This document shows positions 1-64,000 of a stretch of 64,000 nucleotides of DNA, one piece after another (the first letter of the stretch is position 1; each line of letters opens with the position of its first letter). The stretch is taken from the NCBI GenBank assembly GCA_029564595.1, contig JAKQPS010000157.1, positions 5,985 through 69,984 of the forward strand, written 5' to 3'. The DNA comes from a bacterium. GTDB lineage: Bacteria > UBP15 > UBA6099. Below the pieces are notes generated by a model. It was not told the DNA's origin. It worked only from the letters and a program-made list of their open reading frames with translations, and made no database searches. A program made the translations under genes and the position numbers.

Positions 1-160
1 TGTTATGATATCCGAGAACGGCCCGGACCACTGCAAGGTGTTCAGGGTGGAGGTATTCGTGAACGGGGAGTCTCTCGCAACCGGAGAGGGGCGAAGCAAA
101 AAAGAAGCGGAGACGGAGGCGGCGCGCTCGGCGATATTGGGCATAAGCTCCGGCTCCTGA
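1..160 (+). CDS. rnc: Ribonuclease III, C-terminal fragment (dsRNA-binding domain)
   Basis: Only the last 52 codons are in the window, read from base 2 to a TGA at 158-160. They contain the end of a double-stranded RNA-binding domain: [17 protein letters not shown] followed by the [17 protein letters not shown] helix, whose lysine pair contacts the RNA phosphate backbone in this domain. RNase III cuts double-stranded rRNA and mRNA precursors. The order rnc-smc-ftsY is common in bacteria and supports the name. The catalytic domain lies upstream of the window and cannot be judged. There are 26 bases between this stop and the smc start, so one transcript is likely. Confidence 0.85.
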
Positions 161-186
161 GTCGATAATAAACAATAAGGCCCGCA

Positions 187-3100
187 ATGTATCTGAAATC
201 GGTGTCAATGTTCGGATTCAAGACGTTCGCCCGCCGGACGGTCTTTGAGTTCCGCGAGGGCGTCACCGCGGTGGTCGGCCCGAACGGAAGCGGAAAAAGC
301 AATCTGGTGGACGCGATAACGTGGGCGCTCGGCGAACAGAGCATGCGCTCGATCCGGGGCCGCAAACTCGAAGAGGTCGTCTACCACGGCAGCGCCAGCC
401 GCAAGCCCCTCGGCTTCGCCGAGGTCGTCCTAACTTTCGACAACGACGACGGCTATTTCCCGCTCCCTCAGAGCGAAATATCCATAACCAGAAGGTACTT
501 CAAATCCGGCGAGAGCGAGTTTGCCATCAACAACGAGCCTTGCAGGCTCAAGGATATTCAGGAACTTCTCATCGACACCGGACTGTCCACCACCAACTAT
601 TCGATTATCAATCAGGGCGACGTCGAATACGTCATCGACCTGTCTCCATCGCAGAGGCGCGAGATATTCGACGAGGCCGCCGGAATAAATAAATATAAAA
701 TCGAAAAAACGAAAACGCTGTCGAAAATCAAAGACACGAATATCAACATCTCCCGGCTGAAAGACATACTGACTGAGATATCCGAATCGCTGGGGCCGTT
801 GAAAGAGCAGGCGGAAAAGGCGAAACGGTATGACGAGATAGTGGAGGAGATGGAACGGCTGAAGCTGGGCGTCTTCGCGTCCGAGATAAGGCGTCTGAAG
901 AGCCGCTTGGAACAGCTTTCCGCCGAGGGAGAAGGTCTTAAGGCAAAGAGGGCGGAAGGGTTGAAGAAAGTCGGCGAGCTGAGGCAGTCGCGGGAGAACG
1001 TCGGAGCGGGGATAGACGGAGCGCGGGCGGAAATCGACTCGGCGCTGCGCGAATTGGCGGACATCGGCTCGAAGCTGGCGCGCGCGGAGGAATCCGCGAG
1101 GTTGCTGGCCCGCGCGGTGGAAGACGCGGACAGAAGGGCCGCCGCCGCCGACGTTGAAAAGACTGACATCTCAAAACAGGAGCAAACTCTAGAAAAAGAT
1201 ATAAAAGACCTTAGCGCGAAAGCCGAGCAGAAAAAACGCCGGCTCGAAGAAGCCGCCGCAGAGCTTGAAAGCGCGACGAAACAGTCCTCCGACGACCTGA
1301 AACTGAATAGGAAAGAGCTGACGGAGAAACGCGACGGGTTGCTGCCGGAAGCGGAGGAATTGAAGAAGATAGAGGCGCGGCTGGCGGGCGAACTGGCGGT
1401 GGCGAAGGACAGGCTGGCCGGGATGTCGGCGCGGGTGAAGTCCCTGACCGCCGCCCGGGATTCGGCGCGGGACAGGCTGGCTTCGGCGCGCGAACGGGGC
1501 AAGTCCGAGAGCGAAAAAGTTTCGCTATTTGAAAAGCAAATCCGCGAAAAAGAATCGCAGGCGGAAAAGCTTCGCGCTGGCATCGAGGAAACTTCCGCCG
1601 GGCGGGATAAAGCGCGGGCGGCGCTTGATGCGGTCGTCGCGGAGCGCAACGCTTTGTCTGCGCGGGTCGAAGCTATCGAACGCGTAGCGGGCCTGATGGC
1701 CGTGAGCGAAAAAGGAAAACAAACCGCCCGGCTCGCTGACGAGATTGAGATCAAAACCGGGTTCGAGCCTGCCGCGCGCCGCGCTCTGAATGAGCTTTTT
1801 AACGCTTCAATTTCGACTTCCGCAGACATAGGGAAAGCGCTCGAAGAGGCCGCCGACAGCGGGGCCGCGAGGCTGATTCTCGACTGGTTTGCCGGAGCCG
1901 GAGCGGCGGCGGCGGAGGCTCTCACAAAGAAAAAATGGGCGAAACGGCTCCTGTCGGACGCGGTGTCGGTCAAACCGGGCGCGCCGAAGGAGTTGCTGAA
2001 TGTATTCTCAATGTTCGCGCTCGCGGACACCGACGCGGAGATGAAAGAGGCGATTTCGGAACTGCCTCCGGGGGCCGGGGTTGTGAGGGCGGACGGAGCG
2101 GCGTGTTTCATCAACGGGACGTTGTTCACGGGCGAGGCTCTGCCTACCAGCGAGGCTGCAAGAGAGCGCGTGGCCGAGCTTAAGTCTGAACTCGAAAAGA
2201 AGAACGCGGAAGTCAAGGCGGGCCGCGCCGCGCGCGAAGAAGCTGAAAAGAAATACGCGGCCATGAGGACGTCGTCCGAAGAGGCTGGAAAAGAATTTAA
2301 CAAATTGAATATCGAACTGGCTGCGGCGCGCGAGCGCGCTGCGGCGGCTGTGGAGCGCGTCGAGATTCTGACGAAAGACCTAGAATCGGCGGAAAAAGCG
2401 CTGGCCGATTTCGCGTCGTCCGGGGGCGGCTCCGAGTCGGATGTCGCAAAACTGGAATCCGAATTCCGGAATGTTTCTGAAAAGAGAAAAGATATTGAGT
2501 CGGATTTAAAGTCGGCGCAGTGCGGGCTGGACGAGATTGCGGACGCTTTCAGGAAACGGGAGATGCGCGAGGTGGACTTGCGCGTCGAGATGGGAGAACT
2601 GAGGCGGGAGATAGAGGCGGCGGGCGACGCGGAGAAGTACAGGCAGGCGGAGTTGGAGCGGGCGCGCAGGAGAAGCGGGGACATTGAAGCGGAGAAGTCA
2701 AAACTGTCTGCGGACAGGCAGCGCACATCCGAAGAGATGAAGGCGGGCGAGGCGCTGGCAAAAGAGCTTGGGGCGTCGCGCGCGGCGGCGGAATCCGCGC
2801 TCGCGCAGAAACGTGCCGCGCTCAAAGGCATGGAAGACGAAAGCCTGAGGCTGCGCGGAGAGATACACGCCGTCGAAACCCGGCTTGAAGAGTTGAAAGA
2901 GGCGATGCTCGACAGCGAGATGAAGTGCGCGCGCGCGGAAACGCAACTCGAAGAGATAAGAAGGCAGTTCTCTGAGGAGTTCGACGATGTCTCCGAGGAG
3001 CGGGCGCTCGAAGAGACTGCCGACGGCGGCCCAGCGGGAAAAGGACGCTACCTCGCTCTGAAAAAAGAGCTTGAGACGCTTCAGCCGGTGAACATGCTGG

Positions 3101-3675
3101 CTATCGGCGAATATGAGGAGAAGTCCAACAGATTCGACCTGCTGAGCGAACAGATAGGCGACCTCGAAGACGCGCGCGCGACTCTGCTCGACATCGTGAA
3201 CGAGTACGACGACCGCAGCAGGTCGCAGTTCATGGAGACGTTCGAGCGGGTGCGTGAAAAATTTCAGGAGACGTTCGTCGAGATGTTCGGCGGCGGCGAG
3301 GCGGAGCTGATGCTTGTCGGCGACGGCGATCCGCTCGAATCGGGCGTGGATGTTTCCGTGCAGGTGCCCGGCAAGAGGATGAGGGCGATAACCCTTCTGT
3401 CCGGCGGCGAAAAAGCCCTTTGCGCGCTGGTTCTGATTTTCTCCATACTCAAAGTGAAACCCAGCCCGTTCTACGTGCTCGACGAGGTTGACGCCGGGCT
3501 TGACGAAAGCAATATTGTGCGGTTCCGCGAAATGCTGAAAAAACATTCGACCAACAGCCAGTTTCTGGTCGTCACCCACAACAAGGGAACGCTGGTGGGA
3601 GCCGACCAATTGTTCGGCATAACAATGGACAAACAGGAAGGATACTCGAAGCTCCTTACGGTATCCATGGAATAA
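187..3675 (+). CDS. smc: Chromosome segregation/condensation ATPase SMC
   Basis: 1162 residues, the usual size for bacterial SMC, the ATPase that compacts and helps separate chromosomes, working with ScpA and ScpB (not seen here). The N-terminal head carries a Walker A motif GPNGSGKSNLVDAI near residue 33. Long coiled-coil arms follow, rich in Glu, Lys, Ala and Arg (about 170-500 and 660-1000). A hinge sits between them at roughly 500-650. The C-terminal head has the ABC signature LLSGGEKALCALVLIFSI and Walker B FYVLDEVDAGLDE, with the switch histidine in VVTHNK. The ATG is preceded by a weak AAGG. The gene ends five bases before ftsY, so the two are co-transcribed. A long open frame on the opposite strand inside it is a composition artefact. 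Confidence 0.97.
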   Translation: MYLKSVSMFGFKTFARRTVFEFREGVTAVVGPNGSGKSNLVDAITWALGEQSMRSIRGRKLEEVVYHGSASRKPLGFAEVVLTFDNDDGYFPLPQSEISITRRYFKSGESEFAINNEPCRLKDIQELLIDTGLSTTNYSIINQGDVEYVIDLSPSQRREIFDEAAGINKYKIEKTKTLSKIKDTNINISRLKDILTEISESLGPLKEQAEKAKRYDEIVEEMERLKLGVFASEIRRLKSRLEQLSAEGEGLKAKRAEGLKKVGELRQSRENVGAGIDGARAEIDSALRELADIGSKLARAEESARLLARAVEDADRRAAAADVEKTDISKQEQTLEKDIKDLSAKAEQKKRRLEEAAAELESATKQSSDDLKLNRKELTEKRDGLLPEAEELKKIEARLAGELAVAKDRLAGMSARVKSLTAARDSARDRLASARERGKSESEKVSLFEKQIREKESQAEKLRAGIEETSAGRDKARAALDAVVAERNALSARVEAIERVAGLMAVSEKGKQTARLADEIEIKTGFEPAARRALNELFNASISTSADIGKALEEAADSGAARLILDWFAGAGAAAAEALTKKKWAKRLLSDAVSVKPGAPKELLNVFSMFALADTDAEMKEAISELPPGAGVVRADGAACFINGTLFTGEALPTSEAARERVAELKSELEKKNAEVKAGRAAREEAEKKYAAMRTSSEEAGKEFNKLNIELAAARERAAAAVERVEILTKDLESAEKALADFASSGGGSESDVAKLESEFRNVSEKRKDIESDLKSAQCGLDEIADAFRKREMREVDLRVEMGELRREIEAAGDAEKYRQAELERARRRSGDIEAEKSKLSADRQRTSEEMKAGEALAKELGASRAAAESALAQKRAALKGMEDESLRLRGEIHAVETRLEELKEAMLDSEMKCARAETQLEEIRRQFSEEFDDVSEERALEETADGGPAGKGRYLALKKELETLQPVNMLAIGEYEEKSNRFDLLSEQIGDLEDARATLLDIVNEYDDRSRSQFMETFERVREKFQETFVEMFGGGEAELMLVGDGDPLESGVDVSVQVPGKRMRAITLLSGGEKALCALVLIFSILKVKPSPFYVLDEVDAGLDESNIVRFREMLKKHSTNSQFLVVTHNKGTLVGADQLFGITMDKQEGYSKLLTVSME

Positions 3676-3680
3676 CAACC

Positions 3681-4601
3681 ATGTTCGACAGATTGAAGAA
3701 GGGTCTCAAGAAGACCAGCGACAGCTTACGGCATAAAATTTCAGCCGCCATAGGGCGGGCGGTGAAGATAGACGACGAGTTCTGCGAGAGGCTGGAAGAG
3801 GCTTTGCTGCTTTCAGACGTTGGCGCGTCGACCGCCGCGCTTATCGTGGATGAAATCAAGAGCAAGGCGATGGAAAAGCGCCCGGCGGACGCGGAGGCTC
3901 TAAACGCGCTCGTCGTGGACATACTCGCCGAGATACTCGAATCGGGGGCGGCCGCCGAACCGCTGGCCCCCGGCCTGAACGTCGTCATGATGATGGGCGT
4001 GAACGGCTCCGGAAAAACCACGACGATAGGCAAGTTGGCAATGCGCTACAAAGCCGAAGGGCGCAAGGTGATGCTGGCGGCGTGCGACACGTTCCGGGCG
4101 GCGGCTTCCGAGCAGCTTGAGATATGGGCCAAGCGGTCGGACGTGCCGATAATAAGGCAGAGGGAAGGCGCGGACCCGTCGGCGGTCATGTACGACGCGA
4201 TACAGGCCGCGCGCGCGCGCGGCGCAGACCTGCTTATCGCCGACACCGCCGGACGCCTTCACACCCAGTCCAACCTCATGCGCGAACTGCAGAAAATCCA
4301 GCGCGTGGCTGTGGAAAAAGCCGGGGTCGAGAACTTCAGGGCGTGGCTCGTCCTCGACTCGACCATCGGAAGAAACTCGTACAATCAGGTTCAGCAGTTC
4401 GGACAGGCCGTCCCTGTGGACGCGTTGGTGCTGACCAAGATGGACGGAACGGCGCGCGGCGGCGTCGTGTTCTCCATACTCAAGGAATGGCGCATGCCGA
4501 TAATGTTCGTCGGCGTCGGAGAAAAGATGGAAGACCTGCTCCCGTTCAACGCCTCGGAATTTTCCCGCGCTCTCCTCGGCGACGCCGTTGATCCGGCCTG
4601 A
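3681..4601 (+). CDS. ftsY: Signal recognition particle receptor FtsY
   Basis: 306 residues. FtsY is the membrane-associated GTPase that docks SRP-ribosome complexes at the translocon. A short N domain (about 1-90) is followed by the G domain: G1 GVNGSGKTTTIGKLA, the DTFRAAA element, G3 DTAGRLHTQ, G4 TKMDG and the closing GVGEKMEDLLPF. There is no long acidic A domain, as in many non-enterobacterial FtsY proteins. The DATTGQN-like stretch reads LDSTIGRNSYNQ, with Ser for Ala and Arg for Gln, a mild departure. It starts five bases after smc with no strong ribosome site, so translation may be coupled to smc. Confidence 0.95.
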   Translation: MFDRLKKGLKKTSDSLRHKISAAIGRAVKIDDEFCERLEEALLLSDVGASTAALIVDEIKSKAMEKRPADAEALNALVVDILAEILESGAAAEPLAPGLNVVMMMGVNGSGKTTTIGKLAMRYKAEGRKVMLAACDTFRAAASEQLEIWAKRSDVPIIRQREGADPSAVMYDAIQAARARGADLLIADTAGRLHTQSNLMRELQKIQRVAVEKAGVENFRAWLVLDSTIGRNSYNQVQQFGQAVPVDALVLTKMDGTARGGVVFSILKEWRMPIMFVGVGEKMEDLLPFNASEFSRALLGDAVDPA

Positions 4602-4672
4602 AACTGAAAAACCGAAAAAATCCGAAAATACCGCGAAAAAGTTTTCGCCTTTGGCGATTGGGGAAAAACCCT

Positions 4673-4702
4673 TTGAACCCGAATCCTTCATTAGGATTCG
4701 GG
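4673..4702 (+). repeat. Terminal fragment of the dispersed repeat element (copy C)
   Basis: Bases 4673-4701 match 62401-62429 at 28 of 29 positions (TTGAACCCGAATCC, then T or G, then TCATTAGGATTCGG). The unit contains its own small inverted repeat, GAATCC...GGATTC. Only this end is present; the sequence after 4702 does not resemble the rest of the element. It lies about 70 bases behind ftsY. Probably a decayed or incomplete copy. Confidence 0.75.
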
Positions 4703-4732
4703 ATTATTATCAACCCAAAGAGCGACAGACGA

Positions 4733-4763
4733 TTGACAACAAGACCGCTCGATATGATATAGT
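4733..4763 (+). promoter_or_regulatory. Possible sigma-70 promoter
   Basis: TTGACA at 4733-4738 is a perfect -35. The -10 is ambiguous: TATGAT at 4753-4758 gives a 14-base spacer and TATAGT at 4758-4763 gives 19, neither ideal. It would transcribe toward the NfeD/flotillin pair. Confidence 0.35.
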
Positions 4764-4962
4764 ATCTTCAAGCGAGAACAGCACGAATAACGGAGGCGTA
4801 AATAGGCGGCTGACTCTTCCTGTATTATCAATAGTGTTATTTGGTTATTCTAGTTGTTCAGTTTTGATACGATTCATATCGCGGTATCAGATGGAAACAG
4901 TGAATAAAAGAATCGCTTTATCACTACAGACGCCACATCAAGGAAAATGACGCTATCATTTA

Positions 4963-4991
4963 TTGACTTTTTAGATATTTACGAATAACGT
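4963..4991 (+). promoter_or_regulatory. Possible promoter for the NfeD/flotillin pair
   Basis: TTGACT at 4963-4968 is 17 bases from TAACGT at 4986-4991. The -35 is good and the -10 poor. The spacing to the ATG at 5024 would give a leader of about 25 bases containing GAAGGTG. Confidence 0.3.
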
Positions 4992-5023
4992 TAAGCAATA
5001 TTCTTGTTTATGAAGGTGAAAAA

Positions 5024-5593
5024 ATGGAAGCATGGTGGGGTGCGTTAAGCTCTTTTGAAAAGGTGTTTTGGGCTGTTGCTGTCGTATTCTCGGTGTTCTT
5101 CTTGCTCCAACTCATATTCACTTTCGCAGGGGGCGACGACATCGACTCCGGGGACGTAGATCCGAGTAGCGACACGCATAGCGATTTATTTCTTGGTTTT
5201 TTCACCATCAGAAACATGGTGGCGTTTTTTCTCGGTTTCTCTTGGTTTGGTTTGGCCTGCTTGGAGAAAGGCTTGTCGAAGTCGCTCACGGTAATCATCG
5301 CCGGTGTTTGCGGCGTTGGAACCGTAGCGCTGGTGATGCTGCTTATGAAAGGGCTTTCTTCCATGAAAAGCAGCGGAACTTTGTCGCTGAAAAACGCCAT
5401 CGGAAAAGAAGGCTCTGTAACAATAGCAGTGCCAGAAAATATGAATGGAAGAGGTAAGATAAATATTGTCCTTCAGGGAAGGTTGGTAGAGCTTGATGCG
5501 GCAACAAAGGGAGCTAGGCTAAATAAGGGAGAACAGGTAAAAGTAACAGAGACGATCGGGGATCAAACCTTGGTGATTGAAAAAATCAAATAA
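5024..5593 (+). CDS. NfeD-like membrane protein (flotillin partner)
   Basis: 189 residues. Three hydrophobic segments (about 12-36, 55-78 and 86-108) precede a soluble C-terminal domain from about 118 that looks like the NfeD OB fold: IGKEGSVTIAVPENMNGRGK, then IVLQGRLVELDAAT, then GEQVKVTETIGDQTLVIEKI. The acidic loop GGDDIDSGDVDPSSD between the first segments is unusual. Short NfeD proteins of this kind (YuaF type) are encoded with flotillins and are thought to modulate membrane microdomain assembly. Here the flotillin gene follows after 23 bases. The ATG has a good GAAGGTG site five bases upstream. The exact role is inferred from family and neighbour. Confidence 0.8.
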   Translation: MEAWWGALSSFEKVFWAVAVVFSVFFLLQLIFTFAGGDDIDSGDVDPSSDTHSDLFLGFFTIRNMVAFFLGFSWFGLACLEKGLSKSLTVIIAGVCGVGTVALVMLLMKGLSSMKSSGTLSLKNAIGKEGSVTIAVPENMNGRGKINIVLQGRLVELDAATKGARLNKGEQVKVTETIGDQTLVIEKIK

Positions 5594-5616
5594 AGATATT
5601 GGCGGGGGAATATTAA

Positions 5617-7194
5617 ATGTACATGCTTATCGGTCTTGTTGTAGTGGCAGTTGTGCTTTTCGCGACTTTGCTCGCCGCGATGACAAGGTACCGGCGGTGT
5701 CCGTCGGACCAGATCATGGTCGTTTATGGGAAAGTGGCGAAGGGTCAAACATCGAAGTGCATACATGGTGGCGCGTCGTTCGTCTGGCCGCTTTTTCAGG
5801 CTTGCGAGTATCTTGACCTCACCCCGATGACAATCGACATCGGCCTGAAAAACGCGCTGTCGAATCAGAATATAAGGGTGGATGTCCCATCTCGATTCAC
5901 CATAGGGATTTCCACCAATCCATCGGTTATGACTGTAGCAGCCGAACGCCTTCTCAGCATGAGCAGGGAGCAAATTGAGGAGAACGCCAAAGACATTATT
6001 TTCGGGCAACTCCGCGCGACTATAGCAACAATGAGCATTGAAGAGATCAATGCGAAACGTGAAAAGTTCGAAGAAGAAGTGATGAAAAATGTCGAGACGG
6101 AGCTAGAGAAGCTCGGCCTCAAGTTAATAAATGTGAATATCACCGATATTTCCGATGAATCTGGATACATTGAGGCGTTAGGGAAAAAAGCGGCTGCCGA
6201 GGCCATAAACAAAGCCAAGGTGGAAGTGGCCCAGCAGGAAAGAGACGGAAAAACAGGCGAAGCGAACGCGCAACAGCAGATGCGCGTAAATATCGCCAAT
6301 GCCGAAAAAGACGGATTGACCGGCGAGGCGAACGCGCAACAGCAGATGCGCGTCAATATTGCCAATGCCGAAAGAGACGGAAAAACCGGCGAAGCGAACG
6401 CGCAACAGCAGATGCGAGTTAACATTGCCGATGCTGAAAGAGACGGCAAAACCGGCGAGGCGAACGCGCAACAGCAGATGCGAGTTAACGTTGCAAAAGC
6501 CAACGCCGAAGCCATTAAAGGAGAGAACACCGCTAAAGTAGTCGAGGCCAACTCGCACGCTGACAGACGAGAAGCGGAAGCCGAAGCGGAGAGAAAAGCC
6601 GTCGCTGCGGAAAAAACAAAAGCCGCCGAGGCCGCCACCCTAGCCTACATAGCCGAGAAAAAGGCGGAGGAAGCAAGGGCGGATAGAGAGAAGTCCACTC
6701 GAAAAGCCGATGTGATTGTGCCGGCTGAGATAGAGAAAGAAAAATTAATCATAGAAGCGGAAGCGGCAAAGGAACAACAGACGCTCAAAGGACAGGGAGA
6801 AGGAGCGGAAATAAGAGAGCGGCTAAGCGGAGAAGCGGCTGGCATTCAGGAAATACTCAAAAAGAAAGCCGAGGGTTTCGCGGAGATGGTAAAAGCCGCG
6901 AACGGCGACGCGGAAAAAGCCGCCATGTTGCTCATAGTGGAGCAGTTGCCGGAAATCGTGAGAGCGCAGGCTGAGGCTATCAGCAAAATTAAATTCGACA
7001 AGATCGTAGTGTGGGACAGCGGCAGCGGCAATGGCGGCGGCTCGACCGCGTCCAACTGGTTGGGCAGTTTCACGAAAATGTTGCCCGCGATGCACGATGT
7101 CTGCGAGATGGCCGGAGTCAGTCTTCCCGAATTTCTTGGAAAAATTAAAGAGCAGGAAAATTCGGAAAACAATCCGGACGCCCCTAAAGCATAA
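5617..7194 (+). CDS. Flotillin-like SPFH/band-7 protein with internal tandem repeat
   Basis: 525 residues. A membrane anchor lies at 3-22, then RYRRCPSDQIMVVYGK begins an SPFH domain (about 25-190) of the flotillin type. A long Ala/Glu/Lys-rich coiled coil (about 190-440) includes AEATxAE-like stretches typical of flotillins. A Gly/Ser-rich linker and a tail (MLPAMHDVCEMAGVSLPEFLG) finish it. Flotillins assemble into large cages or rafts on the inner membrane face. Residues 208-295 are four nearly identical 22-residue units (ERDGKTGEANAQQQMRVNIANA broken as ERDGKTGEAN / AQQQMRVNIANA), which lengthens the coil. The gene follows the NfeD-like gene; a GGGGGA site precedes the ATG. Confidence 0.88.
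   Translation: MYMLIGLVVVAVVLFATLLAAMTRYRRCPSDQIMVVYGKVAKGQTSKCIHGGASFVWPLFQACEYLDLTPMTIDIGLKNALSNQNIRVDVPSRFTIGISTNPSVMTVAAERLLSMSREQIEENAKDIIFGQLRATIATMSIEEINAKREKFEEEVMKNVETELEKLGLKLINVNITDISDESGYIEALGKKAAAEAINKAKVEVAQQERDGKTGEANAQQQMRVNIANAEKDGLTGEANAQQQMRVNIANAERDGKTGEANAQQQMRVNIADAERDGKTGEANAQQQMRVNVAKANAEAIKGENTAKVVEANSHADRREAEAEAERKAVAAEKTKAAEAATLAYIAEKKAEEARADREKSTRKADVIVPAEIEKEKLIIEAEAAKEQQTLKGQGEGAEIRERLSGEAAGIQEILKKKAEGFAEMVKAANGDAEKAAMLLIVEQLPEIVRAQAEAISKIKFDKIVVWDSGSGNGGGSTASNWLGSFTKMLPAMHDVCEMAGVSLPEFLGKIKEQENSENNPDAPKA
6238..6501 (+). repeat. Four in-frame 66-bp tandem repeats inside the flotillin gene
   Basis: Each unit codes 22 residues beginning E(R/K)DG(K/L)TGEANAQQQ. Copies start at 6238, 6304, 6370 and 6436. 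Units differ at a few residues (K/L at position 5, N/D/K near the end) and at synonymous sites. The unit length is a multiple of three, so copy number could change without frameshift. Confidence 0.95.
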
Positions 7195-7264
7195 CCAAGT
7201 CTCGCTCTGAAAAATGGGTGAATGACAGATTATGCCTATTTATGATTTGTTTTTACCCATCTCA

Positions 7265-7287
7265 CACCCGCAACGGGGTTGTGGGTG
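7265..7287 (+). terminator. Stem-loop after the flotillin gene
   Basis: CACCCGCAAC at 7265-7274 can pair with GTTGTGGGTG at 7278-7287 at nine of ten positions, with a three-base loop. No T-run follows, so it may be a 3'-end stabiliser rather than an intrinsic terminator. It sits 70 bases after the flotillin stop. Confidence 0.4.
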
Positions 7288-7350
7288 GCGCCCAGCGCAA
7301 TGGGTAGAATCATCTAATAATATGTATAATTGTGAAGGGGCATATTAGCA

Positions 7351-7746
7351 ATGTTATTCTTATTGTTAATATTTTCAGCGGGTGGTATCGAAGTCGCATA
7401 CAATGTGGTAAAGAAAAGACATCGCGCGTTTAAAAATTTAGCATTTATAAATGTTCTTGTGGCAGCGTTCGTCATGATGCTCACAAGAGATGTGTCTGGT
7501 GAACATCTATCATTTAATCTTTGCATAAATCCTATTGCTTTGATTGTTTTTGTTGCAAATCTCATTATCTTCAATAAATACTATTTATCGTTGGCGATCA
7601 AGACAAGAAAAGAAAACATTGCGTTTGAGCAAAATCATCTTGATGGACAAGATGTAAATGTTGCCATAAAGGTTGTTGCGGCTATAAGCTATATTTTATT
7701 ATATTTTGCCATTGTATACATGATATTAACAGGAAACAATGGGTAG
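7351..7746 (+). CDS. Small multi-pass membrane protein, unknown
   Basis: 131 residues that I do not recognise. Hydrophobic segments lie at about 1-14, 30-44, 57-77 and 106-127, with a charged cytoplasm-like stretch (KTRKENIAFEQNHLDGQD) before the last one. Codon use is AT-richer than in the flanking core genes, in line with the whole 4.7-7.8 kb patch, which may have been acquired together. AAGGGG lies about 11 bases before the ATG, and TATAAT at 7325-7330 could be its -10, although no good -35 is visible. The gene stands alone and converges on the LptD-like gene. Confidence 0.6.
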   Translation: MLFLLLIFSAGGIEVAYNVVKKRHRAFKNLAFINVLVAAFVMMLTRDVSGEHLSFNLCINPIALIVFVANLIIFNKYYLSLAIKTRKENIAFEQNHLDGQDVNVAIKVVAAISYILLYFAIVYMILTGNNG

Positions 7747-7874
7747 TGACTGCGAGAAAAACGGACATTCGTCGCGAAAAGCTGGCACGGCGAGATGGTT
7801 AAAATCAAACAGCGCTTCGTATAAGGATATCGTTTTAAGAATTTGATAATTGAACAGTGTTGAGTGAATCCGGC

Positions 7875-9632
7875 TTAGTAATTTGATGTGAAGTCGATCA
7901 TGAAGTCGTTGGTGTCTGCGAACCAGCGGGTGTTGATGCGCGTGCCGTAGAGGTCGTAGTCGACGTTGAAGTTTTTGGTGGAGAAATGGTTATTTTTGAG
8001 GCTGTAGATAAAGTCCGTGCGGAGTCTGCATTTTTTGTTGACGGTGTAATCAAGGCCGGAGGACAGGCTGCTGATGGTGGCTTCGCGGATGTCGTAAGTG
8101 GCTGACATGGCGGAACTCCATTTAAGCCCTTTGGACTTGGAGACGTATAGCATGAGTTGTCGTTTGACGGTGGAGGAGCCTGTGTATCTGCTGTCAGTGA
8201 AATTATATCTGGCCTGAATCAACATACCCTGCCGGGGTCTGTGGCCTATGCGGGCGGAGGCGGACAGGCGGGCGCTGGGCCTGCCTTCGGTGTCGCCGCC
8301 AAGCCCGGTGGCTGTGTTCCAATCGATGCTGGTCTTTTTTGACAGCGCGATTGAAGGGCTGACGGCGGTGAGGGTGGTGTAAGCCGCCGTAACGGCGTCG
8401 GTATAGTCGTAGTTGTCCATTTTAATATGGGAGCTGACAGAGTAGCCGATGCCCCGCGTGTTGCCGTTGACGAACTTTCTGTTGCCGTCGAAGCTTACGA
8501 GGGCGTTCATAGTGGACTGGCCGTAGTCGCCGTCTCCGGTTCTGCGGCCTGAGAGGTAGCCGTTAATTCTGGTTTTCTTGATGCCGCCCGCTGCTCCGAG
8601 CCGGAAACCTTTCGCCCCGGAAAGGTCGTAGTCCATCTGAAGGGTCTGCGACCTCATGCCGGCGGCGTAGCGCGACATGGACATTGTGTAGCCCCTGTCG
8701 CCGCCGAAGAGGTTGCGCATGTTGAACTGGCCGCTTGTCTGGGTGTTCATGCGGAAGGATTGGCGCAGGTCCGCCGAATAAGATTTCGAGTTGTCTCCGT
8801 GGTAGTTCATATCGACGAAGCCTCTGAAGTCGCGGGCTTCTTTATAGCGCACGTTTGCGCCGACTTTCCAGTCCGCGTTCGAGCCGTAGCTGACGTTGCG
8901 GATGCGCCATTTGCCGGTGGTGTATTTTTTGCTGGTGTTGGTCCAGAAAGGGAGGGACATTACTTTGTTGCCTTTTACCCACATGGTGGCGCGCCACGCT
9001 TCATACTGGTCGCCGGGATAGACGCGCATGCGCGCGGCGGTCACGGCGTTCGCGGTGAGGTAAGGCTCTTCGTAGATGTAGACCGCGTCGCTCATTAGAG
9101 GTTCTTGAGCTGTTTCGTACAGTTCTTCGCCTACGAGATAAAAAGTTCTGACTCCGCTTTGGGTTTGAGTGAGGACGCCCGCCGCGCGGTCCAAGTCGAA
9201 CCTGAGTTGGTCGCCGGAGAAAGAAGCGCCGTCCATGCCTGTGACCTGAGCTTCGACGCGCTGGTCGAGCAGGTCGCCGGTCTCTTCGATGTCCGTCAAT
9301 ATCGGGTTGGTCGATGGAGTCCCAGCGTTGCCAGTTGTTGTGTCTGCGGACTTCTTCATAGTGGAAGCGATGACGTTTCCTTCGGCGTAAAAGACGTGCG
9401 ATTTAACGTCCACTCGTATCGAGTCGGCTTGAAAGCGAAGGTTGCCGTGAAGAAGCTCGACCTGTCCGTCGCAGTAAATCACTTTGCGGTCGATGTCGAA
9501 CATAATGTAGTTTGCGGTGACGGTGTAGTGGAGTTTGAGGGCGCGCGCGGGCACGGCGGCGGACACAACCGCAAGCGCGGCCAGCGCCGATGCCGCCGCG
9601 AGCAATGTTTTTCTTTTCAGCAAATCAAGCAC
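7875..9632 (-). CDS. LptD/OstA-like outer-membrane protein
   Basis: About 585 residues from a GTG start. The signal peptide reads LLKRKTLLAAASALAALAVV and ends near VPARA. An OstA-type periplasmic segment follows (YIMFDIDRKVIYCDGQVELL, then FQADSIRVDVKSHVFYAEGNV), the jelly-roll that receives lipopolysaccharide in LptD. From about residue 190 to the end there are alternating aromatic/polar strands and short turns, as in a beta-barrel, closing with a tail of the type FMIDFTSNY. LptD inserts LPS into the outer leaflet. It is shorter than E. coli LptD (about 780) and lacks the paired cysteines I would expect there, so an LptD-like transporter of another substrate is possible. An ATG upstream at 9719 overlaps the -10 box at 9710-9715 and cannot be the start. 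Confidence 0.7.
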   Translation of the reverse strand: MLDLLKRKTLLAAASALAALAVVSAAVPARALKLHYTVTANYIMFDIDRKVIYCDGQVELLHGNLRFQADSIRVDVKSHVFYAEGNVIASTMKKSADTTTGNAGTPSTNPILTDIEETGDLLDQRVEAQVTGMDGASFSGDQLRFDLDRAAGVLTQTQSGVRTFYLVGEELYETAQEPLMSDAVYIYEEPYLTANAVTAARMRVYPGDQYEAWRATMWVKGNKVMSLPFWTNTSKKYTTGKWRIRNVSYGSNADWKVGANVRYKEARDFRGFVDMNYHGDNSKSYSADLRQSFRMNTQTSGQFNMRNLFGGDRGYTMSMSRYAAGMRSQTLQMDYDLSGAKGFRLGAAGGIKKTRINGYLSGRRTGDGDYGQSTMNALVSFDGNRKFVNGNTRGIGYSVSSHIKMDNYDYTDAVTAAYTTLTAVSPSIALSKKTSIDWNTATGLGGDTEGRPSARLSASARIGHRPRQGMLIQARYNFTDSRYTGSSTVKRQLMLYVSKSKGLKWSSAMSATYDIREATISSLSSGLDYTVNKKCRLRTDFIYSLKNNHFSTKNFNVDYDLYGTRINTRWFADTNDFMIDFTSNY

Positions 9633-9709
9633 TATAAGACAACCTGCCGCATTAAACCCGAAAACAATCCGGGTACGCCAATATAACGCGCGGATTCCTC
9701 CGCAACCGT

Positions 9710-9738
9710 ATTGTATCATTATTAAAAAGCAATGTCAG
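9710..9738 (-). promoter_or_regulatory. Promoter of the LptD-like gene
   Basis: On the minus strand CTGACA (9738-9733) and TACAAT (9715-9710) are separated by 17 bases. Transcription would begin near 9703, leaving about a 70-base leader before the GTG at 9632. Confidence 0.6.
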
Positions 9739-9846
9739 CGAGGAAAAAATAATATATGGATAATAGATTTTTGGGGATTTGCGGTGAAACCATTTTTTTG
9801 CAAAAAACAGGTTTCCCCGCGCCCCTTCCGAAAAAAACTCTTGATC

Positions 9847-9888
9847 GCCGATTTTGCTGAACTTCGTTCTTGCAAAATCGGCTTTTTT
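9847..9888 (+). terminator. Strong intrinsic-terminator-like hairpin
   Basis: GCCGATTTTGC (9847-9857) is perfectly complementary to GCAAAATCGGC (9872-9882) and is followed by six T on the plus strand. It lies just beyond the wecB stop, which is on the minus strand; there the hairpin is followed by GATCAAGAG and then T7, so it may also work for wecB. No plus-strand gene ends here. Confidence 0.65.
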
Positions 9889-9932
9889 CTTAGATTTATG
9901 AAAACCAGAAGTATGGCGACGTTGACACAAAC

Positions 9933-11078
9933 TTAATATAACAGAGATTCCAGTTTTGAGACGATGCGGGGGGCGGCATGGCCGTCCCAGAGTTCGGGTA
10001 TGCGCCCCTGTTTCCAGTCGCCGCGCAGTGCGGCGGCAGCGGCGGCGGAGATTTTTCCGGCGTCTGAGCCGACAAGGATGTTTGTGCCGATGTCAACAGT
10101 GACGGGGCGCTCGGTGTTTTCGCGGATTGTGGCGCACGGGACGCCCAGCCAAGTGGTCTCCTCCTGAATGCCGCCGGAATCGGTGAGGACGATTTTTGCG
10201 TTCATGGTGAGGGAGAGGAATTCCAGATATCCGAGAGGTTCCATGATGAAGATTTTTCCGGCGGGCGTGGAAGCGCCGTCCCAAGCGGCGAAATGGTCGT
10301 CCAGCCCGAACCGGCGTATGTTGTTGACGGTTCTGGGGTGAGCCGGGAAAAAGACGGGGGCTTCGGCGGCGGCGGCTTCGAGAGCGGAGATGATGCGGGA
10401 GAATGTGGCGGGGTCATCCACGTTGGAGGGTCTGTGAAGGGTGAGGGCGGCGTAATCGCCGGAGAAATCGCCGAGAGGGCGGGCCGATTCGCCGTTGCGC
10501 ACGCGGCGCGCGTTTTCCGCCAGAGTGTCAATCATGACGTTGCCGACGAAGAAAATGTTGTCTTCCGCGACGCCTTCTCGCAGGAGGTTGTCGCGTCCGC
10601 TAGGCTCTGTGATGAAGAGGAAAGAGGAGATCGAGTCTGTGAGGACGCGGTTGATTTCTTCTGGCATGGAGCGGTCGAAGCTGCGGAGGCCGGCTTCCAC
10701 GTGTGCGACCGGGATCATGAGTTTTGCGGACACGAGGGAGCAGGCGAGGGTGGAGTTGACGTCGCCGACCACTAGAACGAGGTCGGGTTTTAATTCGAGG
10801 ACGGCTTTTTCGAAGGCGAGCATGACGGCGGCGGTCTGGGCCGCGTGGCTTCCGGAGCCGACTTCGAGGAAAACGTCGGGCCGGGGGATGTTCAACTCGT
10901 CGAAGAAACTCTGAGACATGTTGTGGTCGTAGTGCTGTCCGGTGTGGACGAGGATGGGGCGCAGGGAGGGGCTGGCGGCCATAGCGCGCATAATCGGGGC
11001 CACTTTTACAAAGTTCGGTCTCGCCCCCGCGACGATGAAGACTTTCTTTTTTTTCGACTCAGTCATGATTTCATCCAT
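9933..11078 (-). CDS. wecB: UDP-N-acetylglucosamine 2-epimerase (non-hydrolysing)
   Basis: 381 residues from the chosen start. The enzyme interconverts UDP-GlcNAc and UDP-ManNAc for surface polysaccharide. Family motifs are clear: VAGARPNFVKVAPIM at the N-terminus, TGQHYDHNMSQSFF, LVVGDVNSTLACSL, HVEAGLRSFDRSMPEEINR (here the catalytic and substrate-binding Asp/Glu/His set), and LTDSGGIQEETTWLGVPC. The ATG at 11078 has GGAGG five bases upstream. A TTG at 11096 would overlap the upstream gene and lacks a site. The upstream neighbour is the DUF4276 gene, whose stop lies 14 bases away, so wecB may be read from the defence-like pair's transcript. Confidence 0.93.
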   Translation of the reverse strand: MDEIMTESKKKKVFIVAGARPNFVKVAPIMRAMAASPSLRPILVHTGQHYDHNMSQSFFDELNIPRPDVFLEVGSGSHAAQTAAVMLAFEKAVLELKPDLVLVVGDVNSTLACSLVSAKLMIPVAHVEAGLRSFDRSMPEEINRVLTDSISSFLFITEPSGRDNLLREGVAEDNIFFVGNVMIDTLAENARRVRNGESARPLGDFSGDYAALTLHRPSNVDDPATFSRIISALEAAAAEAPVFFPAHPRTVNNIRRFGLDDHFAAWDGASTPAGKIFIMEPLGYLEFLSLTMNAKIVLTDSGGIQEETTWLGVPCATIRENTERPVTVDIGTNILVGSDAGKISAAAAAALRGDWKQGRIPELWDGHAAPRIVSKLESLLY

Positions 11079-11092
11079 GCCGGCCTCCAATT

Positions 11093-11731
11093 TCAACGAG
11101 GAAGGCTCCGCTTCTGAGCGTTTTTGGCGGCTGCCAGTATTTCATCGGTAAACTTCTTGAAATTAGGACATTTGTCACGCACGGTATCAGGCGAGAGTTT
11201 TTTAAAAAGATTGACGCCGTCAATAGTCTTTTTATAGCTGTAATTTTTTTTGTTTTTTCTAAAAAGTTCCTTGAGCAGTTTTGCCGGAGGGGTGTCGAAG
11301 TCAACTGTTTCCGGGTTGTCGCAGCAACCGGGCAGCTTGATCTCGTTGGGGAATATTTTAGGGTCGCTGAGCAACCATGCTTCCAGTTCATGAACCGCGA
11401 AATGCTGGTGGAATTTAGGCCTGCATTCTTTTGGCAAAGACTCTATGATTTTTTTTCTTGCGAAATTGGTTTTTTCATCGACAGTGTTTCCGCCTTTGCA
11501 CTTTTCCGGCAATCCATAGAGGTCGAGCAATCCGAAGATGGCGATTACTTCGCTATTATCAAGATGTAATTGAGATTTTTTGCCGGCGCGTTTTAAATAA
11601 TCGCCGCAACCATCAAAAACAATAGGTTTGACGCTTATCTTTTTGTCCAGTTGAGAATCCAACCACTTTTTAAGAAAAACTTGAGTTATTATGTTTTCAG
11701 TTTTGCCTTCGACGAAAAGAAGTATTTTCAT
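11093..11731 (-). CDS. DUF4276-family TOPRIM-like protein (candidate defence effector)
   Basis: 212 residues. MKILLFVEGKTEN, then FGLLDLYGLP, then HFAVHELEAWLLSDPKIFP are the three hallmarks I know from DUF4276 proteins (VEGxTE, DxYGLP, HExEAxLxSDP). The family is regarded as a TOPRIM-type nuclease-like fold, with the first Glu and the central Asp as presumed metal ligands. It follows the AAA ATPase gene by three bases (TGATCCATG), so the two are translationally coupled. A separate ATPase plus TOPRIM gene is the arrangement of split OLD/PARIS/AbiL-type anti-phage systems. The defence role is inference; family assignment is firm. Composition is AT-richer than the neighbours, which suggests transfer. 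Confidence 0.8.
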   Translation of the reverse strand: MKILLFVEGKTENIITQVFLKKWLDSQLDKKISVKPIVFDGCGDYLKRAGKKSQLHLDNSEVIAIFGLLDLYGLPEKCKGGNTVDEKTNFARKKIIESLPKECRPKFHQHFAVHELEAWLLSDPKIFPNEIKLPGCCDNPETVDFDTPPAKLLKELFRKNKKNYSYKKTIDGVNLFKKLSPDTVRDKCPNFKKFTDEILAAAKNAQKRSLPR

Positions 11732-11734
11732 GGA

Positions 11735-12973
11735 TCATCCGCCGATTTCTCTATCGAGCCATAGTCTGCCGAGGGTGTATTCCTCCAGCCACTTGGAAAG
11801 GGAATCGCGGTCAAGTCTTTTCGCAGTGGTCGCGCCGTCTTCTTTTTCCACGACCACGACTGATTCCGGCATGTCGGAGAAGGCGCTTAAAAGTTCGGGA
11901 GAGTGAGTGGAAACAATAAGTTGAGTTCTGTTTGACGCGTCTTTGATAAGCTCCGCGATGATGCCGAGCATAGAAGGGTGCATTCCAAGTTCAGGTTCGT
12001 CGATACAGATTATCGGCGGGGGTTCAGGGGAGAGAAGAATCGCGGAAAGCATCAGGAAAAGGATGGTTCCGTCAGACAGATCGGCGGGTGAAAGCTCGCG
12101 GTTGAGCGTTTTCGAGCGCCATTTCATATAGACTCTGCCGTTTTCGAGAGGCGGGAATGTCAATTCTTCAAAGTCGTCGCCGAAAGCCGCTTCGAGAGTG
12201 TTGTTAAGTTGTTCTTCGAACTCTTTATTGCCGGTGTAAAGAGTGTGAAGGACGGCGATGAGGTTGTCGCCGTTCGATTCCAACACCTTTTCCGATCTCG
12301 TGACAGTCGAATGTCTAGCTTCTGCTTCCGGGCCATGATTTAGGTTTCGGTAAAATGAACAGTCATTAAAAAAGTTGATGAACCTATATATTTGTAATTC
12401 AGTATAATTTTTCCATCCATTTTTGATTGAATCCATATTAAAAAACATGGATTCGCTATCTTTAAAAATATCGAACACAGCCGCTGGAATATCGCTATTA
12501 ATTTCTTTCGTGAAATATTCTTTTCCATCTCTGTTAATAATCGTGCCTGTGTAATTGGATAAATCATCATCATTGGCAATATTCTCGACATGGAGTTTTT
12601 CTAATTCAATGCCATATTCGCTTGAGGCTCTCAATTGTTCAAGTCTTAAACTATAAACATATCGTCTTTTTACTAAATTGGATGCGTTTTCTTCCGGGTT
12701 TTCGTTGAAGCCAAAACGATGAGAGCGTATTGTTGCCTCAAAACCGATTTCCTTTGCGGTTCCATTCCAAAGAATGGGGATCATGCCGCCGTGTTTTTTC
12801 ATAATGGCGTCGCGAAGTTTGCCGGAGACGGCGTCGGAAAGAAGTTCAAGGGCGCTGATTATGTTGCTTTTGCCGCTGGAGTTGGGGCCGATGAGGATGT
12901 TTACGGGCATAAGGTCTAGGTTGAGATTTTTTAAAGATCTGAAACCTTCGACTTTGAAATTTTTGATAATCAT
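11735..12973 (-). CDS. AAA ATPase of the OLD/AAA_21 type (candidate defence sensor)
   Basis: 412 residues. FKVEGFRSLKNLNLDLMPVN precedes Walker A GPNSSGKSNIISAL. A long divergent middle follows, then LSPADLSDGTILFLMLSAIL (signature), Walker B PPIICIDEPELGMHP and the switch histidine VSTHSPELLSAF. This is the SMC/Rad50-like ATPase head without coiled coil or fused nuclease; the TOPRIM partner is the next gene. Such ATPases are thought to sense phage or DNA ends and control the effector. The ATG at 12973 has AGGAG eight bases upstream; a TTG at 12979 is less likely. The final stretch (EEYTLGRLWLDREIGG) resembles the C-terminal contact region of related two-gene systems. Confidence 0.85.
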   Translation of the reverse strand: MIIKNFKVEGFRSLKNLNLDLMPVNILIGPNSSGKSNIISALELLSDAVSGKLRDAIMKKHGGMIPILWNGTAKEIGFEATIRSHRFGFNENPEENASNLVKRRYVYSLRLEQLRASSEYGIELEKLHVENIANDDDLSNYTGTIINRDGKEYFTKEINSDIPAAVFDIFKDSESMFFNMDSIKNGWKNYTELQIYRFINFFNDCSFYRNLNHGPEAEARHSTVTRSEKVLESNGDNLIAVLHTLYTGNKEFEEQLNNTLEAAFGDDFEELTFPPLENGRVYMKWRSKTLNRELSPADLSDGTILFLMLSAILLSPEPPPIICIDEPELGMHPSMLGIIAELIKDASNRTQLIVSTHSPELLSAFSDMPESVVVVEKEDGATTAKRLDRDSLSKWLEEYTLGRLWLDREIGG

Positions 12974-13097
12974 GAACAAATCTCCTAGAGCCGGCTAAAA
13001 GCCTGACAACTTATATGTGAATTTTACATTTTTCCGACGGATAGCGCCATCGGAGGGGAAAAAGAGGGAGCGGAGCGCGGGCGGCGAGGGTGTGCCC

Positions 13098-13162
13098 GGA
13101 TTCTTGACCTCTGAAAAATATTGTAAATGTCTGCGATGGCTTTTTTCAGAGGTCGCGGATTC
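13098..13162. repeat. 13-bp inverted repeat bracketed by 6-bp direct repeats
   Basis: GACCTCTGAAAAA (13106-13118) and TTTTTCAGAGGTC (13142-13154) are perfect complements around a 23-base centre. GGATTC occurs just outside each arm (13098-13103 and 13157-13162). This looks like a tiny insertion with a target duplication, or a hairpin with a chance flanking repeat. Confidence 0.6.
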
Positions 13163-13165
13163 TGG

Positions 13166-13194
13166 TTTAATTTGATTTGATAATGAGATATAAT
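13166..13194 (+). promoter_or_regulatory. Promoter for the S55-pur gene run
   Basis: TATAAT at 13189-13194 is perfect. TTTAAT at 13166-13171 is 17 bases upstream and weak as a -35. Confidence 0.45.
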
Positions 13195-13301
13195 ATCAAA
13201 CTTAAATGCGCGCCGAAGGCGGAGCGCGCGGGGTTGATGTTGAGATTGACGTCAAGTTGCGGCGCGGGTTTTTCATAGGCGCGCGGTCGCGGCGGAACAT
13301 A

Positions 13302-15350
13302 ATGATGAAATCAAAAGCAAGGATAATTCTCGGAGCGCTGGCGGTTCTTGTGACAGTCGTTTCCGGGGCGATGACGCGAGTCGCCGGGGCGGCTCCGGCT
13401 GTTTCATATATGGCCGCGTCAGAGGTCAAGCCCGGAATGGAAGGATACGGGCTGACGGTGTTTGAGGGGCTGGAGGTATCGAAATTCCCGGTGAAGATAA
13501 AAGGAGTGATGCCGGGGGCGGGAGTTAGCGGGGGGCCGCTGATACTGATAGAGTTGACCGGGCCGGAGCGGGAAAAATACGGCGGGGTGTCGATGGGGAT
13601 GAGCGGCTCTCCGATATATGTCGGGGGCAAGCTCATCGGAGCATTGTCCATGACTTTTCCGATGACGGATCATCATCTGGGCGGGGTGACGGATATCGCG
13701 TCCATGTTGAAGGCGGCGGAGTATGACGCGCCGAGGGCTGGGACGGTCGAGTTCGACGCGCCTTTCGAGCATGACGGAAAGGTTTTTACGAGAATAAGTT
13801 ATGAAACTGGCAGAGACGAGATAGCGGGGACATTATTTGCGAGCGCGGCGGCGGCTCCGGCGATGGTTCGCGGGGTGACGGCGCGAACGATGCCTTTTGC
13901 AAAGAGAATATTCGAGGGAACGGGAATAGAAGTGACGGACGCGGGCGGCGCATGGGCTGGGGCGAAAACGGGACGCACCGTAATCGGACCCGGCTCGGAG
14001 ATAAAACCCGGCAGTTCGGTGGCTGTGTTGTTGTTGACGGGAGACATGGAAGTGTCGGCGGCGGGAACTGTGACGCACGTGGACGGCAAGCAAGCCCTGA
14101 TGTTCGGGCATCCGCTGTTCAGGAAGGGAGATGTTAGGTATCTGCTGGCGGACGCGCCGGTGCTCGCGGTGGCGCGAGGCACTGACATGTCGTTCAAAGC
14201 CGCCGCGACCGGGGCGCTTCGAGGAGAGATAACTCAGGACCGCGGCCCGGCTCTGGTGGGACGGCTGGACAGTTTTCCTCTGCTGATACCGTTCGACATA
14301 ACCGTCACTGACGGAGATATCGGCAAGACGGAGAAGTATTCGTTCAAGGTGGCGCGGGACGAGGATTTGTTGAGCAATCTGGCGGCGATGGCGGCGCTCC
14401 AAAGTCTCGACAACACTATCGACAGGCTCGGCAAAGGAACCTCCAGAGTGTCGTTTTCCATAGGATGTTCGACCTGCGAAAAACCTGTCGAAAGGGAAAA
14501 CATGTTTTACGACGGGGACGACATCGCGGCGTTGTCTCTGGTGGAGTTCGTGACGGCTCTTCAACTGCTCAAGGACAACAAATACGCGGACGCGGAAGCG
14601 CGCAAGTTAAACCTGAACGTCGAGATAGATTCGAAGAACTCTTACGCGCTTATAGAAAAAGTGGAGATAGACGGCGGGGACGAAGAGAAACCGGAAGCGG
14701 AAGAAACGAAGACGGGCGAAAATGCGGCATCCGCCGCCGAGCTGGATGCTAAAGCTGAAGAAAAAGAGCCGAGCGCGGCTGGAGAAAAGGCAAACAAGGA
14801 AAAGGAAAAGCCGCCGGTGGTGAAGCGCGGGCAGAAGCTGGGGCTGAAGGTGTCTGTGAGGCCGTACCGGAGCGAGACGGTAGAGGAAAAAATATGGTTG
14901 AAAGTGCCAGCCGACATAGCGCCCGGACGCGCGGTGATAAGCGTTTTCTCCGGAGCCAGAGAGCTTCCGTCGGCGGCCCCGGAAATGTTGCTGATAAAAA
15001 TCCAAGTCGAGGGGCAGGAAAGACAAGACGAAAAAGACCCTCATTTCCTTCGCGAAAGAAAGAAGGAGAAAAGTCTGGATGAAGTGTTGAAGGAGTTTTC
15101 GAGTCGTCCGATGAACAACGAGCTTGTGGCGAACATCGAGTCATTAGGGTTCTCCGGGCCGGACGACGAAGACGAAGAAGAGTATGAAGACGAGGATCGG
15201 AACAGGGATGGAAGAGCGGGCAAGCTGACGGGCTGGGCTTTGGACGGCGTGGCGTCGATAAGGGTGGAGGTGGAGGACGAGTCGCCGAAGGTTTCTCCGA
15301 AAAGAAACATCAGAAAATCTAGAATAAATACTCTCAAGGGAGAAAAATGA
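13302..15350 (+). CDS. SpoIVB-type S55 peptidase-domain exported protein
   Basis: 682 residues. The start was placed at ATG 13302/13305 because it begins a clear signal peptide (MKSKARIILGALAVLVTVVS, cleavage near GAAPA). An SpoIVB S55-like domain follows (about 25-320): VKPGMEGYGLTVF, FPVKIKGVM, then GVSMGMSGSPIYVGGKLIGA, whose GMSGSP motif (Ser near 101-103) is the serine-protease motif of this family, and later TVTHVDGKQALMFGHPLF. A Glu/Lys/Ala-rich linker lies at about 455-520. The remaining 160 residues contain a strand-rich domain and an acidic stretch (DDEDEEEYEDED). In spores the family cleaves a sigma-factor checkpoint protein; here nothing suggests sporulation, so the substrate is unknown. 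It ends three bases before purE. Confidence 0.8.
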   Translation: MMKSKARIILGALAVLVTVVSGAMTRVAGAAPAVSYMAASEVKPGMEGYGLTVFEGLEVSKFPVKIKGVMPGAGVSGGPLILIELTGPEREKYGGVSMGMSGSPIYVGGKLIGALSMTFPMTDHHLGGVTDIASMLKAAEYDAPRAGTVEFDAPFEHDGKVFTRISYETGRDEIAGTLFASAAAAPAMVRGVTARTMPFAKRIFEGTGIEVTDAGGAWAGAKTGRTVIGPGSEIKPGSSVAVLLLTGDMEVSAAGTVTHVDGKQALMFGHPLFRKGDVRYLLADAPVLAVARGTDMSFKAAATGALRGEITQDRGPALVGRLDSFPLLIPFDITVTDGDIGKTEKYSFKVARDEDLLSNLAAMAALQSLDNTIDRLGKGTSRVSFSIGCSTCEKPVERENMFYDGDDIAALSLVEFVTALQLLKDNKYADAEARKLNLNVEIDSKNSYALIEKVEIDGGDEEKPEAEETKTGENAASAAELDAKAEEKEPSAAGEKANKEKEKPPVVKRGQKLGLKVSVRPYRSETVEEKIWLKVPADIAPGRAVISVFSGARELPSAAPEMLLIKIQVEGQERQDEKDPHFLRERKKEKSLDEVLKEFSSRPMNNELVANIESLGFSGPDDEDEEEYEDEDRNRDGRAGKLTGWALDGVASIRVEVEDESPKVSPKRNIRKSRINTLKGEK

Positions 15351-15353
15351 TAA

Positions 15354-15920
15354 ATGGAAAAGAAGAAAAAGGCCGCCGCTAGGCAGAAAAGGGCGCAGGC
15401 CCCGGACGTGGCGGTTGTTATGGGAAGCGATTCCGACCTTAAAAGCATGACGGCGTGTTTTGAGACGCTGGACAGTTTCGGCGTGTCGTACGAGGCGCAT
15501 ATCGCGTCTGCGCACCGCACGCATGATTACGTGAAGAGGATAGTGACGACGTTTGACAACAATGGCGGAAAAGTGATGATAGCGGCGGCGGGGGCGGCGG
15601 CGCACCTGCCGGGAGTGGTCGCGGCGCTTACGAACCTGCCGGTGATAGGGGTTCCGATGGAATCGAAGATGCTGGGGCTGGACTCGCTGTTGTCGATAGC
15701 TCAGATGCCTGCCGGGATGCCTGTGGCGACGGTGGCTGTGGGCGGATGCAAGAACGCGGCTCTGCTGGCTGTTCAGATACTGGCTCTGGGCAGGCCGGAG
15801 CTTGCCTCGCGCTACAGCAGGTTCAGGGCGCAGCAGGCGGAAGCCGTAATAAAGAAATCCGAGCGCCTGAGGACTTCGGGCTACAGGAACTACTTTTCGG
15901 AGGGCGGTTCGACGAGATGA
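15354..15920 (+). CDS. purE: 5-(carboxyamino)imidazole ribonucleotide mutase PurE
   Basis: 188 residues. Class I PurE moves the carboxylate of N5-CAIR to C4 in purine synthesis. MGSDSDLKSM at the N-terminus, IASAHRTHDYVKRI with the catalytic histidine of the SAHR motif, AAAGAAAHLPGVVAALTNLP and GCKNAALLAVQILAL are all present. The C-terminus extends about 20 residues past the usual end (EAVIKKSERLRTSGYRNYFS). An N-terminal lysine/arginine-rich tail of about 15 residues precedes the fold. The stop overlaps the purB start in ATGA. Confidence 0.95.
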   Translation: MEKKKKAAARQKRAQAPDVAVVMGSDSDLKSMTACFETLDSFGVSYEAHIASAHRTHDYVKRIVTTFDNNGGKVMIAAAGAAAHLPGVVAALTNLPVIGVPMESKMLGLDSLLSIAQMPAGMPVATVAVGGCKNAALLAVQILALGRPELASRYSRFRAQQAEAVIKKSERLRTSGYRNYFSEGGSTR

Positions 15921-17242
15921 TAGACAGGTACACATACGAGCCGATGCGCTCGATCTGGTCGGAAGAGAACAAGTTCAGGAAGTGGCTGGACGTGGAGATA
16001 GCCGCGTGCGAGGCGTGGCACGCGAAGGGGAAAATCCCCGCGCGAGCGCTGTCGACGATAAAAAAGAAAGCCGCATTCACGATTCAGCGCATAGACGAGA
16101 TAGAGAAAGAGACGGACCACGACGTGATAGCGTTCCTCACAAACGTGGCGGAGAATGTCGGGCCGGATTCGAGATTCATACATGTGGGAATGACGTCGTC
16201 GGACGTGCTGGACACGGCGCAGGCGCTCCGCATGCGCGAGTCTGCGGACGCTCTCATCTCGGAGGTCAAGGAAATCCGCGTCATCTTAGAGCGCCGGGCG
16301 AAAGAGCACAAGTTCACCGTCATGGTGGGCCGCACGCACGGTATACACGCCGAGCCTATGACTTTCGGAATGAAGATGCTGCTGTGGCTGGCCGAGATGG
16401 GGCGCAACCTTGAAAGGCTCGAAAGGGCGCGGGAGACGATATCTGTCGGAAAGATTTCAGGCGCGGTGGGAACATACTCGAACCTGCCGCCCGATGTTGA
16501 AGAAGACACCTGCCGCAGGCTTGGGCTTAAGGCCGCGCCTATCGCCACGCAGGTGATTCAGAGGGACAGGCACGCGGAGTTCATGTCGACTCTGGCGGTG
16601 GTCGGCGGCACTATAGAGAAGATAGCCACCGAAGTGCGCGGGCTTCAGCGAACGGACATCCGCGAGGCGGAGGAGTTCTTCGCGAAGGGACAGAAAGGCT
16701 CGTCGGCGATGCCTCACAAGAGGAACCCGATCACAGCCGAGCGTCTGGCCGGGCTTGCGCGCGTGTTGCGGGCGAACGCCCACGCCGCAATGGAAAACAT
16801 GGCTCTCTGGCACGAGCGGGACATCACCCATTCGTCCGTGGAAAGGGTGATAATTCCGGACAGTTGCATACTGCTTCACTATATGCTGGTCAGGCTGAAA
16901 CGCCTTCTGGACAAGCTGTTGGTGTATCCGGACGCGATGCTTGAAAACCTCAACAAGACGAGGGGATTGATATTCTCGCAGCGGGTGATGCTGGCGCTGG
17001 TGGGCAAGGGAGCGACTAGGGAGCAGGCGTACCACATCGTGCAGCGCAACGCGATGAGGGTGTGGGCGGAGAAGGCGGAATTTAAGGCGCTGCTGTCGGC
17101 GGACGCCGAAGTGGGAGCGCTGCTGAAGCCCGCCGAGTTGGAAGAGTGTTTTGAAGTTGAGTATTTCATAAGGCACGTGGACGAAATATACGAGAGATTT
17201 TTCCCGAAGAAGAAAGCGCGGGCGGGCAAGGCGAAGAAATAG
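15917..17242 (+). CDS. purB: Adenylosuccinate lyase
   Basis: 441 residues, the size of short-form PurB, which splits SAICAR and adenylosuccinate with release of fumarate. MIDRYTYEPMRSIWSEENKF is a typical beginning. VGMTSSDVLDTAQA and VGRTHGIHAEPMTFG carry the active-site Ser/Thr and His. KGQKGSSAMPHKRNPI is the fumarase/aspartase-superfamily signature with the catalytic flexible loop Ser. The ATG at 15917 overlaps the purE stop; a longer in-frame extension into purE exists but lies inside that gene. A GGTGAAGG site for the next gene lies just past its stop. Confidence 0.96.
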   Translation: MIDRYTYEPMRSIWSEENKFRKWLDVEIAACEAWHAKGKIPARALSTIKKKAAFTIQRIDEIEKETDHDVIAFLTNVAENVGPDSRFIHVGMTSSDVLDTAQALRMRESADALISEVKEIRVILERRAKEHKFTVMVGRTHGIHAEPMTFGMKMLLWLAEMGRNLERLERARETISVGKISGAVGTYSNLPPDVEEDTCRRLGLKAAPIATQVIQRDRHAEFMSTLAVVGGTIEKIATEVRGLQRTDIREAEEFFAKGQKGSSAMPHKRNPITAERLAGLARVLRANAHAAMENMALWHERDITHSSVERVIIPDSCILLHYMLVRLKRLLDKLLVYPDAMLENLNKTRGLIFSQRVMLALVGKGATREQAYHIVQRNAMRVWAEKAEFKALLSADAEVGALLKPAELEECFEVEYFIRHVDEIYERFFPKKKARAGKAKK

Positions 17243-17260
17243 CCCGCGCGGGGTGAAGGC

Positions 17261-17968
17261 ATGGGAAAAGGCGCGTTGATAAGAGAAACGCCGGGGATGC
17301 GGGTGTATCAGTCGGACGCGTCCGCCGACCGGTTCGCGGTCGAGTTCACGAACGACGCGGTTGAATGCGGCGCTGAGAAGTCGCCCATGTTTCCGGGAAA
17401 GGGAGTGCTGAACATGAAGATTGCCGCCGCGCTCTTCAAGAGGCTGGAAGATTGCGGAGTGGCGACACATTACGCGCGCGAGACGGGCGAGTCCGAGATG
17501 GAGACCGTAGCGGCGCGGATAATCCCGGCCCGAGTGGCGGTGCGCAACATGGTTTCGGATGAGTTCGCCGCTCGCACGCGACTCGCCGCAGGCTCGATAC
17601 TCCCTGTGACCATCATCGAGTTTAACGTGAAGATGGACGCCGTCAAGGAGTTTCAGCCCGGGATGCGCGCGCGCGTCTACACGGAAGTGACGGACGGCGA
17701 CGTTAAGACGATGAGAACGAGGGCGGCTCAAGTCAACAAGGCTCTGCAGCCGTTTCTTTACAGTCGCGGGATCGCTCTGGCGGATTACTATCTCGAATTC
17801 GGGAAGGACTCGAACGACTTTTTCCGCGTGTGCGGGGCGCTCACGCCGGACAATTGCTCGTTCTGGAGCAGGGACACGCTGGAGAAGCTGGACAAGGACA
17901 GATATCTGCGGCCGATGAGAGGCTCTGAGGCGGCGGCCGGCAGCGTGTTGAAGGCGCTGACAGCGTAA
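17261..17968 (+). CDS. PurC-like protein (SAICAR synthetase fold) lacking key residues
   Basis: 235 residues. Length, gene position after purE-purB, and motifs FAVEFTNDAVECGAE, GKGVLNMKIAAALFKRLEDC, VAVRN and TLEKLDKDRYLRP identify the SAICAR synthetase fold. By comparison with E. coli PurC as I remember it, the nucleotide-binding GKAK is replaced by ETPGM, the PVECVVRN glutamate by Ala (PARVAVRN), the KNDAMHDP loop by KMDAVKEF, and the metal-binding LGDEFSPD by VCGALTPD (residues 190-197). These are positions for ATP and magnesium. Either this is a divergent enzyme with a changed substrate, or an inactive paralogue. The ATG has GGTGAAGG upstream. Confidence 0.75.
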   Translation: MGKGALIRETPGMRVYQSDASADRFAVEFTNDAVECGAEKSPMFPGKGVLNMKIAAALFKRLEDCGVATHYARETGESEMETVAARIIPARVAVRNMVSDEFAARTRLAAGSILPVTIIEFNVKMDAVKEFQPGMRARVYTEVTDGDVKTMRTRAAQVNKALQPFLYSRGIALADYYLEFGKDSNDFFRVCGALTPDNCSFWSRDTLEKLDKDRYLRPMRGSEAAAGSVLKALTA

Positions 17969-18056
17969 GCCTGTCGGCCGGACGATATTTGAAATGACCG
18001 CCGAAGGCGGCGCGAGACGCGCCCGGCGGAAGCGCAGAATTTGAGGCCATAGAAAA

Positions 18057-19199
18057 ATGTCTATGCAAAGACCGCAACCGCAACAGCAGAAACCGCAGCA
18101 GGTTTTGCCTTCGCTCGAAGAGAACATAGAGCCGAAAGAAAGGCTGAACGCGTACCTGAGGTATCTGGCCGAGCACAACGGATCGGATGTCCATTTCAAA
18201 GGGAACAGCCCGGTGTTTTTCCGTCTGGACGGAAGGCTCCGCCCGGCAGACCCGCGCTCCGTCCTTCCCCCGCAGCTTGTGGACGTGATGGCGAAATCAA
18301 TCATGAACGAGAGGCAGTTGCGCGAGTTCATAGAGACGAACGAATGCGACATGTCATACAGTCTGCCGGGAGTGTCGAGGTTCCGCGTAAACGTGTTCAA
18401 GCAGAGCGGGCTTACCGGGGCGGTGCTGAGAACGATCCCGCTGAAAATACTGACTATCAAAGAACTGGCGCTGCCGGACACGCTGGAAGAGCTTTCCAAT
18501 CGCCCGAAAGGGCTGATACTAGTCACCGGCCCGACGGGCAGCGGCAAGTCCACAACCCTTGCGGCGATGATAGACCACATAAACCAGACGCGCAATGAGC
18601 ACATCCTGACAATCGAAGACCCTATTGAATTTCTGCACAGGGACAAGAACTGCAGCGTGTGTCAGAGGGAGGTCGGGCAGGACACCAAGTCGTTCGACCG
18701 CGCGCTGCGTTCGGCTCTGCGCGAAGACCCGGACGTGATACTTGTTGGAGAGCTGCGCACGCTGGAGACCATCTCGATGGCGATCACCGCGGCTGAGACC
18801 GGGCACCTAGTGTTCGCCACGCTGCACACGACGGGCGCGGTTCAGACCATAAACAGGGTCATCGACGTGTTCCCGCCGCACCAGCAACAGCAAATAAGGA
18901 TGCAGCTATCTGTGACGCTGCAGAGTGTGGTGTCTCAGACGCTTGTGCCAGCGGCGACGGGGAAAGGCCGCGTCGTCGCTCATGAAATTATGGTCATCAA
19001 CTCGGCCATATCGAGTCTTATTCGAGAGAACAAAGTATTCATGATTCATCAGGCGATTCAGGCCGGCAAGGAGTTGGGCATGCACACGCTGGACCAGCAC
19101 TTGGCCGAACTGATGAAACGCCGGCTCGTCAAGTTCGAAGACGCGGTGGCGAAATGCCAGAACGTTCCTGAATTCTCCAAACTAGTGGGCAGAGGATAA
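18057..19199 (+). CDS. PilT-family twitching ATPase, first of two
   Basis: 380 residues with a 25-residue Gln/Pro-rich N-terminal tail. PilT-family hexamers retract type IV pili. The N-terminal PAS-like domain contains GSDVHFKGNSPVFFRLDGRL. Walker A is GPTGSGKSTTLAAM, the Asp box DPIEFLH, Walker B LREDPDVILVGELRTLET and the His box HLVFATLHTTGAVQT. In canonical PilT the Walker B end reads GEMRDLET; here Leu and Thr replace Met and Asp. The C-terminal part matches PilT throughout. The next gene, six bases downstream, is the closer match to consensus PilT, so this one may be the PilU-like accessory or serve another system. Confidence 0.88.
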   Translation: MSMQRPQPQQQKPQQVLPSLEENIEPKERLNAYLRYLAEHNGSDVHFKGNSPVFFRLDGRLRPADPRSVLPPQLVDVMAKSIMNERQLREFIETNECDMSYSLPGVSRFRVNVFKQSGLTGAVLRTIPLKILTIKELALPDTLEELSNRPKGLILVTGPTGSGKSTTLAAMIDHINQTRNEHILTIEDPIEFLHRDKNCSVCQREVGQDTKSFDRALRSALREDPDVILVGELRTLETISMAITAAETGHLVFATLHTTGAVQTINRVIDVFPPHQQQQIRMQLSVTLQSVVSQTLVPAATGKGRVVAHEIMVINSAISSLIRENKVFMIHQAIQAGKELGMHTLDQHLAELMKRRLVKFEDAVAKCQNVPEFSKLVGRG

Positions 19200-19205
19200 C
19201 AGCAG

Positions 19206-20294
19206 ATGCATATAAGAGAGCTTCTGGACGTAATGCTCCAATCCGACGCGTCCGACCTTCACATGAAAGTCGGCAACCATCCGATGTTGAGGGTTGACGG
19301 GAAAATCGCCCTTCAAACTAATCTGGCGAAACTCACTCCCCAGACGATGGATGAGCTGATAAACAGCATGCTGGACGAGGAGCACGCGAAGGAATACAGA
19401 GAAACATGGGAGTCTGACTTTGCGTACGACTATCCGGGCAAGGCGAGGTTCCGCGTCAATGTGTTCCATCAGAGAGGGACGAAGGCCGCCGTGCTGCGAG
19501 TCATCCCGACAAAAGTTCGGTCTATAGAGGACTTGAGCCTGCCGCCGGTGGTGAAGAAGTTCTGCGAGCGCCCGCGCGGGCTTATCCTAGTGACAGGCCC
19601 CACAGGGAGCGGCAAGTCCACCACGCTGGCGGCAATGATAGACCACATAAACGCGACCCGCGAAGAACACATAATAACAATCGAGGACCCGATAGAGTTC
19701 GTCCACCAGAACAAGAAGAGCCTAGTCAATCAACGCGAGGTCGGACGGGACACAGGGTCGTTCTCGGCGGCGTTGAAGAGCGCGCTCAGGCAGGACCCGG
19801 ACGTGGTGCTTATCGGCGAAATGAGAGACCTAGAGACCATCTCCACCGCAATCACCACCGCCGAGACGGGACACCTTGTGCTCGGCACGCTTCACACTAC
19901 GGGCGCGGCCCAGACGGTAGACCGCATCATCGACGTTTTCCCTCCCGAACAGCAGTCGCAGATAAGGATGCAGGTGTCGCAGAACATTGAGGGGATAATC
20001 TCGCAGACGCTTGTCCGCAGGGCGGCAGGGCGCGGGCGCGTCGCAGCATTCGAGATAATGGTTCCCACAGGGGCGCTGCGAAACCTCATTCGCGACGGAA
20101 AAACATACCAACTCCCCGCCTCCATTCAAACGGGAAAGAACATCGGCATGCTCTCTCTGGAACAAGCCCTTTATGAGTTGATGAAGAAAAACATCATCAC
20201 CAAAGAGGACGCGATGAACAAGTCTATGGACAGGGACTATCTGTTAGAGCTGATGACGGGCATACAGAAACAGCCGCAGAGAAGAACAACCTGA
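19206..20294 (+). CDS. pilT: Type IV pilus retraction ATPase PilT
   Basis: 362 residues. All family motifs are canonical: SDLHMKVGNHPMLRVDGKI at the N-terminus, Walker A GPTGSGKSTTLAAMIDHI, DPIEFVHQNKKSLVNQREVG, Walker B LRQDPDVVLIGEMRDLET, the His box GHLVLGTLHTTGAAQT, and the C-terminal AIRNLIRxxK-like ALRNLIRDGKTYQL. It depolymerises pilins at the platform, using ATP. No other pilus assembly genes are near except a lone cysteine-rich pseudopilin at 37.5 kb. It is transcribed with the upstream PilT paralogue. Confidence 0.93.
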   Translation: MHIRELLDVMLQSDASDLHMKVGNHPMLRVDGKIALQTNLAKLTPQTMDELINSMLDEEHAKEYRETWESDFAYDYPGKARFRVNVFHQRGTKAAVLRVIPTKVRSIEDLSLPPVVKKFCERPRGLILVTGPTGSGKSTTLAAMIDHINATREEHIITIEDPIEFVHQNKKSLVNQREVGRDTGSFSAALKSALRQDPDVVLIGEMRDLETISTAITTAETGHLVLGTLHTTGAAQTVDRIIDVFPPEQQSQIRMQVSQNIEGIISQTLVRRAAGRGRVAAFEIMVPTGALRNLIRDGKTYQLPASIQTGKNIGMLSLEQALYELMKKNIITKEDAMNKSMDRDYLLELMTGIQKQPQRRTT

Positions 20295-20347
20295 ACGCGG
20301 CAGGCAAGGGCGGCGGAACGCCCGCGCCGCGCCGGAGCGCGAACTCG

Positions 20348-21337
20348 ATGGACAACCCGCAACGCGTCACAGTCGTCATCCCGAACTGGAACGGAGAGAA
20401 ATATATCGACGAATGTCTCGGCGCGCTTGAGCGCCAGACTCTGGGCGGGCAGCGAGTTATTGTGATAGACAACGCGTCGCGGGACGGCTCCCGCGAAATA
20501 ATAAAAAACAATCATCCCGATGTGGAATTAATCGAATCGAGCGCCAATGAGGGGTTCGCCCGCGCGGTGAACAAAGGCATACGCGCGGCGGACACCGAGT
20601 TCGTGGCGTTGCTGAACAACGACGCGGTTGCCGACCCGGATTGGCTCGAAAAAGCGGTCGCCGCGCTGGATTCTAATCCCGGCTTCAATTCGGTCGCGTG
20701 CAAGATAGTTTTTTACGACGACCCTAACACAATCGACTCGGCGGGGGATGAGTACGCGCCGTGGGGAGCCGTTTCCAACCGGGGGCATGGACTGAGAGAC
20801 GGCGGGGATTACGACCTTCCGGCTCGTGTGTTCGGGCCGTGCGCGGCCGCGGCGCTATATAGGAAATCGCTGTTCGACGAGATAGGGCTGTTCGACGAAA
20901 ATTTCTTCGCGTATTACGAGGACACGGATTTGAATATGCGAGCGGCGCTAGCGGGTCGCAAGTGTCTCTACGCGCCCGGCGCGAGGGTTAGACATCGCTA
21001 TTCGGCAAGCACGAGCGGCAAGACCCGGAAGCTGGGCGTTGAAGAAGTGTATATACATCTGACCGGCGTGGCCGTGAAGGGGTTGCCTGTCGCGGCCGCC
21101 GCGCCTCTGAAGGCCGCCGTTTTTCACGGGGCGATTCTTTTCTTTTTTGTTCTTGCTCGCCTGCGCAAACGCAACAGTCTGCCTTCGGTGCCGCTCATAA
21201 AATTCATGTCCGCCATGTTGGCGCAGCGGCGCGCTACGGCGGGAGCGGCGAGGGTGAAAGCCGCCGAGTTGAGGCGTCTATTCCGGGCGGAGCTGTTGAC
21301 GGCGAACGCGGTAGCGCGCGGAGACGGCGATGTTTGA
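20348..21337 (+). CDS. Family 2 glycosyltransferase
   Basis: 329 residues. VTVVIPNWNGEKYIDECL, then VIVIDNASRDGS, NEGFARAVNKGI and VALLNNDAVADPDWL form a GT-A nucleotide-sugar fold with its metal-binding Asp motif (LNND). FDENFFAYYEDTDLNMRA is the acceptor/catalytic base region common to rhamnosyl-type transferases. Hydrophobic segments near 240-275 (AAAAPLKAAVFHGAILFFFV) may seat it on the membrane. The sugar and acceptor cannot be told; with wecB and gmhB in the same window, cell-surface glycan is plausible. The promoter of the next gene lies over its stop codon. Confidence 0.85.
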   Translation: MDNPQRVTVVIPNWNGEKYIDECLGALERQTLGGQRVIVIDNASRDGSREIIKNNHPDVELIESSANEGFARAVNKGIRAADTEFVALLNNDAVADPDWLEKAVAALDSNPGFNSVACKIVFYDDPNTIDSAGDEYAPWGAVSNRGHGLRDGGDYDLPARVFGPCAAAALYRKSLFDEIGLFDENFFAYYEDTDLNMRAALAGRKCLYAPGARVRHRYSASTSGKTRKLGVEEVYIHLTGVAVKGLPVAAAAPLKAAVFHGAILFFFVLARLRKRNSLPSVPLIKFMSAMLAQRRATAGAARVKAAELRRLFRAELLTANAVARGDGDV

Positions 21338-21362
21338 CATTGATTTTTTGTTATTCTAATAT
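21334..21362 (+). promoter_or_regulatory. Promoter for the CorC-like gene
   Basis: TTGACA at 21334-21339, 17-base spacer, TAATAT at 21357-21362. Start of transcription near 21369 would leave about 11 bases before ATG 21380, just enough for the GGGAG site. Confidence 0.65.
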
Positions 21363-21379
21363 GACGCTGGGAGAAAATA

Positions 21380-22678
21380 ATGACTCTGGCGATAATTGTT
21401 CTTTTCGCACTGCTGTTGGCTAGCGCGCTCTTTTCGGCGTCTGAGACGGCTCTGGTGACGATGAGCAGACACCGGCTCAAGACACTCAAGGAGGAGCATC
21501 CGGCGCGCGCCGGCGCGATCGACAACTGGCTGACAAAACCCAACAACATGCTCACTTCGATTTTAATAGGTCTTAACGGCGTAAACCTGCTGGCCGCGAT
21601 ATTGACCGACAACATTACAGAAGAGATGCTGGGGCACACTGATTGGCCTTCATGGACAGGCCCTGTAATCAGCTTCGGATTGGTGTCGTTTGTGATAATC
21701 GCGTTCTGCGAAATTCTTCCGAAGATGGTCGGGTACAACAACTCGGACCGCGTGGTTATAAAAATGATCAAGCCGATTTCGACTTTCCACGCGATTGTGT
21801 CGCCGATAGGCAAAGTGTTCGTGGCGATAGCCAACCTGACGCTCAGGATATTCACCGGGAAGTCAGGCCCGGCGGAAGGCCCGTTCATCACCCAATCGGA
21901 GATTCTTGGGATTGTGGATGACGCCGGAGAGCAGGGCATAATAGACAAAACAGAAAGAGAAATGATACGCAGCGTGGTCGAATTCGGCGAAACGCAGGTT
22001 AGGGAAGTGATGACGCCGAGGCCGGACATGCGGATGGCTCCGGCGGACACCACGGTGGACCGCATGGCGGTTCTGATGGAGGAGCACAAACATTCCCGCA
22101 TTCCGATTTACGAAGGCGGGGAGGACAACGTCATCGGCGTGGTCAATTCGAGAACGCTGCTGCGCGCTCTGAAAGACGGACGCGACTCGGACCCGGTGAA
22201 GAACTATGTGCACAAAGCATACTTCGTGCCGGAGTCAAAGATGGTGGACGACCTGCTGCATGATTTTCAAAAGAAGCGGACGCATCTGGCGATAGTCATA
22301 GACGAATATGGATGCACGGCGGGGCTGGTGACGATAGAAGACCTGCTCGAGGAAATCGTGGGTGAGATATGGGACGAGTACGACACCGAAGAGCCTCTTT
22401 ACAGATGGGTGGACTCGGACACTTTGCGCGTGGACGCTAGGATCGACATCGCGGAACTGAACGATATTCTTGACGCGGAGTTCAACGACGACGAAGAGTT
22501 TGAGACGCTAGGCGGATTGATTTTTCATACGATGGGCAAAGTTCCCAAGCAGGAAGAGACAGTCGATATAGACGGTTACGAGATGAAAGTGGAGCGGATG
22601 GTCGGGCGGAGGATTGCGTCGGTGATTATAAAAAGGCCGTCTTATCCGGGGCCGGAATCCGAGAACGGCGAGAAATGA
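21380..22678 (+). CDS. CNNM/CorC (hemolysin-type) CBS-domain membrane protein
   Basis: 432 residues. An N-terminal DUF21/CNNM membrane domain (about 1-185, four hydrophobic segments) has [16 protein letters not shown] and [14 protein letters not shown]. Two CBS domains (about 205-330) follow with [15 protein letters not shown] and [18 protein letters not shown], and then a CorC/HlyC FAD-like domain (about 345-425) with the linker [26 protein letters not shown]. Members export magnesium or cobalt ions or sense adenosine nucleotides; transport of divalent cations is the best guess. It has its own promoter and is followed by the transporter gene after 54 bases. Confidence 0.9.
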
Positions 22679-22732
22679 GACTCGCCGCCCCGCGAAGTCG
22701 CGGAATAGACTAGTCAACAAAGGTGAACGCGA

Positions 22733-24118
22733 ATGGAAATGGCGGTAGGGATTGCTCTCTTCGGAGTGTTTCTGGCTTTCGCGGCGCTGATGTATCTGGG
22801 AAAACTGCCCGCGCTGATAGCGTTGCCGCTGATGGCAGCCACGCTGTACATTGTGGGCGGAGCTTTCTACCACGGCCTTTCATTCAGCTATCCCGGCTCG
22901 AACGCCGTCGTTCTGGCGAGGGAATTTTTCAGAGTGGTGATAGAAGAAGGAATGCCGAGGCTGTGGCCGGTGGTGATAACGGTCGTGCTCGGAGCGGCGC
23001 TAGCCGAACTGCTCAAGTCGAGCGGAGCGACCACGACCATAATCAGGTGGGCGTCCGAACTGGGCGGAGATAATAAGATTGTTTCATGCGTGCTGCTGAC
23101 CGGCGTGACGGCGCTGTTATTCTCGTCATTGGTGGGGCTCGGAGCGGTCATTATGGTGGCGTCGATAATGCTGCCGATTCTCATGAGCATCGGCGTGACT
23201 CCCGCAGTCGCAGGCTCTCTGTTCCTGTTCGGGATGAGCCTCGGCGGAGCGTTGAACCCGGTCAACTGGAAGTTTTACACAGAGATAATGACGGCAAGCT
23301 CGACAGTGAGCGCGATCGACGCTCAGAATCAGTTGATAGGTTTTATTCTGCCTTTCATGATCCCGTTCACGCTGGTTGTTCTGGGATTTATAATTCTGCA
23401 CGGAAGGAAAGGCCACACGTCGTTCTGGGCGGTTGCGCCGGGTGGCGGCGCGGCGGCGGGCGAATCTGGGCGAGCTGGAATTCTGGCTGTTCTCACGCCG
23501 CTTGTTCCTCTCTCTCTCGTTCTGGGATTCAACATTGCCAGCCGGTTGAGAGGCGGCGCAGGATACGCGTTCCCGATAAACACGGCGCTGCTTGCGGGAA
23601 TGCTGTACTGCCTGATCGTGTCCGGCAGAGGTCCGAACGGAAGGATTCAGAGGCTGACGAAAGCGGTGTTCGACGGGATAACAGGCGTCGCTCCCGTGGT
23701 GGCGCTAATCATTGGGATAGGCATGGTGATACGCGTTGTGTGGGACCCGGCGGTAGGCACATACATGGAGCCTGTGATGAGGCGGATAGCGCCGAGCGCG
23801 CCGGTTCTATACGTGATTGTTTTCACCGCGCTCGCGCCGTTGGCTTTGTACCGGGGGCCTTTGAACGTGTGGGGCATGGGAATAGGGATAGCGGCGATAA
23901 TGATTTCCACCGGCGCGCTGCCGCCGATGGCGGTGGTCGCCGCGTTCTATTCGGTGGGGATGATTCAGGGCGTGAGCGACCCGACCAACACTCACAATGT
24001 CTGGATCGCGGGTTTTCTGGGAGAGGACGTTCAGATTTTCACCCGGAAAACGCTGGCATGGACATGGGGGTTGGCCGTGGCGGGCCTTGCCATTTCGGCG
24101 TTTATGTTCCTGAGATAG
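22733..24118 (+). CDS. Multi-pass transporter of the ion-transporter (GntP/CitM-like) type
   Basis: 461 residues with about 11-12 hydrophobic segments. A centre of the type FLFGMSLGGALNPVNWKFY and a second re-entrant-like stretch GMIQGVSDPTNTHNVWIAGF near the C-terminus suggest the two hairpins found in gluconate- and citrate-type carriers. AVLYHG-type ends are absent and the exact family is uncertain. It probably moves an organic anion with protons or sodium across the inner membrane. It starts 54 bases after the CorC-like gene, and the hybrid kinase follows 58 bases downstream, so the kinase could control or sense the same substrate. Confidence 0.65.
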   Translation: MEMAVGIALFGVFLAFAALMYLGKLPALIALPLMAATLYIVGGAFYHGLSFSYPGSNAVVLAREFFRVVIEEGMPRLWPVVITVVLGAALAELLKSSGATTTIIRWASELGGDNKIVSCVLLTGVTALLFSSLVGLGAVIMVASIMLPILMSIGVTPAVAGSLFLFGMSLGGALNPVNWKFYTEIMTASSTVSAIDAQNQLIGFILPFMIPFTLVVLGFIILHGRKGHTSFWAVAPGGGAAAGESGRAGILAVLTPLVPLSLVLGFNIASRLRGGAGYAFPINTALLAGMLYCLIVSGRGPNGRIQRLTKAVFDGITGVAPVVALIIGIGMVIRVVWDPAVGTYMEPVMRRIAPSAPVLYVIVFTALAPLALYRGPLNVWGMGIGIAAIMISTGALPPMAVVAAFYSVGMIQGVSDPTNTHNVWIAGFLGEDVQIFTRKTLAWTWGLAVAGLAISAFMFLR

Positions 24119-24176
24119 CGCGCGATATTTGAGGCCGCGCGCGCGGGACGGAAGCCGGAAAGAATATAATAAGAAT

Positions 24177-27100
24177 ATGCCTGACAAGAAGCCCACATAC
24201 GAAGAGTTGGAGCGGCAGGTCGCCGAGTTGCGCGCGCGGTTGGAATCGTTCCCCGACAACTCTTCATATCTGCCTCCGACAAGTATGTCAGGGCGAATCG
24301 ACTCGGCTGCTTTCCGAGAAATCGCTGAAAACATTCCTGTTCTGATGATTGAAATTGACACGCAGGGTAGAGTGGCATACGCGAACACCGCCGTTCTGGA
24401 GATGTACGGTTACACGAGGGCCGATTTGGGAAAACACGTGACCGAGTTCGTGCCGGTTGCGGATGTGAAAATGGAGCTTGACACTCTCGCAAGAGGGATG
24501 GCGGGAAAACAGGACATAATCGTTTCAAGAATCAAGACGGCCTCCGGAGAAATCCGGCATGTTATAAACAATTCGTTCCCGACATATGAAAACGGAAAGC
24601 AGTCCGGAATCACTGTGTTCGGAATAGATATAACGAGGCAGAAAGAGGCGGTGGATGCGCTTAGGGAGAGCGAGGACAGATACAAGGCGCTGTTCGAACA
24701 GTCTCTGGACGCTGTATATGTTTCATCCAAGGAAGGCATCGTGCTGGAGGCTAATCAGGCGGCGTTTTCGATGCTGGGATATCAAAAAGAAGAAATTATC
24801 AATAAGAGCGTCCTGAAAACGTATGTGGATGAAAGGGATCGGGAGCCGTTTCAGAAACTTCTAGAAACTCGCGGTTCGGTCAGGAATTACGACGTCAAAC
24901 TAAAGCATAAAAGCGGGCGCGAAATAGACTGCAAAGTGACGGCGACCGCGCGCAGAGGGCCTGACGGTTCGGTCATCGGGTATCAGGGAATAATCAGGGA
25001 CATGACCGAACAGATGAAGATGGAAAACGCTCTCAGGGAGAGAGAGGAGTGTTTCAGGCTTATAGTCGAGACGATGTACGACGGCATAACAGTGATAGAT
25101 GAAAAGGGAGCCATGACGTACGCGAACAACCGCGCTCTGGAAATGCTCGGATACGAGCGTGGCGAGGTCATAGGAAAGCCTATAACCAATTTCCTAGACT
25201 CGAAAAATGTGGCCCTTTTCAAAAACCAATTCTCAAGGAGAAAACTCGGCGAGGGCGGAAAATACGAGTTGACGTTCACCCGGTCTGACGGGTCGCCTCT
25301 GCATTCGCTCGTGTCGGCCAACCCTCTTTTCGACGCTCAAGGCGGTTTCTCCGGAAGCTTCGCGGTAATCACCGATATAACCGAGCGAAGAAGAGCAGAG
25401 GAACAACTGCTCAGCCATCACGAAAGGCTTGAGGAGACGGTGAAGGAACGCACGGCGGAATTCAGCGAAGTGATAGAGGAGTTGAGGAAGGAAATCTCGA
25501 ACCGGCGGCGAATGGAGGAAGAATTAAGAGACTCTAGAGACCGTCTGAAGACGACTCTTGAGGCTATGCCGGACATATTGTTTGAAGTGAATCTCGAAGG
25601 GCGAATAGTAGGCTATCACGCATCCAGTGTGGACAAGCTCTACGCGCCGCCCGATGCTTTTATCGGAAAAAAAGCAACAGACGTGCTGCCTCCGGAAGCC
25701 GCGGAGGCGCTGAACAAGGCGGTCAACAAAACATTCGAGACGGGCGAGAAATCAGCCGCGACGTATTCTCTGCCATATGCGGACGGAGAGATGTATTTCG
25801 AGGCAATACACTCGCTGAAAGGCGATTTGAAATCGCCGAACAGGACGGTCATATCGGTCGTGCGCGATATTACGCAGCGCCGCCGCGCCGAGCAGTCGCT
25901 CCGGGAGTCAGAACTGAGGTACAGGCTCACGATGGACTCTATGGCCGACGCGATTCATGTCGTAGACAGAAATTTCAACATCGTTCTTTTTAACAAAACC
26001 ATGAAGGAATGGAACGCGCGAAGCGGTTTGCCGACGGACATCGCGGGCCGGAGCATTTTCGATGTTTTTTCTTTCCTCGACGATTCCATCCGCGAAGAAT
26101 ACGAATCGGTTTTCACCAGCGGCAATATGATGCTTTCCGAAGAGATCAACGAAATAGACGGGGAAACGATAATAACGGAGACTCGCAAGATACCGATATT
26201 CGAAAAAGACGCCGTCGCCAGAGTTGTGACGGTGATGAGAGACGTGACGACGCGAAGGCGGGCGGAAGAAGCGATGCGCTACAACTTCGACTTCCAGAGC
26301 GTGGTCATGGACATATCGGCGGGATTTGTAGGAGTGGGCGCGGACAATCTGGACGCCGCTCTGAACGACGCGCTGAAAAGGCTGGGCGAGTTTCTGCAGG
26401 TCGACCGCAGTTACTTGTTTCGCGTTTCAGAGGACGGATTGTTTGTCGACAACACACATGAATGGTGCGCGGAGGGAATCAGTTCAGAGATTGAGAACAG
26501 CAAGAATATTCCCCTTGACAGCATGATGTGGCTCAAGCCGAAATTCATCAGCGGGGAAACGATAGCGATAGACGATGTAACCGAGCTTCCTGATGAGGCG
26601 GCCGTTGAAAAGAGGCTTTTCGATGCCCAGAGCATCAAGTCGCTGATAATATTCCCGCTGTATTCCAATGAAAAATTATCGGGTTTCATGGGGCTTGATT
26701 CAGTCAAGACGAAGAGGCGGTGGAAGCGAGACCACAGCGCGTTGCTATCGGTCGCGGCGGAGATATTTGCCAACGCGTTTATGAGGCATCAAGCGGAAAC
26801 TGCGCTCAAACGGAGCGAACAAAGACTGGACGCCATCATAAGCAACACGCCGAACGTGGCGGTAGAGGGATACGATGTAGAGGGCCGGGTTATTTATTGG
26901 AACAACGCGGCGGAATCGGTTTTCGGGTGGTCCGCCGAGGAGATGATAGGTAGAACTCTAGAAGGAGCGACGCTCGACTTGGTGGCAACCGAGGCTTTTC
27001 ACATTCTGCTTAAGGAGATGAATGAAAGCAACCTTCCTTCAGGCCCGTCCGAATGGATTTGCAACAGGAAAGACGGCTCCAGCGTCGTAGTGTATTCTAT

Positions 27101-28652
27101 GATATTTCCAATAGACGTAGGGGACGGAAACAAAGAGTTCATCTGTATGGACGTGGACATAACCGGCATGAAAGAAGCCGAAGAGGCTCTCAGGGAGAGC
27201 GAGGAGAGATACCGGACTCTGGCGGAAGCCGCCGAAGACTTCATTTTTATAGTCGATCGAGACGATATCGTCAGGTACACGAACAGTTTCGCCGCGCGTC
27301 AACTCGGCATGACGCCGGAACAGACAATAGGAGTTTCAAGAGCGAAGTTGTTCGGCTCGCCGGACGCCGACAGGCAGAAAATGAGTCTCAACAAAGTTTT
27401 TGAATCCGGAGAATCGTTTTACATAGAAACTGTGACGCAGTTCCCGGACCGGGAGTTCTGGCTGGGTTCGAGGCTTGTCCCGATCAAGGCCCCCGACGGG
27501 CGGGTGTCCTCCGTGCTGGGCATATCGCGAGACATTACGGACAGGAAGAGGATCGAACAGGAAAAGATTAACTTCCTCAGTTCGATATCTCACGAGCTTA
27601 GGACGCCGCTTTCGCTGATACTAGGATACAGCGAGATGCTGCTCAAGGAGGAGCTGCCGCACGCCGCAAAGAAGAAAATCAAGACCATCAATGACAGGGG
27701 CCGCCAGCAGCTCAAACTTGTCGAGGAGCTTATAACGCTGGATGCGTTCGAGAGCGGAACGACGACCTACGACATGGCGGAGATTAATATATACAACTTC
27801 CTAGAAGCGAGGCTAAACGAGACTCGCCTGATGATAGAGAGCATCGTGCGTCGCAGGTTCAGAACGTCGGAATACTCCTTCAAGAAGGATGTGTCCGAAT
27901 CGCTGAAAGGCGTCATCGTCAAATGCGACGAAGGCAGAATTCGGCAGACTCTGGACAACCTAATAGAAAACGCGGTGAAGTATTCGACGCCGGAGAGGCT
28001 GGAGTTCGCCGTGTCGGCGACCCGCGAGGACGGTTTCGTGGAGATAAGCGTTTCGGACCGAGGAATCGGAATCGCGTCCGCTGACCTGAAGAACATTTTC
28101 AAGCCTTTCTTCCAAGTCAGAAAAGGCTCGCATCCTGTTTCGGACGGAGTGGGAAAGGGTCTAAGCATAGTCAAGGAGTTCATCGAGGCGCACGGAGGCC
28201 GGATAAAAGTCGAATCGGTTCCCGGAGAAGGCTCGACGTTCTCGTTCACTATTCCGATCCTGAAGACGGTGGAGCATGTGGAATCGCGCAGGGTGAACAG
28301 GATTTTGGTTGTGGACGATGACGGCGACCTGCTGGACTTGGTGAAGACGATGCTGCTTTCCGAAGGATTCGACGTTGCGGTGGCGTCGAATGAAACAGAG
28401 TTGTTCGAGGAGATGGCGGCTTTTGATCCGCAGCTTGTGATGCTGGACGTGCAGTTGCCGGGGCTAAGCGGCGCGGAACTTTGCGAAAAGATAAAGTGCG
28501 GCCCGGCTCCGGCTCCCATGGTGTTCCTGTTCAGCGCGATGCCGCGCGCCCGGATCGAGGCTCTCGCTCGCGAGATCGGAGCGGACGGCGCGGTTTCGAA
28601 ACCCATCAATATCGACTCATTCATTGAAACCCTAGAAAAACTCAATCAGTGA
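24177..28652 (+). CDS. Soluble hybrid histidine kinase with many PAS domains, a GAF domain and a receiver
   Basis: 1491 residues from ATG 24177; no membrane segment is visible. After MPDKKPTYEELERQVAELRA and a short coil come PAS/PAC units at about 35-160, 165-285, 290-410, 460-580 and 585-700. A GAF-like domain lies at about 705-870 (FLQVDRSYLFRVSEDGLF). Two more PAS domains follow (about 875-1000 and 1005-1125). The HisKA helix is SSISHELRTPLSLILGYSEM with His1139, and the ATPase has TLDNLIENAVKYS and GVGKGLSIVKEFIEAHGG. A C-terminal receiver has ILVVDDDGDLLDL and phospho-acceptor Asp1424 in MLDVQLPGLSG. The long cytoplasmic sensor array suggests integration of redox or small-molecule cues. 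A partner regulator is not adjacent. Confidence 0.92.
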   Translation: MPDKKPTYEELERQVAELRARLESFPDNSSYLPPTSMSGRIDSAAFREIAENIPVLMIEIDTQGRVAYANTAVLEMYGYTRADLGKHVTEFVPVADVKMELDTLARGMAGKQDIIVSRIKTASGEIRHVINNSFPTYENGKQSGITVFGIDITRQKEAVDALRESEDRYKALFEQSLDAVYVSSKEGIVLEANQAAFSMLGYQKEEIINKSVLKTYVDERDREPFQKLLETRGSVRNYDVKLKHKSGREIDCKVTATARRGPDGSVIGYQGIIRDMTEQMKMENALREREECFRLIVETMYDGITVIDEKGAMTYANNRALEMLGYERGEVIGKPITNFLDSKNVALFKNQFSRRKLGEGGKYELTFTRSDGSPLHSLVSANPLFDAQGGFSGSFAVITDITERRRAEEQLLSHHERLEETVKERTAEFSEVIEELRKEISNRRRMEEELRDSRDRLKTTLEAMPDILFEVNLEGRIVGYHASSVDKLYAPPDAFIGKKATDVLPPEAAEALNKAVNKTFETGEKSAATYSLPYADGEMYFEAIHSLKGDLKSPNRTVISVVRDITQRRRAEQSLRESELRYRLTMDSMADAIHVVDRNFNIVLFNKTMKEWNARSGLPTDIAGRSIFDVFSFLDDSIREEYESVFTSGNMMLSEEINEIDGETIITETRKIPIFEKDAVARVVTVMRDVTTRRRAEEAMRYNFDFQSVVMDISAGFVGVGADNLDAALNDALKRLGEFLQVDRSYLFRVSEDGLFVDNTHEWCAEGISSEIENSKNIPLDSMMWLKPKFISGETIAIDDVTELPDEAAVEKRLFDAQSIKSLIIFPLYSNEKLSGFMGLDSVKTKRRWKRDHSALLSVAAEIFANAFMRHQAETALKRSEQRLDAIISNTPNVAVEGYDVEGRVIYWNNAAESVFGWSAEEMIGRTLEGATLDLVATEAFHILLKEMNESNLPSGPSEWICNRKDGSSVVVYSMIFPIDVGDGNKEFICMDVDITGMKEAEEALRESEERYRTLAEAAEDFIFIVDRDDIVRYTNSFAARQLGMTPEQTIGVSRAKLFGSPDADRQKMSLNKVFESGESFYIETVTQFPDREFWLGSRLVPIKAPDGRVSSVLGISRDITDRKRIEQEKINFLSSISHELRTPLSLILGYSEMLLKEELPHAAKKKIKTINDRGRQQLKLVEELITLDAFESGTTTYDMAEINIYNFLEARLNETRLMIESIVRRRFRTSEYSFKKDVSESLKGVIVKCDEGRIRQTLDNLIENAVKYSTPERLEFAVSATREDGFVEISVSDRGIGIASADLKNIFKPFFQVRKGSHPVSDGVGKGLSIVKEFIEAHGGRIKVESVPGEGSTFSFTIPILKTVEHVESRRVNRILVVDDDGDLLDLVKTMLLSEGFDVAVASNETELFEEMAAFDPQLVMLDVQLPGLSGAELCEKIKCGPAPAPMVFLFSAMPRARIEALAREIGADGAVSKPINIDSFIETLEKLNQ

Positions 28653-28676
28653 CGCGCCGCGCCCGGGCGTCATCGT

Positions 28677-28705
28677 TTGACACATAAATATCGAACTCCT
28701 ACACT
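28677..28705 (+). promoter_or_regulatory. Promoter of the his-miaB-mutS operon
   Basis: TTGACA at 28677-28682, 17-base spacer, TACACT at 28700-28705. The expected transcription start (about 28711-28713) coincides with the hisH ATG at 28713, so the mRNA would have essentially no leader. Confidence 0.7.
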
Positions 28706-28712
28706 ATTTGGC

Positions 28713-29321
28713 ATGATTGCGATTGTGGACTATGGAATGGGCAATTTGCGGAGCGTGCAGAAGGCGTTCGAGCGGGTGGGCGCGGACGCGCGCGTGACCA
28801 CCTCCGCCACGGATGTCCGGGACGCTTCCGGCGTGGTTCTGCCGGGCGTCGGCGCATTCGCGGCGGCAATGAAAAACTTGGAATCGCAGGGGCTTGCGGG
28901 GCTAATCGTCTCTGAAATCAAATCCGGCAAGCCGTTCTTGGGGATATGCCTCGGACTGCAGATGCTATTTGACTACAGCGAGGAAGGGGAGCGCATCCCC
29001 GGCCTCGGCGTTTTTCCGGGCAAGGTGACGCGCTTCAGAGGCGACCTCAAAGTCCCGCACATGGGTTGGAACCAGCTTGAGTTCAGGAACAGAGGGCTGG
29101 TCGCCGAAGGAATTCCCGACGGCTCTTTTTTCTATTTCGTGCACTCGTTTCTGGTGGAGCCGGAGGATCCGTCGCTGGCGATGACGGTCACGGACTACGG
29201 CGGCGAATTCGTTTCGTCGATAATGCGCGACAATGTGTCCGCCGTGCAGTTCCACCCGGAAAAGAGCCAGAGGATGGGGATGAAGTTGCTTGAGAATTTC
29301 GGGAGGATGGCGAAGGGATGA
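28713..29321 (+). CDS. hisH: Imidazole glycerol phosphate synthase, glutaminase subunit HisH
   Basis: 202 residues. HisH frees ammonia from glutamine for HisF. IAIVDYGMGNLRSVQKAFE is the usual beginning, VLPGVGAF forms the oxyanion strand, GKPFLGICLGLQMLFD contains the nucleophilic Cys, and NVSAVQFHPEKSQRMG the His-Glu pair. A TTG 36 bases upstream is the promoter's -35 box and is not a start. No ribosome site precedes the ATG, consistent with leaderless translation. The stop overlaps the hisA start in ATGA. Confidence 0.95.
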   Translation: MIAIVDYGMGNLRSVQKAFERVGADARVTTSATDVRDASGVVLPGVGAFAAAMKNLESQGLAGLIVSEIKSGKPFLGICLGLQMLFDYSEEGERIPGLGVFPGKVTRFRGDLKVPHMGWNQLEFRNRGLVAEGIPDGSFFYFVHSFLVEPEDPSLAMTVTDYGGEFVSSIMRDNVSAVQFHPEKSQRMGMKLLENFGRMAKG

Positions 29322-30049
29322 ATCTGTATCCGGCGATAGATTTGATGGACGGCAAATGCGTGCGGTTGACGCAGGGCAAGAGGGAGTTATGCACGGTTTA
29401 TTCCGATAAGCCGGAGCAGATGGCGATACGATGGGCGAGGGAAGGGGCCAAGTGGCTGCATGTCATTGATCTAGACGCGGCGCTCGACCAGAAGTGCTTT
29501 TCCAACTTGGAAGCGGCAAAGGCGATATTCGAGGCGTCGCCCGGAATCAGGACGCAGGTGGGCGGGGGCGTAAGGTCGGCGGCGGACGTCGGGCGCTGGC
29601 TGAAAGAGGGCGCGTCCCGCGTCATAGTCGGCACGTCCGTTCTCGAATCGCGGGATTTTGCCAAGGGGCTTTTTTCCGAGTTCGGCGAATCGGTCGCTGT
29701 GTCCATAGATTCGAAGGGCGGCAAAGTGGCTCTCAGGGGCTGGACGGACGAATCTGAAATAGAAACGATTGAAGCGTGCCTCAGGATGCGAGACGACGGC
29801 GCGAAACTCATCATACTTACAGACATCGTGCGCGACGGGATGCTGACGGAGCCGAATTTCGACATGATGTCGCAGGCGGCGGACGCTCTGGAAATCCCGG
29901 TGGTGTGCGCGGGCGGAGTGTCGTTGGTGGAGCACGTAGAGCGGCTCGCCTCGCTTGAAAAATCGAATCTTGACGGGGCGGTGATCGGCCGCGCGCTGTA
30001 CACCGGCGACTTCGATCTCAAGGCCGCCGTCGAAAGGTTCCCGCAGTAG
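29318..30049 (+). CDS. hisA: ProFAR isomerase HisA
   Basis: 243 residues, a (beta/alpha)8 barrel. [20 protein letters not shown] carries the first catalytic Asp. [22 protein letters not shown] and the second-half [11 protein letters not shown] with the other catalytic Asp are followed by [13 protein letters not shown]. It isomerises the fourth histidine intermediate before HisF/HisH. The ATG overlaps the hisH stop by four bases. HisF is 17 bases downstream. Confidence 0.95.
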
Positions 30050-30066
30050 GCGGCGCGGAGGGCGTT

Positions 30067-30822
30067 TTGCTTGCCAAAAGGATAATACCCTGCTTGGATG
30101 TCGATAGCGGTCGCGTCGTCAAAGGCGTGAACTTCGTGAACCTTGTGGATGCCGGAGACCCGGTCGAGCAGGCTAAAAAATACGAGGAAGCTGAAGCGGA
30201 TGAACTGGTCTTTCTGGACATCACCGCCTCTTCGGACAAGCGTCACATAATGCTGGACGTCGTCAGGCGGGTGGCGGAGACGGTATTTATCCCGTTCACT
30301 GTCGGCGGCGGCATAACGGAAGTCGCCACGATCCGGCAACTGCTTAGCGCGGGCGCGGACAAGGTGTCGCTCAACACGGCGGCCGTACTGAACCCCAGTC
30401 TGATAAACGAGTCCTCCGAGATTTTCGGAGCGCAGTGCATAGTGGTCGCGATAGACGCGAAGCGCGAGGGCGACGGGTGGGTGGTTTACACTCACGGCGG
30501 CAGGAAACCGACCGAGATAGACGCGGTGGGCTGGGCGGTAGAGGCGGAGAGGCGGGGCGCGGGCGAAATCCTGCTCACCAGCATGAACCGCGACGGCACG
30601 AAAATCGGTTATGACAACGAGTTGAATCTCGCCATCTCCTCCGCGGTGAGAATCCCCGTGATAGCGTCAGGCGGCGCGGGCGAACTTTCTCACCTCTATG
30701 ACGCGATACATGAAGGCAAGACAGACGCCGTATTGGTCGCTTCTCTGTTCCACTACGGGATTTTCACCATCAGGCAGGCAAAGGAATATCTGCGGGACAG
30801 GGGAATAGCGATGAGGCTGTGA
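30067..30822 (+). CDS. hisF: Imidazole glycerol phosphate synthase, cyclase subunit HisF
   Basis: 251 residues. [19 protein letters not shown] contains catalytic Asp, [18 protein letters not shown] binds phosphate, [11 protein letters not shown] and the second Asp in [15 protein letters not shown] complete the active site, and [17 protein letters not shown] closes the barrel. The start is TTG at 30067, supported by GGAGGG seven bases upstream and by the usual N-terminus beginning exactly there. It forms a heterodimer with HisH, encoded two genes upstream. Confidence 0.95.
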
Positions 30823-30852
30823 CCTCATTGCGCCAAGAGAGAAGGTTTAGAC

Positions 30853-31167
30853 ATGGATTTGAAATTCGATGAAAAAGGGCTTATCCCGGCGATAGTGCAG
30901 GATGAAAAAAGCGGGGATGTCCTTATGCTGGCGTACATGAACGAGGAGTCTGTGAGAAGGACTCTTGAGACGGGCACGACATGGTTCTGGAGCCGTTCGC
31001 GGAGCGAGTTCTGGAACAAAGGGGCGACCTCGGGCAATTTTCAGAAAGTGAAAAAGGTGATGTACGACTGCGACTCCGACGCGCTTCTGGTGATAGTTGA
31101 GCAGAGCGGCGAGGGGGCCTGCCACACAGGAGCATGGTCCTGCTTTTTCAGGGAGTTGAAAGGCTGA
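30853..31167 (+). CDS. hisI: Phosphoribosyl-AMP cyclohydrolase HisI
   Basis: 104 residues. The single-domain cyclohydrolase opens the adenine ring of [44 protein letters not shown], the metal-binding [10 protein letters not shown] and [17 protein letters not shown] with its zinc cysteines are all intact. The HisE pyrophosphatase domain, often fused at the C-terminus, is absent and is not elsewhere in the window. GAAGG precedes the ATG. miaB starts six bases after the stop. Confidence 0.94.
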
Positions 31168-31172
31168 GCTTC

Positions 31173-32471
31173 ATGGCGGAGACAGGCCCTCCCAAATTTT
31201 TCATTAAAACATTCGGTTGCCAGATGAACATGGACGACTCGGCGTCGCTCGCGCGGATGTTGCGCTCGATGGGCATGGCGGAGGCGGCGACGCCCGACGA
31301 GGCCGCGCTGGTTCACGTCAACACGTGCAGCGTGCGGCGCAAAGCCGAGGAGAAGATGTTGAGTTTCATAGGCGTGTTGCGCAATCGCAAAAGAACTGGC
31401 GGCGCGCCCGTCGTCGTCGGCGTGGGCGGATGCTCCGCCGAACTGGCCGACATCCGCGCGGAAATTCGCGACGTGGACTACGTCATCGGGGCGGGAAGGC
31501 CGCAGGACTATGAGGAAATCATCAGGGAAGCGGTGGTCGAAAACTTTCCCGGCTTGGCGGCGGGAACGGCTCCGTTTGCGTCCGGCCCGGCGTCCGCTTT
31601 CCAGACGGTAGTGCGCGGCTGCTCGAATTTCTGCTCGTACTGCGTGGTTCCATACGCGCGCGGCGCGGAATCCAGCCTGACTCCGGCTCAAGTTAGAGCG
31701 GAAGCCGCGATAAAGGCGGAGGAAGGCGCGCGGGAAATCATACTTCTAGGCCAAAACGTGCTCGCTTACGGGCTGGACTTATCGCCGAAAGTTTCCCTTC
31801 TCGACGCCATATCCGCCGTCCACGATCTGCCGGGGATAACAAGGATAAGGTTTGTAACGTCGCACCCGAAATGGGTGACGGAGGAGTTTCTGCGCGGACT
31901 GTCGGCGCTGCCGAAAGCGTGCGGCCATTTCCACGCGCCGTTCCAGAGCGGCGATGACGAGATACTCAGGAGGATGAGGCGCGGATACGACGCCGCGTAT
32001 TATCTCGAAATGATAGAAATGATAAGAAGTCACTCGCCGGGCTGCGGCATATCGGCGGACGCGATAGTCGGGTATCCCGGAGAGACGGAAGAGCAGTTTG
32101 AGCGGACGCTTGAGCTGGCGGCGCGCGCGCGCGTGGACCAGTTGTACGCGTTCAAATATTCGCCGCGTCCGGGGACCGCCGCCGCCGGGCAGGCCGACGA
32201 TGTGCCGCTCGAAGCCAAGAAGTCGCGGCTTGCGCGGTTGCTGGATTTGCAGGAAAATATATCGAGGGAAATCAACGAAAGCCTTGTCGGCGGGATCGCT
32301 GAAACGATGGTCTTCGAGTCTCTGGGCGGAGAGCGGCGGCGGGGGCGGACGCGGGAGAACAGGATAGTGGATTTCACTATGCGCGAAGGCGTTAAGGCCG
32401 AGCCGGGAGACGAGTTGCTTGTCAGCATCGCGGGAGCGTCTCCGCACGCCCTGAAAGGAGAGGCCGTATGA
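31173..32471 (+). CDS. miaB: tRNA-2-methylthio-N6-isopentenyladenosine methylthiotransferase MiaB
   Basis: 432 residues. The radical-SAM enzyme adds a methylthio group to A37 of tRNAs. An N-terminal MTTase domain has three iron-sulphur cysteines in FGCQMNMDDS, VNTCSVRRKAEEK and GGCSAEL. The radical-SAM triplet is CSNFCSYCVVPYARG. A TRAM domain at about 370-430 (ETMVFESLGGERRRGRTREN) binds tRNA. ATG 31173 is preferred to an upstream in-frame ATG inside hisI. The stop overlaps the mutS start (ATGA). It could be a related enzyme such as MtaB, but the motif order favours MiaB. Confidence 0.92.
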   Translation: MAETGPPKFFIKTFGCQMNMDDSASLARMLRSMGMAEAATPDEAALVHVNTCSVRRKAEEKMLSFIGVLRNRKRTGGAPVVVGVGGCSAELADIRAEIRDVDYVIGAGRPQDYEEIIREAVVENFPGLAAGTAPFASGPASAFQTVVRGCSNFCSYCVVPYARGAESSLTPAQVRAEAAIKAEEGAREIILLGQNVLAYGLDLSPKVSLLDAISAVHDLPGITRIRFVTSHPKWVTEEFLRGLSALPKACGHFHAPFQSGDDEILRRMRRGYDAAYYLEMIEMIRSHSPGCGISADAIVGYPGETEEQFERTLELAARARVDQLYAFKYSPRPGTAAAGQADDVPLEAKKSRLARLLDLQENISREINESLVGGIAETMVFESLGGERRRGRTRENRIVDFTMREGVKAEPGDELLVSIAGASPHALKGEAV

Positions 32472-35062
32472 ACGCCACTCCTATGTATCAGCAGTACGCC
32501 GCCATCAAGGAGCGCCACCGGGACGCTATCTTGATGTACCGGCTGGGCGATTTCTACGAGATGTTCGGCGAGGACGCGAAAACCGCCGCCGCCGAACTGG
32601 AAATAGTGCTGACTGCGCGCGAGTTCGGCAAGGGCGTCAAACTGCCCATGTGCGGCGTGCCCCATCACGCCGCCGACGGCTACGTGGCAAAACTCATCCA
32701 GCGCGGACACAAGGTCGCCATCGCGGATCAGACAGAGGACGCGGTCGCCGGAAAACTTGTCAACCGGGAAGTCGTCAGGGTGGTCACGCCCGGAACGTAT
32801 CTCGATCTGGACAGGCTGGACTCATCGCGAAACAACTACATACTTTCAGTGGCGGACGCCGGCGACAGGTTCGGGCTGGGGATACTCGACGTTTCGACCG
32901 GGGAGTTCAAGGCGGGCGAGATATCGAGGTCGGCGGACGATTCGTCTCTGGTCAGGGAGATCGAGCGGCTGTCGCCCGGCGAATGCGTCGTGGCGATGCG
33001 CGATTCCGGGGCGGACGCCGCCGGCAGGATATCGGCCCGTTTCCCCGACGTGAAAGTCACCGAGCTTGACCTGATGTTCGACGCGTCGTACCACCGGGAC
33101 AGGCTGTGTGCGCATTTCGGAGTGAAGACGCTGCTCGGATTCGGCATTGAGGAGTTCCCTGCGGCGATAATGGCCGCCGGGCAGCTTCTGGACTATGTCA
33201 GGGACAACCTGCGCGCCGACCCCAAGCACGTGATGTCCGTTTCGCTCTACAGTCCCCGCGACGGGATGTATCTGGACGCGGCGACGCGGCGCAACCTCGA
33301 ACTGACGGAAACCATGCGCGAGAAGGAAAAGAAGGGGAGCCTGCTGTGGGCGCTTGACAGGACTCTCACGCCGATGGGAAAGAGGCTGATACGCAACTGG
33401 CTCGAACAGCCTCTCAACGACCCGGCGGAGATAAACCTGAGGCTGGACGCCGTCGGCGAGCTTCTGGAAAACAGGACGGCGCGGGAGGGGGCAAGGGAAT
33501 GCCTTTCGGAGGTAAGGGACATCGAGAGGCTTTGCAGCCGGATCGCCACCATGCTCATCACGCCCAAGGAGACGCTGGCCGTGCGCGACTCACTAGCGGC
33601 GCTGCCCGCGCTCGCGGCCCTCGCCTCCGCTTTTAAGTGCGACATGCTGGAGTCCCTGCGCGCCGACATGGACACGCTGGATGACGCGCGCGCCGACCTT
33701 GCCGCCGCCGTCTCTGACGACGCTCCGAGGTCCGCCCGCGAGGGCGGCATAATCCGTGACGGCTTTGATGCCCGCGTGGACGATCTGCGCGCTCTGAAAA
33801 AAGGCGGTCGCAAATGGATTGCCGACCTCGAAGAGAAGGAACGCAGGGAAACAGGCGTCAAATCCCTCAAAATCGGCTACAACAAAGTGTTCGGCTATTA
33901 CATCGAGGTGACTAAAGCCAATCTGGCAAACGTCCCTGATAGATACATACGCAAACAGACCACTTCCAACGCGGAGCGGTTCTACACCGAGGAACTGAAA
34001 GAGAAAGAGTTCGCGATACTCGGAGCGGAGAGCAGGCTCGAAGAGCTTGAGTATCAGTTGTTCTGCGGGATAAGGGACAATCTGGCGGGGCACATCGGAA
34101 GGATGCTGAAGACGTCGCGGGCGGTGGCGGCGCTGGACGCGTTGCAGTCGCTGGCGCAGGCGGCGGAGGAAAACAGGTACTGCCGCCCGCAGGTCAGCGC
34201 GTCGGAAACGATAAAGATAGAAGAAGGCCGGCACCCGTCGCTGGACCTGACGATGCCCGCGCGCACATTCATCCCCAACGACACGCTGCTCAATTGCTCG
34301 AAGAGCCAGATACATATCATCACCGGGCCGAACATGTCGGGAAAATCGACTTACATGAGGCAGGTGGCGCTGATAACGCTGATGGCGCAGATGGGCAGCT
34401 TTGTGCCGTGCCGCGCGGCGGAGATAGGCGTGGTGGACAGGATATTCACGAGGGTCGGAGCGGTCGACGACATCACCCTTGGCCTCAGCACGTTCATGGT
34501 GGAGATGGTAGAGACTGCGACGATTCTGACTAACGCGACAAAGAAAAGCCTAGTGCTGCTCGACGAGGTCGGCAGAGGCACGAGCGCCGCAGACGGCATA
34601 AGCATCGCATGGGCCGTCTCCGAATACATACACGAGAGGATTGGCGCGAGAACTCTATTCGCAACACATTTCAACCACCTGACGCGCATGGCCGACTTGT
34701 TCGAGAGGATAGAAAATTTTCACGTCTCCGCAGTTGAGCGTGGCAGGGAGATTCTATTCACGCACAAGGTGCGCCCCGGAGGCACGGACAGGAGTTTCGG
34801 AGTCGAGGTGGCTAGACTCGCGGGCATACCGGCCTCAGTTATCCGCCGCGCGTCGGAAATTCTTGCTTCTCAGGAAGCGGAGTCGGACATCGAAGTCCCT
34901 GAGGCCCGGACGGCGCAACTAGCGCTCATTCCCGACCAGCCTCCGAGCCGCATCGAGGAAATGCTCCGCGCGGCCGACCCGGAAGAGTTGACGCCCCGCA
35001 AGGCGCTTGATCTAGTGTTCAGGATGAAAGATATTCTCGAGGAAAACGACAGGTCGCGGTGA
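32468..35062 (+). CDS. mutS: DNA mismatch repair protein MutS
   Basis: 864 residues, full length. The mismatch-binding domain contains the Phe-x-Glu wedge in RLGDFYEMFGEDA. Connector, lever and clamp regions follow. The ATPase has Walker A GPNMSGKSTYMRQVALI, RVGAVDDITLGLSTFMVEM, Walker B LVLLDEVGRGTSAADG and the switch ATHFNHLTRM. It recognises mispaired DNA. Its place after miaB in one operon is seen in many bacteria. mutL is not in the window. gmhB follows after 28 bases. Confidence 0.97.
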   Translation: MNATPMYQQYAAIKERHRDAILMYRLGDFYEMFGEDAKTAAAELEIVLTAREFGKGVKLPMCGVPHHAADGYVAKLIQRGHKVAIADQTEDAVAGKLVNREVVRVVTPGTYLDLDRLDSSRNNYILSVADAGDRFGLGILDVSTGEFKAGEISRSADDSSLVREIERLSPGECVVAMRDSGADAAGRISARFPDVKVTELDLMFDASYHRDRLCAHFGVKTLLGFGIEEFPAAIMAAGQLLDYVRDNLRADPKHVMSVSLYSPRDGMYLDAATRRNLELTETMREKEKKGSLLWALDRTLTPMGKRLIRNWLEQPLNDPAEINLRLDAVGELLENRTAREGARECLSEVRDIERLCSRIATMLITPKETLAVRDSLAALPALAALASAFKCDMLESLRADMDTLDDARADLAAAVSDDAPRSAREGGIIRDGFDARVDDLRALKKGGRKWIADLEEKERRETGVKSLKIGYNKVFGYYIEVTKANLANVPDRYIRKQTTSNAERFYTEELKEKEFAILGAESRLEELEYQLFCGIRDNLAGHIGRMLKTSRAVAALDALQSLAQAAEENRYCRPQVSASETIKIEEGRHPSLDLTMPARTFIPNDTLLNCSKSQIHIITGPNMSGKSTYMRQVALITLMAQMGSFVPCRAAEIGVVDRIFTRVGAVDDITLGLSTFMVEMVETATILTNATKKSLVLLDEVGRGTSAADGISIAWAVSEYIHERIGARTLFATHFNHLTRMADLFERIENFHVSAVERGREILFTHKVRPGGTDRSFGVEVARLAGIPASVIRRASEILASQEAESDIEVPEARTAQLALIPDQPPSRIEEMLRAADPEELTPRKALDLVFRMKDILEENDRSR

Positions 35063-35090
35063 AAACGCGGCGGCTGCCGGGAGGCGCGCG

Positions 35091-35681
35091 ATGAGCGGAA
35101 TACCCGCTGTTTTCATAGACAGGGACGGCACTCTGAGCGAGGAGATCGGCTACGTGAACCATGTCAGCCGGTTCAAGCTGCTCGAAAAGTCGGCTGCGGC
35201 GATAAAAAAGTTGAACGAAGCTAACATGCCCGCTGTTCTGGTGACCAATCAGGCGGGCGTCGCGCGCGGCTATTTCCCCGAAAGGCTCATAGCGGATGTC
35301 CACGCGCGCATGAACGAGCTTCTGGCTGCGGGTGGCGCGAAACTGGACGGGATTTACTATTGTCCCCATCATCCGACCGCCGGAGAGCCGCCTTACAGGA
35401 TGGACTGCGACTGCAGGAAGCCTAAGACGGGACTGATAGACCGGGCGGCGTCGGAAATGGGACTGGACGTTGCCCGTTCGTACATGATTGGCGATAAGCT
35501 CAGCGATGTGGCGCTGGCGAAGCGCGCGGGCTGCGCCGCTGGCATACTCGTCCTGACAGGATACGGCAGAGGCGATTGGGAGTTCAACAGGGAACGCGAA
35601 GGCGTAGAACCCGATTTTATCGCAGAAGACCTGTTAGAGGCTGTCGACTGGCTGTTGAAAGACCTCGCGTCGCGAGCTTGA
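35091..35681 (+). CDS. gmhB: D-glycero-D-manno-heptose 1,7-bisphosphate 7-phosphatase (HAD)
   Basis: 196 residues. VFIDRDGTLSEEIGYV is the HAD motif I with the nucleophile Asp and general acid Asp. LVTNQAGVARGYF is motif II, and CDCRKPKTG plus MIGDKLSDVALAKRAGC are motifs III and IV. The zinc-binding set CPHHPxxG...CDCRKP typical of GmhB is present (Cys, His, Cys, Cys). It makes ADP-heptose precursor for LPS core, in agreement with an outer membrane. It is the last gene of the his-mutS run. Confidence 0.92.
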   Translation: MSGIPAVFIDRDGTLSEEIGYVNHVSRFKLLEKSAAAIKKLNEANMPAVLVTNQAGVARGYFPERLIADVHARMNELLAAGGAKLDGIYYCPHHPTAGEPPYRMDCDCRKPKTGLIDRAASEMGLDVARSYMIGDKLSDVALAKRAGCAAGILVLTGYGRGDWEFNREREGVEPDFIAEDLLEAVDWLLKDLASRA

Positions 35682-35717
35682 CCCTCGTTTTTTTACGATA
35701 GAGGCAATTTCCACCCA

Positions 35718-35723
35718 TATAAT
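35718..35723 (+). promoter_or_regulatory. -10 box upstream of the acyl-CoA synthetase-like gene
   Basis: TATAAT at 35718-35723 with no convincing -35 at the proper distance. It is followed by a GC-alternating stretch (35757-35772) and a 70-base leader. Confidence 0.35.
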
Positions 35724-35793
35724 AAGGAAACTGTATAAAGGGCGCTTTGAGGCGCGGCGCGCGCGCGCGTCCGGAAAACTGGAATAAGTTTTT

Positions 35794-37245
35794 ATGAATC
35801 TTGCGGATAATCTGAAAAACAGCGCGGAGCGGTTTCCCGACCGGCCTGCGGTCGTTTTTTACGACAGAGTGATAAGGTACGAGCAGCTTTACGCGGACGC
35901 GCTGAGGTTTGCGGGCGCGCTCGGCGAGATGGGCATGTCGCGCGGGGACAGAATGGCGATAGCGATTCCGAACGTTCCGGAATATCCTGTGGCTCTTTAC
36001 GGGGCCTTCGCGGCCGGGGTGGAGGTCGTCACAATCAACCCTCTGTATTCCGCCCGCGAAATCGAATATATGCTGAAGGATAGCGGGGCGAAGCTGGCGA
36101 TAATGCATCCGATGTTCGAGCCGCCCGTCAGGGAAGCCGCCGCGAACGCCGGAACTAAGTTGCTGTACAGCGACTCCATGGGCGACCCGGCCAAGCGCGA
36201 CATGAAGAAGGCGATGTCGGAGGCGGCCGCCGCGCCCGCGCCCGCGGACCTAGACCCGAACCACACGGCGGCTATCATCTACACCAACGCGTGGAGGGGA
36301 TATCCGCTTGGAGCCTGCCTCACTCATCACGGACTGATGACCAACGCCCGTTCGAGCGTTGTTACTGCGTCGGCGCATGAAGACGACGCTTTTCTCACAG
36401 TTATTCCCCTGTTCCATGCGTTCGCCTGCACCACATGTCTGCATCTGCCTTTTCTCGCGGGAGCAAAGACTGTTCTTCATGAGATGTTTTCAGAGGATCG
36501 CGTGATGGCGGATCTCAAAAAAGAGAAGATAAGCGTTTTTCCGAATGTGCCGACGATAAACAAAAGGCTGCTTGATAAATACGGCTCGGCGGGGAGCGAC
36601 CTATCGTTCGTGAGGGCGATAGTGCCCGGAGGCGCTCCTCTGACGGATGATCTGTACGGCGGGCTTGTGGAGAAACTAAACGCAAATGTATATCAGGGGT
36701 ACGGGATAACGGAATGCGGGCCGGTGACTTCGGTGAACCCGATGCGGGGCAGGGAGTTTGTGAAAGCCGGCTCCGTAGGCCCGCCGATTGAAGGCATAAC
36801 CGTGAAAGTCGTCGACGAGAACGGCGAGGCGCTCCTGACGGGCGAGACGGGCGAGCTTTGCGTCCGGGGCGGCAACGTCATGCGCGAATATCTCGGAAAA
36901 CCCGAAGACACGGCAATGTTTCTAAAAGACGGTTGGCTGTTTTCAGGCGACCTAGCCCGCATAGACGAAGACGGCTATATATACATAACGGGACACAAGA
37001 AAAGGCTTGTGCTTGTCGGCGGGTTTAACGTCTATCCGCAAGAGGTGGAGGCGTTGCTCGGCGCGCATCCGGCGGTGGAAAGCTGCCGCGTCTTCGGCGT
37101 CCCGGACGATTCCCTCGGAGAGAGAGTTATGGCGGAAGCGAAACTTCGTTCCGGAGCTTCCGCTGAACCCGGCGAACTGAGAAAATTCCTCCGCTCTGCT
37201 CTTGCTCCCTATAAAGTCCCCCGCCGGGTTGATATCATAGAATAG
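35794..37245 (+). CDS. Acyl-CoA synthetase-like AMP-binding protein without catalytic lysines
   Basis: 483 residues. The fold is the adenylate-forming (ANL) type: MNLADNLKNSAERFPDRPAV, then VYQGYGITECGPVTSVNP (A5), FSGDLARIDEDGYIYITGHK (A7/A8) and LVGGFNVYPQEVEALLGAHP. Two catalytic elements are missing. The P-loop that normally reads TSGTTGxPKG reads TNAWRGYPLG at residues 164-173, so the Ser/Thr run and the lysine are gone. The chain ends at PYKVPRRVDIIE, about 15-20 residues before the usual PKTxTGKxxR that carries the A10 lysine needed to form the adenylate. No frame after the stop restores it. It may be an inactive or repurposed member. Confidence 0.8.
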   Translation: MNLADNLKNSAERFPDRPAVVFYDRVIRYEQLYADALRFAGALGEMGMSRGDRMAIAIPNVPEYPVALYGAFAAGVEVVTINPLYSAREIEYMLKDSGAKLAIMHPMFEPPVREAAANAGTKLLYSDSMGDPAKRDMKKAMSEAAAAPAPADLDPNHTAAIIYTNAWRGYPLGACLTHHGLMTNARSSVVTASAHEDDAFLTVIPLFHAFACTTCLHLPFLAGAKTVLHEMFSEDRVMADLKKEKISVFPNVPTINKRLLDKYGSAGSDLSFVRAIVPGGAPLTDDLYGGLVEKLNANVYQGYGITECGPVTSVNPMRGREFVKAGSVGPPIEGITVKVVDENGEALLTGETGELCVRGGNVMREYLGKPEDTAMFLKDGWLFSGDLARIDEDGYIYITGHKKRLVLVGGFNVYPQEVEALLGAHPAVESCRVFGVPDDSLGERVMAEAKLRSGASAEPGELRKFLRSALAPYKVPRRVDIIE

Positions 37246-37337
37246 TTCCGTAGAGCGCAAGTAATCGTAGAGCCACAACCATTTGCTCTTGGCTTCCTCG
37301 TTTTTCTATGATTGAAAAACGTAGAAATGAACTGTGT

Positions 37338-37367
37338 TTGACAGCGTTTTGGACGCGGGTGTATACT
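37338..37367 (+). promoter_or_regulatory. Promoter of the cysteine-rich pseudopilin gene
   Basis: TTGACA at 37338-37343, 18-base spacer, TATACT at 37362-37367. The leader to ATG 37520 would be about 145 bases. Confidence 0.6.
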
Positions 37368-37519
37368 TTAATTGACACGAAACAAAAATTTTGAGGCTGA
37401 AATAGGCAACTTCCCGGAAAGGCAAAATGTTTGACTCTTGCCGCGACGGGGAATATCATAGTAAGCGAAAGGGCTTTTTTATTGCGCGCCTGAAACATAA
37501 TAATATTCAGGGAGAAAAA

Positions 37520-38404
37520 ATGCGAAACAAGCGACGCCGGGAAAAAGGATTCACCTTGGCGGAAGTTCTGGTTGTTTTGTGCATAATGATAATATTACTC
37601 GGAATGATGACGCCATCGTATTATCAGTATCAGGCGTCGAGACGGGTCAGAAGCGCTATTAGCGCGACGCTTGTTCTTAAGACGGCTCTTAACGACACGG
37701 CCAATTCTTGCAAGGGATTTCCCAGAAGATCTTTGACAGGCACGGACAACGCTTCACTTATGGAGTTTCTTTCCATAGTCGACCAGACCGAATGTGGAAG
37801 AACAACCGACATCAACGATTCCACAATATTGGTTTTCCCCAAAAACGATAATTGTTCCCATACCGCCATATCCCAGACTACTATGCCGTCGCATCCGTAT
37901 TCGGCGAATTTCAAAGCTTCCGGGTTATGCTCTTCAGTGTGCGAAAGGTCTGACGATGGGTGTTCAGGCAAAGCCGGGGTTGGTTTTGGAGGCGTTTTCA
38001 TTAGAGACGACACCACATCCGACTCAAGATTTGAGGCTTGTTCCCCAGAATATTCAGGGGTTTCCGGGCCTGATTACTCCGGCAACTACAAACCCGGCTG
38101 GAACTACGCTCTGCTGGAAGGCTTTACTTTGGACAAACCCGTCGGCGTCGTCTGCTCAGTCGCGATGGGTTATAAGAGATCCGTTCTCATTATTGTCAAT
38201 ACCAGCGGGTATTACGGCGGGAAACAAGTTACGGAAGGATCGGGTATTTTTGATATGGACGGAGACGATCTTGACGAGCCGTGCCCGTGCGGTCCGTACT
38301 GCGAGGAACTGTTCGAGGCTGTGGGCGACGGGCAGAGCGGGTGCTGTTCGCCTTGTATTGCCGCGGACGGAACAGAGTATGACGGCATAGGGTACAAGTT
38401 CTAA
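37520..38404 (+). CDS. Cysteine-rich type IV pilin-like/pseudopilin protein
   Basis: 294 residues. MRNKRRREKG|FTLAEVLVVL is a class III signal: a basic leader, Gly before the prepilin-peptidase cut, Phe+1 and Glu+5, then a hydrophobic helix (to about 35). The rest has about 14 further cysteines, unlike ordinary pilins, ending in CPCGPYC and CCSPC clusters. Several disulphides are likely outside the membrane. It is much longer than a major pilin (about 150), so a minor pilin, tip adhesin or secretion pseudopilin is possible. GGAGA lies six bases before the ATG. The gene stands alone with its own promoter; the upstream in-frame extension is rejected for lack of signal-peptide sense. Confidence 0.8.
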   Translation: MRNKRRREKGFTLAEVLVVLCIMIILLGMMTPSYYQYQASRRVRSAISATLVLKTALNDTANSCKGFPRRSLTGTDNASLMEFLSIVDQTECGRTTDINDSTILVFPKNDNCSHTAISQTTMPSHPYSANFKASGLCSSVCERSDDGCSGKAGVGFGGVFIRDDTTSDSRFEACSPEYSGVSGPDYSGNYKPGWNYALLEGFTLDKPVGVVCSVAMGYKRSVLIIVNTSGYYGGKQVTEGSGIFDMDGDDLDEPCPCGPYCEELFEAVGDGQSGCCSPCIAADGTEYDGIGYKF

Positions 38405-38467
38405 TTTCCCATTTTGTTTTTCTTGATTGCGATCGAAGATGCGAGGAACGTCTGCGCGCGCGACGAT

Positions 38468-39847
38468 TTATTCGCCGGCATCGAGCAACCCGTATTTTTT
38501 CATTTTATTGTAAAGGGTGACGCGGGTGACGCCGAGGCGGCGGGATGTTTTGTCGCGGCTTCCGCCAAGTTCGCGGAGCAGAGAAGAAATCATCGCGGCC
38601 TCGAACCCTTCGACGGCTTTTTTAAGAGGCATGTCGGCGGGGATGGAGGAGCGCGGGGCGCTTGCCGGAGCGCTCCGGGCTGATACCCGCGCGGGCAGAT
38701 CGGCCGCCCCGATTTTTCCTCCGCCGGACAGGATGACGGTGCGTTCTATCGCGTTTTCCAGTTCCCGCACGTTTCCCGGCCAGTCATAGACGCAAAGCAA
38801 CTCCATCGCCTCGGCGGTGATTCCGGGGTTGGGCCGGTTATTCTCCCGGCAAAACCTGTCTATGAACGCGTCCGCAAGCAGCGGTATGTCCTCTCTTCTA
38901 TCCCTCAAAGAGGGAACTGTAATCGGAACTACGTTCAGTCTGTAAAAGAGGTCTTCCCTGAATTTGCCCTCGGACACTGTTTTTTCAAGGTCTAGGTTGG
39001 TGGCGCTGATGAGGCGGATGTCCACGTTGATGCGCCGTTCGCCGCCGAGCCGGGTGAACTGCCTGTCCTGAATCACGTTCAGCAACTTCGCTTGTGTGGC
39101 CGGGGAGAGATTTCCAATTTCATCGAGGAATACTACGCCGCCGTCAGCCTGCTCGAACCTGCCTGTCTGTGCGCGGGTGGCTCCGGTGAAAGCCCCTCGC
39201 TCATGTCCGAACAGTTCGCTTTCGAGAAGAGTTTCCGGAAGCGCGGCGCAGTCCACTTTGACGAAAGGCTTGTCTCGCCTCGCGCTTTCCTTGTATATGG
39301 CGCGGGCGATGAGGTCTTTTCCGGAGCCGGTCTCTCCGTCGATGAGCACGTTGGCGTCGCTTTTCGCCACTGCCGCCGCCCTCTCGAACACCCTTCTCAT
39401 CGCGGCGCTTCTTCCGATTATCCCCTCGAATCCGTATATCTCTCTGAGCCGTCTTTTAAGCTCGACATTCTCGTCTGTTATCGCCTGTTTTCTGGCGATT
39501 CGCTCTAGGACTATCTTCATTTCTTCCATCTCGAAAGGTTTTTGAAGATAGTCTTCGGCGCCGGACTGTATGGCGGCCACCGCGTCTCTTACGTTTCCAT
39601 GCCCGGTCATGATAACTGCGGACGTCCCGGGGGAAATCTCGATTGCGCGCTTCAGAAGGTCAAGACCGTTCATTCCCGGAAGGTTTACGTCTATAACAAC
39701 GATATGAATGGATTCATCGCGCAGGATTGTAAGGGCGGCCTCGGCGTCTTCCGCGCCGATGGCGTAGTGGCCCTCGAGTTCTAGGCGCTCGCAAAGCGAC
39801 TCGCGCACGATGCGCTCGTCGTCGACTACCAGCACGGAGCGTTTCAA
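38468..39847 (-). CDS. NtrC-family sigma-54-dependent response regulator
   Basis: 459 residues. Receiver at 1-115 with VLVVDDERIV and phospho-acceptor Asp53 in VIDVNLPGMNG. AAA+ domain at about 140-375 with Walker A GETGSGKDLIARAI, the sigma-54 contact loop ERGAFTGAT and Walker B GGVVFLDEIGNLS. A Fis-type helix-turn-helix ends it (SRRLGVTRVTLYNKMKKYGL). When phosphorylated it should open sigma-54 promoters. Its start overlaps the stop of the upstream kinase gene by four bases, so they form one cognate pair. It lies opposite and 64 bases from the pseudopilin gene end, but control of that gene is only a guess. Confidence 0.94.
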   Translation of the reverse strand: MKRSVLVVDDERIVRESLCERLELEGHYAIGAEDAEAALTILRDESIHIVVIDVNLPGMNGLDLLKRAIEISPGTSAVIMTGHGNVRDAVAAIQSGAEDYLQKPFEMEEMKIVLERIARKQAITDENVELKRRLREIYGFEGIIGRSAAMRRVFERAAAVAKSDANVLIDGETGSGKDLIARAIYKESARRDKPFVKVDCAALPETLLESELFGHERGAFTGATRAQTGRFEQADGGVVFLDEIGNLSPATQAKLLNVIQDRQFTRLGGERRINVDIRLISATNLDLEKTVSEGKFREDLFYRLNVVPITVPSLRDRREDIPLLADAFIDRFCRENNRPNPGITAEAMELLCVYDWPGNVRELENAIERTVILSGGGKIGAADLPARVSARSAPASAPRSSIPADMPLKKAVEGFEAAMISSLLRELGGSRDKTSRRLGVTRVTLYNKMKKYGLLDAGE

Positions 39848-40893
39848 GCTTTGTCCTCGGTTTCCGCGCGCAACGGCAGTTCGATGCGGAACTTCGCGCC
39901 TTCGCCTTTTCTGCCGCCAGCGGTTATTTTCCCTTCGTGGTCGTCCATTATTCTTCTTGCCACATACAGACCGACGCCGGTTCCGATGCCTCTCGCTTTT
40001 TTCGAGAAGAATAGGTCGAAAACTCTCGGCAGGTCCGCCTCATCGATGCCCGCGCCCGTGTCGGAAAAAGTCATCACTGCCGCGACATCGGTTTTTTCCA
40101 GCGCTATGTTCAATTCCCCTCCGTCCGGCATGGAGTCCAGAGCGTTGATCATTATATTGATGAACACTTGCCGCATTGCGTCTTTATCGAACCGCGCCTC
40201 GATTTTCTCCAAGCCCGGCGGACAGTCTATCGATATGCGGACATTCTGTTTGACCGCCTTAGGCTCGATTAGAGTGACGGCTCCTCTGATTTCTGCGGCG
40301 AGGTCGGAGTCGGTTTTCATTGGGGACCGGGGCCGCGCCAGTTCTAGCAGGCCGTTGGTGACCATTCGTATCTGGTTTATAGCCTCGCGTATCACCCGCG
40401 TGTAGGCGTCGATTTTCGGATCGTCGCCTGCTCTTGCCGATATCAGGTCGATATAGTTTGAAATTCCGAACAGAGGATTGTTTATCTCGTGAGCCACGCT
40501 GGCGGCCATCTTTCCCGCGCTGGCAAGTTTTTCCATCTCGACCAGCCTGCCCTGCGTGCGCTCTATGAGATGCATCATATTATTGAAAGTCTCGCCGATT
40601 TCCGTCATCGGGTCGTTGCCTATTCCCGCGAGGTACACTTCGCATTTCCGGCAGTCGAGAACGTCGGCCAGCCGGCAGCACCCGCCTTCCTCGGAGAACG
40701 TTCCCATTATCTGCCAGCAACGGACGCCTTCCTTGTCTCTCAACTGGCACCCTTCGGGTCGGGGGCAGTCGATCATCATCCAGCATGTTTTCACGCCGGG
40801 GTTGTCGAACCGGACTTCGGTTCCGCCCGCGAACGCGCGACGCATCAGCGTCACCAGCGTTTCGTTGACCTCGGCGAGTTTTTTCGGTTCCAT
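39844..40893 (-). CDS. Soluble histidine kinase with an N-terminal two-CW cysteine domain
   Basis: 349 residues, no membrane segment. The sensor part has eight or more cysteines in a two-CW-like layout: CWMMIDC (37-43), Cys49, RCWQIMGT (Cys59-Trp60), CC at 72-73 and CRKC at 81-84. Such an arrangement would bind a metal or iron-sulphur cluster; this is inference. A short coil with HLIERTQGRLVEMEKLASAG leads to the HisKA helix ASVAHEINNPLFGISNYIDL with His135, and then the ATPase (NIMINALDSMPDGGELNIAL, GTGVGLYVARRIMDDHEGKI). It phosphorylates the NtrC-type regulator encoded immediately after it. Confidence 0.88.
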   Translation of the reverse strand: MEPKKLAEVNETLVTLMRRAFAGGTEVRFDNPGVKTCWMMIDCPRPEGCQLRDKEGVRCWQIMGTFSEEGGCCRLADVLDCRKCEVYLAGIGNDPMTEIGETFNNMMHLIERTQGRLVEMEKLASAGKMAASVAHEINNPLFGISNYIDLISARAGDDPKIDAYTRVIREAINQIRMVTNGLLELARPRSPMKTDSDLAAEIRGAVTLIEPKAVKQNVRISIDCPPGLEKIEARFDKDAMRQVFINIMINALDSMPDGGELNIALEKTDVAAVMTFSDTGAGIDEADLPRVFDLFFSKKARGIGTGVGLYVARRIMDDHEGKITAGGRKGEGAKFRIELPLRAETEDKA

Positions 40894-41174
40894 TTTTCCC
40901 TATGCGTTCCGCCGCGCAGTTCGTTTCAGCGCGTGGTTGCCTTCCTAATAAAAGCCATTGATTCGTTGATTTTGCATAATAAGGTGAAAGCTCTTTGTTG
41001 TCAAGAAAGAGGTCTTTCGGCCTAGATTTCTATGGTAAATCAAAAAAATGTAAAATTTTATTAACATAATGATAATATATTTTATTATAAAATATTATTG
41101 CCGCAACAGGATCCTAAAAAATGTTTTTTTTGTGTCATGTTTTATGAAACCCACTGAACGGGTAAAAGCTAAAC
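40894..41174. other. AT-rich divergent promoter region with a near-perfect palindrome
   Basis: 281 bases between the kinase (minus) and the CheX-like gene (plus). From 41030 to 41130 it is very AT-rich. The 19-base sequence at 41077-41095 (ATATTTTAT, T, ATAAAATAT) is a perfect inverted repeat around one base, a possible operator. No strong -35/-10 pair is obvious; sigma-54-type GG-N10-GC was not found by eye. Confidence 0.45.
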
Positions 41175-41708
41175 GTGAACAATGAAAATGACATAAATCA
41201 CACAACTGAAAAACTGAGGGAAGTGCAGGCGGAATTCGTCAACCCGTTTCTGAGCGCGGTCGGATATGCGCTGAAGACAATGGGCCGGGCTTCCGCCAAC
41301 AAGGGGATGGTCGCCCTCGAACGCGCCAACACCTTCAGGGGCGACGCTCAGATTCTCCTGCGCGTGGACGGCACGATCAAGGGCTTTGTCATCCTTGAAA
41401 TGCCGGAGGCGCTCGCCCGCAAATTCGTCTCTATCTTCCTTTTCGGTCTGCCGATAAAGGAGCTTGACGCTATGGCGAGGAACTCTCTGGAGGAATTCTC
41501 CATCAGGATTTCCGAGATGGCTCGCAGGCAGCTCATCGACAGAGGCTATCTTGCCAGCGTGTCGTCTTTCGTGAATTTTAACAAACCGCTCCATTTCTCA
41601 GGAGACAAGCAGTTTATAGTCGTCCCAATCGACACCGAACACGGCGATTTTAAAGTGTTTTTCAATGTGATGAAGGCGGAGCTGATGGATCAGGCGTCCG
41701 TCAATTGA
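41175..41708 (+). CDS. CheX/CheC-like chemotaxis phosphatase domain protein
   Basis: 177 residues. EFVNPFLSAVGYALKTMGRA at the N-terminus, a middle IKGFVILEMPEALARKFVSI and the helix MARNSLEEFSIRISEMARRQ resemble the CheX fold, which removes phosphate from CheY. In active CheX the helix has an E-x-x-N motif; here the Glu appears kept (LEEF) and the Asn position looks like Ile, so phosphatase activity is doubtful. The start is GTG at 41175 with a weak GGG site. No other chemotaxis genes are near. It may act on the adjacent response regulator's receiver; this is speculation. Confidence 0.6.
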   Translation: MNNENDINHTTEKLREVQAEFVNPFLSAVGYALKTMGRASANKGMVALERANTFRGDAQILLRVDGTIKGFVILEMPEALARKFVSIFLFGLPIKELDAMARNSLEEFSIRISEMARRQLIDRGYLASVSSFVNFNKPLHFSGDKQFIVVPIDTEHGDFKVFFNVMKAELMDQASVN

Positions 41709-41810
41709 TTCCCGTTCTATGCTGATATAGTATTTTCGCAGGCGGCGGCGTATGTTGCGAGATGTGTTTCGCGCGGCGTTGCGGCAAACCTTCGCGTTGC
41801 AGGGGGGGCG

Positions 41811-42800
41811 ATGAAAAAGAGGATGCGTCTGGGGATATTCGGAGCCGGAATGATGGCGCGCGCGCACCTTGAGGCTCTGCGCGGGGTTAATGAGGCTGAG
41901 GCGGCCGGAGTGTCTTGGGCCGGAGCGAAAAGCCTGAAAATGATTTCCGCCGAGTTCGGGGTCCCCGCTTTCTCCAAGCCGGATGAGTTGCTCGCGCGGG
42001 CGGACGCGGTGAGCGTCTGTCTGCCGACGTTTCTGCATGAAGAGGCGGCGGTCATGGCGGCTGCGGCGGGCAGGGATGTTCTATGCGAAAAACCTCTGGC
42101 CCTCGAAGAGGCGGCCGCAATAAGGATGATAAAGGCCTGCCGTCGCGCTGGAGTCAGGCTCATGACGGCGCATTGTCTGCGCTTCTGGCCGGAATACGCG
42201 TTTTTGAAAAGGGCTGTGGATAGCGGAGAGTTCGGCGCGGCGCTGGAGTTTCACGGGAGCAGGTTTAGCGCGGCTCCCGGATGGTCGTCGGGGAACTGGC
42301 TGTTGGAAGACTCGCTCAGCGGCGGGCCTGCCATTGACTTGCACATCCACGACGCCGACATGATTCTGCATCTTTTCGGGCCGCCGGAGTCGGCGCGATC
42401 GCGGTTGGTTTCCGCTCCCGGCGAGAAGTCGGTTCACACCGAATTCACGTATCCGAACGGGCCTGTGGCGCGCGCGGACGCCGGATGGTTTTTCGGCTCC
42501 TATCCGTTCAGGATGGGATACAGAGCGGTGTTCGAGCGGGCGGTTGTCGAGTATGACTCGGCGGCGGAGAAGACGCTCAAGATTTGGACACCGGCGGGCG
42601 GCCCGCCTCGCGCCCCTAAACTTACAAAGACGGACGGATATCGGGAGCAGATAAGGTACTTCGCGCGTTGCGCTTCAAAGGGTTGCGAGCCGGAGATGAG
42701 CGACGGGCAGGCGGGCTTGGCCGCGCTGCGCCTTGTGAGAAACGCCCTGCGGTCGTCCGAGACCGGGCGCGCCGTCCGCTATCGTCCGCCCAGCGTCTGA
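41811..42800 (+). CDS. Gfo/Idh/MocA-family oxidoreductase
   Basis: 329 residues. The Rossmann fold is LGIFGAGMMARAHLEAL, followed by VSVCLPTFLHEEAAVMAAAA and the family lysine in DVLCEKPLALE. The substrate domain has GGPAIDLHIHDADMILHLFG, where the His/Asp pair is usually catalytic. Members oxidise or reduce sugars such as inositol, glucose-fructose or UDP-sugars with NAD(P). The substrate cannot be read. GGGGG lies seven bases before the ATG. It converges on the AOR gene with only 18 bases between. Confidence 0.9.
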   Translation: MKKRMRLGIFGAGMMARAHLEALRGVNEAEAAGVSWAGAKSLKMISAEFGVPAFSKPDELLARADAVSVCLPTFLHEEAAVMAAAAGRDVLCEKPLALEEAAAIRMIKACRRAGVRLMTAHCLRFWPEYAFLKRAVDSGEFGAALEFHGSRFSAAPGWSSGNWLLEDSLSGGPAIDLHIHDADMILHLFGPPESARSRLVSAPGEKSVHTEFTYPNGPVARADAGWFFGSYPFRMGYRAVFERAVVEYDSAAEKTLKIWTPAGGPPRAPKLTKTDGYREQIRYFARCASKGCEPEMSDGQAGLAALRLVRNALRSSETGRAVRYRPPSV

Positions 42801-42818
42801 CTCGCCTTCGGCGGTTGG

Positions 42819-44534
42819 CTACAGATTGAAATCCATGTCTTTCAACAGTTCTTCCGGAACATCGAAAACCCTGCCGAAGGGCGGCAGCGGCTCGGTTCTG
42901 AAAAAGTCGGGCAGCCTGTCCGCCTCGGCGGATATGCCCGCGTCCCTGTTGAATTTCTTCTCAATGTTCAGAGTAGACACGCCTATGTCTATGACATCGG
43001 CTTTTGTAAGGCTCCAACCGTAGAGCGAGTTGAGAAGGCCGGCCGTGCGCTCCATGTTGGCGGCGTCCGGGCCGACGAAGAAGCAGTAGCCCATGCTGTC
43101 GACAACCGTGATCATAATCTGAAGATCGCGGGAAAGCTCGTGCTGGCCTTCGGCTTCGGTGAGTTCGAAGGATTTTGACGGGTCGAGTCCGATGCGGCCG
43201 GGGATAGCCGGGCCGCTGGTGTGGTCGGCTCCCATAGGCGATGTCGCGTAAGAGCAACCCATTCCTTTGAACGTGCGCGGGTCGTATGCGACGGTGGCCT
43301 GCCCCTTGACTGCCGGGACGCGGCGCGCGCCGAGGGCCTTGCCTACCGCCGCCGCTCCGCTTCCTATCAGCTTTCCGTCGGGGCTTCCCGCGCGGACTTC
43401 TTCCAGCAGGCGGAGCGCCGCTTCGGCGTCTCCCCACGGCAGCATGCCGTTCTCCATCGCGATACCGAGAGCCACGCCTGTGTCTATGGTGTCCAGCCCG
43501 AGGTCGTCCAGCAGGAAGTCGAAACGCGCGAGCGCGTCTAGATCTCCGATGTCCAGATTCGGGCCGACCAGAACCATCGTCTCGTATTCTAAGCTGGACG
43601 TGACGTATTCGCCGTCTTTCGAGACGTAAATGTTGGAGCATCTGATAACGCATCCCGGATGGCAGGGGGCGGAAGGGGTTCCGCCGCGCTCGACAATGGT
43701 CTCGTAGAGTTTTTCGCCGCTGACGTCCGCGGCGCGCTCGAAGCTGCCCGAAGAGTAGTTGCGGGTCGGCAATCCGCCCATTTTGTTCGCCGCCGTCACC
43801 ATCGCAGCGGTTCCGTACTTCGTCAGCCCGGCTTTGGCGGAGATGAGCTGTTTGGCGAATTCTTTCGAAATCCTTTTGAACTCTCCGGCGTCCGAATAAT
43901 CCGGGGAAGCGGCAGGGAATGGGAGTATCACGACAGCTTTGACGCCTTTGGAGCCGAGGACGGCTCCGAGGCCTCCCCTGCCCGCCGCGCGGGAGGGGCG
44001 GCCCGCCATGTCAGAACTTTGAATCGACGCCGCCGCCAGCCTCTGTTCGCCTGCCGGGCCGATGCAGAGGACGGCTGCTTTGTCGCCGTGCAATGCGCGC
44101 AATTTCTCCGCTGTTTCGTATGTGCCGAGACCTCTGAGATAGGAGGCGTCTTCCAACCTCGCGCCGCCGGGGGCGATTACGATTGTTTTTAGCGCGAAAG
44201 AGTCCGACGGCGCGCCCTCGATGACGATAGCCCTTATTCCCGCGCGCGCCAGATTTGCTCCGGCGACGCCCCCAACGTTGCTTTCCTTAATGCCTCCCGT
44301 GAGCGGGCTTTTAGCGCCTATCGAAATTCTTCCGGAACACGGAGCCGTCGTCCCCGTAAGAAGTCCGGTGGCAATAATAAGTTTGTTTTCAGGGCCTAGC
44401 GGGTCGCATATCGCCGGTATCTCGTCGGCGATTATGCGGGAAGTTAGCGCCCGGCCTCCGTACTTCAGATATTTTTCCGGCGTCGGCGAGACCGATACAG
44501 CGCCGTCGGCGATATTTACTCGCAGAAAATCCAT
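42819..44534 (-). CDS. Tungsten-type aldehyde:ferredoxin oxidoreductase
   Basis: 571 residues. AOR oxidises aldehydes to acids (or the reverse) with a tungstopterin and a 4Fe-4S cluster. The N-terminal domain has YLKYGGRALTSRIIADEI, ATGLLTGTTAPCSGRISIGA and SNVGGVAGANLARAG, typical of the family's pterin-binding regions. Cluster cysteines are in APCHPGCVIRC (Cys-x3-Cys-x3-Cys) with a later Cys expected near YCFFVGP. FLLDDLGLDTIDTGVALGIA is the second pterin motif. The ATG at 44534 has AAAGGCGG upstream and begins a normal AOR N-terminus; the frame extends further but overlaps the upstream gene. It is oxygen-sensitive in known cases, which points to anaerobic life. Confidence 0.92.
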   Translation of the reverse strand: MDFLRVNIADGAVSVSPTPEKYLKYGGRALTSRIIADEIPAICDPLGPENKLIIATGLLTGTTAPCSGRISIGAKSPLTGGIKESNVGGVAGANLARAGIRAIVIEGAPSDSFALKTIVIAPGGARLEDASYLRGLGTYETAEKLRALHGDKAAVLCIGPAGEQRLAAASIQSSDMAGRPSRAAGRGGLGAVLGSKGVKAVVILPFPAASPDYSDAGEFKRISKEFAKQLISAKAGLTKYGTAAMVTAANKMGGLPTRNYSSGSFERAADVSGEKLYETIVERGGTPSAPCHPGCVIRCSNIYVSKDGEYVTSSLEYETMVLVGPNLDIGDLDALARFDFLLDDLGLDTIDTGVALGIAMENGMLPWGDAEAALRLLEEVRAGSPDGKLIGSGAAAVGKALGARRVPAVKGQATVAYDPRTFKGMGCSYATSPMGADHTSGPAIPGRIGLDPSKSFELTEAEGQHELSRDLQIMITVVDSMGYCFFVGPDAANMERTAGLLNSLYGWSLTKADVIDIGVSTLNIEKKFNRDAGISAEADRLPDFFRTEPLPPFGRVFDVPEELLKDMDFNL

Positions 44535-44577
44535 GTCTGACAACCGCCTTTCATAGCGGAAATATGCGCGCCTTATT

Positions 44578-45807
44578 TCACTCGAATACTTTCTCATCCG
44601 TCAGGTGAGAGTTGACAGCGTCTTCTTCTACGTCGCGCCCTGCGGGGCCGGATTTCTCAAGCTCTTTATAATATTCGTGCTGAATGAGCGCGTTCATTAT
44701 CTGGTTCGTGCCCGTCCATATCATGGCGAGCCGCGAATCGCGAAGCAGCCTCTCGATGGGATAGACGTTCGTGTAGCCTATGCCGCCCATAATCTGCATG
44801 GAGTTGTTGATGGCCAGCCAAGAGTTCTCCGTGCCGACCTTTTTCGCCTCTGAGACGAGCCTGCGGGCGTCCTGTCCGGAATCGACTTTTCGGGCAGCGG
44901 CGTACACCAATCCGCGCGCCGCGTCGAGAGCGGACAGTGAATCGGCCAGCATGAAATTGACCGCCTGAAACTTCATGATTGCGCGCCCGAAGGCTTTGCG
45001 CTGAGTGGAGTACCGCGCCGCCACTTCGACGCACGCGCGCCCAGTGCCGACCGCTCCGGCGGCGCTCGTCAGCCGCTCCGGTATCATCATCTTGTTGAAT
45101 ATCATTCCGCCGCCGTTGAGCGGGCCGACCAAGTTCTCGGCGGGCACTTTCACGTCCTTGAAAATTATCCTGCCCGTACCGCTTCCCCTGCTGCCCATCA
45201 ATCCGTACACTTCCTGCACCTCGACCCCGAAGTCCCGCTCGACTATGAAGACGCTTATCGATTCGTGCGCCGGAGCGTCGAACGCCGTCCTAACGTAAAC
45301 GAGGAAATAGTCCGCTCCTTTTGCGCCGACTATGAATCTTTTCTGACCGTTGAGAATGTAATAGTCGCCTTTCTTTTCCGCTTTAGTGGTCGCGCCGAAG
45401 AAGTCTGAGCCTCCGCGCGGCTCGGTGAGAGCCTCGGCGCATATCATCTTGCCGGCGAGCGTCGGCTTGAGATATTTCTCTTTCTGGGCGTCCGTGCCGA
45501 ACAGCGCGATGGCGTCCCCGATGATGCTCGGAAGCGAATAGAGGCAGGCCAGAGAAGTGCCCAGAGTCCCGAACTCTTCGAGAACGGCCACTTCCGCGCT
45601 CCAGCCCAGACCCCTGCCTCCCCATTCCTTCGGGAACCGCAGGCCGAGCAGGTTTGCTGCGCCAAGTTTCTGGACATATTCGTAAGGATACTCTATCTCG
45701 TCGCGGTCCATCGATTTGAGAAGCTCGTTGGGGACCTCTTTCTTTATAAAATCCACAGCTTCCTGCCGCAGTTTTTTCTCCTCGTCGTTAAGCATGAAAT
45801 CGAACAT
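44578..45807 (-). CDS. Acyl-CoA dehydrogenase
   Basis: 409 residues. The flavoenzyme makes a 2,3-enoyl-CoA. [60 protein letters not shown], then [20 protein letters not shown] and [20 protein letters not shown] are the family blocks. The catalytic base is usually a Glu in the late segment; here the stretch reads [20 protein letters not shown], so the Glu may be absent at the normal site and should be checked. GGGAGGCGG precedes the ATG. It is followed by AOR after 43 bases; together they could process acyl-CoA and aldehydes in amino-acid or fatty-acid breakdown. Confidence 0.92.
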
Positions 45808-45838
45808 GGCTCTCCGCCTCCCTTTATTTGTCGAGCTT

Positions 45839-45867
45839 ATTATATAACGACAGCCTTTAATAAACGA
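45839..45867 (-). promoter_or_regulatory. Putative promoter of the acyl-CoA dehydrogenase-AOR pair
   Basis: On the minus strand TATAAT lies at 45844-45839. The 17-base-spaced -35 position (45867-45862) reads TCGTTT, which is weak. The transcript would start near 45832, 25 bases before the ATG. Confidence 0.4.
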
Positions 45868-45878
45868 GAAGGAAGTTG

Positions 45879-46097
45879 TTGAACCCGGATTCTCCGATAG
45901 AGCCGGTGAACCGGGCCGATTGTTTATAGCGGCGAACTTCTTTGTTGCTGTCGTTGCCGTAGCATTTCGAGCCTAATTTATCACATATCGCGGCGGGAAT
46001 CGGAGTTCCTGCTACACAAAAAATGCGCCTTGTGTCTAGCATTTTATCAGTTATGAACAATCGCTCCTGAGTCCTAAAGATGGATTCGGACTGAAAC
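45879..46097 (+). repeat. Dispersed repeat element with imperfect terminal inverted repeats, copy A
   Basis: The element runs from TTGAACCCGGATTCTCCG to GGATTCGGACTGAAAC. Compared with the reverse complement of 62401-62591 it shares, in the same order, CCCGGATTC, ATAGAGCCG, GAACCGGG, ATAGCGGCGAACT, CGTTGCCG, AAATGCGCCTTG, TGAACAATCGCT and CCTAA-GA-GGATTCGG. The two ends are imperfect inverted repeats of each other. AAATGC and GCATTT (46021-46026, 46039-46044) form an internal hairpin that both full copies keep. It has no ORF. It is about 28 bp longer than copy B, mainly in the middle. Confidence 0.85.
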
Positions 46098-46104
46098 AAA
46101 AAGC

Positions 46105-46141
46105 AAAAAAAGCGCCATTTTTTCGTTTTTGGGCGTTTTTT
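46105..46141. terminator. A-tract/T-tract hairpin
   Basis: A6 plus CGCC (46113-46116) can pair with GGCG (46132-46135) plus T6, with one bulged G. The GC stem is only four pairs. The T-run on both strands would allow bidirectional termination at the island edge. Confidence 0.35.
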
Positions 46142-46207
46142 AAAAAATCCCAAAAATAAGTTTTGGCTTTATTGCTCGAATATTTTTTCAAAAAGGCCCT
46201 TAGGTAG

Positions 46208-46236
46208 TTTAAAACTTTTTTACTCTTTTCTATAAT
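46208..46236 (+). promoter_or_regulatory. Promoter for the island genes
   Basis: TATAAT at 46231-46236 is perfect; TTTAAA at 46208-46213, 17 bases upstream, is a weak -35. The leader to the ATG is about 65 bases. Confidence 0.5.
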
Positions 46237-46305
46237 AGTAATATTTCGGCATATAAAAAACAGTTTTTTTTGTCAAGATGTGAATAAAACAATGGAGGCA
46301 TTATC

Positions 46306-46974
46306 ATGGCAAAACTGGGAAAAAATGACTTGGAAAAAATTATGAAATCATTATCAAAGAGAAGGCCCGTATTCCATAGAGAAGCAGATTTTCAACACGA
46401 ACTTGCATTTGAATTGCGTGAACATTTTAAAGATGCAAGTATCCGTTTGGAATATCCCCAAAAGCCAATTAAAGAGAAGCCAATTGAAGAGAAAGGTGAA
46501 AAGAGGAAATATATAGACATAGTTGTTTTGTTTAAGGATGAAAAAATTGGCATAGAAGTAAAGTATTTATTAAAAGGAATGAACAAAAACAAATTAGCTC
46601 AACCGATCTATGATGATCATGACTGCACTAAAAAACCTGAACCTTTCTACGTTTCAGGACAAGGAGGGCAGAATAAGAGAGGCTATGCATTTGTTGAAGA
46701 CATCCACAAATTAGAAAATGCAGTATGCTCTTATGGTTATTTGATAATACTTACAAATGACGCAATATATAGTAAAAAAGCTAGAAATAAAAATGCTAAA
46801 TGCGCAAAATACAGATTCCATGAAGAAGCTGTGCTTGAAGGTACATTTAACTATGGGAGTCAAGCAATTACATTAGTAAGAGAATATAAAGACTTCAAAT
46901 GGGAAGAATACAATGCAAAAGACAGCAAATTTGAAGATTTCAAATACCTTATTGTCCCAATAGGCAAAAAATAG
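46306..46974 (+). CDS. PD-(D/E)XK-like nuclease-fold protein, unknown family
   Basis: 222 residues. KRKYIDIVVLFKDEKIGIEVKYL holds the pattern I associate with restriction-type nucleases: Asp71 at the start of a hydrophobic strand, then Glu84-Val-Lys86 at the end of the next. An upstream Glu32 (QHELAFEL) sits in a helix as in many members. The remainder (HDCTKKPEPFYVSGQGGQNK, then SYGYLIILTNDAIYSK) could hold the rest of the core. It has no methyltransferase partner, so it is not a classical restriction system. GGAGG lies seven bases before the ATG. The nuclease call rests on one motif. Confidence 0.55.
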   Translation: MAKLGKNDLEKIMKSLSKRRPVFHREADFQHELAFELREHFKDASIRLEYPQKPIKEKPIEEKGEKRKYIDIVVLFKDEKIGIEVKYLLKGMNKNKLAQPIYDDHDCTKKPEPFYVSGQGGQNKRGYAFVEDIHKLENAVCSYGYLIILTNDAIYSKKARNKNAKCAKYRFHEEAVLEGTFNYGSQAITLVREYKDFKWEEYNAKDSKFEDFKYLIVPIGKK

Positions 46975-47022
46975 CATTAAAAGCATCGCGATAATTCGAT
47001 TCTAAAACCCATCGGCAATCTT

Positions 47023-47037
47023 GTCACACCCTGTGAC
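47023..47037. promoter_or_regulatory. 15-bp palindrome upstream of the DUF932 gene
   Basis: GTCACA, CCC, TGTGAC is a perfect six-base inverted repeat, 33 bases before the ATG at 47071. It may bind a repressor or form a small hairpin. Confidence 0.4.
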
Positions 47038-47070
47038 TATTATTTCTATTGGAGCAAAGGAGCCTTTAAT

Positions 47071-47988
47071 ATGCACAATACGCTTGAAAAGCTAGTGGAG
47101 GAACTCAGGTTTTATGATGCGAGAAAAAAAGATGTGTCGGCGATTTCGAATGCAATAATGTTTGAAAGGGGAGAATTCATTTTCAAAGGGCGGCAAATCA
47201 GCGTTGCCGACACCGCGCTGAGACAACTGCTTGGCTATTGCGGAATCCCTCCGAAGTTTTTTAAAGAGACGCTTTCCGACTCAGAAAAGACTCTTTTGTT
47301 TAACAGGCTCTACAGAAAAAAAGACGGCAACGCGATGCGGATGTATAGGTTCGATTGCGACGAACTTTACGGCGTGGTCAGCGACAGATACAGAAAGATT
47401 GACAACATCGAGTTGATTCCTGTTCTGGAAGGAATGGCGGGAAAGGGTATAGCTATGGAGGCTGTCAACATAACGCTCAATCCTGACCATACAAAGATTA
47501 GGCTTGTTCCATTGGATTATTATCATGGAGAAACTGCGCCGATGATAGAATTCACTAATAGCGAAAACGGTCTTGGCTCAATGAAAGTATGGGCCGGTGT
47601 TTATCGTGCAGTGTGCTCTAACGGCTTAATGGTCGAGATAGAAAGCCACACACGTACGAAATGGCGGCATTTATGCAATACAATTTTTGATTTGCCGGAT
47701 TTTAACGCTGTTCTTTCTGTGTCCATTGATTACATGAAACGACTTGATAATTCAAAAGTCGTCTATCTCGGCGCGAAGGATAAAGAAAAGCATTTGCGCA
47801 GTGTTTTCTCGGAATTCGGAAAAGACGCGGCAGACAAAGTGGTTGAAGTAGCGCGAAGCGAATACAGGAACGGCGAGACACTACATGATGTGGTTAACTC
47901 GATTACACGCGCGGCGCAGCATTATCAGTCAAGACAACGCACTGAAATGGAGCGTTTTGCTACGACAATACTTGACTCGAGAAACTGA
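47071..47988 (+). CDS. DUF932 family protein
   Basis: 305 residues. The stretches YGVVSDRYRKIDNIELIPVL, then IEFTNSENGLGSMKVWAGVY and RAVCSNGLMVEIESHTRTKW match the conserved blocks I know from DUF932 proteins, which are common on phages, plasmids and integrated islands and whose function is undetermined. AAAGGAG lies eight bases upstream of the ATG. The DnaB-like gene begins 39 bases after its stop, suggesting co-expression. The codon use is intermediate between core genes and the rest of the island. A DNA-related role in the island's replication or defence is plausible only. Confidence 0.7.
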   Translation: MHNTLEKLVEELRFYDARKKDVSAISNAIMFERGEFIFKGRQISVADTALRQLLGYCGIPPKFFKETLSDSEKTLLFNRLYRKKDGNAMRMYRFDCDELYGVVSDRYRKIDNIELIPVLEGMAGKGIAMEAVNITLNPDHTKIRLVPLDYYHGETAPMIEFTNSENGLGSMKVWAGVYRAVCSNGLMVEIESHTRTKWRHLCNTIFDLPDFNAVLSVSIDYMKRLDNSKVVYLGAKDKEKHLRSVFSEFGKDAADKVVEVARSEYRNGETLHDVVNSITRAAQHYQSRQRTEMERFATTILDSRN

Positions 47989-48027
47989 TAATATTTGATC
48001 ATAGTAAAATACATTGAGGGAGATAAT

Positions 48028-48981
48028 ATGATGATAGAGAATTGGCGCATGAGAAAGAAGCAAACAATAGCCGTCAATGGTTTAATTGAAGAAATACTAG
48101 CAGCGGTATTAAACAGTGATGATGTGGGAAGTATTAAAAAGGCAAATGAGACTGAATCAGATGATCGCAATATCAATATAATTGAAACAGGGTTTCCTGA
48201 ATTAGATAAAGCATCCGTCGTCCTAAAACCATCCAACCTTGTTCTTATTGCTGCGAAGAACGGAATGAAAGCGACGAGTCTTGCGCTGTCAATAGCAAAA
48301 CACATTGCGATAGAGCAAAATAGACGAATAGGGATTATCTGCCTAAAAGAAACCCCTGAAATGATTGCTGTCCGACTATTATGCAATATCGCAGACGTTA
48401 ATCCGACAAGCGTAATGCATGGGTGGCTAAGCACAGAAGAATATTATGATATAGAAAAAGCAATGAACGCCTTAAATAACGCATCGATAAACATATCGAC
48501 AGTATCTATTAATAGCAACATATTAATAAATGCAACAAAAAACTTAAAAAAACAACATGATGTTGAGTGCATCGTTTTAGAAGCCTCGCGAATTTCAGCA
48601 AGACGTTGTATGCCGATAATGAAAGCAATGAAAGAAGTAGCAGAGATAGACGATATACCGATCATGGTGGCCATGCGTCTGCCTGCAAATAAGAAGAGTG
48701 GCAAAAGGAAAAGAGCTTACATAGAAGACACAAGTAAATGGCAAACCATACTCGATATAGCTGATCTCTTTATGTCCGTTTACTGCGAAGATCGTATCCA
48801 CTTGTTGAAAGCAGATGCAAATTACAATATTTTGGCTATACAAGAAGCCGAGATGACGGAACTGAGAGTAAAAGCCAAAATTGCTATAAATAAGAACGGA
48901 AGCGATTGCGAAGTAACGACTAATTTAGCTTATAATCACAATTTCGAACGTTTTGAAAGATATTACGCGACTAATGACTAG
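48028..48981 (+). CDS. DnaB/RecA-fold protein with a degenerate ATP-binding site
   Basis: 317 residues from ATG 48028 (GGGAG five bases upstream; an earlier TTG has no site). IIETGFPELDKASVVLKPSN, then LVLIAAKNGMKATSLALSIA line up with replicative helicase DnaB (TGF-LD..., IAARPSMGKT). The G-K of Walker A are replaced by Lys81-Ala82, and the Walker B aspartate by Glu in CIVLEASRI. ATP hydrolysis as in DnaB therefore looks impossible. The N-terminal DnaB domain is absent. It may be a structural decoy, a loader partner, or a sensor of replicative helicase in an island or phage conflict. The sequence is AT-rich. Confidence 0.65.
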   Translation: MMIENWRMRKKQTIAVNGLIEEILAAVLNSDDVGSIKKANETESDDRNINIIETGFPELDKASVVLKPSNLVLIAAKNGMKATSLALSIAKHIAIEQNRRIGIICLKETPEMIAVRLLCNIADVNPTSVMHGWLSTEEYYDIEKAMNALNNASINISTVSINSNILINATKNLKKQHDVECIVLEASRISARRCMPIMKAMKEVAEIDDIPIMVAMRLPANKKSGKRKRAYIEDTSKWQTILDIADLFMSVYCEDRIHLLKADANYNILAIQEAEMTELRVKAKIAINKNGSDCEVTTNLAYNHNFERFERYYATND

Positions 48982-49149
48982 CAATATAAGCGCAATAACG
49001 AAGGCAATGTCGAGGCATGTAAAGTAAAATGATTACTGTATGACGTGAAATACAATTGTTAGATGCGCAACCGTATTTAATATCTATTGCGAATGTAACT
49101 GCAAAGCTAACTATTCAATTTGGCCATTATTTGGCAGACAGGAGACTGT

Positions 49150-49917
49150 ATGCAAAACACAGATTACATGTATCATGTGGATTATGCTCATGAATGTATT
49201 GAGAATGAACTGTACGAAGAAGCACTTAAACATTTATATCTTGTCTTGGAAATTGAACCGTCGTGTAAATATGCATACTTATCCATCGGCAATATATATG
49301 GAATACAGAAGGAGTATGATAAGGCATTGGGTATATTTAAACAAGCGCTGGAGATGGATCCGCATGACGCATTAGCTTATGTCGGATTAGGAATACTGCA
49401 CGAAAGGATGAATAAAACCGAAAGAGCAAAAAAATATTATGCTCAAGCTATGCTTGTGGACAGAAGCTGTTCATATGCAATTATGTTATATGGCGACGTA
49501 TGCGTGATGCTTGATCAAATCAATGAAGCGATAAATGCTTACAAGAAAGTGATTGAGATCGACAATACTGACATAGATGCGTATGCAACACTAGCTTCTG
49601 TATCCCGCAAATACGGCTACATAGAATTAGCTGAAAAAACAAGCAAAGAGCTATTGGAATTAACCCCTATTGATGCTAGTGACTATATTGATATGGGAAA
49701 TTGTTGTTTAGATTTGGAAGATTATAGAAAGGCTATAACATATTTTGATAAAACGCTCGAAATGAAACCACATGAATCATCAGCTTATTACAATCTAACT
49801 ATTGCGTATCTCGAAATAGGAGAAAAGGCCGCTGCATGGGATTGTCACAGGAGATCGCTATTCATTGATAGAGAATTGGCGAAAGAGATAAAAGAATTAA
49901 TTCGAAAATATCGTTAG
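49150..49917 (+). CDS. TPR-repeat protein
   Basis: 255 residues composed of about seven 34-residue tetratricopeptide units, for example EEALKHLYLVLEIEPSCKYA, DKALGIFKQALEMDPHDALA and RKAITYFDKTLEMKPHESSA. TPRs make protein-binding superhelices. There is no signal peptide, so the protein is cytoplasmic. The start at ATG 49150 has GGAG five bases upstream and is preferred to an in-frame TTG at 49120. It is the last gene of the AT-rich island; a scaffold for the DnaB-like or nuclease-like protein is possible but unproven. Confidence 0.85.
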   Translation: MQNTDYMYHVDYAHECIENELYEEALKHLYLVLEIEPSCKYAYLSIGNIYGIQKEYDKALGIFKQALEMDPHDALAYVGLGILHERMNKTERAKKYYAQAMLVDRSCSYAIMLYGDVCVMLDQINEAINAYKKVIEIDNTDIDAYATLASVSRKYGYIELAEKTSKELLELTPIDASDYIDMGNCCLDLEDYRKAITYFDKTLEMKPHESSAYYNLTIAYLEIGEKAAAWDCHRRSLFIDRELAKEIKELIRKYR

Positions 49918-50099
49918 TGGCGCGTGTAAGAATGAAGCAAATATGCGAAGAATATTAAAAGCAAGAAAACATTTGGCATCATATTTCGCGCGACGCTATA
50001 AGTTGCCAATTAATTGCTGGCACGACTGAGAGAGACGAAGAAATATGAGCCAAGTAAATTATCACAATTTGCTTTAGCCGCAGAATTAGCTTGATAGAG

Positions 50100-50128
50100 T
50101 TGTAATTATGATTAGTGGTAATTATTAT
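50100..50128 (+). promoter_or_regulatory. Promoter of the pcrA-yjbQ pair
   Basis: TTGTAA at 50100-50105, 17-base spacer, TATTAT at 50123-50128. Transcription near 50135 gives about a 29-base leader to ATG 50164. The rest of 49918-50099 has no recognisable gene. Confidence 0.45.
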
Positions 50129-50163
50129 TATGCCCTGACTCGGAAGGGAATATTGCGGGACTG

Positions 50164-52191
50164 ATGTCAAGATTGAAGGGACTGAACGAGCAGCAGAGGG
50201 AGGCCGCGAGGCATGTGGACGGGCCGATAGCTGTCGTGGCGGGCGCGGGGACGGGCAAGACGCGCACGATCGCGCACCGCGCCGCCTACCTGATCGAGGA
50301 GCGGGGCGTAGACCCCTCCGGCATTCTGGCTGTGACGTTCACGAACAAAGCGGCGCGCGAGATGCGCGAGCGCATCTCCAAAATGATAGGCTCGGAGACC
50401 TGCGCCCTGATGACGGTGCGCACCATCCATTCTCTGTGCTCGATGATTCTCAGGGAGGATTTTTTAGCGCTCGGACGCTCCGGGGAATTCACTATCTGCG
50501 ATTCCTCGGACCAGACGTCGCTCGTGCGCCGCGCGCTTGTCGAGAACGGGTTCGACCCCAAGAAGAACGACCCGGTCAGTCTGTTGTGGCGCATAGGGGC
50601 GGTGAAAAACGCGTTCCCGGATGTCGATAGGGAAGAGTTCGAAGACCCGGTTTTCGCGCGCGTGTGGTCCGCATACAACAAGGCCCTCGAAAGCGCCAAC
50701 TCGGTGGATTTCGACGACCTGCTGATATTCGCCCTCAAACTTCTCGGAAAGAAAGAGATAAGGACTAAATACCAGAAGCGGTTTCGCTATATCATGGTGG
50801 ACGAGTATCAGGACGTCAACGGCTGCCAGTACGAGATAATAAAACGGCTCGCGGCCGGGCACGGCAACCTGTACGTGGTTGGGGACGACGACCAGAGCAT
50901 ATACGGGTGGCGCGGCGCGCAGGTGAAGAACATCCTGAACTTCGAACAGGACTTCAAGAAGGCGCGCGTGGTCAAGCTCGAGCGCAACTACCGCTCCACC
51001 CCGCAGATTCTGGAAGCCGCCAACGCGGTGATAAAGAACAACGTCGAACGCAGGGACAAGAAACTCTGGACTTCCGAAAAGAGCGGCGACCTCGTCGGCA
51101 TAATTGAATCGGCGGATGAAACGGAAGAGGCCGCCCGCGTAGTGGATTACATCATAGCCGAAAAATACTCGAAGGGGCTGAAGTACGGCGACTTCGCGAT
51201 TCTCTACCGCACCAACGCGCAGTCCCGCTTGTTCGAGGAAAAACTTATGCGGCACGCGGTCTCTTACATAATGGTCGGAGGAACAAGGTTCTTCGAGAGG
51301 CGGGAGATAAAGGACGTGACGGCGTACCTGCGGATGGTCGCGAACCCGGAGGACGAAACTGCGGCGCTCCGGGCGGCGGCTTTCCCGCCGCGAGGCATCG
51401 GAAAGACGTCGCTGGAAAAGATAAGGGAACGCGCGTTCGAGGAGAAGAAGCCGATTTTGGCGGCTATGAGGGAGGCGGCGGGAGCCGGTTGGCTGAATGC
51501 GAAAGCGGCGGAAGGCCTGCGCGGGTTCGTCGCGCTGTGCGACGCTCTGGACGAAATCCGCCGGCGGCTGCCGAAACAGCCTTTGGAGATGGCGAAGAAA
51601 CTCGTCGGTTCGGTCAACTTCAAGGCGGGGTACGAGCGGGCCGGAGCGGATAAAAACGAGGCCGCCAGAAGGATGGACAACATCGCCGAATTCGTCAACG
51701 CCGTCGAGGAATACCAGAGGAACGAGCCGGGCTCCTCTCTCGAAGGTTTTCTCGAAAACATCGCGTTGATGACGGACGAGCGCGAGACAGAGCTTGAACA
51801 GAAAGAGGACTCCGTCACGCTGATGACGCTGCATTCCGCAAAAGGGCTGGAATTCAAATATGTCGTGTTGGTGGGAGCCGAGGAGGGTTTCACCCCGCAC
51901 GAAAGGTCCACTTTCGAGTGGGAGCTTGAGGAGGAGCGCAGGCTTTTTTATGTGGGGATGACCCGCGCGAGAAAGAAGCTTCTGATATCATACGCCGGGA
52001 GCCGCCGCAGGTACGGCGAGTCGCTTTTGCGCAAACCCAGCCCGTATGTGGCGGAGATACCGCCGGCGCTCCTGACAAGCGAGGACAACGAGGAAATCGA
52101 GCGGGCGCGCGAGGCCGCCGCGGAATCTATTTCCGAAGGCCACAGGGCCAGAATGCGCGCCATGCTTTTTTCCGACGGAGGCGAATCATGA
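50164..52191 (+). CDS. pcrA: UvrD/PcrA/Rep-type superfamily 1 DNA helicase
   Basis: 675 residues. [20 protein letters not shown] (Q motif), Walker [32 protein letters not shown] (Ia), MVDEYQDVN (II), [15 protein letters not shown] (III), [12 protein letters not shown] (IV), [20 protein letters not shown] (V) and [20 protein letters not shown] (VI) are all intact. It unwinds DNA 3'-5' in repair and replication restart. The length and C-terminus fit the shorter PcrA/Rep form; UvrD and PcrA cannot be told apart by motif alone. Its stop overlaps the yjbQ start (ATGA). Confidence 0.95.
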
Positions 52192-52601
52192 AATTTCACA
52201 CAGCTTACCTTTGGTTTGAAACAAAAAAGAGGCGGGAGTATATCAACATCACCCGCGAAGTTCAGTCCGAACTCAACAAGAGCGGGATACGGGAAGGGAT
52301 GGCGCTGGTGTCGGCAATGCATATCACGGCGGGTGTTTACGTTAACGACGCCGAGAGCGGGCTTATCGACGACATTGACGAGTGGTTGGACAAAGTGGCT
52401 CCGTTCGGACCGGATTACCGTCATCACCGGGCGGGCGAGGACAATGGAGACGCGCATCTCAAGAGCCTTCTCATCGGGCATGAAGTGATTATCCCGGTGA
52501 CGGACTGGAAGCTGGAGCTTGGCCCGTGGCAGCAGGTGTACTACGCCGAGTTCGACGGGAAACGCAAGAAACGGGTCATAATAAAAATCATGGGAATATG
52601 A
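52188..52601 (+). CDS. YjbQ family protein (UPF0047)
   Basis: 137 residues. [52 protein letters not shown] and [20 protein letters not shown] match the whole family, which has a metal or phosphate-binding pocket with His and Asn and has shown weak thiamine-phosphate synthase activity in E. coli. The main role is uncertain. It begins within the last codon of pcrA and is followed by the tRNA promoter. Confidence 0.9.
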
Positions 52602-52632
52602 GAAAAAGCTGCGGAGGCATGCCTCTTTCGCC

Positions 52633-52661
52633 TTGACATCGTGGGCGGGAGACCCTAAAAT
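52633..52661 (+). promoter_or_regulatory. Promoter of the tRNA pair
   Basis: TTGACA at 52633-52638, 17-base spacer, TAAAAT at 52656-52661, about 19 bases before tRNA-Cys. It is close to consensus, as expected for stable RNA. Confidence 0.7.
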
Positions 52662-52679
52662 ATTTCGGTTATGACGGAC

Positions 52680-52751
<72 letters not shown>

Positions 52752-52760
52752 TGAAAAAAA

Positions 52761-52832
52761 GGGTGGTTAGTTCAGAGGAAGAACGCTTCCTTGACACGGA
52801 AGAGGTCACAGGTTCAAGTCCTGTACCACCCA
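52761..52832 (+). tRNA. tRNA-Val (GAC)
   Basis: Acceptor GGGTGGT pairs with ACCACCC. The D arm is GTTC/GAAC, and the anticodon arm CTTCC-TTGACAC-GGAAG gives GAC. The T arm ACAGG-TTCAAGT-CCTGT is regular, the discriminator is A, and CCA is not encoded. It is nine bases after tRNA-Cys, probably one transcript. Confidence 0.95.
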
Positions 52833-52835
52833 TGA

Positions 52836-52860
52836 CGCCCGTGAGAGCGGGCGGTTTTTT
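52836..52860 (+). terminator. Intrinsic terminator of the tRNA pair
   Basis: CGCCCG (52836-52841) and CGGGCG (52848-52853) form a perfect six-pair stem with a six-base loop, then G and six T. It lies immediately after tRNA-Val and 20 bases before the GTG at 52881. Confidence 0.9.
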
Positions 52861-52880
52861 ATGCCGCTAGGCCGCCCGGG

Positions 52881-53540
52881 GTGAAAAAATCCGGGTTTAT
52901 TGACTGGGCGGAAAAAAGTTGTTATATTGAAAAGTCGGTCGCCGCGCTTGACGGCGATATTAAAGCGCGTTTGGAAGAGGGGTGTCGTAAAAACCGTTTG
53001 AAAAAACAGTCAAAGAAATTCACGTATGTTCAGAAAACCCGGGTGAACGAGGAAATCAGGAACACCCCGGAAGTAAGGACGATAAACGATGAGGGCGAGA
53101 TGCTCGGCGTTTTGCCGATAGACGAGGCGCTGAGACTGGCTCAGGAAAAGCAGCTTGACTTAGTGGAAGTGGCTCCGGACGGGCAGCCGCCTGTTTGCCG
53201 GATAATGGATTACGGGAAATACCTCTACGAGAAGAGGAAGAAGACTAAGAAATCTAAGACGCACGTCTCGACGATGAAAGAGATAAAGTTGAGACCCAAG
53301 ATCGGACAGCACGACTTCGACTTCAAGTCGAAACATGTGGAAAGGTTTCTGGCGGACGGGGACAAGGTGAAGGCGACGATAATGTTCAGGGGCCGCGAGA
53401 TGGACTTCACGGACCGGGGCAGGGACCTTCTGATGAGGCTCGCCGATGTGCACAAAGAGACGGCCACGATAGAGAGAATGCCGAAGCTCGAGGGAAGAAA
53501 CATGATAATGATCCTCGCGCCGAATAAAAAACAGGGATGA
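52881..53540 (+). CDS. infC: Translation initiation factor IF-3
   Basis: The open frame is 219 codons from GTG 52881, about 40 longer than usual. The IF-3N domain starts at TRVNEEIRNTPEVRTINDEG (residue 53 of this count), with the linker IMDYGKYLYEKRKKTKKSKT and an IF-3C domain (EIKLRPKIGQHDFDFKSKHV, FRGREM). IF-3 keeps ribosomal subunits apart and checks the start codon. A strong promoter sits at 52900-52928, inside the supposed extension, so the GTG start is unlikely on that transcript. Candidate starts downstream are an ATT near 52959 (infC commonly uses ATT), TTG 52971 and TTG 52998; none has a good ribosome site. The coordinates given are the maximum frame. Confidence 0.9.
   Translation: MKKSGFIDWAEKSCYIEKSVAALDGDIKARLEEGCRKNRLKKQSKKFTYVQKTRVNEEIRNTPEVRTINDEGEMLGVLPIDEALRLAQEKQLDLVEVAPDGQPPVCRIMDYGKYLYEKRKKTKKSKTHVSTMKEIKLRPKIGQHDFDFKSKHVERFLADGDKVKATIMFRGREMDFTDRGRDLLMRLADVHKETATIERMPKLEGRNMIMILAPNKKQG
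52900..52928 (+). promoter_or_regulatory. Promoter of the infC-rpmI-rplT operon
   Basis: TTGACT at 52900-52905, 17-base spacer, TATATT at 52923-52928. It lies behind the tRNA terminator and inside the first 16 codons of the longest infC frame. Confidence 0.75.
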
Positions 53541-53547
53541 AGCAGCC

Positions 53548-53742
53548 ATGCCTAAGATGAAATCGCACAGCGGAGCGCGGAAAAGGTTCAAACAGACCGG
53601 CTCCGGAAAGATCGTAAGGAAGAAGGAAGGTATGGGGCATTTGCTTTCGAGCAAGAGCAGAAAGCGGAAGCGCCGACTTAACAAAATCGCCGTAGTGACC
53701 GGCGGAAACCTCAACAAGATCAAGAGGGGCGTGCAGTTCTAA
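53548..53742 (+). CDS. rpmI: 50S ribosomal protein L35
   Basis: 64 residues. [20 protein letters not shown], the basic centre KIVRKKEG and [15 protein letters not shown] are the whole conserved L35 sequence. It is a small basic protein of the large subunit. It starts seven bases after infC and precedes rplT, the standard order. No unusual features. Confidence 0.97.
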
Positions 53743-53779
53743 AGCGCGCCCGATCGCGCAGAGAAGGAGCAGGAGACCA

Positions 53780-54136
53780 ATGCCACGCGTTAAAAGAGGG
53801 ATGACCGCGCGACGCAAAGCCGCGAAGGTTCTCAAAAGGGCGAAAGGATTCCGGGGAACCCGGAGCCGCCATTATAAGAACGCGCATGAAGCGGTGATGC
53901 ATGCGCAGGCTTACGCATATCGCGACAGGAGAAACAAGAAACGGGACTTCCGCAGACTGTGGATAGCGCGCATCAGCGCCGCCGTCAGACAGCGCGGGAT
54001 GTCCTACAGCGTGTTTATGGCAGCTCTCAAAAAGGCGGGGATCGAGTTGGATCGCAAAGCCTTGTCCGAGATGGCCATCCACAATCCCGCGGACTTCGAC
54101 CGGTTGGTCGAGAACGCCCGCGGGCATGTGGCCTGA
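53780..54136 (+). CDS. rplT: 50S ribosomal protein L20
   Basis: 118 residues. [20 protein letters not shown], then [40 protein letters not shown] and [20 protein letters not shown] are typical. L20 is an early assembly protein and in other bacteria represses its own operon by binding the mRNA; no such leader was identified here. A good terminator follows at 54175. Confidence 0.97.
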
Positions 54137-54174
54137 CGCCGCGCTGCCTCTCAGCTTTAAAGATCGTCGAATCC

Positions 54175-54220
54175 GCGCCGCTTCCCCCTTTGCCGGTTGT
54201 GAAGCGGCGCTTATTATTTT
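54175..54220 (+). terminator. Intrinsic terminator after rplT
   Basis: GCGCCGCTTC (54175-54184) and GAAGCGGCGC (54201-54210) are perfectly complementary with a 16-base loop, followed by TTATTATTTT. It separates the ribosomal genes from the methyltransferase gene, whose ATG is only 16 bases further on, so readthrough or attenuation may supply part of the downstream expression. Confidence 0.85.
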
Positions 54221-54235
54221 ACGCGGAAGACTTTT

Positions 54236-55060
54236 ATGCTGAATGTCACGAGAATTGAAAGCCTTAACAACCCTCAGGCGCGCGAGCTTGCCGCCCTTTC
54301 AACCCGAAAGGGACGCGCAAAAGCGGGCTGTTTCGCCATCGACGGCGTCCGCATGCTTGAAGACGCGCTGAAAGCGACCAACGTTGCTGTGCGCCGCGTC
54401 GCCGCGCTCGAATCTCTAGCTGAAGACAAAAACATCTCGCGACTTCTGGGCGCTTGTTCAGACGAGGGCGCGGCCATTCTTCTGGTCGCTCCTCAGGTGA
54501 TGTCGAAAATTTCCCGCATGGAGACCAGCCAAGGAATAGTAGCCGAAGTTTCGCTGGAGAAAATGCCCAAGCTTGGGGATGTCGATTTCGAGGGGGCGTC
54601 CGTGATAGCTCACGCTGTCCGCGACCCGCGAAACATGGGAATGCTGGCGAGGACGTGCGAGGCCGCCGGGGCAGGGGCGCTGTTCGCTCCGTCGGGCGCT
54701 ACCGACCCGTTTCACCCCATCGCCGCGCAGACGTCCATGGGGGCGGTCTTCTATCATAAGATAGTGACGGGGTCGGAAACGGAAGATATTGTGGCCGCCG
54801 CAAGAAAGGCCAGACCCGGCATTGCGGTCATCGGCGCGGCGACTAGGGCCGGAGTCCCGATCGCCGATTTCATGAAGGCTCCGCCGCGCGATTTGCTTCT
54901 GGTCCTCGGCAACGAGGGCGCCGGGCTTGACTCAGAGACGGCTTCTCTCCTCGACTCGACCGTGACCATCCCGATTTTCGGAAGGGCGGAATCTCTCAAC
55001 GTGTCGGTGGCGGCGGGTTTGATTTTGTATTTGCACAGGCTGTCTTTGAAAAAGAAATGA
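54236..55060 (+). CDS. SpoU/TrmH-family RNA 2'-O-methyltransferase
   Basis: 274 residues. An N-terminal substrate-binding domain (IESLNNPQARELAALSTRKG, FAIDGVRMLEDALKAT) is followed by a knotted SPOUT domain with DPRNMGMLARTCEAAGAGAL, VLGNEGAGLD and PIFGRAESLNVSVAAGLILY, the three SpoU motifs that bind S-adenosylmethionine. It methylates ribose in rRNA or tRNA; the target base is not predictable. GGAAG precedes the ATG. It lies between the L20 terminator and pheS. Confidence 0.93.
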   Translation: MLNVTRIESLNNPQARELAALSTRKGRAKAGCFAIDGVRMLEDALKATNVAVRRVAALESLAEDKNISRLLGACSDEGAAILLVAPQVMSKISRMETSQGIVAEVSLEKMPKLGDVDFEGASVIAHAVRDPRNMGMLARTCEAAGAGALFAPSGATDPFHPIAAQTSMGAVFYHKIVTGSETEDIVAAARKARPGIAVIGAATRAGVPIADFMKAPPRDLLLVLGNEGAGLDSETASLLDSTVTIPIFGRAESLNVSVAAGLILYLHRLSLKKK

Positions 55061-55136
55061 CGCGCAACCCGGAACAGCCGGAGCGCGAGCGGCCGGGACG
55101 CCGGGGATATAACTCAAACATTTTGAAGGTGACGCG

Positions 55137-56159
55137 ATGGATCAGGAACTGACGAAACTGCTGGAAGACGCGGCGGCCGCTTTCAAAGCCGCTCGGAACA
55201 ATCAGGAACTTCAGGACGCAAAGGCCGCGTATCTGGGAAAAAAGGGGCGCATCGGAGAGCAGATGGCGCGCCTCAAGGAACTGCCCAGCAACAGGCGCGG
55301 CAGCTTCGGCGACTCCGTCAACAAAGTAAAAACCCAACTCGAAGAGGTCTTCGCTTCGCGCAAAGCCGAGCTTGACCGGATTAAGCTCGAAGAGAAAATC
55401 CGCGCGCAGAAACTAGACGTGACGCTCCCCGGACTGCGGTTCCCCGTCGGCAGAGTCCATCCGCTCACCCGCGTGTGGAACGAGGCGGTGGAAATCTTCA
55501 TGGCGATGGGGTTCGACGTGGTCGAGGGGCCGGAAATAGAGACGGAGTGGTACAACTTCGAGGCGCTGAATCTCGACGCCGACCATCCCGCGAGGGACGA
55601 ACAGGACTCGTTCTACATCACCGGGGACACGTTGCTGCGGACGCAGACGTCGCCGGTTCAGATAAGGACGATGGAGCGGGTGGGGAAGCCGCCGGTTCAG
55701 GTAATCGCTCCCGGACGCACTTTCCGCAGGGACGCTCCGGATGCCAGCCATTCGCCGGTCTTTCACCAGATCGAAGGCCTGATGGTGGACAAAGGCATCA
55801 CGATGGGCAACCTCAAGGCGGTGCTCGAAGAGTTCAACCGCGAGATGTTCGGCAAAGACGTCCGCTCCCGCTTCAGGCCCGACTTTTTCCCGTTCACGGA
55901 GCCGAGCGTGGAGATAGCGATATCTTGTTTTATCTGCGGGGCGAAGGGGTGTCCGGCCTGCAAGCGCACCGGATGGATAGAGATACTCGGCGCCGGCATG
56001 ATGCATCCGCAAGTGCTGAGGAACGGCGGGTTCAATCCGGACGAGGTCAGCGGGTTCGCCTTCGGCATAGGCATAGACCGACTGGCTCTTCTCAAATACG
56101 GAATCGACGACATCAGGCTGCTGTACGAGAACGATTTGAGGTTCCTCAATCAGTTCTGA
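55137..56159 (+). CDS. pheS: Phenylalanyl-tRNA synthetase alpha subunit
   Basis: 340 residues. A coiled N-terminus (about 1-90) binds tRNA, followed by the class II catalytic domain with HPLTRVWNEAVEIFMAMGFD, FRRDAPDASHSPVFHQIEG (motif 2) and FGIGIDRLALLKYGIDDIRL (motif 3). A zinc-like insert CFICGAKGCPACKRTGW lies before motif 3; it occurs in some lineages. GAAGGTG lies five bases before the ATG. The leader has no T-box features that I can see. Works as an alpha2beta2 tetramer with PheT. Confidence 0.96.
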   Translation: MDQELTKLLEDAAAAFKAARNNQELQDAKAAYLGKKGRIGEQMARLKELPSNRRGSFGDSVNKVKTQLEEVFASRKAELDRIKLEEKIRAQKLDVTLPGLRFPVGRVHPLTRVWNEAVEIFMAMGFDVVEGPEIETEWYNFEALNLDADHPARDEQDSFYITGDTLLRTQTSPVQIRTMERVGKPPVQVIAPGRTFRRDAPDASHSPVFHQIEGLMVDKGITMGNLKAVLEEFNREMFGKDVRSRFRPDFFPFTEPSVEIAISCFICGAKGCPACKRTGWIEILGAGMMHPQVLRNGGFNPDEVSGFAFGIGIDRLALLKYGIDDIRLLYENDLRFLNQF

Positions 56160-56195
56160 TTATAATATTGACAAACAGCAAAAAGGAGCGCGGAC

Positions 56196-58592
56196 ATGCG
56201 GGTCCCTGTTGAATGGCTGAAAGAATATGTTGACTTCGATGAATCCACCGAGGAGATTGCCGAACTGCTGACGATGGCGGGCCTCGAAGTGGGAGAGATA
56301 TCGCTGGAGAGGTTCGGTTTCGAGAATTCCTACGTGTGCGAGGTCGTCGCCTGCGAGCGCCATCCGGCGCGCGACGAGTTTTTCGTCCTGAAAGTGGCGG
56401 CGGACGGGATGGAACGCATCGTCCTGACCAATCTCCGCGCGTACTCGCCCGGCGAAATCCTTCCCATTGCTTTCGAGGGCTACACATTTCCGGACGGCTC
56501 CAAGCTGGAGCCTATGAAGTTCGGCGGCGTGGAGTCGAACGCGAAAATAATGTCGGAATGGGACATCGAATATTCGGACAACAGGGAAGTGGTGTTGCCG
56601 CTGCCGGAGACGGCCAAACCGGGCGACCGCGTGCCGGACGCTCTCGGAATGACCCTTGAAGTTCTGGTGTTCGAGCTTCGCGCCAATAGGGGCGACTGCT
56701 TGTGCGTTCTGGGCGTGGCGACAGAGTTGGCCGCCGTACTGAACAGGCCGCTGAAGAAAAATGTGTTCGACGTTTCTTTTGAAGAGAAGAAGCGGGACGT
56801 CGAGTTCACGGTGGACATACGAGACGCCGATCTTTGTTCCAGATACACGGGACGCCTGTTGCAGAATATCGTTATCACAGAATCCACGCCGCTGATGAAG
56901 CGCCGCCTGACCGCCTGCGGGATGCGGCCCATCAACTGCATAGTCGATGTCACCAACTATGTGATGCTCGAAGTCGGCCAGCCGCTTCACGCGTTCGATC
57001 TGGACACGCTGGAGAACCGGGAGATAATCGTGCGCCGCGCCGCGGAGGGCGAATCGATAGTCACTATAGACGGGGCTGACCGCGCGCTCTCCACCGAGAT
57101 GCTGGTCATCGCCGACAGCTCGCGCCCTGTGGCCGTGGCCGGAGTGATGGGCGGCCTTCAGACGGAAATCACAGACGCCACCAAGAACATGCTCCTCGAA
57201 TCGGCGTTCTTCAATCCCCGCTCGATACGAAGGACGGCTTCCGCCCTCGACATGAGGTCAGAAGCCTCCATGAGATTTGAAAAAACGATACCGCTCGACG
57301 ATGTCGCGGCGGCCTCGAATTACGCGACATGGCTCATTTGGAAGAACGGCTGGGGCGCTCCTCTTTCCGGCATGATCGATTCGTTCCCCGCGCCTAAGAA
57401 CCCTGTTTCAATATCCGTTTCCGGAGACAAAATCCGCTCGCTGACTTCTCCCGATTTGACGGACGATGTGATTGCCGACGCGCTCAACCGCCTGAACTTC
57501 TCGGTAAAGCTGGAAGGCGGCGAAATATCCGCGACCGCGCCGTCCCGCCGCTCGGACATCTCCATCTGGCAAGACCTCGCCGAAGAGGCCGCGCGGATTT
57601 TCGGATACGAGCGAATCACTTCCGAACTGCCCACAGTGAAGATTCGCCGCGCGGTGATGATGCCCAATCTTTACGCCAATCGCAGGCTCCGAGAGCTTCT
57701 CTTCAGAGCCAACCTCTCGGAAGCCATCACCTTCAGCTTCACTCGAATGGAAGACCTGTCGAAGATATGGCCTGAAAACACCCCGGCGGCGGTTCCGATT
57801 AGGAATCCGCTCACCGAGGACCAAACGCATCTGCGACCTTCCATCATTCCCAACATGCTCAATGTGGTCGCCCACAACAGAAGGAACATCGGCGACGCGC
57901 CGATACAGTTGTTCGAGCTTGGCAGGATTTTCTTCAACCCGTCGCAGCCGAGCGAGAAGGATTCGCTTGTGATAGCGGTTTCAGGGCGTTCGCTGAGGAC
58001 TCCCACTGAGTCCGACTATCCTCTTCCGCAGTCCTGTTTCTACACGCTCAAGGGAGTTGTAGAACAGTTCCTCGAAGGCGCGGCGGATCAGAAAATAGAA
58101 TTCAAACCCGTCTCCGTCCCTGCGTTTCACCCGCACAGGTGCGCGGAAATAATCTTCGGAGGACACTCCGTCGGCGTGATGGGAGAGATACATCCGGAAG
58201 TCTGCTCTAGGTTTGAGATAAGGGACGTCGTGGCTCTTGCCGAGATCGACCCCGAACACATCAAAACGCTTCTTGACGCCACACCGAGGTACAGCCGGAT
58301 ATCCCGACACCCCGCTCTCCAGAGAGACCTTTCAATTATCGTCGACCGGGATGTTCCGGCGGAAACGATAACCGATATAATCAGACGGAAAGGCGAAGAC
58401 CTGCTCGAATCCGCGCGCGTTTTCGACGTGTTCACAGGCGCCCCGATCGACGGCGGAAAAAAGAGCGTGTCGTTCTCCCTGATTTTCAGGCATCCCGACC
58501 GAACGCTGACAGACGCGCTGGTGGCCCCAATTATTGAGAACGTTATCGAGGCGATAAAAATCGAAGTTGGCGGCTCGCTAAGGGATTCCTGA
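56196..58592 (+). CDS. pheT: Phenylalanyl-tRNA synthetase beta subunit
   Basis: 798 residues, full length. MRVPVEWLKEYVDFDESTEE begins the fold. The EMAP-type tRNA-binding domain covers about 40-150. B3/4 editing domain at about 215-385 (GMRPINCIVDVTNYVMLEVG, ESAFFNPRSIRRTASALDMR) is followed by B5 at about 400-470, the catalytic-like core (EERxxIFGYERITSEL-like, ARIFGYERIT) and the C-terminal anticodon-binding FDX-ACB domain (RYSRISRHPALQRDLSIIVD). It starts 36 bases after pheS; an AAGGAG lies upstream of the ATG. No unusual residues were noticed. Confidence 0.96.
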   Translation: MRVPVEWLKEYVDFDESTEEIAELLTMAGLEVGEISLERFGFENSYVCEVVACERHPARDEFFVLKVAADGMERIVLTNLRAYSPGEILPIAFEGYTFPDGSKLEPMKFGGVESNAKIMSEWDIEYSDNREVVLPLPETAKPGDRVPDALGMTLEVLVFELRANRGDCLCVLGVATELAAVLNRPLKKNVFDVSFEEKKRDVEFTVDIRDADLCSRYTGRLLQNIVITESTPLMKRRLTACGMRPINCIVDVTNYVMLEVGQPLHAFDLDTLENREIIVRRAAEGESIVTIDGADRALSTEMLVIADSSRPVAVAGVMGGLQTEITDATKNMLLESAFFNPRSIRRTASALDMRSEASMRFEKTIPLDDVAAASNYATWLIWKNGWGAPLSGMIDSFPAPKNPVSISVSGDKIRSLTSPDLTDDVIADALNRLNFSVKLEGGEISATAPSRRSDISIWQDLAEEAARIFGYERITSELPTVKIRRAVMMPNLYANRRLRELLFRANLSEAITFSFTRMEDLSKIWPENTPAAVPIRNPLTEDQTHLRPSIIPNMLNVVAHNRRNIGDAPIQLFELGRIFFNPSQPSEKDSLVIAVSGRSLRTPTESDYPLPQSCFYTLKGVVEQFLEGAADQKIEFKPVSVPAFHPHRCAEIIFGGHSVGVMGEIHPEVCSRFEIRDVVALAEIDPEHIKTLLDATPRYSRISRHPALQRDLSIIVDRDVPAETITDIIRRKGEDLLESARVFDVFTGAPIDGGKKSVSFSLIFRHPDRTLTDALVAPIIENVIEAIKIEVGGSLRDS

Positions 58593-58634
58593 TTTGTTAG
58601 CACAAATACATTGCCCACAGGGGGCGCGAGTTTC

Positions 58635-59231
58635 ATGTCCGAAACAACGATAAGACCAGCGACTCCCGGAGATGTCTCATTTTTTGTGTCCCTCGTTTAC
58701 TTCGCTTCTCCTGAATATCCGATAATTTTCGGAAGCCGATCAGACGCGACCATGAGTTCTCTGTTCAAGCGGCGTCGGAACCTTTTTAGCCACGAGTTTG
58801 CTCAAGTGGCGCTTGTGGATGGACGCCCGGCCGGTTTCATGCTCGCCTACGATTACAAACAGAAAAAAACTCTCGCGGCCTCCACCGCCGCTATGATTGC
58901 GATGACCGCCGGTTTTACTCTGTTAAAAAGCGTTCCGTTCCTAGTGAAGAACGCGGATGTGCTGGAAAGGATAGAACCCGGCGAATATTTTCTCAGCAAT
59001 ATAGTTGTTTGCGATGGTTTCCGCGGCCACGGCGTCGGGGCGGTTCTGATGAAGAAGCTTGAAAAGGACGCGCTCGCTCGCGGATGCGACAAAGTCGTTC
59101 TGGAAACCAACGCCGAAAACGCCCGCGCGATAAGCTTTTACGCTGGCCTCGGCTACTCCGTAGTGGATACGTTCTCGTTCGTTCTGTCCGGTGGAAAAAG
59201 AACTTACCGCCGCATGGCGAAAAATGTATAA
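58635..59231 (+). CDS. GNAT-family N-acetyltransferase
   Basis: 198 residues from ATG 58635; a TTG at 58611 in frame is less likely. TTIRPATPGDVSFFVSLVYF, then VALVDGRPAGFMLAYDYKQK, ILSNIVVCDGFRGHGVGAVL (acetyl-CoA-binding motif A, Q/RxxGxG/A as RGHGVG) and VVLETNAENARAISFYAGLG (motif B) define a GNAT fold. The region KTLAASTAAMIAMTAGFTLL in the middle is unusually hydrophobic for GNATs and may contact a membrane or lipid-like substrate. Its target is unknown. It follows pheT by 42 bases and may belong to that transcript. Confidence 0.85.
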   Translation: MSETTIRPATPGDVSFFVSLVYFASPEYPIIFGSRSDATMSSLFKRRRNLFSHEFAQVALVDGRPAGFMLAYDYKQKKTLAASTAAMIAMTAGFTLLKSVPFLVKNADVLERIEPGEYFLSNIVVCDGFRGHGVGAVLMKKLEKDALARGCDKVVLETNAENARAISFYAGLGYSVVDTFSFVLSGGKRTYRRMAKNV

Positions 59232-59315
59232 GGCAAGTAGCTAATAAGGCGGAAAGCATCAATAAACTTTATTTCCCAACTCTATAATTGTGCCGGTGAA
59301 AATATGGCGTTCAGT

Positions 59316-60170
59316 CTAAAAAATTATTCTTTTTCCGCTTGAAACCATCTCTTCCAACTCTTCGTCAGAGATTGAGCCGATTCTTTTGTGAATTCGGTTT
59401 ATATAATCGCTAAGCGACTCTCCTTCATTCAGGTAGTCCTCATAAAAAAAATCAGTTATAGCCAGATACGCGGCGAACAACTTCCTGTCCGTCATCCAGC
59501 CGGAAAACGAAGCCTCGTTCCCTTTCCTATCTATGAAGATGGAGCGAGGAATGCCTTTGACATTGTATTTATTTACAAGCGAGCCGGAATCGCGATCCAC
59601 ATCCACGCGTATCACCAAAGCTCTGTCTAAGAAATCAGCGTCAAAGCTCTCGACCGATTCCGTCATTTTTTTGCACCAACGGCACCAATCAGCTTCAAAG
59701 AAAAGAAACACCGGAACTCCTTTGCCGGCGAACCTATCATAGTTTGCTTGAGTATCGTACGAAACGTCCCGCGTCATCTCCATTATCGCGTCCACCCAAG
59801 CGCCGTCGATTTCTTCAGGCAGTTCATCGAGCCTCTCGCGTTGCTTTTCATCCCGTTCATCCAGCAGATAATAAAGTTTTTCGTAAGCAAAAAAACCGGT
59901 TTCCGGATTGTAGATTTCTTTATAACGCGCGTTGGTTGTCAGTCTCGCCAGATATTCCCAAAGGTCGGGATCCTCTTCATCTTCATCCAACATATCATTC
60001 ACACGCTCTAGCGCGTCTTCATAACGGCTGTCGTATATCATGTCGTCTATTATTTCTCGATCCGTTCTTTCAAGGCAGGAACAAGCGCTCGGCGCGACGT
60101 AAAACAAAAGCCCCGAAAAGAATAGAATCAAATAAAGAGAGGCGCTTTTTTTATAATTTGCAACATTCAT
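59316..60170 (-). CDS. Exported thioredoxin-fold protein
   Basis: 284 residues. The N-terminus has an export signal (SLYLILFFSGLLFYVAPSAC) ending in a cysteine that might be lipid-modified, although the lipobox is loose. The region 35-145 is acidic and helical (LDEDEEDPDLWEYLARLTTN). A thioredoxin-like domain follows: VPVFLFFEADWCRWCKKMTE with Cys163-x-x-Cys166, VIRVDVDRDSG, and the cis-proline loop KGIPRSIFID. It resembles periplasmic thiol-disulphide proteins; reducing or isomerising activity is inferred. Cysteine-rich exported proteins such as the pseudopilin at 37.5 kb would be potential clients. The ATG is weakly supported by a ribosome site. Confidence 0.82.
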   Translation of the reverse strand: MNVANYKKSASLYLILFFSGLLFYVAPSACSCLERTDREIIDDMIYDSRYEDALERVNDMLDEDEEDPDLWEYLARLTTNARYKEIYNPETGFFAYEKLYYLLDERDEKQRERLDELPEEIDGAWVDAIMEMTRDVSYDTQANYDRFAGKGVPVFLFFEADWCRWCKKMTESVESFDADFLDRALVIRVDVDRDSGSLVNKYNVKGIPRSIFIDRKGNEASFSGWMTDRKLFAAYLAITDFFYEDYLNEGESLSDYINRIHKRIGSISDEELEEMVSSGKRIIF

Positions 60171-60274
60171 TGTGTGTTGTCAGGTCTCAACATGATCGAA
60201 GAATCGTTCATTTGAACCGCGCGCGCCAATGCTCGAATATCTCGATCATGTCCCATTTCCGATTTTCTTTGCCG

Positions 60275-60303
60275 ATTATATACAATTGCGGGCTTAAGCG
60301 CAA
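60275..60303 (-). promoter_or_regulatory. Promoter of the thioredoxin-fold gene
   Basis: On the minus strand TTGCGC (60303-60298), 17-base spacer, TATAAT (60280-60275). It leaves about a 98-base leader to the ATG at 60170. Confidence 0.65.
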
Positions 60304-60373
60304 AACACAGCAAGTTTTTTAAAAGAACAAAATCAGCGAAAATTGAGTCGCGACATTTTTTGTTTTTTGGCGT

Positions 60374-60402
60374 TTGATTTTCCCGTCGACATGCTTTATA
60401 GT
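60374..60402 (+). promoter_or_regulatory. Promoter of the GNAT-HDAC gene
   Basis: TTGATT at 60374-60379, 17-base spacer, TATAGT at 60397-60402. Transcription would start near 60409, at the edge of the structured leader. Confidence 0.6.
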
Positions 60403-60407
60403 AGAAT

Positions 60408-60560
60408 CAGCAGGGAGGGATACCGATATCAGCCGGGCAAAGAAGTTCGTCCGGAGCCGGGTTCCATCCTGAATAAACAACATTCAAAACATTATTATTA
60501 AGCCGGGAAGACCCGGACACCGACGCGGAAGGCAAATGCCTAGCCGTTGCTGCTGACAAC
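60408..60560 (+). ncRNA. Structured 5' leader, possible riboswitch or RNA thermometer, unclassified
   Basis: Several stems can be drawn. CAGGGAGGGA (60410-60419) pairs with TTCCATCCTG (60461-60470) at nine of ten positions including wobbles. Within it CCGGGC and GTCCGG enclose a ten-base loop. Further on CCGGG-AAGA-CCCGG (60501-60514) is a perfect hairpin and GGC-AAAT-GCC (60531-60540) a small one. The stretch between the stems is A-rich. No ribosome site is visible before the ATG at 60565, so access to the start may be regulated in a way I cannot read. I could not match it to c-di-GMP, SAM, c-di-AMP, TPP or cobalamin riboswitch consensus. Confidence 0.45.
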
Positions 60561-60564
60561 ATAG

Positions 60565-62307
60565 ATGGGTGAGTCAAACTTGATATTTCCTTGTAAATTT
60601 CGCGACCGCTATGGCCGCAATGTTGAGATACGCCCCTACAGGGAAGGCGACTTCGATCAGCTTTTAGACATGTACGACCGCTTCGAGCCAAAAGCCGAGG
60701 CACAGGGATTGCCGCCCGCTGAAAAAGTCGTGCGCGACAACTGGGTCAAGGGCATTCTTCAAGGCGACTGGCATGTCATCGTCTGGGTGGATGAGAAGCT
60801 CGCGGGACAAGCCGCATTTTTCGACATGGGCGGCGGGCGCGCCGAATGGGGCATATTTATTCATCAGGATTATCAATCCGCCGGTATCGGAACAGTCCTT
60901 TCGAGTCTGGGAAGAGTGTGGGGGGCGGCTCTTGGGCTGACCGCCGCATGGCTGGTCGTGGACACCTGCAACGAGCGCGCGATAAGCGTTTTTAGAAAAT
61001 CCGGATACCGCATCAAGGGCCGCATGGACATGGAAGTCGATATGGACAGCGCGCTCAACGCCGAACACGGACAGCTTATCAGGGGCGAGCTTGCGACCCC
61101 GGACCCCGCGTCGTTTGCTGCGATTGTGGATGACATGCCGTTCTCGCGACCGGCGGAGAGCAAGCCTTGCCTGTTCATAAATTTCGACTTCGAACGAAGA
61201 CAGGCTCCCAATCTGCTGGACTGCGCGTGTCCGATAGTCACCTATAGGTCTTCCCTCACTAAGAGCAGTTGTCAGAGAAGCGGTCTTCTGGATGAATCTT
61301 TTGCTGCGGTGATAGAAGCCCCCACGGCGAATTTTGCGTCGGCGGCTGCTTGGCATGATCAAGGGTATCTGGCGAATCTGCTGCTTGCGGGGTCTGGAGT
61401 GACCACCGATGCGATGTCCGAGCGACGCATCGGAGCGCCCGACGCTCCCGGATTTATCGATGTCCACAAGCATGCATTGCGAAGTCTCGGAGCGACTCTT
61501 GCCGCCGCCCGCCTTCTGGTCGAGACCCCCGCGAGAGTGGCTTTCAATCCGTGCGGCGGGCAGCACGAGGCGGCTCCCGACCGCGCTTTCAGGCAGTGCT
61601 ACATCAACGATTCGGCTCTGGCTGTTCAATATCTTACGGCGAAAGGGCTTCGAGTTCTCTATCTCGATCTCGACGCGCACCACGGAGAAATCCTTCAGAA
61701 ATCTTTTGAGAATAATCCCAACGCTCTGACATGCTCGTTTTATGAGGCGGGCATCCCGCCCGGAGCCTCTGGCTCCGCGTCGGATATGGAGAGGTTTTTC
61801 GGAGACGGGCGGCCCGGAGGCCATGTCGATGTGCCTCTCCCCGCGAACACCAACGATGAGTTGTACAGATTGGCGTTCGAGAGCGTTGCCCCCGTGCTGG
61901 CCGGGAGGTTCAAGCCCGACATCGTGGTGGCGCAGATTTCTGCCGACACCATCGCCGCCGACAACACGTCGAAAATGTGCCTGACATGCGGCGGGTATTC
62001 AGAAATACTCGCGATGATACCGTCTCTAGCCCCAAAAGCGCTTTTCATCGGCGGAAACGCCGGCTCTCCGGACATAATAGCGCGGAGTTATGCCCTCGCA
62101 TGGTCTGCCCTGACGCGCGATTATTTCAATTCGATCAGCAGAGAAAACGGAGGCCCTCCCGTGCGGATGTGTCCGCCCGATCTCCAGAGCGGCGCTTTTA
62201 TAAGCGAAGAGACTATTCTGCTGCCCCCGGAAATATTTTCCAGAAATTGCGATTGCGTCAAAGACGTGCTGTATTCGTTGCGTAAGAGCAATCCAATGCT
62301 CAGGTGA
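60565..62307 (+). CDS. GNAT acetyltransferase fused to a histone-deacetylase/AcuC-like domain
   Basis: 580 residues. Residues 1-170 are a GNAT domain (VEIRPYREGDFDQLLDMYDR, IFIHQDYQSAGIGTVLSSLG with the acetyl-CoA loop QSAGIG, VVDTCNERAISVFRKSGYRI). Residues about 230-560 are an HDAC/AcuC-like domain: GFIDVHKHALRSLGATLAAA, FRQCYINDSALAVQYL, LYLDLDAHHGEILQKSF and VAQISADTIAADNTSKM. The zinc ligands Asp370, His372 and Asp461 are kept. The tandem His pair reads His334-Glu335 (GGQHE) and the catalytic Tyr region reads GGNAGS (496-501), Tyr replaced by Gly500. Writer and eraser in one chain recall AcuA/AcuC, which control acetyl-CoA synthetase; here the deacetylase half may be inactive, altered or a binding domain. 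No ribosome site is visible. Confidence 0.88.
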   Translation: MGESNLIFPCKFRDRYGRNVEIRPYREGDFDQLLDMYDRFEPKAEAQGLPPAEKVVRDNWVKGILQGDWHVIVWVDEKLAGQAAFFDMGGGRAEWGIFIHQDYQSAGIGTVLSSLGRVWGAALGLTAAWLVVDTCNERAISVFRKSGYRIKGRMDMEVDMDSALNAEHGQLIRGELATPDPASFAAIVDDMPFSRPAESKPCLFINFDFERRQAPNLLDCACPIVTYRSSLTKSSCQRSGLLDESFAAVIEAPTANFASAAAWHDQGYLANLLLAGSGVTTDAMSERRIGAPDAPGFIDVHKHALRSLGATLAAARLLVETPARVAFNPCGGQHEAAPDRAFRQCYINDSALAVQYLTAKGLRVLYLDLDAHHGEILQKSFENNPNALTCSFYEAGIPPGASGSASDMERFFGDGRPGGHVDVPLPANTNDELYRLAFESVAPVLAGRFKPDIVVAQISADTIAADNTSKMCLTCGGYSEILAMIPSLAPKALFIGGNAGSPDIIARSYALAWSALTRDYFNSISRENGGPPVRMCPPDLQSGAFISEETILLPPEIFSRNCDCVKDVLYSLRKSNPMLR

Positions 62308-62400
62308 GCCGTTTTGTTTCTCCGCTGAGTTGTCGGAACCGCGCGCGAGATCGCGTTGTTGAAGCGAGTCTCCCTTCAGTTTTCATCGTATTCAATTCAT

Positions 62401-62591
62401 TTGAACCCGAATCCGTCATTAGGATTCGGAAGCGATTGTTCAGAGCGGATGAAATGCGAGGCGCAAGGCGCATTTTTGCAGTGAATAGAACTTATGGTTC
62501 ATGAACAAAAAAATGTGGCGGCAACGAAGCAGTTCGCCGCTATGAAAAATCGCCCCGGTTCGTCGGCTCTATAGACGAATCCGGGTTGAAA
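62401..62591 (-). repeat. Dispersed repeat element with imperfect terminal inverted repeats, copy B
   Basis: 191 bases in opposite orientation to copy A. Its ends, TTGAACCCGAATCCGTC and (reverse complement of the other side) TTCAACCCGGATTCGTC, agree at 13 of 17 positions. The inner hairpin is AAATGCG (62452-62458) and CGCATTT (62469-62475). No ORF. The shared blocks with copy A are listed there; the outermost 29 bases also occur as copy C behind ftsY. Confidence 0.85.
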
Positions 62592-62613
62592 TTATCTTCT
62601 AGGGTAGTATAAT
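62586..62613 (+). promoter_or_regulatory. Hybrid promoter of cstA
   Basis: TTGAAA at 62586-62591, 16-base spacer, TATAAT at 62608-62613. The -35 is formed by the terminal TTGAA of repeat copy B, the -10 by the flanking unique DNA. Confidence 0.65.
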
Positions 62614-62682
62614 TACGCTGTTTCAAAATCAAGCCCCGCCCGCGCAAAGGGCGCCGCTGGATAACACAGACAGGAGGACTTC

Positions 62683-63879
62683 ATGAACTCGCTTCTGGTT
62701 GCAGCGCTGGCTTTCTTCGGTTTCATTCTGGCTTACAGGTTCTATTCCCGGTTTCTGAGCGATAAGATATTCGGGCTTCGAGCCGATGCCGTCATGCCCG
62801 CCCATAAATATGAGGACGGGGTGGACTTCGTGCCCACCAACACGCATATACTCCTCGGGCATCACTACACGTCCATCGCGGGCGCGGCCCCAATCGTAGG
62901 CCCGGCTATCGCCATATTCTGGGGATGGCTGCCCGCTGTCCTTTGGGTCGTATTCGGCTCTATTTTCATCGGAGCGGTGCACGACTTCGCGGCGCTCGTC
63001 ATCTCCGCGCGCAACGAGGGCCGCTCTATCGGCGAAATCACAGAAGATATCATCGGCCCCAACGCCCGCACTCTTTTTCTCCTGATTATTTTCTTCCTCC
63101 TGCTAATGGTCATCGCGGTTTTCTGCCTAGTCATAGCGAAGCTGTTCACCCTCTTCCCGGCATCGGTGTTTCCAATATGGCTTGAGATTCCCATTGCGAT
63201 TACTCTCGGTTATTTCGTGTACGCGCGCAAAGGCAACGTGACGTTGTGGTCGATAGTGGCTCTAATTATTATGTACGTTTCCATTTACGTTGGAACGAAA
63301 CTCCCTTTAGGCCTCGATATGATAGGCATCAAGCCTGAAAATGTCATATTGGTTTGGATAATCATCCTTCTAGTTTACTGCTACATTGCGTCCATTCTTC
63401 CGGTGCAGTATCTGTTGCAGCCGAGAGATTTTATCAATTCACACGAGTTGTATGTCGGGCTTGTCATTCTGTTCATCGCGGTGGTTTATGTGAGTTTCAA
63501 CGGAGGGGGCAATTTCGTGGCTCCCGCCATCAACAATGACCTCGCCGGAGCGCCTTCGATGTTCCCGTTGCTGTTCATAACGATAGCGTGCGGCGCGATA
63601 TCCGGGTTCCACAGTTTGGTGTCCAGCGGCACGACGGTCAAGCAGATGGACAAGGAGACGGACGCGCGCCCCATCGGATACGGCTCCATGCTGCTCGAAG
63701 GCGCGCTTTCGGTGATGGCAATTATCATGGTCGGGGCCGGGTTCGCGAACTTTTCGGCGTGGCGCGAAGTTTACAATGGTTGGGAAGCCGCGCAGGGAGC
63801 CGGAATCGGCGTCTTCGTAAAAGGCTGCGGTTTTTTCATGGAGCAAGTAAAAATCGGCGGTAAGCATTTAGCTCTTTGA
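62683..63879 (+). CDS. cstA: CstA carbon-starvation (pyruvate/peptide) transporter, C-terminally short
   Basis: 398 residues with about nine or ten hydrophobic segments. FVPTNTHILLGHHYTSIAGA, then AIFWGWLPAVLWVVFGSIFI, VHDFAALVISARNEGRSIGE, PVQYLLQPRDFINSHELYV and SGFHSLVSSGTTVKQMDKET are classic CstA blocks. CstA imports pyruvate or peptides during carbon starvation. Most members are about 480-700 residues; here the chain stops at FFMEQVKIGGKHLAL, about where the second, CstA_5TM-type, segment would begin. The next kinase gene starts 56 bases further on, so the lost part is not directly behind. CAGGAGG precedes the ATG. Confidence 0.85.
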   Translation: MNSLLVAALAFFGFILAYRFYSRFLSDKIFGLRADAVMPAHKYEDGVDFVPTNTHILLGHHYTSIAGAAPIVGPAIAIFWGWLPAVLWVVFGSIFIGAVHDFAALVISARNEGRSIGEITEDIIGPNARTLFLLIIFFLLLMVIAVFCLVIAKLFTLFPASVFPIWLEIPIAITLGYFVYARKGNVTLWSIVALIIMYVSIYVGTKLPLGLDMIGIKPENVILVWIIILLVYCYIASILPVQYLLQPRDFINSHELYVGLVILFIAVVYVSFNGGGNFVAPAINNDLAGAPSMFPLLFITIACGAISGFHSLVSSGTTVKQMDKETDARPIGYGSMLLEGALSVMAIIMVGAGFANFSAWREVYNGWEAAQGAGIGVFVKGCGFFMEQVKIGGKHLAL

Positions 63880-63934
63880 AAAAAAACATAAAAAGGCTTT
63901 TTAAAATTGCCTGCGCGTGATATGTTTTATTTTA

Positions 63935-64000
63935 ATGGATAGCGATGAAGCGAGAAAACCAACATACGAAGAGCTTGAGCAGAGAGTAATATACCTTGAA
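63935..64000 (+). CDS. Start of a second PAS-type sensor kinase (partial)
   Basis: The 22 codons in the window read MDSDEARKPTYEELEQRVIYLE, 11-12 residues of which (KPTYEELE-Q-V) match the N-terminus of the hybrid kinase at 24177. This short coiled leader is found on many PAS kinases. Everything after it is outside the window. The ATG at 63935 has no clear ribosome site. It may respond to the pyruvate-type substrate of the transporter just upstream, which is a guess. Confidence 0.65.
   Translation, partial: MDSDEARKPTYEELEQRVIYLE

Follow-up and report, generated by a model that had tools for sequence, protein, structure and literature searches.

A bacterial GNAT acetyltransferase fused to an AcuC-type histone deacetylase fold that most likely lacks catalysis

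The window analysed here is a 64,000-nucleotide stretch of contig JAKQPS010000157.1, from a bacterium of the UBA6099 lineage. It contains a gene in which a GNAT acetyltransferase and a protein of the histone deacetylase (HDAC) fold share one reading frame (Table 1). A preliminary description of the sequence had proposed both domains, and the corresponding Pfam profiles are matched above their curated cut-offs, Acetyltransf_1 at residues 57–148 (36.7 bits against 20.7) and Hist_deacetyl at residues 226–495 (143 bits against 27.9). The GNAT domain has the acetyl-CoA loop pattern R/Q-x-x-G-x-G/A, read as QSAGIG at residues 104–109, and alignment places it in a family with the motif MYxxFEPKxxAQGLPP. 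The HDAC half matches annotated AcuC in BLASTP (122 bits, 29% over 338 columns) and is by sequence of the AcuC/class I type. The neighbours of the gene are pheT, a second GNAT gene, a thioredoxin-like open reading frame, and cstA. A gene for acetyl-CoA synthetase (acs) is absent beside the locus itself, and acuB was not seen adjoining the fusion gene.

Table 1. Features of the fusion gene, in window positions and protein residues
Feature	Window position	Strand	Residues	Remarks
Fusion gene, GNAT acetyltransferase plus predicted AcuC-type pseudo-deacetylase	60565..62307	+	580 aa	ATG start, no N
GNAT domain	60622..61011	+	about 20–149	Pfam Acetyltransf_1 / Acetyltransf_3, family alignment
Family motif of GNAT domain, MYDRFEPKAEAQGLPP			36–51	
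Acetyl-CoA loop of GNAT domain, DYQSAGIGT			102–110	
Interdomain linker	61060..61161	+	166–199	Evolves fast (dN/dS about 0.4–0.7)
HDAC/AcuC-fold domain, predicted to be catalytically degenerate	61162..62124	+	about 200–520 plus tail	Pfam, AF2 model, BLASTP
His334 (kept; HDAC8 H142) and Glu335 (in place of catalytic second His, HDAC8 H143)	61564..61569	+	334–335	HDLP GGMHHA to GGQHEA
Arg343-Gln344 for tunnel Gly151-Phe152 of HDAC8	61591..61596	+	343–344	
Zinc ligands Asp370 and His372 (DAH)	61672..61680	+	370–372	
Pro398 for tunnel Phe208 of HDAC8	61756..61758	+	398	
Zinc ligand Asp461	61945..61947	+	461	
Gly500 at catalytic Tyr306 position	62062..62064	+	500	HDLP GGGGYHP to GGNAGSP, anchored on following AR

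Whether such a frame could be a join of two genes made in sequencing or assembly was a concern raised at the outset. The same unbroken frame, 580 aa long, 96% identical, without stops and with the same substitutions, recurs in two further metagenome-assembled genomes of the genus, on MWCD01000002.1 (bacterium ADurb.Bin236) and JAKQBV010000398.1 (loci L021 and L022), so the fusion is a real gene. These intact copies, together with their conserved upstream synteny, rule out an assembly join. The fusion is seen in one genus only, in three of the four genomes examined there; it is absent from the fourth (G002, 67% complete) and from three other genomes of the order. None was found among about 1,060 other sampled genomes or among 72,556 plasmid records; searches of the phyla of G038 and G046 covered one and three genomes and are uninformative. 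A search of mostly open-access literature did not find a GNAT–HDAC fusion in bacteria.

Two segments flanking the gene differ among the relatives. Both relatives lack about 180 bp (window 62406–62585) that lie between the fusion gene and cstA, and weaker copies of this segment occur at 45882–46089 (inverted) and 4672–4701; it resembles a dispersed intergenic repeat. The segment at 59226–60355, which adjoins the fusion and holds the thioredoxin-like frame (59316–60170, minus strand), is in L021 and missing from the same place in L022, and is a recent gain or loss.

The HDAC half keeps the metal site of the family and lacks both essential catalytic residues. Aligned to HDLP (1c3r, E 3e-29), it retains the zinc ligands Asp370, His372 and Asp461, which are kept in 78/78 of a panel of other bacterial and phage HDACs. 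The second histidine of the tandem pair is replaced by Glu335 at a place where the alignment is unambiguous; the same site is His in all 77 panel members in which it can be read. The catalytic tyrosine, present in 77 of the 78 and Phe in the remaining one, is Gly500 in the fusion, and a shifted alignment to phage-type HDACs puts Ser501 rather than Gly500 in that column, with no Tyr either way. These points all bear out the preliminary description. An alignment slip masking a second His or a Tyr was ruled out with HDLP, HDAC8, 27 AcuC-type proteins and the 78 mixed HDACs.

The changes extend beyond those that had been described. The residues of the acetyl-lysine tunnel corresponding to HDAC8 Gly151, Phe152 and Phe208 are lost in addition, a His of the tunnel region that is invariant or nearly so in other HDACs has become Tyr393, Asp183, the partner of H143, reads Glu375, and the Gly-rich loop is altered to GGNAG. 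Since the His that acts as general base, the catalytic Tyr and the walls of the tunnel have all gone, the HDAC half most likely lacks catalysis, to judge from its sequence. That a salt bridge between Glu335 and Arg343 closes the tunnel is only a guess.

The fold itself appears to have been preserved. An AF2 model of the HDAC half, built on a 19-sequence alignment, has a mean pLDDT of 74.5 and a pTM of 0.78, and compares with HDAC2 and HDAC8 at a Z of about 36 across 303–317 residues. Foldseek and VIA-align gave HDACs exclusively among the matches listed. The structure modelling proposed in the preliminary description thus predicts a complete arginase/deacetylase fold for the HDAC half. A model of the full-length fusion, made from five sequences, was poor (pLDDT 53) and was set aside.

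The two halves have had very different histories of change. In an alignment of 27 AcuC-type proteins, 54 columns are conserved at 95% or more; the HDAC half departs at 20 of these, as against 1–4 in eight control AcuC proteins. By the same criterion, applied to 50 relatives of the GNAT domain, the GNAT half keeps 15/17 conserved columns, its own changes being H82Q and F148Y. In the HDAC tree, the stem of the fusion measures 3.32 changes per site, where the end branches of its neighbours measure about 0.5 to 1.3; the GNAT stem of the fusion is 1.15 changes per site. The HDAC half is nested in the AcuC clade (support 99/95) and groups with Desulfobacterota-type GNAT-adjacent AcuCs and others (95/79), a placement that the long stem makes less certain. 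Rough estimates from three close genomes give dN/dS within the genus of 0.02–0.05 for the GNAT domain, 0.08–0.16 for the HDAC domain and 0.4–0.7 for the linker. The HDAC value indicates that the altered domain is still under selection. Read from these sequence comparisons, the HDAC half is conserved now, following a phase of fast change.

The relatives of the GNAT half suggest where the fusion came from. Across several phyla, this uncharacterised family consistently adjoins acs, a gene for an AcuC-type HDAC, or both (L023:1184–5078; L029, L030, L044, L068, L069, L085–L104), and such a neighbourhood, found for most of the GNAT relatives, is not found at the fusion locus. In L023, from the Desulfobacteraceae, the GNAT, AcuC and Acs genes lie in a row, and the frame of the stand-alone GNAT runs into the beginning of the AcuC gene, which is intact. 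Within roughly 1.5 kb on each side, many GNAT genes in the sample of that phylum are near acs and some near an HDAC gene, and five besides L023 adjoin an HDAC gene. In two further phylum-level groups, 4/4 and 15/16 of the GNAT loci adjoin an HDAC in which HH and Tyr are intact. The fused frame was not found in the sample of L023's phylum or in these two groups. The plain reading is that a writer–eraser gene pair around acetyl-CoA synthetase was fused once, in the lineage of the fusion. In the GNAT tree, the placing of the fusion with its nearest relatives has a support of 49/8, too little to establish that the two halves were inherited together from a single lineage.

In Bacillus, the place of this GNAT is taken by AcuA. 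The GNAT half is not AcuA by sequence: comparison with the GNAT at the AcuA position in Anoxybacillus gave 13 bits (E 3.2) in BLASTP and a probability of 2.8 in hhalign, which ruled that identification out. It nonetheless occupies the place of AcuA, as far as sequence and gene order go, and the MYxxFEPKxxAQGLPP family is likely a non-homologous stand-in for it.

Other erasers and a potential target are available in the same lineage. A sirtuin is found in 6/7 genomes of the lineage, and the window's genome (G000) also has one ordinary class-II-type HDAC, whose orthologue in G002 has intact residues, so an eraser besides the fused one is available. AMP-forming acs is complete in G002 and G003 and is a contig-end fragment in G000; the fragment includes PKTRSGKIMRR, the lysine motif carried by the Acs of the genus. 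About 1.2 kb separate a sirtuin gene and an acetoacetyl-CoA-synthetase-like gene in G000 and in relatives (G000:C131, L061, L073), which suggests that the sirtuin controls that ligase.

The reading that we favour, and consider on balance probable, is an Acs-type lysine acetyltransferase that carries a pseudo-deacetylase as a regulatory or docking domain, descended from a fused gene pair, with the sirtuin as eraser. Two adjacent genes, one for a GNAT lysine acetyltransferase directed at Acs and the other for a zinc deacetylase of the AcuC type, would have fused into a single frame. After or along with the fusion, the deacetylase half would have lost catalysis and its acetyl-lysine tunnel, retaining the fold and the zinc ligands. 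The GNAT half would acetylate the catalytic lysine of Acs or of a related ANL enzyme. The pseudo-deacetylase would work in cis, either docking a partner protein or the target itself, or sensing a ligand in its zinc pocket; in this way it would set the activity of the acetyltransferase. The acetyl mark would be removed by the NAD-dependent sirtuin of the same genome. The more specific proposal, that a bacterial AcuC fold without deacetylation has come to serve the protein acetyltransferase in its own chain, its former antagonist, as an allosteric sensor or as a module for docking substrates, seems to us about evenly balanced.

Beyond the loss of catalysis, we infer each of these steps, including the target, the regulatory role and the way in which tasks are divided between fusion and sirtuin. 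Acs is the probable target by analogy with GNAT relatives that are about a third identical, and H82Q and F148Y could mean a new one. A regulatory role for the HDAC half is most likely, on grounds of exclusion and of the selection acting on it. In the Bacillus system, AcuA forms a stable complex with AcsA and inhibits it ahead of acetylation (PMC11255334, PMC11910552), and AcuC is partnered by a regulatory protein, AcuB (PMC13039410, PMC13121692), which indicates that AcuC surfaces can bear regulation separate from catalysis.

Several other explanations need to be weighed. The preliminary description had suggested that the protein might toggle the acetylation of a target such as Acs or, alternatively, that its second domain might read acetyl-lysine. 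The connection to Acs is supported, with GNAT relatives adjoining acs and/or an AcuC-type HDAC in several groups, but a two-way toggle is not. A single chain does hold both folds, and relatives have an intact writer–eraser gene pair beside acs, but in the fusion the eraser is without both essential catalytic residues, as well as the tunnel walls, and HDAC8 is severely crippled by H143A or Y306F. We regard a truly bifunctional writer–eraser as the least probable of the alternatives. A reader would bind acetylated Acs or another acetylated protein in the zinc pocket without hydrolysis, a role that has been proposed for class IIa HDACs, and would couple recognition of the product to the writer. 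Asp370, His372 and Asp461 are kept along with His334, the Tyr is lost, and the domain is under purifying selection, all of which would suit such a role. The tunnel has been rebuilt, however, with Gly151 changed to Arg343, Phe152 to Gln344, Phe208 to Pro398 and a His to Tyr393 at sites that are invariant or nearly so in other HDACs. Class IIa HDACs retain these acetyl-lysine tunnel residues and change the Tyr (to His), so the alteration of the tunnel in the fusion weakens the case for a reader, which we consider unlikely.

An altered but active hydrolase, with Glu335 as general base in place of His and a changed pocket accepting another substrate, draws on the complete zinc site and on the position of the Glu, a residue established as the base in other zinc hydrolases such as LpxC or those of the thermolysin type. 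There is no visible replacement for the oxyanion-stabilising Tyr, however, the Asp183 partner and the Gly-rich loop have changed too, and the loss of so many conserved columns together with very fast evolution fits loss of function better than refitting, which makes continued hydrolysis improbable. The same long stem and the many conserved residues lost could be taken to mean that the HDAC half is decaying, passive baggage behind a working acetyltransferase. We find this decidedly improbable given the contrast in dN/dS between the HDAC domain and the linker across three genomes, and given a length of exactly 580 aa, free of stops, in all three. Some HDAC-fold enzymes use acetylpolyamines as substrates (PMC11532494), and the GNAT half has sub-threshold matches to spermidine acetyltransferase models (28–31 bits against a cut-off of 218). 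An acetyltransferase for polyamines or other amines fused to a former acetylpolyamine amidohydrolase is nevertheless highly improbable, as the HDAC half clusters with AcuC/class I proteins and it is acs, not polyamine genes, that adjoins the GNAT relatives.

An acetyltransferase under the control of a pseudo-deacetylase, as favoured here, has partial parallels in known systems. Class IIa HDACs (HDAC4/5/7/9) likewise combine an HDAC fold and a kept zinc site with loss of the catalytic Tyr; there Tyr is changed to His and the rest of the pocket is kept, whereas the fusion has Tyr to Gly, His143 to Glu and a changed tunnel, and is bacterial and joined to an acetyltransferase. The cNMP-GNAT protein MtPat joins a GNAT that acetylates proteins to a regulatory domain, a cyclic-nucleotide sensor. 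The ACT-GNAT protein AAPatA of actinobacteria (PMC6434083) is built in the same way, with an amino-acid sensor. In the fusion the second domain is a predicted pseudo-deacetylase instead. HDAC10, as described in PMC11532494, similarly joins an inactive HDAC fold to an acetylation enzyme, but its partner is an active deacetylase rather than an acetyltransferase. A counterpart in gene content is the acuABC system of Bacillus (PMC13039410, PMC11255334, PMC13121692), where a GNAT and an AcuC-type deacetylase also act around acetyl-CoA synthetase. There AcuA and AcuC are two separate active enzymes, while the fusion is one chain with an apparently dead AcuC half and a GNAT unlike AcuA in sequence.

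According to a survey of classical deacylases in bacteria, the catalytic Tyr motif is conserved in robust deacetylases and no bacterial enzyme was found in which this Tyr has become His, a statement that does not cover Tyr to Gly (PMC11532494). The fusion is possibly the first bacterial HDAC fold to be retained without activity. If true, this would bring pseudo-enzymes into the classical deacylase family, and a writer would be governed by what remains of its eraser. The fusion also serves as a Rosetta stone, linking a widespread uncharacterised GNAT family to AcuC and the control of acetyl-CoA synthetase, a link that is directly testable in the intact relatives.

A few further observations concern related proteins. 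A PAS/histidine-kinase-like protein of at least 643 aa (L053:1–1932), encoded upstream of an isocitrate-dehydrogenase-like gene, has the same type of GNAT fused at its C-terminus, and this acetyltransferase is possibly under two-component control. The ordinary HDAC of the window's genome (G000:C86:42998–43855; L078) lies in an open frame of 717 aa, compared with 401–410 aa in relatives. HDAC-like deacetylases with intact catalytic residues and the motif FNPQGAKHHAQ are encoded on 45 viral contigs from IMG/VR (L105–L149), some longer than 130 kb.
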